Both the position numbers and the translations under genes were made by a program. Shown here piece by piece: positions 1-18,636 of a stretch of DNA of 18,636 bases; the first letter of the stretch is position 1; each line of letters starts with the position of its first letter. The notes under the pieces were generated by a model. It did not search any database. It was not told where the DNA came from and saw nothing but the letters and a program-made list of their open reading frames with translations. Source of the DNA: an uncultured Pseudoxanthomonas sp. (GTDB taxonomy: Bacteria; Pseudomonadota; Gammaproteobacteria; Xanthomonadales; Xanthomonadaceae). Location: contig CAMPIO010000064.1 of assembly GCA_946886405.1 (NCBI GenBank), positions 1-18,636 on the forward strand, given 5' to 3'.

Positions 1-1
1 C

Positions 2-1354
2 GCCATCGCCGCTCCACTGAAGGCCGAGGAAGGCGACTACAGTTTCTGGCAGACCCTGGTGAACCTGGTCTCGCCCCCCAAGGCCGACAACAAGGTCACC
101 GCCGCCCAGCGCACCGGCAACTATCCGTTGCTGTCCAATCCCACCGGCTTCAACGACGGCTTCCAGCCTGGCCGCTACGACGCCTGGCAGACCATCCAGC
201 TGGCGCCATCCACCGGCGCGGTCTGTGGTGACGGTTCGCCCTTCAAGTTCTTCGTCAACCGCGTGGCCGATACGCGCAACACGATCATCTACATGGAAGG
301 CGGCGGCGCCTGCTGGGATTACGCCAGTTGCAGCGGGCAGAGCGGCATCCGCGGCGCGCGCAATCCCAATGGCATTCCCGACGACTACATGGGCCTGCTG
401 AACCCGGGCGCCAGCCTGGTCAGTCCGTTCGTCACCCGCGTCAGTCCCTTCGATGGGGTCAAGACGCAGGGCTGGAACATGGTCTATGTGCCCTACTGCA
501 CCGGCGATATCTACAGCGGCGACCGCGTTGCCGTGTACAACGATCCGAGCGGGCAGAACGCGCCGCTGGTCTGGCATCACAACGGCGCACGCAACACGCG
601 CGCCGTGGTCAGCTGGCTGAAGGACAACCTGCCGCGGCCCACGCAGATGCTGTCCACCGGCTGCAGTGCAGGCGGTGCAGGCAGCCTGACCAGTTATCAC
701 CCGCTGCGCCGCGACCTGGCGCCCACGCGCAGCTTCCTCATCGACGACTCCGGCCCGATCTTCCCCACGCCGAAGAACGGCAATCCGGTGGACTACCCCT
801 CGCAACCGCTGATGGCGCTGATCCGCAGCGCATGGGGCCTGGACCAACCCAACGGCCCACTGCCCTACCTCGCCAGCGGCCTGCCGCAGTTCGACCTCAA
901 CGAACTCGGCAGCCTGTATCCCGCGCTGTCCAGCAAGTACGCGAACGACCGCCTCGGCCATACGCACTTCTGGAAAGACCTCAACTATTCCTCGTACTCC
1001 TACGAGCGCTTCTATCCCGACATCGCCAATGCACCGGACCAGACCACGAAGGAAGCCCGCATCCATGCGCGCTGGAACACCGATACCGCACGCCTGCGCG
1101 ACCGGTTGAACGGCTTGAACAATGTCGGCGGTTACTTCCCGCAGTACCGCGCGCTCAACGAGAGCCACTGCACCACCATCGTCGACTTCAAGAACGCCGA
1201 CGTGCAGGCGCAGAACCTGGAACTGAAGCACTTCATCGACAGCGTGCTCGACGGCCAGGGCAAGGTGCTCGATGCCAGCGAGCAGGACGACAAGGCCGAC
1301 AAGGCCAAACCGTTCAACCTGCTGTACTGGCTGGTCGACCAGCTGATGGGCTGA
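2..1354 (+). CDS. Pectinacetylesterase/Notum-family secreted hydrolase, 5' end missing
   Basis: The reading frame is open from base 2 to the TGA at 1352-1354, so the gene begins before the window; the GTG at 59 is an internal codon, not a convincing start. The protein looks like the pectinacetylesterase (plant PAE/animal Notum) family of serine alpha/beta hydrolases, which deacylate esterified polysaccharides or proteins outside the cytoplasm. Visible signatures, numbered from the codon at 59, are an oxyanion-hole-type YMEGGGACWD (residues 79-88), a nucleophile elbow GCSAGG (201-206, Ser203), a downstream IDDSGP with a candidate acidic residue, and a late NESHC that would supply the catalytic His. 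Several cysteines suggest disulfides and export. The signal peptide, if present, lies outside the window. The substrate cannot be read from sequence; many bacterial members have no proven activity. The family call is fairly secure, the acetylesterase activity is not. Confidence 0.8.
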   Translation, partial: AIAAPLKAEEGDYSFWQTLVNLVSPPKADNKVTAAQRTGNYPLLSNPTGFNDGFQPGRYDAWQTIQLAPSTGAVCGDGSPFKFFVNRVADTRNTIIYMEGGGACWDYASCSGQSGIRGARNPNGIPDDYMGLLNPGASLVSPFVTRVSPFDGVKTQGWNMVYVPYCTGDIYSGDRVAVYNDPSGQNAPLVWHHNGARNTRAVVSWLKDNLPRPTQMLSTGCSAGGAGSLTSYHPLRRDLAPTRSFLIDDSGPIFPTPKNGNPVDYPSQPLMALIRSAWGLDQPNGPLPYLASGLPQFDLNELGSLYPALSSKYANDRLGHTHFWKDLNYSSYSYERFYPDIANAPDQTTKEARIHARWNTDTARLRDRLNGLNNVGGYFPQYRALNESHCTTIVDFKNADVQAQNLELKHFIDSVLDGQGKVLDASEQDDKADKAKPFNLLYWLVDQLMG

Positions 1355-1363
1355 TGTCGACGT

Positions 1364-1392
1364 CCGGGACCGTCGTGCTTCGACGGTCCCGG
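1364..1392 (+). terminator. Perfect 12-bp hairpin after the hydrolase gene
   Basis: Bases 1364-1375 (CCGGGACCGTCG) and 1381-1392 (CGACGGTCCCGG) are exact reverse complements around a 5-nt loop. The hairpin begins 9 nt after the hydrolase stop and ends 17 nt before the next ATG. No T tract follows, so it is not a classical intrinsic terminator. It may instead stabilise the upstream mRNA 3' end or separate expression of the two genes. Confidence 0.55.
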
Positions 1393-1409
1393 CGCACACG
1401 GGATCCTGC

Positions 1410-2021
1410 ATGAAGAAACTGCTGACGCTGATGGTTCCGCTTCTGGTCGCCGCCGCCACCGTGCTCTGGTGGAAACACGATGCGTCCGATGCGGCGCCAA
1501 CGACCGCACCCGACTCGGCGGGTCCAACCGACGCACCGCCGTCGGCGCTGACCTCCCTGCAAGCCACGCCCCAAGCACAGGCGCACCGCGACCGCCAGCG
1601 CTTCGAAGCCGACGCGAAAGACTTCTTCGCACGCGCTCCGTCCCTGCGCGCGGTGGAGCGCAGCGAACGCGCCGATGCGCTGACGCGACAGATCGACCGC
1701 TACGAAGCAGACGGCGGCCTGTCGGCGGGCGAAGCCGTGCTGTTGCGTACCGCACTGATCAAGGCAACGGTGGACGACCCGGCGCAGCAGGCGGCCGAAG
1801 TCGCCGTCATCGCCGACCGCTATCGCGCCCACGCCGACCAGCGCATGGCCGCCTTCGCCGCACAGCAGGCCAACGATCCCCGTTTCCAGTCGTACAAGGC
1901 ACGCGAAGCGCAGGTCGTGGCCGAGGTGATGGCAGCCACCACGATTCCCGACGGCCTCACGCGCGACCAGTACCTGCGGCAGCGGCTGCAGGAAGAGCGC
2001 GAGCGCGCGTATGCGCCGTAG
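1410..2021 (+). CDS. Small membrane-anchored helical protein of unknown function
   Basis: This is a 203-aa protein. A Lys-Lys N-terminus precedes one hydrophobic segment (about residues 4-21, ending VLWW), either an uncleaved signal anchor or a signal peptide. A Pro/Ala/Thr-rich linker (about 25-55) follows, then an Arg/Glu/Ala-rich region that looks almost entirely helical up to the stop. The order anchor, Pro/Ala linker, long charged helices recalls lipase-specific foldases (LifO), and the C-terminal stretch ending RLQEERERAY is foldase-like in composition. The protein is much shorter than a true foldase, however, and I see no diagnostic foldase motif. The ATG at 1410 has no clear Shine-Dalgarno. 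It follows a probable exported hydrolase by 55 nt, which fits but does not prove a helper role. I do not recognise it with confidence. Confidence 0.65.
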   Translation: MKKLLTLMVPLLVAAATVLWWKHDASDAAPTTAPDSAGPTDAPPSALTSLQATPQAQAHRDRQRFEADAKDFFARAPSLRAVERSERADALTRQIDRYEADGGLSAGEAVLLRTALIKATVDDPAQQAAEVAVIADRYRAHADQRMAAFAAQQANDPRFQSYKAREAQVVAEVMAATTIPDGLTRDQYLRQRLQEERERAYAP

Positions 2022-2031
2022 CGAAGCTCTC

Positions 2032-2180
2032 CTGTAGGAGCGACGTAAGTCGCGACCGCACGTCCTCCGTCGCGACATGCCTGCGGCTCGCTCAAAGCAA
2101 CGTCCCCGCACTGATATCGCGCGATCAGGGGGCAATCGGCTAGTTCGTCCGTGCGGTCGCGACTTACGTCGCTCCTACAG
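2032..2180. repeat. REP/BIME-like or MITE-like element with 31-bp inverted ends
   Basis: Bases 2032-2062 and 2150-2180 are perfect 31-bp reverse complements separated by 87 bp. Each arm contains its own small palindrome (GCGAC-GTAA-GTCGC). The arm starts CTGTAGGAGCGACGTAAGTC, a sequence type I know as a dispersed intergenic repeat in Xanthomonadaceae and, in variant form, Pseudomonas. The element fills the gap between two convergent genes, ending 15 bp before the stop of the PAP2 gene, where it could act as a bidirectional mRNA 3'-end structure. The central 87 bp contains a further imperfect hairpin (CTGAT...ATCAG, about 2111-2128). I see no flanking target-site duplication and no transposase. 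Confidence 0.8.
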
Positions 2181-2195
2181 AAGGCGGAGTGTGCC

Positions 2196-2885
2196 TTACC
2201 GCACCTGCCACGGCCGCTCGCGGATGCGGTACAGCACCAGGTAGACACCCGAGACCCAGGCGACGCCGGCAGCCCAGCCACCGAGGATGTCGGACGGGTA
2301 ATGCACGCCCAGGTAGATGCGCGAGGCACCGACAGTCAGCGCGAACAAGCCGGCAAGCGCGGCGACCGGCCAACGGAAGCGGGTATGCCAGCACAGCAGC
2401 AGGACCACCATCGCCAGCGTGGCCGATCCCATCGCGTGGCCGCTGGGGAAGCTGAAGGTGTGCTCCGGCGCGATGGACTCCCACAGGCTGGGACGGTCGC
2501 GCTGGAAGAACTGCTTCGTGGCGAGATTCAGCAGGGCCGAGCCGGCGAACGACACGCCCGTGAAGGTGGCCTCGCGCCAGCGCCTTGCGATCAGCAGGGC
2601 CATGGTCAGCGCGATATCGACGGGCACAACGCCCCATTGGTAACCGATCGCCGACATCAGGACGAAGAACCGGTCCAGCGCAGGGCCGGCCAGCGCATGC
2701 GCGCGCCACAGCAACGGATCGTCGAAGTAGAAGGCTTCGAGTTCATGGACTTCGTCGGCCAGTTCGACGAACAGCCACAACGGCGCCAGCAGGCAGAGGA
2801 ACAGCAGGACCAGGCGCCCGCCGTGTTCGCGGAACAGGCCGGCGATGAAGCGGCGGCCGTTCGCGAGGGTGTCAGCCGGCAGCAC
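2196..2885 (-). CDS. PAP2-family membrane phosphatase
   Basis: This is a 229-aa integral membrane protein with about six hydrophobic segments. The full PAP2 signature is present: C1 is K124-QFFQRD-R131-P132, C2 is PSGH (147-150), and C3 is SR (188-189) with H195 and D199 in [12 protein letters not shown]. The family removes phosphate from lipid (pyro)phosphates such as undecaprenyl diphosphate, phosphatidate, phosphatidylglycerophosphate or lipid A, usually on the periplasmic face. The GTG at 2885 overlaps the 3' end of ispG by 14 nt (ispG stop 2872-2874), which indicates one operon and translational coupling. Because IspG feeds isoprenoid and hence undecaprenyl phosphate synthesis, undecaprenyl-diphosphate phosphatase is an attractive reading, but that is inference. 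Substrate specificity cannot be told from these motifs. Confidence 0.9.
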
Positions 2886-4137
2886 GCGCGTACTTGGCCT
2901 CGACGTAATCGTCGATCAGCGCGACGAACTCCTGCGCGATGTTCTCGCCGCGCAGCGTGATCTTTTTCTCGCCATCGACGAACACCGGCGCCGCAGGTGC
3001 TTCACCGGTGCCGGGCAACGAGATGCCGATGTTGGCGTGGCGGGATTCGCCAGGCCCGTTGACCACGCAGCCCATCACGGCCAGCGTCATGTTCTCCGCG
3101 CCCGGATGCGTGACCTTCCATTCCGGCATCTTGCCGCGCACATGTTCCTGCACCACTTTCGCCAACTCCTGGAAGAACTCGGACGTGGTGCGTCCACAGC
3201 CCGGGCAGGCAGTGACCATCGGCGTGAACGCGCGCAGGCCGGTGGTCTGCAGCAGTTCCTGCGCGACGATGACTTCCTGCGTGCGCGACTGACCCGGTTC
3301 CGGCGTCAGCGAGATGCGGATGGTATCGCCGATGCCTTCCTGCAGCAGCACCGACAACGCGGCAGCCGACGCGACGATGCCCTTGCTGCCGATACCGGCT
3401 TCGGTCAGGCCCAGGTGCAGGGCGAAATCGGTGCGGCTGGCCATGTCGCGATAGACCGCGATCAGTTCCTGCACGCCGCTGACCTTGGCCGACAGCACGA
3501 TACGGTCGCGCGGCAGCCCGATCTCCACCGCGCGTTCGGCGGAATCCACCGCCGAGCGGATCAACGCCTCGCGCAGTACGCGGCCCGCATCCCACGGCGT
3601 CTCGCGCGTGTGGTTTTCGTCCATCAGCTGTGCGGCCAGCGCCTGGTCGAGCGAGCCCCAGTTGGCGCCGATGCGCACCGGTTTGCCGTAGCGGATCGCG
3701 AACTCGATCAGCTGCGCGAACTGGGTGTCGCGCTTCTTGCCGAAGCCGACGTTGCCCGGATTGATGCGGTACTTGGCCAGCGCCTCGGCGCAGGCCGGTT
3801 CGCCTGCCAGCAGCTGGTGGCCGTTGTAATGGAAGTCGCCGATCAGCGGCACCGAGATGCCCATCATCTCCAGCTTCTCGCGGATGCGCGGGATGGCGGC
3901 GGCGGACTCGGGATTGTTGACGGTCAGCCGGACCATCTCCGAGCCGGCGCGCCAGAGTTCGGCGACCTGCTTCACGCTGCCGGCGATGTCGGCCGTGTCG
4001 GTGTTGGTCATCGACTGCACCACCACCGGGCGGCCACCGCCGACGGTGGCGTTGCCGATCTGGACGGCCTGGGTGATGCGGCGCGGCCAGGGCGCGGCGT
4101 CGGTGGGGGGCGTAGGGCGGGTGACGGCGTCGTGCAT
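2872..4137 (-). CDS. ispG: 4-hydroxy-3-methylbut-2-en-1-yl diphosphate synthase (IspG/GcpE)
   Basis: IspG carries out the reductive conversion of methylerythritol cyclodiphosphate to HMBPP, the penultimate step of the MEP isoprenoid pathway, in the cytoplasm. The 421-aa protein has the usual length for the single-insert bacterial form. The N-terminal TIM-barrel begins [28 protein letters not shown] (residues 21-48, written in two parts of the domain: [10 protein letters not shown] then [10 protein letters not shown]). The C-terminal 4Fe-4S domain carries C311 and C314 (CPGCGR), C357 ([10 protein letters not shown]) and E364 as cluster ligands. The frame stays open upstream to 5349 only as an antisense shadow of regB; the ATG at 4137 gives the expected N-terminus. 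There is no Shine-Dalgarno, but a TACAAT lies 6 nt before the ATG, suggesting a leaderless message. The gene overlaps the PAP2 gene downstream and diverges from the regB homologue. Confidence 0.97.
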
Positions 4138-4143
4138 GCCGGC

Positions 4144-4149
4144 ATTGTA
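4144..4149 (-). promoter_or_regulatory. Candidate -10 element of ispG (leaderless geometry)
   Basis: On the minus strand TACAAT is followed by exactly 6 nt (GCCGGC) and then the ispG ATG at 4137. A transcript starting about 7 nt past the -10 would begin at or beside the ATG. No Shine-Dalgarno lies between. No good -35 was found about 17 bp upstream, so the call rests on the -10 alone. Confidence 0.45.
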
Positions 4150-4209
4150 GCGTGGGCGCCCCGTGGCCCTGCGACGCCACGCCGCAGGCGCCCGACCATG
4201 GGCTTGCAC

Positions 4210-4215
4210 TAGCAT
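4210..4215 (+). promoter_or_regulatory. Candidate -10 element of the regB homologue (leaderless geometry)
   Basis: TAGCAT is followed by 6 nt (GTCAGC) and the ATG at 4222, the same geometry as the divergent ispG start 73 bp away. There is no Shine-Dalgarno. No convincing -35 is visible. Confidence 0.4.
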
Positions 4216-4221
4216 GTCAGC

Positions 4222-5457
4222 ATGCCGAATACCCTGCTGACCCTGTCGCCGTCGTTCCTGCGCACGCTGTGCAATCTGCGCTGGGTGGCGATCGTGGGCC
4301 AGGCGGTGACCGTACTGGTGGCGTTGGGCCTGCTCGGCATCGACCTGCCGCGCTGGCCGCTGTGGGGCGGCATCGGCGCGCTGGCGCTGTTCAACGTCTA
4401 CGCCACCTGGCGCAGCCGCCGGCCCGGCGAGGAAACCCCGGCCGAAGCCTTCGCCCACATGCTGGTGGACGTGGCGGTGCTGTCGTGGCTGGTGGCATGG
4501 AGCGGCGGCATCGGCAACCCGTTCAGCTCGATGTTCCTGCTGCTGATCGCGGTCTCGGCGCTGGCGCTGCCGTTGCGCTGGGTGCTGGCGACCGGCGTGG
4601 CCTGCCTGCTGGGCTACGTCCTGACCGCGGTGTTCGGCCGCCCGCTGCCGCACCTGCATGGCGACAACTTCAACGTGCACCTGTGGGGCATGGCGGTGAA
4701 CTTCGTGCTGTCGGCCGGCGTGGTGCTGTACTTCTCCACGCGCCTGGTCGCTGCCCTGCGCCTGCGCGAACAGGAACTCGCACGGCTGCGCGAGCGCTTC
4801 GCGCGCAACGAAGGCATCGTCGCCCTCGCCACGCACGCCGCCGCCGTGGCGCACGAACTGAATACCCCGTTGGCGACCATGACGCTGCTGACCGAGGACA
4901 TCCGCGAACACGCGTCCGAACCCGACATCCGCGAGGACGCCGGCACCATGCGCCAGCTGATCGACGTGTGCCGCGACCGCGTGCGCGCGCTCGCTGCCTC
5001 CGCCGACCTGGGCGTGCACCAGCGCGTGAACCTGGATGACGTGGTGCAGCGCTGGCGGCTGATCCGCCCGACGGTGGAACTGCAGCGCACCGGCGCGCTG
5101 CCGCCGTGGCTGGCAACGGATGCGTCGACCGGCCACCTGCTGCAAGCCCTTCTGAACAACGCCGCCGACGCCAGCCGCCAGGCCGGTTCGCAGCGCGTGG
5201 ACCTGGACCTGCGCTGCGAAGGCGAGGAACTGGTCGGCACCGTGCGCGACTACGGCAACGGCTTCCACGAAGCGTTGCCGTTCCAGTCCGAACAGCTCTT
5301 CCGCACCAGCAAGCCCGAGGGCATGGGCGTGGGCCTGGCCCTGTCGCACGCCACCATCGAACGACTGGGTGGACGCATGACCATGCGCGCGGTGCCGCCG
5401 AAAGGCGTGCAGGTGCAGTTCCGCCTGCCGGTGGCGGGCAACGACGAAACTCCCTGA
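4222..5457 (+). CDS. regB: RegB/PrrB/ActS/RoxS-type redox sensor histidine kinase
   Basis: This 411-aa protein has an N-terminal block of about six membrane segments (residues 20-175), a DHp helix and an ATPase domain. The phosphorylated His is H211 in the H-box ([16 protein letters not shown]). The N-box is LLNNAADAS (310-318), and the glycine boxes are DYGNGF (343-348) and GMGVGLAL (367-374). Two features place it in the RegB family rather than among generic kinases: the GGIGNPF heptad (95-101), matching the GGxxNPF ubiquinone-responsive motif, and C250 in the helix after the H-box (IDVCRDRV), at the place of the redox-active Cys of RegB. RegB kinases sense aerobic respiratory/redox state and phosphorylate RegA. 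The cognate regulator follows after 13 nt. It is divergent from ispG, whose product is an iron-sulfur enzyme. Confidence 0.92.
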
Positions 5458-5470
5458 TGCGAGGCATACG

Positions 5471-6022
5471 ATGAAAGGCCTGCTGGTCGACGACGACGAA
5501 CTCTACGCACGCACCCTGCAGCGCAGTCTGGCGCGCAAGGGCATCGAGACCGAGATCGCACTGGATGCCGCCAGCGCGCTGGCGAGGGCGCGCGAGTACC
5601 AGCCCGACTTCGCGCTGGTCGACCTGAAGCTGGGCGCCGACTCCGGCCTGACCCTGATCGAGCCGTTGCGCGCGCTGCGCGCCGACATGCAGATCCTGCT
5701 GGTGACGGGTTACGCGAGCGTGGCCACCGCAGTCGAATCGATCAAGCGTGGCGCCGACGACTACCTGCCGAAACCGGCAACGGTGCCGACCATCCTGCGT
5801 GCGCTGGGACTGGAAGCACCTGCGGTCGCAGAGGACACCAGCGCCACCGATGACACCATGACGCCGTTGAGCCGGCTGGAGTGGGAACACATCCAGCAGG
5901 CGCTGGCCGAAACCGAAGGCAACATCTCGGCCGCCGCGCGCCTGCTCGGCATGCACCGGCGCTCACTGCAGCGCAAGCTGGCGAAGCGCCCCGGCCCCGA
6001 ACGGCGCTGGATCGACGAATAG
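5471..6022 (+). CDS. regA: RegA/PrrA/ActR-type response regulator
   Basis: This 183-aa protein has a receiver domain (residues 1-115) with the acidic pocket D7-D9, the phospho-acceptor D51 (VDLKLG), T79 and K101 (LPKP). A linker and a C-terminal Fis-type helix-turn-helix follow (about 137-175, [20 protein letters not shown]). This domain pair and the short length are typical of the RegA/ActR/PrrA/RoxR group, which acts as a global redox-responsive transcription factor. A GCGAGG Shine-Dalgarno-like sequence precedes the ATG, and the gap to the kinase gene is only 13 nt, so the two form an operon. The 3' end meets the convergent membrane-protein gene with only 3 nt between the stop codons, leaving no room for a terminator outside coding sequence. 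Confidence 0.93.
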
Positions 6023-6025
6023 CCT

Positions 6026-6700
6026 TCAGCGGGATGGATCGCGGTCCGGATCCATCGCCATCCCGGCCCCCATGCCGAGACCTGCGCCAGCGCTCATGCC
6101 ACCTGCACCACCACCACCGCGCGCGCCGTCGCCACGGCCTTCGCCCTTGCCGCCTTCGCCCTTCCCTTTCGCCGCGACCGGTCGTGCCGGGCCTTGGCGG
6201 GGAATGTCGAGTCCGGCCGGGATCGGTTCCAGATCCAGCACGCTGCGGATGAAGTCGCGCAGGGACACCACCAGCGCATGCGTGTGGATGGGACGCCCCG
6301 CTGCCAGATCGGTGGCGGCCTGCGCCGCCAGCCGCACCTGATCGTCGGTACCCAACAGGATGATGTCCGACAGCGCGGCTTCGACCGCATCGCGGATACG
6401 CCGCGCGCGGTCGCTGCCGTCATCGCCGGCATCGAGGCCGCCCTCGCGCGCCCGCTGGCGCAGCTCGCGCAGATGGGTGGGATCGACATCGAGGTCGCCG
6501 GTGAACGAGCCGCCCAGCGTCTTGTAGGCGGCGATCAGCGTGCGCAGGCGCTCGTTGATCTGGCGATTCTCGCGCGCCCGCCGTTCCTGCACCGTCTGCA
6601 TCACCACCAGGCGGATGCCGACGCCGATCAGCGTGATCAGCGCCAGCCCGCCCAGCGTGGTCAGCAGGCCCTGCCATGAACTGAAATCGAGACCGCGCAT
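6026..6700 (-). CDS. Conserved one-helix membrane protein with glycine-rich tail, function unknown
   Basis: This is a 224-aa protein. One membrane segment (about residues 11-35, LTTLGGLALITLIGVGIRLVV) is followed by a helical, charged cytoplasmic region. That region includes RENRQINERLRTLIAAYKTLGGSF (about 43-66, quoted here as the piece ending AYKTLGGSF), a stretch I have seen in unnamed proteobacterial proteins. The C-terminal 45 residues are low complexity, first Gly/Lys/Glu and then Gly/Ala/Met-rich, ending in Asp/Arg. No catalytic motif is visible. The ATG at 6700 is supported by a GGAGGA Shine-Dalgarno 8 nt upstream. It lies 65 bp downstream of the TonB-receptor gene on the same strand and could be read through from it. 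The tail coding sequence is compositionally extreme but in frame. Confidence 0.8.
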   Translation of the reverse strand: MRGLDFSSWQGLLTTLGGLALITLIGVGIRLVVMQTVQERRARENRQINERLRTLIAAYKTLGGSFTGDLDVDPTHLRELRQRAREGGLDAGDDGSDRARRIRDAVEAALSDIILLGTDDQVRLAAQAATDLAAGRPIHTHALVVSLRDFIRSVLDLEPIPAGLDIPRQGPARPVAAKGKGEGGKGEGRGDGARGGGGAGGMSAGAGLGMGAGMAMDPDRDPSR

Positions 6701-6765
6701 GGCAGGAGTCCTCCGGATGTCCGGTCGCTACCTTACCGAAATCCCTGTCATGGCAACGCACAGGT

Positions 6766-8967
6766 TCAGAAGGCCTTGCGCAGCACGACCTCCCAACTGC
6801 GCGGATCGCCCAGATAGGCCATCGTGCTGCCCAGCGCGTAGACCACGTGCGTTCGGTCGCCGAGGTTGCGTCCGCGCAGGCTCAGCGACGCGGTCTCGTT
6901 CCACTTGAAGCCGACATGCGCCCCCCATGTGGTGTAGCCGGCGGTGGACAGCGTATTGGCGGCGTTGGCGTAACGCGAGGAGACACCGCGCACGTCCACG
7001 CCAGCGGACCAGCGTGGCGTGAAGGTGTAGTCCAGCCACAGGTTGCCGACGCGCGACGGCGTGTTGGTCGGCCGGTTGCCGGCGCGCGATACGGATACGC
7101 CACCGACGTTCTCGTAGAAATCGTCGAGCGTGGCGTCGACCCAGGCCAGGTTGCCTTCCATGCTCAACGCCTCGACGGGACGCCACCCGAAGGTCGTTTC
7201 CACGCCGCGCGACGACTGCTGGCCCACCGGCAAGGTCTGCCCCGGATTGGCGGGATCGGTGATGGCGAGGTTGCGGCGCACGATGCGGTACGCCGCCAGC
7301 GTGGCGAAACTGCGCGCATCGCGCGACTGGAACTTCGCGCCGATCTCGCCCTGGCCGCCGGTGGTCAGGTCGAAGTCGCGGAGCGTCGCGAAGTTCGCGG
7401 TGCTGAGGATGCCGGCGGGTGGATCGGCCGCCGTGCTGTACTGCGCGTAGACACTTGCCTGCGGGGTGATGGCCCAGTTCAACGCCACGCGTCCCGTCGT
7501 GGGTGAGTAATCGCGCTTGAAGCGTGCGGGTTGGGTGGCACTCACCGCGCGATGGTTGACCACGTCCAGCACGATGCGGTCATGGCGCAGCCCGGTCAGC
7601 AGCGAGAGCGTCGGCGTCAGTTCGGTCAGGTTTTCCAGATAGACCGCCTGCGTGTGCAGCCGGTTCGTGCGGTCGCGCGTGTAGACGATCTCGGTGCCTG
7701 GCACGTCGAGGAAGCGGCCGGGTGTCACGGCGTCGAGCGGTACGGTGTCCACCGTGGCCGACAGCGACAACGGGAAGCGTGTCTGCCGGTTGTAGCTGAT
7801 GTCCAGCCCGGTCGCCCATTGCGTCGGCAGCCCGAACAACTCGCCGTCGTGGCTCCATTCCAGCCGGTTGCCGTAGACCTTCTGGTCGTGCCGCTGCAGC
7901 AGCGTGCCGGAGCGGACGACGTCATCGTTGCTGGCCGTCAGGCGGTAGCTTTCGACGTTGCGGTAGTCGCGCAGCGCGTCGTAGTGGTAGACCGTGTTGC
8001 GCACGGTATCGCGTTCACCCGGCGTCCACTCGAGCAGCGACCGTGCCCAGCGCACGTCCTGCCCGTAGTAACCGTCGGCCACGTTGTAGTTGCGGCCCAC
8101 GGTATCCGGCAGCACCGACAGACGTCCGCTCGCCGGCTGGCGCACCGGCGTTCCCCAGTAGGGGCGATGACTGTCTTCCTGCTGGCTTTCGATGGCCAGC
8201 GTGTGGCGCAGCGTCGGCGCCAGTTGCACCAGCCACGACGCCGCCAGCGTGGACGCCTCGCGCTGCTGCCCGTCTACCCAGGTCTCTGCGTCGCGCGTGC
8301 TCGCATCCACGCGCAATGCCTGCCGCGCGTCATCGGCCCCCATGCGCAGGTTGGCGCCCATCGCCAACGTGCCATCGCGGAACGAGCCCCAGGACGCTTG
8401 CACGGCCGCTTCATCACGATCCAGCCGCGCCAGGCGGGTGACGTAGTTGATCGTGCCGCCGACCGCACCCGCGCCATACAGGAAGCTCGACGGACCGCCG
8501 ATGGCTTCCACCCGCTCGTACTGCCATGCATCCACCGGTCGCGCGGCGATGCTGGCGTACTGCACGTCGATGCCATTGAACAATTGGGTGATCTGGCTGC
8601 CGGAGAAGCCGCGGTAGGTCACTGCGTTGCCATTGCCGGGCGGCGACGCGACGGTCAGGCCGGGAATGCCGGCCAGCGCTTCCTGCGTGGTGCGCACGCC
8701 GCGTGCGTCGAGTGCATCTCGGTCGATCACGGTGACCGAGGCCGGCGTCTCCATGACGCTCAACGACAAGCGCGTACCGGTGCCGGCAGCCTGTTCGAGG
8801 TCGGCGTGGTGGCCTGTGACTTCGACGGCGTCGAGCTGGATGGCGCGTGAGCCATCAGGCAACGCGACAGGTTCGGCGGCAAGCACAACAAGAGGAAAAG
8901 ACAAGGCCGCGGCAACGGCCACGGACAGGCGCGACGCACGCGGCGTCGCCCGGGAAATCACGGACAT
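6766..8967 (-). CDS. TonB-dependent outer-membrane receptor (siderophore-receptor-like; copper-linked by context)
   Basis: This is a 733-aa receptor. A signal peptide (about residues 1-31, ending VVLAAEP) precedes a TonB-box-type LDAVEVTG (45-52). Then come the plug domain (TPASVTVIDRDALDARG, GIPGLTV, YRGFSG, VEAIGGPSSFLYGAGAVGGTINYV in two parts, about 75-180) and a 22-strand barrel ending in Phe (WEVVLRKAF). Such receptors import metal chelates across the outer membrane using the TonB-ExbBD motor. The plug resembles siderophore receptors, but the gene lies 62 nt downstream of a DUF2946 ORF, a pairing known from copper-repressed receptor operons. I therefore infer a copper-complex or other metal-chelate substrate. 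The ATG at 8967 has GGAG five nt upstream; the longer frame from a TTG at 8985 is unlikely. Confidence 0.93.
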   Translation of the reverse strand: MSVISRATPRASRLSVAVAAALSFPLVVLAAEPVALPDGSRAIQLDAVEVTGHHADLEQAAGTGTRLSLSVMETPASVTVIDRDALDARGVRTTQEALAGIPGLTVASPPGNGNAVTYRGFSGSQITQLFNGIDVQYASIAARPVDAWQYERVEAIGGPSSFLYGAGAVGGTINYVTRLARLDRDEAAVQASWGSFRDGTLAMGANLRMGADDARQALRVDASTRDAETWVDGQQREASTLAASWLVQLAPTLRHTLAIESQQEDSHRPYWGTPVRQPASGRLSVLPDTVGRNYNVADGYYGQDVRWARSLLEWTPGERDTVRNTVYHYDALRDYRNVESYRLTASNDDVVRSGTLLQRHDQKVYGNRLEWSHDGELFGLPTQWATGLDISYNRQTRFPLSLSATVDTVPLDAVTPGRFLDVPGTEIVYTRDRTNRLHTQAVYLENLTELTPTLSLLTGLRHDRIVLDVVNHRAVSATQPARFKRDYSPTTGRVALNWAITPQASVYAQYSTAADPPAGILSTANFATLRDFDLTTGGQGEIGAKFQSRDARSFATLAAYRIVRRNLAITDPANPGQTLPVGQQSSRGVETTFGWRPVEALSMEGNLAWVDATLDDFYENVGGVSVSRAGNRPTNTPSRVGNLWLDYTFTPRWSAGVDVRGVSSRYANAANTLSTAGYTTWGAHVGFKWNETASLSLRGRNLGDRTHVVYALGSTMAYLGDPRSWEVVLRKAF

Positions 8968-8972
8968 TGAAA

Positions 8973-8976
8973 CTCC
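8973..8976 (-). promoter_or_regulatory. Shine-Dalgarno of the TonB receptor, decides the start
   Basis: Minus-strand GGAG lies 5 nt before the ATG at 8967. It falls inside the reading frame that would begin at the TTG at 8985, which argues for the shorter protein. Confidence 0.65.
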
Positions 8977-8980
8977 AAAG

Positions 8981-9027
8981 CACAAGGACGCGGCGCGCGG
9001 GCCGCACGGTCAATCAGGGGGCTTGTG
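8981..9027 (-). promoter_or_regulatory. Intercistronic RNA structure between the DUF2946 ORF and the receptor
   Basis: On the minus strand CACAAG (9027-9022) can pair with CTTGTG (8986-8981). Inside this outer stem a second hairpin forms from 9007-9001 and 8994-8988, with five Watson-Crick pairs, two G-U pairs and a 6-nt loop. The structure starts 3 nt after the DUF2946 stop and ends 4 nt before the receptor's GGAG. The first part after the stop is C-rich (CAAGCCCCCTG). It could control translation or transcript continuation into the receptor gene. Confidence 0.4.
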
Positions 9028-9029
9028 GT

Positions 9030-9428
9030 TCAGAGCAGAACGGGCGGTCCTTGTCCGCCGAGGCCACGCAGTCGCAGGCGTCTGGCGCGGGGAAACAGGA
9101 CGGTACGAGCGACGATGCTTGCGGGGAGTCGCGGGAACAGCAGCGCGACGCAGAGCAGCAGCAATGGCAGCACAGCGGCCAGCACGCAGTAAGCGCAGTC
9201 GGTCCCCATCGGCATGCCTGACGGCGATGGCGACTTTTCCACCGGCGACTCGACACGGGTATCGACCCACGTAATGCCGTCGGTGGTGCACAACTCGGTC
9301 CAGCCCGCCATCACCTGGGTGCCGGCACTGGCCGTCCAGCGCGTGACCGACGGCGCCAATACCATCAGCAAGGCCGCCAGCAGGGCCAGTTGCAACATCG
9401 GGCGGAGGAAGGCGGACGAGCGGATCAC
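9030..9428 (-). CDS. DUF2946 (PF11162-type) small membrane protein, candidate CruR copper-responsive leader ORF
   Basis: This is a 132-aa protein. Hydrophobic helix 1 spans about residues 9-27. A periplasmic-type segment follows with C47 (ELCTTDG), a Pro/Ser linker and [10 protein letters not shown] (72-81), giving a CxxC at C78/C81. Helix 2 spans 82-99, then comes a basic tail ending [12 protein letters not shown]. This is the DUF2946 layout. Members named CruR in Bordetella are upstream ORFs: the nascent chain binds copper through CxxC and relieves translation arrest at a C-terminal RAPP motif, which lets Rho stop transcription before a TonB-receptor gene. Here the tail has QGPP (126-129), so the Pro-Pro is kept but the preceding residues differ. 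The receptor gene follows after 62 nt. The start is GTG 9428, with no Shine-Dalgarno and TAGAAT 6 nt upstream. The family call is good, the CruR role is inference. Confidence 0.75.
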
Positions 9429-9434
9429 CGTGCG

Positions 9435-9464
9435 ATTCTATGCGGGACGGGCCGTCGACGTCAG
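9435..9464 (-). promoter_or_regulatory. Candidate promoter of the DUF2946-receptor operon
   Basis: On the minus strand a -35-like CTGACG (9464-9459, four of six matches to TTGACA) and a -10 TAGAAT (9440-9435) are 18 bp apart. The -10 is followed by 6 nt (CGCACG) and the GTG at 9428, so the message would be leaderless. The promoter would lie in the 64-bp gap after the lipoprotein gene and make DUF2946 the first ORF of its transcript. Confidence 0.5.
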
Positions 9465-9492
9465 ATGCGACGAAGTGTCGCACCTTGGCGCA

Positions 9493-10791
9493 TCAGGGGA
9501 ATGCGACGCGCGCACCTTGCAGCCGTGGCGCATCGCCGTCCACATCGGTCCACGCCAGCCACGCGGCGTCGCCATGCCATTGCAGCCGCGGAATCCCGCT
9601 CGCCCGCCCGCGTGTCGACAACGTCGCGACCTCGATGCGCTGGGCAGAAGCCCAAGCGTCGTCATAGCGGCCGAGCATCAGCGTCTGCCGCTCGTCCGGT
9701 GTCTGTTCCAGCCAGCTCACCAGCAGATGGCCGTCACCACGCGCGAGACCCAGGCGACCCAGTACCTGCGTGCCTTTTGCCAGCGTCACCGGCGCACCGA
9801 ACGTGTCGCCCGCATCCCCGGAACGCGCGGCACGCAGCTCCGGCATGCCGCCGGCTTCCGTGTACCAGACCACCCAGACCGTGCGGCCCTCGGCGACCAC
9901 TACCGGTCCGTTGACCGGGCATCCGGCAATCTGCCAACCATCCGCATGCACGTCGCGCGGTGGCGTCCAACGTTCGCCATCGAAGCGCACCAGGCGCGTA
10001 TCGCGGACCTCGCCTTCACCGCGCCCGCGATAGACGACCACGACGCCGCGATCCGTGACGGCGGAAGAAGTGGTGCAGCAATCGCACGTGGACATGTCCA
10101 ATGGCCACTCGCCTTGTTGCGCCGCCTGCGCGTCGTACGTCGCAGCGCGCAGCATCATCGCCGCGCCACCGGCATGGTCGTGCCCGCCATCGTCATGACC
10201 CGCGTGCCCGGAGGCCGCCTTCTGACGGCTGTCCAGCCAGGCGATCCCGAGTCGGTCACGCGTCTGTGGCCAGAACGTCACGAAACCGTGGTCCCCCGGC
10301 GTACCGGCGGGATGCACCAGCTGTGGCGCGCTCCATGTCGCACCGTCATCATCGGAACGAACGAGGTCGATGCCGTAATCCATGCGCGACGGCCCGGTGC
10401 TGCGCAACCAGTGCGCCCACAACGAACCGTCGGGCAAAGCGTAGACGTGCGGCGTGTCGGCCCAGTTGACGAACCATGTCGTGCCCTCCGCGATCGTGCG
10501 TGGTCCGTCCCAGTCTTTCGCCCGGGGCGACAGGCGGCTGAAGCGCAGGCGGTGACCGTCTTCGCCCAACGGCTCCACCCAGCTCAGCAGCAGGGAACCC
10601 TCGGGTGTCGTGACCAGGTCGGGCTGCGCCGCACCGGTAGGCGATGGCAAGGCCACGGCTTCAACCACCGGCAGGGACGTGACGGCGGAAGAGGCGGGGG
10701 GCTCCGCGGGTGTACAGGCCGCCAGCGCAACGGTCAGGAGCAGCACGGGTCTGGACCAGCGGGACAAGGGCATGCGGACGCTTCCGGCCAT
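9493..10791 (-). CDS. Sialidase-like beta-propeller lipoprotein with His/Asp and Cys metal-type clusters
   Basis: This is a 432-aa protein with a lipoprotein signal ([10 protein letters not shown], lipidated Cys26). The body carries repeated blade-like strands and Asp-box motifs SxDxGxT[WF], namely SDDDGATW (146-153) and SGDAGDTF (324-331), as in the sialidase/BNR six-blade fold. No sialidase Arg triad is evident, so enzymatic sialidase activity is not implied. Two insertions look metal-binding: a loop [14 protein letters not shown] (196-209, His 196, 199, 204 and 206) and a Cys cluster STCDCC (234-239), with another Cys at 291. Its stop is 64 nt upstream of the DUF2946 gene on the same strand. 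The likely role is a membrane-anchored periplasmic or surface protein in metal handling, which is inferred. The start is ATG 10791 (GGGG 7 nt upstream); ATG 10773 also leaves a complete lipoprotein signal. Confidence 0.8.
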
Positions 10792-10801
10792 CGGGACCCC
10801 G

Positions 10802-10820
10802 GCATTCCATCACGGAATGC
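10802..10820. promoter_or_regulatory. 19-bp dyad, candidate operator or leader hairpin
   Basis: GCATTCC (10802-10808) and GGAATGC (10814-10820) are perfect inverted copies around 5 bp (ATCAC). The dyad lies in the gap between the divergent lipoprotein gene (ATG 10791, 10 bp away) and xseA (ATG 10891). Its size suits a dimeric repressor or activator, or a small hairpin in the lipoprotein mRNA leader. I cannot assign a regulator. Confidence 0.4.
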
Positions 10821-10878
10821 GGCAACCGGCGTGCGACCGCATGTCGCAGGTGTTCGCATCCCTGTCCGCCCCACCGTT

Positions 10879-10884
10879 TATCCT
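10879..10884 (+). promoter_or_regulatory. Candidate -10 element of xseA (leaderless geometry)
   Basis: TATCCT is followed by exactly 6 nt (TGCCGC) and the xseA ATG at 10891, with no Shine-Dalgarno between. No -35 at a standard distance is convincing; TTCGCA sits 20 bp upstream. Confidence 0.4.
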
Positions 10885-10890
10885 TGCCGC

Positions 10891-12219
10891 ATGACCGACA
10901 CCGCCCGCGACATCCTCACGCCCACCCAGCTCAACACGCTCGCGCGCGACCTGCTCGAAGGCGCGTTCCCGCTGGTGTGGGTGGAAGGCGAGCTGGGGAA
11001 CGTCACGCGGCCGGCATCGGGACATCTGTACTTCACCCTCAAGGACGCACGCGCGCAGGTGCGTTGCGCCATGTTCAAGCCGAAGAGCCAGTGGCTGAAG
11101 TTCGCGCCGCGCGAGGGCCTGCGCGTGCTGGCGAGAGGCCGGCTGACGCTGTACGAAGCGCGCGGCGACTACCAGTTGGTGATCGACAGTCTGGAGGAAG
11201 CCGGTGAAGGCGCACTGCGGCGCGCGTTCGAGGAGCTGAAGGCACGGCTCACCGCCGAGGGTCTGTTCGACGACGCCCGCAAGCGTGCCCTGCCCGCCCA
11301 CGTGCATCGCCTCGCCGTGCTGACCTCGCCCACCGGCGCGGCGGTGCGCGATGTGCTCAGCGTGCTGCAACGCCGCTTTCCGCTGCTGGAGGTCGACGTG
11401 CTGCCCGTGCAGGTACAGGGCGAGACGGCGGCTGCGCAGATCGTCGACATGCTGCAGCGCGCGGTGCGCAGTGGCCGGTACGACGTGCTGTTGCTCGCGC
11501 GCGGCGGCGGCTCGCTGGAGGATCTCTGGGCGTTCAACGACGAACGCCTGGCGCGCGCCATCGCGGCCTCGCCCGTGCCCGTGGTGTCCGCCATCGGTCA
11601 CGAGACCGACTTCACCCTCGCGGATTTCGCCGCCGACCTGCGTGCGCCGACACCCTCCGTCGCGGCCGAACTGATGGTGCCGGACCGACGTGATCTGCTG
11701 TCGCGCGTGCAGGGGTTGCAACGCCGTCTCGCCACCACGCAGGCGCATCGCCTGCGCAACGCCATGCAGCGTGCCGACCGCGCCGCCCTGCGCCTGAACG
11801 CGCTGCGTCCGCAAGCGCGGCTGGAGATGCTCCGACGCCGTCAGGAGGACGCTGCCCGCCGCCTGCATGCGATATGGCGCGACCGGCATGCGCGCCGCGT
11901 CGCCGCGCTCCGCCATGCCGACGCCGTTCTGCGCGCACATGCACCGCACCGTCGTCTCGAGCAACTGCGCGCCCGCCTGCTCGCCCTCGCTCCCCGTCCA
12001 CAGGCCGCCGTCGTGCGCACGCTGCAGCGGGATACCCTGCGCCTGCGTGCACTCGCCCGCTCCCTGGAAGCCATCAGCCCCTTGGCCACCGTCGCCCGCG
12101 GCTACGCACTTGTGACGAAGGAGGACGGCACGCTGGTGCGCTCGGTGGCGCAGGTGCATTCGGGCGACCGGCTCGAAGCGCAGGTCGGCGATGGCCGATT
12201 GAAGCTGCGCGCGGAATAG
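10891..12219 (+). CDS. xseA: Exodeoxyribonuclease VII large subunit
   Basis: XseA with several XseB small subunits forms exonuclease VII, which degrades single-stranded DNA from both ends in the cytoplasm. The 442-aa protein has the normal length. It contains an N-terminal OB-fold ([21 protein letters not shown] in two parts, with [13 protein letters not shown], about 28-65) and the catalytic domain with [28 protein letters not shown] (about 203-217) and [20 protein letters not shown] (about 231-250). A long Arg/Ala/Leu-rich coiled-coil region (about 265-405) and the terminal [14 protein letters not shown] segment follow. The same frame is open upstream to 9214 only because it runs antisense to the lipoprotein and DUF2946 genes; the ATG at 10891 gives the standard N-terminus. 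xseB is not in the window. Confidence 0.97.
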
Positions 12220-12297
12220 CGCAGCCACCCGCTACCTGTTCGTCACCTGCACACCCCTTCCCTTCATCATGCAGCCAGCAGGTCGCGCCGCCACACC

Positions 12298-12302
12298 AGG
12301 AG
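12298..12302 (+). promoter_or_regulatory. Shine-Dalgarno of the RraB-family gene
   Basis: AGGAG lies 7 nt before the ATG at 12310 and supports this start. The gene therefore contrasts with the leaderless-looking starts elsewhere in the window. Confidence 0.7.
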
Positions 12303-12309
12303 CCCCACC

Positions 12310-12654
12310 ATGATCACCCGCGAACAACTGGTCGAGATGTTCGACAACATGGCCAAGGAGACCGCGTGGGATCTCGGCAAGCCGCTGGTGTGGGGCTACT
12401 TCTTCACCCATCGCGCGCGGCCCGCGCTGGAGGCGGTGGTGCCGCTGCTGCAGGAGCAGGGTTACCGCGTGATCGCGCTGTACCTGGAAGACAAGGACAG
12501 CCGCAAGGACCCGGACCTGTGGTGGCTGCATGTCGAGAAGACCGAAGTCCATACCCCCGATAGCCTTCATGAGCGCAACCAGAGCCTGTACCGCTTCGCC
12601 GACGAGCACGGCCTGGACGCCTACGACGGCATGGACGTGGGCGCCATCGACTGA
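12310..12654 (+). CDS. rraB: RraB-family protein (ribonuclease E activity regulator B domain)
   Basis: This is a 114-aa soluble protein. The pattern is an N-terminal helix with Asp/Asn/Met, GKPLVWGYFFTHRARPALEAVV, a central GYRVIALYLEDKD beta strand, LWWLHVEKTEVHTPDSLHERN, and the closing FADEHGLDAYDGMDVG. This is the RraB (DUF1260-type) family, whose E. coli member binds the RNase E C-terminal half and inhibits mRNA cleavage. The very acidic tail of E. coli RraB is missing, which may mean a different partner. In xanthomonads the common annotation is RraB family, but direct RNase E inhibition is unproven. It sits 90 bp after xseA and 107 bp before the VWA lipoprotein gene, with its own good ribosome-binding site. 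The ATG start is well supported. Confidence 0.78.
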   Translation: MITREQLVEMFDNMAKETAWDLGKPLVWGYFFTHRARPALEAVVPLLQEQGYRVIALYLEDKDSRKDPDLWWLHVEKTEVHTPDSLHERNQSLYRFADEHGLDAYDGMDVGAID

Positions 12655-12731
12655 GGCCGTGCGGCGGCCCACCGCGACCGTGATCGCCCGGCACCACCGC
12701 TGCCAACCCCGTTTCCCGACCCCGGGCGTTC

Positions 12732-12756
12732 GACTCCCTGTCCCACTCACGGAGTC
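12732..12756 (+). promoter_or_regulatory. Hairpin covering the Shine-Dalgarno of the VWA lipoprotein
   Basis: GACTCC (12732-12737) can pair perfectly with GGAGTC (12751-12756) across a 13-nt loop. The Shine-Dalgarno GGAG (12751-12754) of the gene starting at 12762 lies inside the stem, so folding would hide it. The stem is only 6 bp. Confidence 0.35.
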
Positions 12757-12761
12757 ACGCC

Positions 12762-14537
12762 ATGTCGCATCGTCTGACCATCACCCTGCTGGCCGCCGCC
12801 CTGTTGGCCGCGTGCCAGTCCAGTCCCACCGCACAGCAGTCGCACGAAGCGGAAGCGGCCGAGGCCGCGGCTGACGCCTACCTCGCCGACCAGGCCACGG
12901 ACGCTGCACGAAGCGAACAAGCAACACTGGACAGCGTCGTCGTCACCGGCAACCGTCTGCGCCGTGAGCAGGCCAAGGCCGCCATGGCTGTCGGCCATGC
13001 CTATGCGCCTGCATCACCGCCTCCGCCGCCGGCTCCCGCGATGATGAGGGAGTACCGCGCCGCTCCCATGGTCATCGCGCCGCCATCCACGCCGGCCAAC
13101 ACCGAGAAGTACGCCGAGCGCGACGACAATCCGGTGCGGCGTACGCGCGATGAGCCGGTCTCCACGTTCTCGGTGGACGTGGACACGGGCAGCTACAGCA
13201 ACGTGCGCCGCATGCTGCGCGATGGCCAGCGCCCGCCCGCCGACGCGGTGCGCGCAGAGGAGTTCATCAACTACTTCCGCTACGGCCATGCCGCGCCGAC
13301 CGACCGCAGCCGTCCTTTCAACGTGACCACCGAACTCGCGCCCGCCCCCTGGAACGCCAAGCGCCAGTTGCTGATGGTCGGCATCAAGGGCTACGACGTT
13401 CCGAAGGCGACGTTGCCGCCGGCCAACCTGGTGTTCCTGCTCGACACCTCCGGTTCGATGGAGTCGCCGGACAAACTGCCGTTGCTGAAAAAGTCGTTCG
13501 CCCAACTGGTGTCGCAACTGCGCAGGCAGGACCGCGTCAGCATCGTGGTGTATGCCGGTTCCGCTGGCCTGGTGCTGCCGCCGACGCCTGGTGATCGCCA
13601 CGACGAGATCCTCGCCGCGCTGGACCACCTGCAGGCGGGGGGCAGCACCAACGGCGGCGACGGCATCCGCCTGGCCTACGCGATGGCGAAGCAGGCCTTC
13701 GTCAGGGACGGCGTGAACCGCGTGATCCTGGCCACCGACGGCGACTTCAATGTCGGCACTGTCAGCCAGGATGCACTGGAAACGATGGTCGCCGACCAGC
13801 GTGCATCGGGCATTGCGCTGACGACGCTGGGTTTCGGCACCGGCAACTACAACGATGCGCTGGCGGAGAAGCTGGCCGATGTCGGCGACGGCAACCATGC
13901 CTACATCGACACGTTGCAGGAAGGCCGCAAGGTGCTGGTGGACGAGATGCAGTCCACCCTGCTGACCATCGCCCGCGACGTGAAGATCCAGGTGGAGTTC
14001 AATCCCGCCGTCGTGTCCGAGTACCGGTTGATCGGCTACGAAAACCGTGTACTGGCGAACGAAGACTTCGCCAACGACAAGGTCGACGCCGGCGACATCG
14101 GCGCGGGCCACGAAGTCACCGCGCTGTACGAGATCACCCCGGTAGGCAACGGCGCCGAGCGTCTGCCCGCACTGCGTTATGGCGGCAAGCAGGTGGACGG
14201 CGGCGCTTCCTCCACCGAGGTCGCGCATGTGCGCCTGCGCTACAAGCTGCCAGGCCAGGACAGCAGTCGTCTGATCGAGACGCCGATCGCACGCAGTTCG
14301 CTGACCCCGCAGCCGAGCGATGCGTTCCGTTTTGCCGGTGCGGTGGCGGCCTACGCCGACCTGCTGCGTGGCGGCCAGCGGATCGATGGCTGGAACTGGG
14401 GCGACGTCGCACGTACGGCGCGTGCCGCGAAGGGCCAGGATCCATATGGCCTGAAGGCGGAGTTCGTCGGCATGATCGATCAGGCGCACCGCCTCGTCGG
14501 GGTGAAGACGGACGCGCCCGCGATTGCCGTGGATTGA
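12762..14537 (+). CDS. YfbK-type von Willebrand factor A lipoprotein
   Basis: This is a 591-aa protein. A lipoprotein signal ends LLAAC (Cys18). An Ala/Glu-rich stretch follows, then a TonB-box-like LDSVVVTGNRLRR (56-68) and a Pro-rich linker (83-92). The YfbK N-terminal domain (about 130-215, FSVDVDTGSYSNVRR and AEEFINYF) comes next. The VWA domain (about 222-400) has an intact MIDAS metal site: D228, S230 and S232 in DTSGSM, Thr in GGSTNGG, and Asp in ATDGDFN. The C-terminal YfbK domain (about 410-585) ends YGLKAEFVGMIDQA. VWA lipoproteins of this kind are probably envelope-associated protein-binding proteins; no precise role is established to my knowledge. The ATG at 12762 has GGAG 7 nt upstream. 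The TonB-box-like segment is unusual outside TonB receptors. Confidence 0.92.
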   Translation: MSHRLTITLLAAALLAACQSSPTAQQSHEAEAAEAAADAYLADQATDAARSEQATLDSVVVTGNRLRREQAKAAMAVGHAYAPASPPPPPAPAMMREYRAAPMVIAPPSTPANTEKYAERDDNPVRRTRDEPVSTFSVDVDTGSYSNVRRMLRDGQRPPADAVRAEEFINYFRYGHAAPTDRSRPFNVTTELAPAPWNAKRQLLMVGIKGYDVPKATLPPANLVFLLDTSGSMESPDKLPLLKKSFAQLVSQLRRQDRVSIVVYAGSAGLVLPPTPGDRHDEILAALDHLQAGGSTNGGDGIRLAYAMAKQAFVRDGVNRVILATDGDFNVGTVSQDALETMVADQRASGIALTTLGFGTGNYNDALAEKLADVGDGNHAYIDTLQEGRKVLVDEMQSTLLTIARDVKIQVEFNPAVVSEYRLIGYENRVLANEDFANDKVDAGDIGAGHEVTALYEITPVGNGAERLPALRYGGKQVDGGASSTEVAHVRLRYKLPGQDSSRLIETPIARSSLTPQPSDAFRFAGAVAAYADLLRGGQRIDGWNWGDVARTARAAKGQDPYGLKAEFVGMIDQAHRLVGVKTDAPAIAVD

Positions 14538-14543
14538 GTCGAG

Positions 14544-14575
14544 TCAGGCGGGGCCGGATGATCGGCCCCGCCTGA
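14544..14575 (+). terminator. Strong 13-bp GC-rich hairpin after the VWA gene
   Basis: Bases 14544-14556 (TCAGGCGGGGCCG) and 14563-14575 are exact reverse complements around a 6-nt loop (GATGAT), 7 nt after the VWA stop. No T-run follows. The position and stability fit a transcript 3' end in this GC-rich genome. Confidence 0.65.
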
Positions 14576-14718
14576 ATGACGGCGAGGAGCAGGGACTTCT
14601 GGCTCAACTGGCGTGCAGTCGGCGCGACTGGGGGAGACTGCCGCGTCCGGGCAGTTGCGACCCCACGACGATCAGTCTCTAGATATCCGCCAGTTGACTT
14701 GTCGAGCGAGACGTTGGC
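14576..14718. other. Gene-free gap between convergent genes with several short inverted repeats
   Basis: This 143-bp stretch separates the VWA gene from the stop of the GGDEF-EAL gene. It holds CAGTC-GGCGC-GACTG (about 14616-14630), ACTGCC-N7-GGCAGT (14637-14655) and a 10-bp inverted pair TCAACTGGCG/CGCCAGTTGA (14604-14613 and 14688-14697). I see no ORF and no convincing promoter. It may hold the 3'-end structures of the minus-strand gene or a small RNA, but neither is shown. Confidence 0.35.
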
Positions 14719-17625
14719 TCACGCGACGTCGGCCGCCACGCTTTCCATCTGCGCGGCAGGTCTTCCCAGCAGGTAACCCTGCCCCAGGTGACAGCCCAGT
14801 TCGATCAGCGACTGGCGCTGCTCTTCGGTTTCCACGCCTTCGGCGATGGTTTCGATGCCCAGCGTACCGGCCAGCGCGAGGATGGCACGCACCAGCGCCA
14901 GGCTTTCCGGCCGCGCCTCGCTCCCCAACCCGGACACGAAACTGCGGTCGATCTTCAGCACCGAGATCGGGAACCGGTGCAGGTACGACAGCGCGGAGAA
15001 GCCGGTGCCGAAGTCGTCCAACTGCGCCAGGATGCCGTGTTGGCGCAGGGTACGCAGGATGCGCAGCGTGCGGGGTGCGTCGTCGAGCAGCGCGACTTCG
15101 GTGATCTCCAGCCGCAGGCGCGACGGATCGGCACCCTGCGCTTCGAACATGGCCAACAGGCGGTCGCCGAAATCCGGCGACCGGAAATGCCGGGGCGACA
15201 CGTTGACGGAAATGTAGCCGTCGACGCCGCGCGCGATCTGTCGCACCACTTGTTCGTACAGCAGCCAATCGACCTGTTCGATCAGCCCGCTGTCCTCGCC
15301 CACACCGATGAACTCCGCCGGCAGCAGCAGGCCGCGCCGTTCGTGCTGCCAGCGCAGCAACGCTTCATGACCGATCACGCGACCATCGTCCATGCGACGG
15401 ATCGGCTGGTAGAAGGGCAGGAAATCGCGGTGGTTGATCGCGCGGCGCAGGTCGGCTTCCAGATCCAGGCTCTGCATCGCGGCTTCGCGCATCGCCTCGT
15501 CGAATGTGGCGCAGCGGTCGCGCCCCTGCTCTTTCGCGCGATACATCGCGGCATCCGCGTCGCGCAGCAGTTCTTCGCCATTGCGATAGCGCGGGTGCCA
15601 CACCGCGATACCCAGGCTGGCGGACGGGAACAACTCGCGCCCCGCCACCCACATCGGCAATCCCAGTACCGCCAGCAGGCGTTGCGCAAAATCGCGGACG
15701 TTCTCCACGCCCTCGGCGTACTCCACCAGCAACGCGAATTCGTCGCCGCCCAGCCGCGACACCATGTCCTCCTCGCGTACGCTCATGGTGATGCGGCGCG
15801 CAACTTCCACCAGCAGTTCGTCGCCGGCGGCATGGCCCATGCTGTCGTTGACCAGCTTGAAGCGATCCAGGTCGAGGAACAGCACGGCGAACGCCTGGCC
15901 ATCGCCGTGGCGCGCACGCTCGATGGCGGCGGCAAGCCGGTCCAGCAGCTGCGGGCGATTGGGCAATCCGGTCAGCGCGTCGTGCGTCGCCTGGTGGGTG
16001 AGCTGCTGCTCGATGCGGAGCCGCTCACCGATCTGCGCGCGCAGCTGGTGGTTGGCTTCATTGAGCTCACGCGTGCGCTCGTCGACACGGCGCTCCAGTT
16101 CGGCATGTGCGCTGCGCAACCGCTCCTGCGTGCGCTGGCGATCCAGTCCGTTGCCGATGTGGTGGGCCACGAAGGTCAACAGATTCTGGTCGTGCAAGGT
16201 GAACTTCGCTTCCTCGGAGTAGCTCTGCACCACGACCGTACCCACGACATCCTCGCCTCGGAAGAGCGGCACGCCCAGCCAGCTGTAGGCGGGCGGACCG
16301 TGTTGCTGCAGCTTGCCCGCCTCCGCCAGATCGCCGATCACCTCGCGGTCGGCCAGCAGCGGCCTACCCGTGGCGATGACATATTCGGTCAGGCCATTGG
16401 TCATCCGCCGCGCCTTCCGCATCGGGTCGCGTTCATCGATGGAATACGGAAAGGCGAGCTGCCCGCCATCGTCCGACACCAGGGCGATGTAGAAATTGCG
16501 TGCGTCGATCAGCTCGTCGACCACCACGTGCACGTCGGCGTAGAAGCGCTCCAGGCTTTCGGACGTGATCGCCAGCTCGGTGATGCGGAACAGTGCGCGC
16601 TGCAGTTTTTCGGCACGCTTGCGCTCCATGATCTCAGCCTGCAGCTCGCGATTGGCGCGCTGCAGTTCGTGCGTGCGGACGGCCACCCGGTGCTCCAGCT
16701 CGACGTGCGCGTGCTTGCGATCGAGGGCGGTGAGGATGTGCTGCGCCACGTAGCCCAGCAGCGCACGATCCTCGTCGGCGTAGCTGGCCGGCGTGTCGTA
16801 GCTCTGCACCACGATGGCGCCGCAGACGCGGTCGTCCCGCCGCATCGGCACGCCGAGCCAGTCCAGGCTGTCCGGTCCATGCGAGGGGTCGCGCACCACG
16901 CCCAGCTTCTGCCGGATCACCGCCGACGGACCGCGCAACGGCTGCCCATGGCGCAACAGCGCGAAGGTCATGCTGTTCGCCATCTCCTCTTCACCGAACT
17001 CGCGCTCGGGTTCGGCGATGTAGGGATCGCGCTGGTCGGCGAAATAGAGGAAGCGCACGGTACGGCGCTGGTCGTCGTACAGGACGATGTAGCAGTTCTC
17101 CGCATACATCAACGAGTTCACCACCGCATGGATGCGCCGGAGCATCTCCGGCATCTCCAGGTCGGCGCCCGCCAGGTCGGCGATCTCGTAAAGCGCCTGC
17201 TGCAGGCGCTTCGACTTCTCCAGAGAGACCACGCGCGCCTGCGCACGCAGGGCGTCCAGCGAGGTGACCAGCAGCGTGCGGGCCAACAGGATCCAGGAGG
17301 CCTCTTCAGCGGCCGCCAGCGGCTGCGGCAAGGCCAGCGCCAGGGCCACGCGGGCGTTCCCGTCGGCGTTGTCCCAGGCATGGACACGCAGGTCGGACGC
17401 GTCGCTCTCGACCGCGGCTTCAACCAGCGCGTGTTCCGCCCGCCGCTTCAGCGAAGCGGAGGCGCCGGGCGTCGCGCCACTGCCATTGCCCAGTGCCCAG
17501 TCGCGCCAGCAGACGGCCAGCTCGGCGCCCGCAGGCAGCAGCCCACGCAGGATCAGCGCAATGCGGTCCGCCGGCGAGGCGTCCGCGCTGGCCGTGTTGT
17601 CGGCGCTGATCGATGGCGTAAGCAT
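14719..17625 (-). CDS. GAF-GAF-GGDEF-EAL cyclic-di-GMP turnover protein
   Basis: This is a 968-aa protein with no membrane segment. Residues 1-130 are unassigned. GAF 1 spans about 155-300, a coiled-coil 303-345, GAF 2 about 347-495, and a second coiled-coil 496-545. The diguanylate cyclase domain spans about 540-705, with intact GGDEF (626-630) and an inhibitory-site RxxD (R617-EE-D620) five residues before it. The EAL phosphodiesterase domain spans about 725-960, with EAL (754-756), NVSPRHF, EITE, LDDFGTGFSALSYL, KIDRSFV, AEGVET and QGYLLGRP. Both enzymatic signatures look complete, so the protein could make and break c-di-GMP, with balance set by ligands of the GAF domains. The two GAF units with their coiled-coils look like an internal duplication (WLGVP...VVQSY in both). 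The start at ATG 17625 has a GGGA-type sequence upstream. It is divergent from the sigma-factor gene. Confidence 0.95.
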   Translation of the reverse strand: MLTPSISADNTASADASPADRIALILRGLLPAGAELAVCWRDWALGNGSGATPGASASLKRRAEHALVEAAVESDASDLRVHAWDNADGNARVALALALPQPLAAAEEASWILLARTLLVTSLDALRAQARVVSLEKSKRLQQALYEIADLAGADLEMPEMLRRIHAVVNSLMYAENCYIVLYDDQRRTVRFLYFADQRDPYIAEPEREFGEEEMANSMTFALLRHGQPLRGPSAVIRQKLGVVRDPSHGPDSLDWLGVPMRRDDRVCGAIVVQSYDTPASYADEDRALLGYVAQHILTALDRKHAHVELEHRVAVRTHELQRANRELQAEIMERKRAEKLQRALFRITELAITSESLERFYADVHVVVDELIDARNFYIALVSDDGGQLAFPYSIDERDPMRKARRMTNGLTEYVIATGRPLLADREVIGDLAEAGKLQQHGPPAYSWLGVPLFRGEDVVGTVVVQSYSEEAKFTLHDQNLLTFVAHHIGNGLDRQRTQERLRSAHAELERRVDERTRELNEANHQLRAQIGERLRIEQQLTHQATHDALTGLPNRPQLLDRLAAAIERARHGDGQAFAVLFLDLDRFKLVNDSMGHAAGDELLVEVARRITMSVREEDMVSRLGGDEFALLVEYAEGVENVRDFAQRLLAVLGLPMWVAGRELFPSASLGIAVWHPRYRNGEELLRDADAAMYRAKEQGRDRCATFDEAMREAAMQSLDLEADLRRAINHRDFLPFYQPIRRMDDGRVIGHEALLRWQHERRGLLLPAEFIGVGEDSGLIEQVDWLLYEQVVRQIARGVDGYISVNVSPRHFRSPDFGDRLLAMFEAQGADPSRLRLEITEVALLDDAPRTLRILRTLRQHGILAQLDDFGTGFSALSYLHRFPISVLKIDRSFVSGLGSEARPESLALVRAILALAGTLGIETIAEGVETEEQRQSLIELGCHLGQGYLLGRPAAQMESVAADVA

Positions 17626-17888
17626 GCCCTGGTCCCGAACGAGTCGGTGCGTGGAATCTGGAAATCCCCGGTGTCGAGCATACCGCCTGCCCCCCCCTGA
17701 ACGGAAACGCCTGCCGCAACCCCGCGAGCAGCCATGGGCCGTTCGCTTCCGGTGTGCCCTCCGCCACTGCCCCTGCCGCCAAAGCCCTCAACGCTCCGGC
17801 TCCGTGCGGGAGCGAATGGATGAATGCGGCGAACGACGTGCGTGGCACCAGCTTCACGGGCGCACGTGGACCGCTTACGCTGGCGGCA
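17626..17888. promoter_or_regulatory. Divergent control region of the c-di-GMP gene and the sigma-factor gene
   Basis: This 263-bp gap has no supported gene, although frames starting at 17754 or 17820 would extend the sigma factor N-terminally. It contains a C8 run at 17690-17697 and, on the minus strand, a possible -10 TATGCT (17682-17677) that would give the GGDEF-EAL gene a leader of about 45 nt. A better promoter for the sigma gene lies at 17853-17881. Confidence 0.45.
17853..17881 (+). promoter_or_regulatory. Candidate promoter of the sigma-factor gene
   Basis: TTCACG (17853-17858, four of six to TTGACA) and TACGCT (17876-17881) are separated by 17 bp. The -10 is followed by 7 nt and the GTG at 17889, so transcription would begin at the start codon. 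This supports GTG 17889 over the longer frames, whose codons overlap this promoter. Confidence 0.5.
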
Positions 17889-18443
17889 GTGAACGACCTC
17901 GCAGAACCCGCCGACGAGACCCTGATGCTGGCCTACGCCGGAGGCGATGCATCGGCGTTCGAGCAGCTTTACGCACGCCACCGTGGTCCGCTCTACCGGT
18001 TCCTGCTGCGGCACCTGCGCGACGCCGCGCTGGCCGATGAGTTCTTCCAGGACACCTGGCAGCGTGTGATCAGCGCGCGCGAAGGATGGAAACCGGAAGC
18101 GGCGTTCGGGACCTGGCTGTACCGGATCGCGCACAATCGGCTGAACGACCATTGGCGCGCGGCCAGGCATCGGCCCGCCGCGCCCCACGATGCGGAAGAA
18201 CGCACCGCACGTGTGCCCGACCCCGATACGCCGGAGCGCCAGTTGTCCGAGTTCGAGCAACGGCGGCGATTGCAATTGGCCATGGATGAATTGCCGCCGG
18301 AGCAGCGCGAGGTGCTGTTGCTGCGGCTGGAGCAGGAACTGACCCTGGAGGAGATCGGCGAGATCACCGGCGTGGGCCGGGAAACCGTGAAATCGCGCCT
18401 GCGGTATGCGATGGACCGGCTGCGCACGAGGTTGAACGAATGA
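17889..18443 (+). CDS. ECF-type RNA polymerase sigma factor
   Basis: This 184-aa protein (from GTG 17889) has sigma region 2 (about residues 20-88, FEQLYARHRGPLYRFLLRHL through DEFFQDTWQRV and FGTWLYRIAHNRLNDHWR). A short acidic linker follows, then sigma region 4 (about 130-182, LPPEQREVLLLRLEQELTLEEIGEITGV and GRETVKSRLRYAMDRLR). There is no region 1 or 3, so it is an extracytoplasmic-function-class sigma factor. The following ORF overlaps its stop by ATGA, the usual arrangement for a cognate anti-sigma factor. GTG 17889 is chosen because it gives the compact N-terminus (NDLAEPADETLMLAYAGGDA) and a promoter-like sequence ends 7 nt before it. ATG 17820 and ATG 17754 are in-frame alternatives. 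The regulon and signal are unknown. Confidence 0.88.
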   Translation: MNDLAEPADETLMLAYAGGDASAFEQLYARHRGPLYRFLLRHLRDAALADEFFQDTWQRVISAREGWKPEAAFGTWLYRIAHNRLNDHWRAARHRPAAPHDAEERTARVPDPDTPERQLSEFEQRRRLQLAMDELPPEQREVLLLRLEQELTLEEIGEITGVGRETVKSRLRYAMDRLRTRLNE

Positions 18444-18636
18444 GCATGTCCCACGAGCCCCTGACCCCCGAAGAACGCGCCCTCGCGCAATCGCTGTCCC
18501 GTCTTGGACCGCATGACGGCCCGTCGGCCGGCCTGGACGCGCGCATCCTGGGTGCTGCACGCGCGGCGGTGCAGGCAACGCCGGTACCGGGTGGCCAGGT
18601 GCCACCGGCGCGCCGTCGCTGGCCGTTGGGCATGGG
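18440..18636 (+). CDS. Probable anti-sigma factor, 3' end missing
   Basis: An ATG at 18440 overlaps the sigma-factor stop (ATGA), and the frame stays open to the window end, giving 65 residues beginning MSMSHEPLTPEERALAQSLS. The visible part is cytoplasmic in character: an N-terminal helix with Leu/Ala, then GLDARILGAARAAV, a Pro/Gly linker, and a basic RRRWPLG that typically comes just before a membrane segment. This layout and the overlap suggest a membrane-bound anti-sigma factor with the sigma-binding part at the N-terminus. No zinc-binding HxxxCxxC is seen in the visible part. The second in-frame ATG (18446) is an alternative start. The rest lies outside the window, so the call depends mostly on context. 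Confidence 0.6.
   Translation, partial: MSMSHEPLTPEERALAQSLSRLGPHDGPSAGLDARILGAARAAVQATPVPGGQVPPARRRWPLGM

Follow-up and report, generated by a model that had tools for sequence, protein, structure and literature searches.

A candidate copper-responsive leader ORF and a predicted Shine-Dalgarno lock upstream of a CrtA-type importer gene in Pseudoxanthomonas

We analyzed an 18,636-nucleotide stretch of DNA from an uncultured Pseudoxanthomonas sp. (hereafter the window) in which a small ORF of the DUF2946 family precedes a gene for a TonB-dependent receptor (Table 1). Judging from sequence comparison and modeled RNA folds, this pair probably forms a copper-responsive nascent-chain switch that controls translation of a copper importer, with ribosome arrest in the leader unmasking the receptor's Shine-Dalgarno (SD) sequence. 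Specifically, the two genes are only 62 nt apart and the RNA between them is predicted to tie the SD to the leader's last codon and stop, which points to SD unmasking. Since arrest at the leader's QGPP motif would cover the anti-SD, we favor a nascent-chain arrest that unmasks the SD and assign Rho a secondary role at most. The larger finding is the leaderless prediction together with the SD-pairing RNA, which lies outside the model of the initial annotation of this DNA.

Table 1. Features of the leader and receptor locus, in positions of the window.
Feature	Positions	Strand	Remarks
-10 promoter element TAGAAT	9440-9435	-	12 nt before GTG start of leader ORF
DUF2946 (CruR-type) leader ORF	9428-9030	-	GTG start, 132 aa, TGA at 9032-9030
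CxxC (C78-A-Y-C81, in DCAYC), presumed copper site	9197-9186	-	both Cys invariant in 21-row alignment
QGPP (codons 126-129), presumed arrest core	9053-9042	-	followed by V-L-L-stop
Structured RNA element, leader's last codons to receptor SD	9041-8970	-	model R1
Anti-SD GCUCUGAA	9036-9029	-	third base of codon 131, last Leu codon CUC, stop UGA, A
Outer helix 5' arm CACAAG	9027-9022	-	
Inner GC-rich hairpin GCGGC...GCCGC	9005-8990	-	
Outer helix 3' arm CUUGUG	8986-8981	-	
Receptor Shine-Dalgarno GGAG	8976-8973	-	paired with anti-SD in predicted fold
TonB-dependent receptor, CrtA (copper) type, 733 aa	6766-8967	-	Pfam Plug and TonB_dep_Rec_b-barrel
Upstream BNR_2 protein	9493-10791	-	lipobox-like LAAC at N-terminus and invariant CxCC

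Leader protein, receptor and neighboring genes

The leader ORF matches Pfam family PF11162 (DUF2946) with 55.8 bits against a cut-off of 23.7, and the E value of 9.7e-15 indicates that this match is not due to chance. By eye, a hydrophobic stretch follows DCAYC and residues 11-26 are also hydrophobic, the latter raising the question of an N-terminal export signal as in CruR (Roy et al. 2022). In an alignment of 21 leader proteins, composed of the window's and 20 of 66 protein search hits, residues C78, C81, Q126, G127, P128 and P129 are all invariant. Note that the members of this alignment were picked before their tails were seen and that the motif played no part in the choice. The spacing from CxxC to QGPP is 44 residues in the window leader.

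The receptor ATG is located at 8967-8965, leaving a gap of exactly 62 nt (9029-8968) after the leader stop. The receptor aligns with 9RVQ/9RVX, which are named CrtA of Bordetella pertussis (PMC12914433), with 682.6 bits over residues 32-732, and it keeps all six published CrtA site residues (Y130, W265, E337, Q356, H358 and R395) in an alignment read by eye. By these likenesses it is a CrtA-type copper importer. The initial annotation had described a DUF2946-type ORF with DCAYC and a C-terminal QGPPVLL, preceded by its own promoter-like sequence and followed after 62 nt by a TonB receptor; all of these observations hold, with the receptor now assigned to the CrtA type. A PepSY_TM gene adjoins CrtA in more than 75% of loci (PMC12914433), but unlike the CruR locus of B. 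pertussis the window has none next to the receptor, where the following ORF on that strand (6026-6700) matches no Pfam family above its cut-off. On the other side, a BNR_2 gene absent from the initial annotation lies on the same strand and ends 64 nt upstream of the leader start. In three relatives this linked gene comes with a QGPP leader ORF of its own, and a search with the BNR protein gave no PDB relative at E 0.01.

Predicted leaderless start and SD-pairing RNA

Related loci were collected in a leader survey that kept ORFs with a CxxC, then 42-47 residues, then [RQ][AG]PP no more than 14 residues from the end. This gave 132 hits, 113 of them distinct with the window included, in which CxxC, PP and R/Q are invariant by construction. 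An alignment and a second protein search were built from the survey set, and this search scored 7994 candidates, with 120 of 137 listed. The loci themselves are mostly the best-scoring among the matches listed in a different homologue search, so weak relatives are under-sampled. A looser motif scan (146 candidates), which PP-less forms would escape, revealed no further motif among the ORFs judged to be DUF2946. The distance from PP to the stop is three residues in 21 of 21 Q rows and in 73 of 92 R rows.

The position of the -10 element predicts transcription from the GTG onward and hence a leaderless mRNA for the leader ORF. A -10 box lies exactly 12 nt upstream of a start codon at 56 of 111 Xanthomonadaceae loci, and 13 nt upstream at eight, and the leader ORF is accordingly predicted to be leaderless in this family, in line with what the initial annotation had thought probable for the window. 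SD-like 4-mers are absent before all 66 predicted leaderless starts scanned, a result that carries little weight since it is partly forced by the -10 box, which takes up a large share of the scanned stretch. Note that a separate promoter is predicted for the leader despite the same-strand BNR gene close upstream.

Downstream of QGPP, the leader's last codons and the gap are predicted to form a structured RNA element. The element is captured in model R1, which scores 77.3 bits in the window (itself a member of the training set). Across 149 family genomes R1 matches 26 times, in 25 genomes, and 25 of these matches abut a DUF2946 ORF; among 143 class genomes a match occurs in the centre genome only. 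Rfam does not recognize the element, giving no match up to E 1 across 6000-11000. The outer and inner helices are paired in 81.7% of alignment cells versus 25.0-57.7% when slid, and nine of 13 helix pairs have changes on both sides; nine is reached by 33 of 500 shuffles, and the covariation score by none of the 500. These pair counts used a named structure derived from the same sequences, which makes them a weaker test. RNAalifold alone recovered only four pairs from the locus alignment, none compensated, which we think reflects misaligned loops of uneven length.

Additional analysis addressed the pairing of the receptor SD, using the 74 rows left after SD-pairing filters (96 of the 113 loci passed the SD rule). 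In 61 of these 74 loci (all 17 of Q type and 44 of the 57 of R type) the SD is predicted to pair with the leader's stop and the two codons before it; among 21 control gene pairs one has a predicted fold of this kind. Mean predicted SD pairing is 0.81 versus 0.39 for synonymous shuffles, although the shuffles still exceed a mean pairing of 0.5 in 30 of the 74 loci and the real sequence fails to exceed it in 13. Among the 92 of 113 rows with a three-residue tail, which were used for last-codon counts, the last sense codon is CTC in 43 of 43 Leu cases, TCC in 20 of 20 Ser cases and GCC in 19 of 20 Ala cases. A preference for last codons ending in C is also seen in unrelated ORFs at these loci (CTC 8/14, TCC 6/11, GCC 20/34); the leader's excess over them stays significant, counted over rows that are related. 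The SD/anti-SD pairs barely covary in an alignment whose rows were picked for CTC, and support for this pairing thus comes from codon choice and folding. The 90-nt fold from the window gave a z of -1.61, with equally good folds in 12 of 200 shuffles.

When the part that an arrested ribosome would cover is left out of the fold, the SD is freed from the anti-SD. In a model of 89 loci that took in 90 nt of upstream sequence, opening the start region costs 7.0 kcal/mol on average with an arrested ribosome in place and 8.9 kcal/mol otherwise, with no reduction in L001, L004 and L037. The probability that the SD is unpaired rises from 0.05 to only 0.27 on average, with a gain of >0.3 in 24 of 74 loci. 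The scheme is also not universal, since the RGPP leader that precedes the receptor in L009-L011 has a tail of just two residues and lacks a good outer helix. Two other arrangements were discarded. Pairing of the QGPP codons with the 3' arm was dropped as the fold from codon 129, which begins after most of the QGPP codons, uses the post-stop arm, and it is also disfavored by alternation of the Q codon between CAA and CAG. An intrinsic terminator was rejected as no long U run follows the hairpin (by eye).

The gap and its RNA also bear on the scheme that the initial annotation had carried over from B. pertussis, with its long intergenic region, in which arrest blocks Rho and copper relief allows Rho to terminate upstream of the receptor gene or soon after its start, the helix being secondary. 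This scheme has been demonstrated by others in B. pertussis, where control depends on the motif and on CxxC (PMC9426467), and the ORF tail and gap in the window are C-rich over G (C/G 1.30-1.68 in 78-nt windows, offset 234 to 390). However, the gap here is 62 nt rather than 162, and a pure Rho scheme has no need of a conserved RNA element predicted to pair with the SD, so we consider it unlikely at this locus. Plain translational coupling, where any ribosome reaching the leader stop opens the helix with no involvement of QGPP arrest or copper, draws on the observation that a terminating ribosome lowers the modeled opening cost as well as an arrested one does at the same 89 loci. It leaves unexplained why CxxC and QGPP are conserved, why the spacing between them varies so little and why PP mostly lies three residues from the stop, and strikes us as quite improbable.

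The Q form of the arrest core

QGPP is kept in 62 of the 66 protein search hits (the window's own protein being one of these), and the stretch RGLGxQGPP exhibits synonymous variation at all nine codons among 18 loci, which argues that the tail is not decaying. Loss of the Pro-Pro tail in orthologues would have spoken against the initial annotation, and this tail is conserved. QGPP is present in much of Pseudoxanthomonas, and QAPP in three genomes outside this genus. The initial annotation viewed QGPP as a replacement of RAPP, but most sampled Xanthomonadaceae near relatives have RGPP, so the local change amounts to one residue, R to Q. A wider sample of 47 loci contained 31 RAPP, three RGPP and no Q forms, the remainder being other or unreadable; in seven loci the ORF could not be read, and the nine rows without PP include spurious ORFs. 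In three genomes (L009-L011) both leader forms occur side by side, the Q form before a BNR lipoprotein-like gene and the R form before the importer.

As regards function, QGPP fits the formula of the RQH arrest peptides, (R/Q/H)(A/G/D)(P/G/S)(P/G), and like these is located near the C-terminus (PMC10987492). QAPP in an unrelated uORF arrests ribosomes with a fraction above 0.9, and in uA_RQH_Myxococcales, which carries QAPP, a Q86A change showed that the Q matters (PMC10987492). The novelty of Q at this position is therefore modest, and the suggestion that the arrest motif tolerates more change than known holds only in part. The RQH peptides are uORFs of secA/secDF, whereas the window leader precedes a CrtA-type receptor; they lack overall sequence similarity even among themselves, and the accessible text of their description mentions no metal site (PMC10987492). 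Arg is irreplaceable in ApcA, ApdA and ApdP (PMC12992588), so Q may fail to arrest here; in RAPP complexes, Arg can also contact 23S rRNA through five direct hydrogen bonds, according to the accessible part of PMC10951233, and most RAPP-like sequences taken from two proteomes gave no arrest (PMC10987492). Even so, an ORF whose arrest was lost or weakened by R to Q, leaving a relic or a weak EF-P-relieved pause and a tuned or constitutive receptor, is very unlikely given the conserved and synonymously varying RGLGxQGPP, the anti-SD pairing predicted in all 17 Q-type loci of the filtered set and the arrest by QAPP elsewhere.

Proposed switch and relation to known copper leaders

In the favored SD-unmasking scheme, the leader would be translated from a leaderless mRNA that starts at the GTG. 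At low copper the ribosome would arrest at QGPP, its P site occupied by Pro128 and its A site by Pro129, so that its leading edge would lie over the last Leu codon and stop, that is, over the anti-SD. With the anti-SD covered the receptor SD would be free and importer would be made. Copper would bind C78/C81, then expected just outside the tunnel, and end the arrest; upon departure of the ribosome the helix would close over the SD, importer synthesis would cease, and Rho may then end the untranslated transcript. The ribosome footprint and tunnel lengths used here are general knowledge. A fuller version we hold to be evenly balanced: a leaderless leader with its own lock, its last sense codon and stop serving as the importer's anti-SD under the arrested ribosome, whose arrest core moved from R to RGLGxQ(G/A)PP in much of Pseudoxanthomonas (QGPP) and three other genomes (QAPP), with three genomes holding Q and R forms, as if arrest strength were tuned.

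The closest known system is CruR (bp2923), leader of cruR-crtA(bfrG)-bp2921 in B. pertussis, which arrests in vitro with the P site on the third motif residue (PMC12992588). The window leader shares with CruR the DUF2946 domain, CxxC, an xxPP three residues from the end and a CrtA-type receptor as the next gene, with a CxxC-motif spacing of 44 versus 45. It has QGPP instead of RAPP and is thus filed as a CruR-type variant and not as canonical CruR. CruR transcription starts 45 bp upstream whereas the window leader is predicted to be leaderless, and the 162-bp gap with Rho termination contrasts with a 62-nt gap with predicted SD-pairing RNA. CruR is also the first gene of its operon (Roy et al. 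2022), whereas the window leader has the BNR gene 64 nt upstream. CutF of Rhodobacter capsulatus (cutFOG) likewise combines a DUF2946 leader with a stem-loop hiding the next gene's SD, which in the window is predicted. However, CutF has CxxxC rather than CxxC, copper switches its target cutO (oxidase) on whereas the regulated gene here is an importer, and its anti-SD is described in an intergenic stem-loop rather than in the leader's own last codon and stop. Finally, SecM-type leaders follow a general scheme like the one proposed here, in which a ribosome arrested close to the leader's end opens an RNA stem and the downstream gene is translated more (accessible text of PMC9973294); those leaders sense secretion and have a different arrest sequence.

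If true, the scheme would link two copper leader systems so far described apart: the CruR sensor, through which copper shuts off an importer, and CutF-like SD unmasking, through which copper switches an oxidase on. In this combination the anti-SD would sit within the leader's own last codon. The natural R-to-Q arrest core, comparable with RGPP in orthologues and in the same genome, would test how fixed the Arg of RAPP-type motifs is. The locus would also provide a ready case for arrest on leaderless mRNA, and the RNA element can serve to find such loci.

Gene order and the receptor

The initial annotation described a DUF2946 ORF with a CxxC motif (residues 78-81), a C-terminal end of QGPPVLL and a TonB-dependent receptor 62 nt further on, and every part of this description proved correct. 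The closest named homologues of this leader ORF in protein comparison are from Pseudoxanthomonas, which is accordingly taken as the genus of the window.

Features of the window around the leader ORF, with the segments paired in the predicted fold
Feature	Position	Strand	Remarks
BNR_2 protein, lipobox-like start	10791-9493	-	first of three consecutive same-strand ORFs
DUF2946 leader ORF	9428-9030	-	55.8 bits (cut-off 23.7)
TonB-dependent receptor	8967-6766	-	ATG 62 nt after leader stop
GCUCUGAA	leader end		predicted fold; runs from the end of codon 131 through the last codon (CUC) and the UGA stop to an A
UUUGGAGU	receptor side		predicted fold; partner of the leader-end segment, contains the Shine-Dalgarno
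Histidine kinase (PilS-like membrane part) adjoining Fis-type response regulator	4222-6022	+	transcribed towards receptor gene

Residues 32-732 of the receptor match PDB entries 9RVQ/9RVX at 682.6 bits in sequence comparison. These entries are deposited as CrtA of Bordetella pertussis, a copper importer with the old name BfrG, and all six conserved site residues named for CrtA (PMC12914433) are identical in the window's receptor when the alignment is read by eye. A domain search of the window did not find PepSY_TM in the gene next to the receptor. With the CrtA match and the six identical site residues, the receptor's link to copper has support beyond gene neighbourhood.

A predicted RNA element joining the leader end to the receptor start

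Within the gap, CACAAG begins 2 nt past the leader stop and CUUGUG ends 4 nt ahead of the receptor's Shine-Dalgarno (SD), with a GC-rich hairpin in between. Across 50 loci, 81.7% of the cells in both helices are paired, versus 25.0-57.7% after sliding by 1-3 columns. Both-side changes occur at 9 of the 13 pairs, a number matched by 33 of 500 shuffles, and none of the 500 matched the covariation score. Unguided RNAalifold did not find these two helices in the same 50-locus alignment. When the window RNA is folded from codon 129, GCUCUGAA is predicted to pair with UUUGGAGU, thus extending the outer helix (z -1.61; equally good folds in 12 of 200 shuffles), and when the part up to the stop is removed the SD retains only a 3-pair helix.

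Over 74 loci, predicted pairing of the SD with the last two codons and stop has a mean probability of 0.81, versus 0.39 in synonymous shuffles, and this probability exceeds 0.5 in 61 loci, versus 30 loci for the shuffle means. The 61 comprise all 17 Q-type loci and 44 of the 57 of R type (named for the first residue of the xGPP/xAPP motif). Among control gene pairs with similar gaps, taken from fetched DNA with rough gene calls, one of 21 exceeds 0.5. The last codon of the leader ORFs is CTC for 43/43 Leu, TCC for 20/20 Ser and GCC for 19/20 Ala, while inside the same ORFs these codons make up 12%, 16% and 34%, respectively. This preference is general in part, since 230 control ORFs end in CTC for 8/14, TCC for 6/11 and GCC for 20/34; an excess in leader ORFs nevertheless remains (82/83 versus 34/59, Fisher 1.3e-10, in a test that ignores relatedness of rows). 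Direct covariation in the SD helix is weak because most columns are nearly invariant and the alignment used (A4) was selected for a last codon of CTC. In Xanthomonas-like loci (e.g. L037, L057) the same register is solved by a last codon of UCC, with CUCC opposite GGAG; UGA there lies opposite GAU, where tandem G-A pairs could form. Several Xanthomonas-like loci, L044 and L052 among them, have a weaker predicted SD pairing.

A covariance model running from the last leader codons to the SD (R1) matched 26 times, in 25 of the 149 family genomes searched, many of the matched loci having been in its training set (G058, both G092 loci, G138 and G082 were outside it). A DUF2946 ORF adjoins 25 of the 26 matches, 24 by coordinate comparison and one by reading locus L193. 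The only match beside which none was found, G036:C4:170707-170781 (L194; E 5e-4), is either a chance match or another use of the element. R1 had no match in most of the 149 family genomes, including some with DUF2946 (e.g. G017), and in a class search of 143 genomes it matched the centre genome only.

Predicted effect of ribosome arrest

If a ribosome were arrested with Pro128 in the P site, the last codon would occupy +12 to +14 and the stop +15 to +17, which is where the leading edge of a ribosome falls; by covering both, it would free the SD from its leader-end partner (anti-SD). For CruR, the copper-sensing DUF2946 leader of B. pertussis, the described stall places residue three of the motif in the P site (PMC12992588). 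In models of the Q loci, a block to +11 had no effect and a block to +14 raised the mean probability of an unpaired SD from 0.02 to 0.28 (0.002 to 0.39 in the window). Over all loci the rise was moderate, from 0.05 to 0.27, with a gain above 0.3 in 24 of 74. When 90 nt of upstream sequence was included, the mean opening cost of the start region in 89 loci fell from 8.9 to 7.0 kcal/mol with an arrested ribosome, a fall seen in 73% of these loci, L001, L004 and L037 being among those without it. A terminating ribosome likewise gave a mean of 7.0 kcal/mol, so arrest would have to act via dwell time. Three residues separate PP from the stop in all 21 Q rows and 73 of the 92 R rows among 113 distinct Xanthomonadaceae ORFs, which were chosen for CxxC, then 42-47 residues, then [RQ][AG]PP at most 14 residues from the end, and are mostly best-scoring loci. 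This distance agrees with an arrest geometry over the anti-SD.

The direction of copper control is carried over by homology from B. pertussis, where receptor expression is lost when PP or RA is changed and becomes nearly copper-blind with CC to SS (Roy et al., PMC9426467). A Rho step as in B. pertussis may work additionally, as the leader ORF tail and gap hold C in excess over G. A stem-loop shielding the SD is described for CutF (PMC9973294).

An unrelated uORF with QAPP, uA_RQH_Myxococcales, gave an arrest fraction above 0.9 on E. coli and B. subtilis ribosomes, lowered by Q86A, and QGPP is included among motifs looked for in two proteomes in the same report (PMC10987492). However, most of the 23 RAPP-like sequences tested there gave no arrest, and Arg could not be replaced in ApcA, ApdA and ApdP (PMC12992588). 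QGPP is therefore a plausible, putative arrest motif.

Origin of the motif, leader start and additional leaders

As the initial annotation had proposed, C-termini were aligned for xGPP conservation, and the Pro-Pro tail is kept: QGPP lies within the last 14 residues in 62 of 66 matches of the first protein search (the window's own protein being one of the 66), the others comprising one HGPP, one QGSP and two unrelated tails. Across 18 distinct QGPP loci, synonymous variation is seen at each of the nine codons of RGLGxQGPP and the residues stay constant, except for a single G-to-S at x; this pattern indicates selection on the peptide. A second search with a query from the family set added 57 further matches among those listed, whose printed ends show RGPP in 55, QAPP in one and a cut tail in one. 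The Q rows are Pseudoxanthomonas loci with QGPP (including G304) and three genomes outside the genus list with QAPP (L111, L114, L125); R-type rows also occur inside Pseudoxanthomonas (e.g. L036, L107). An R five residues ahead of the motif is found in 20/20 Q rows versus 26/91 R rows (identical ends removed). The Q label requires at least two changes on the 113-row tree, which has few columns and many open forks. Among 47 loci from the class and phylum, 31 ORFs end in RAPP and three in RGPP (one of these, L140, from a family genome), the rest being other or unreadable, and none has a Q-type motif. Given this, and R in most Xanthomonadaceae rows, Q seems to be a local replacement of R.

A -10 box 12 nt from a start codon puts the mRNA 5' end on that codon. 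Using TA..T hexamers that agree with TATAAT at four or more positions, measured to in-frame ATG/GTG candidates, we found a box exactly 12 nt ahead in 56 of 111 loci, with 8 loci at 13 nt, 3 at 14 nt, 8 at 15 nt and 4 at 16 nt. All other distances from 6 to 45 nt had 0-4 loci each, save 42 and 43 nt (34 and 13), a second peak that we read as the same box counted from a later in-frame start. Position -9, left free by the search, is A in 52 of the 56 boxes. The leader mRNA is thus predicted to be leaderless in Xanthomonadaceae. SD-like 4-mers were found before 0 of 66 candidate leaderless starts, which carries little weight because the box occupies much of the stretch scanned. In contrast, transcription of B. 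pertussis cruR is reported to begin 45 bp upstream (PMC9426467). GTCGC recurs upstream of the -10 box in the 56 rows (11 times at 29 nt, 7 times at 31 nt) and is a candidate -35 variant or operator. Among the titles and abstracts listed by a literature search that covered few subscription journals and no bioRxiv preprints, none concerned a leaderless CruR, QGPP in CruR or a DUF2946 leader whose last codon holds an anti-SD.

Divergent DUF2946 paralogues, each near position 1500 of L026-L030, have HCCGH in place of CxxC and a tail of LLRPPI, and the gene after each is TolC-like by eye. In this they resemble CzcI, the DUF2946-like leader described for an efflux system, although CzcI lacks the Pro motif (PMC9973294).

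In L009-L011 (Pseudoxanthomonas z9, beigongshangi and the RX3 bin) the order is QGPP DUF2946, BNR gene, RGPP DUF2946, receptor. The presence of QGPP and RGPP in one cell disfavours a ribosome-wide cause of Q. The tail of the RGPP leader that precedes the receptor is two residues long, and this leader lacks a good outer helix. R1 also matches 3' of the QGPP leader in G009 and G010, and the BNR gene there therefore seems to be controlled in the same way. The window's BNR_2 protein has a lipobox-like LAAC, a His-rich loop and a CxCC motif (C236, C238, C239), the latter invariant in 13 aligned rows including the window. In L009-L011 a separate QGPP leader ORF precedes its gene, so the BNR_2 protein may be copper-regulated.
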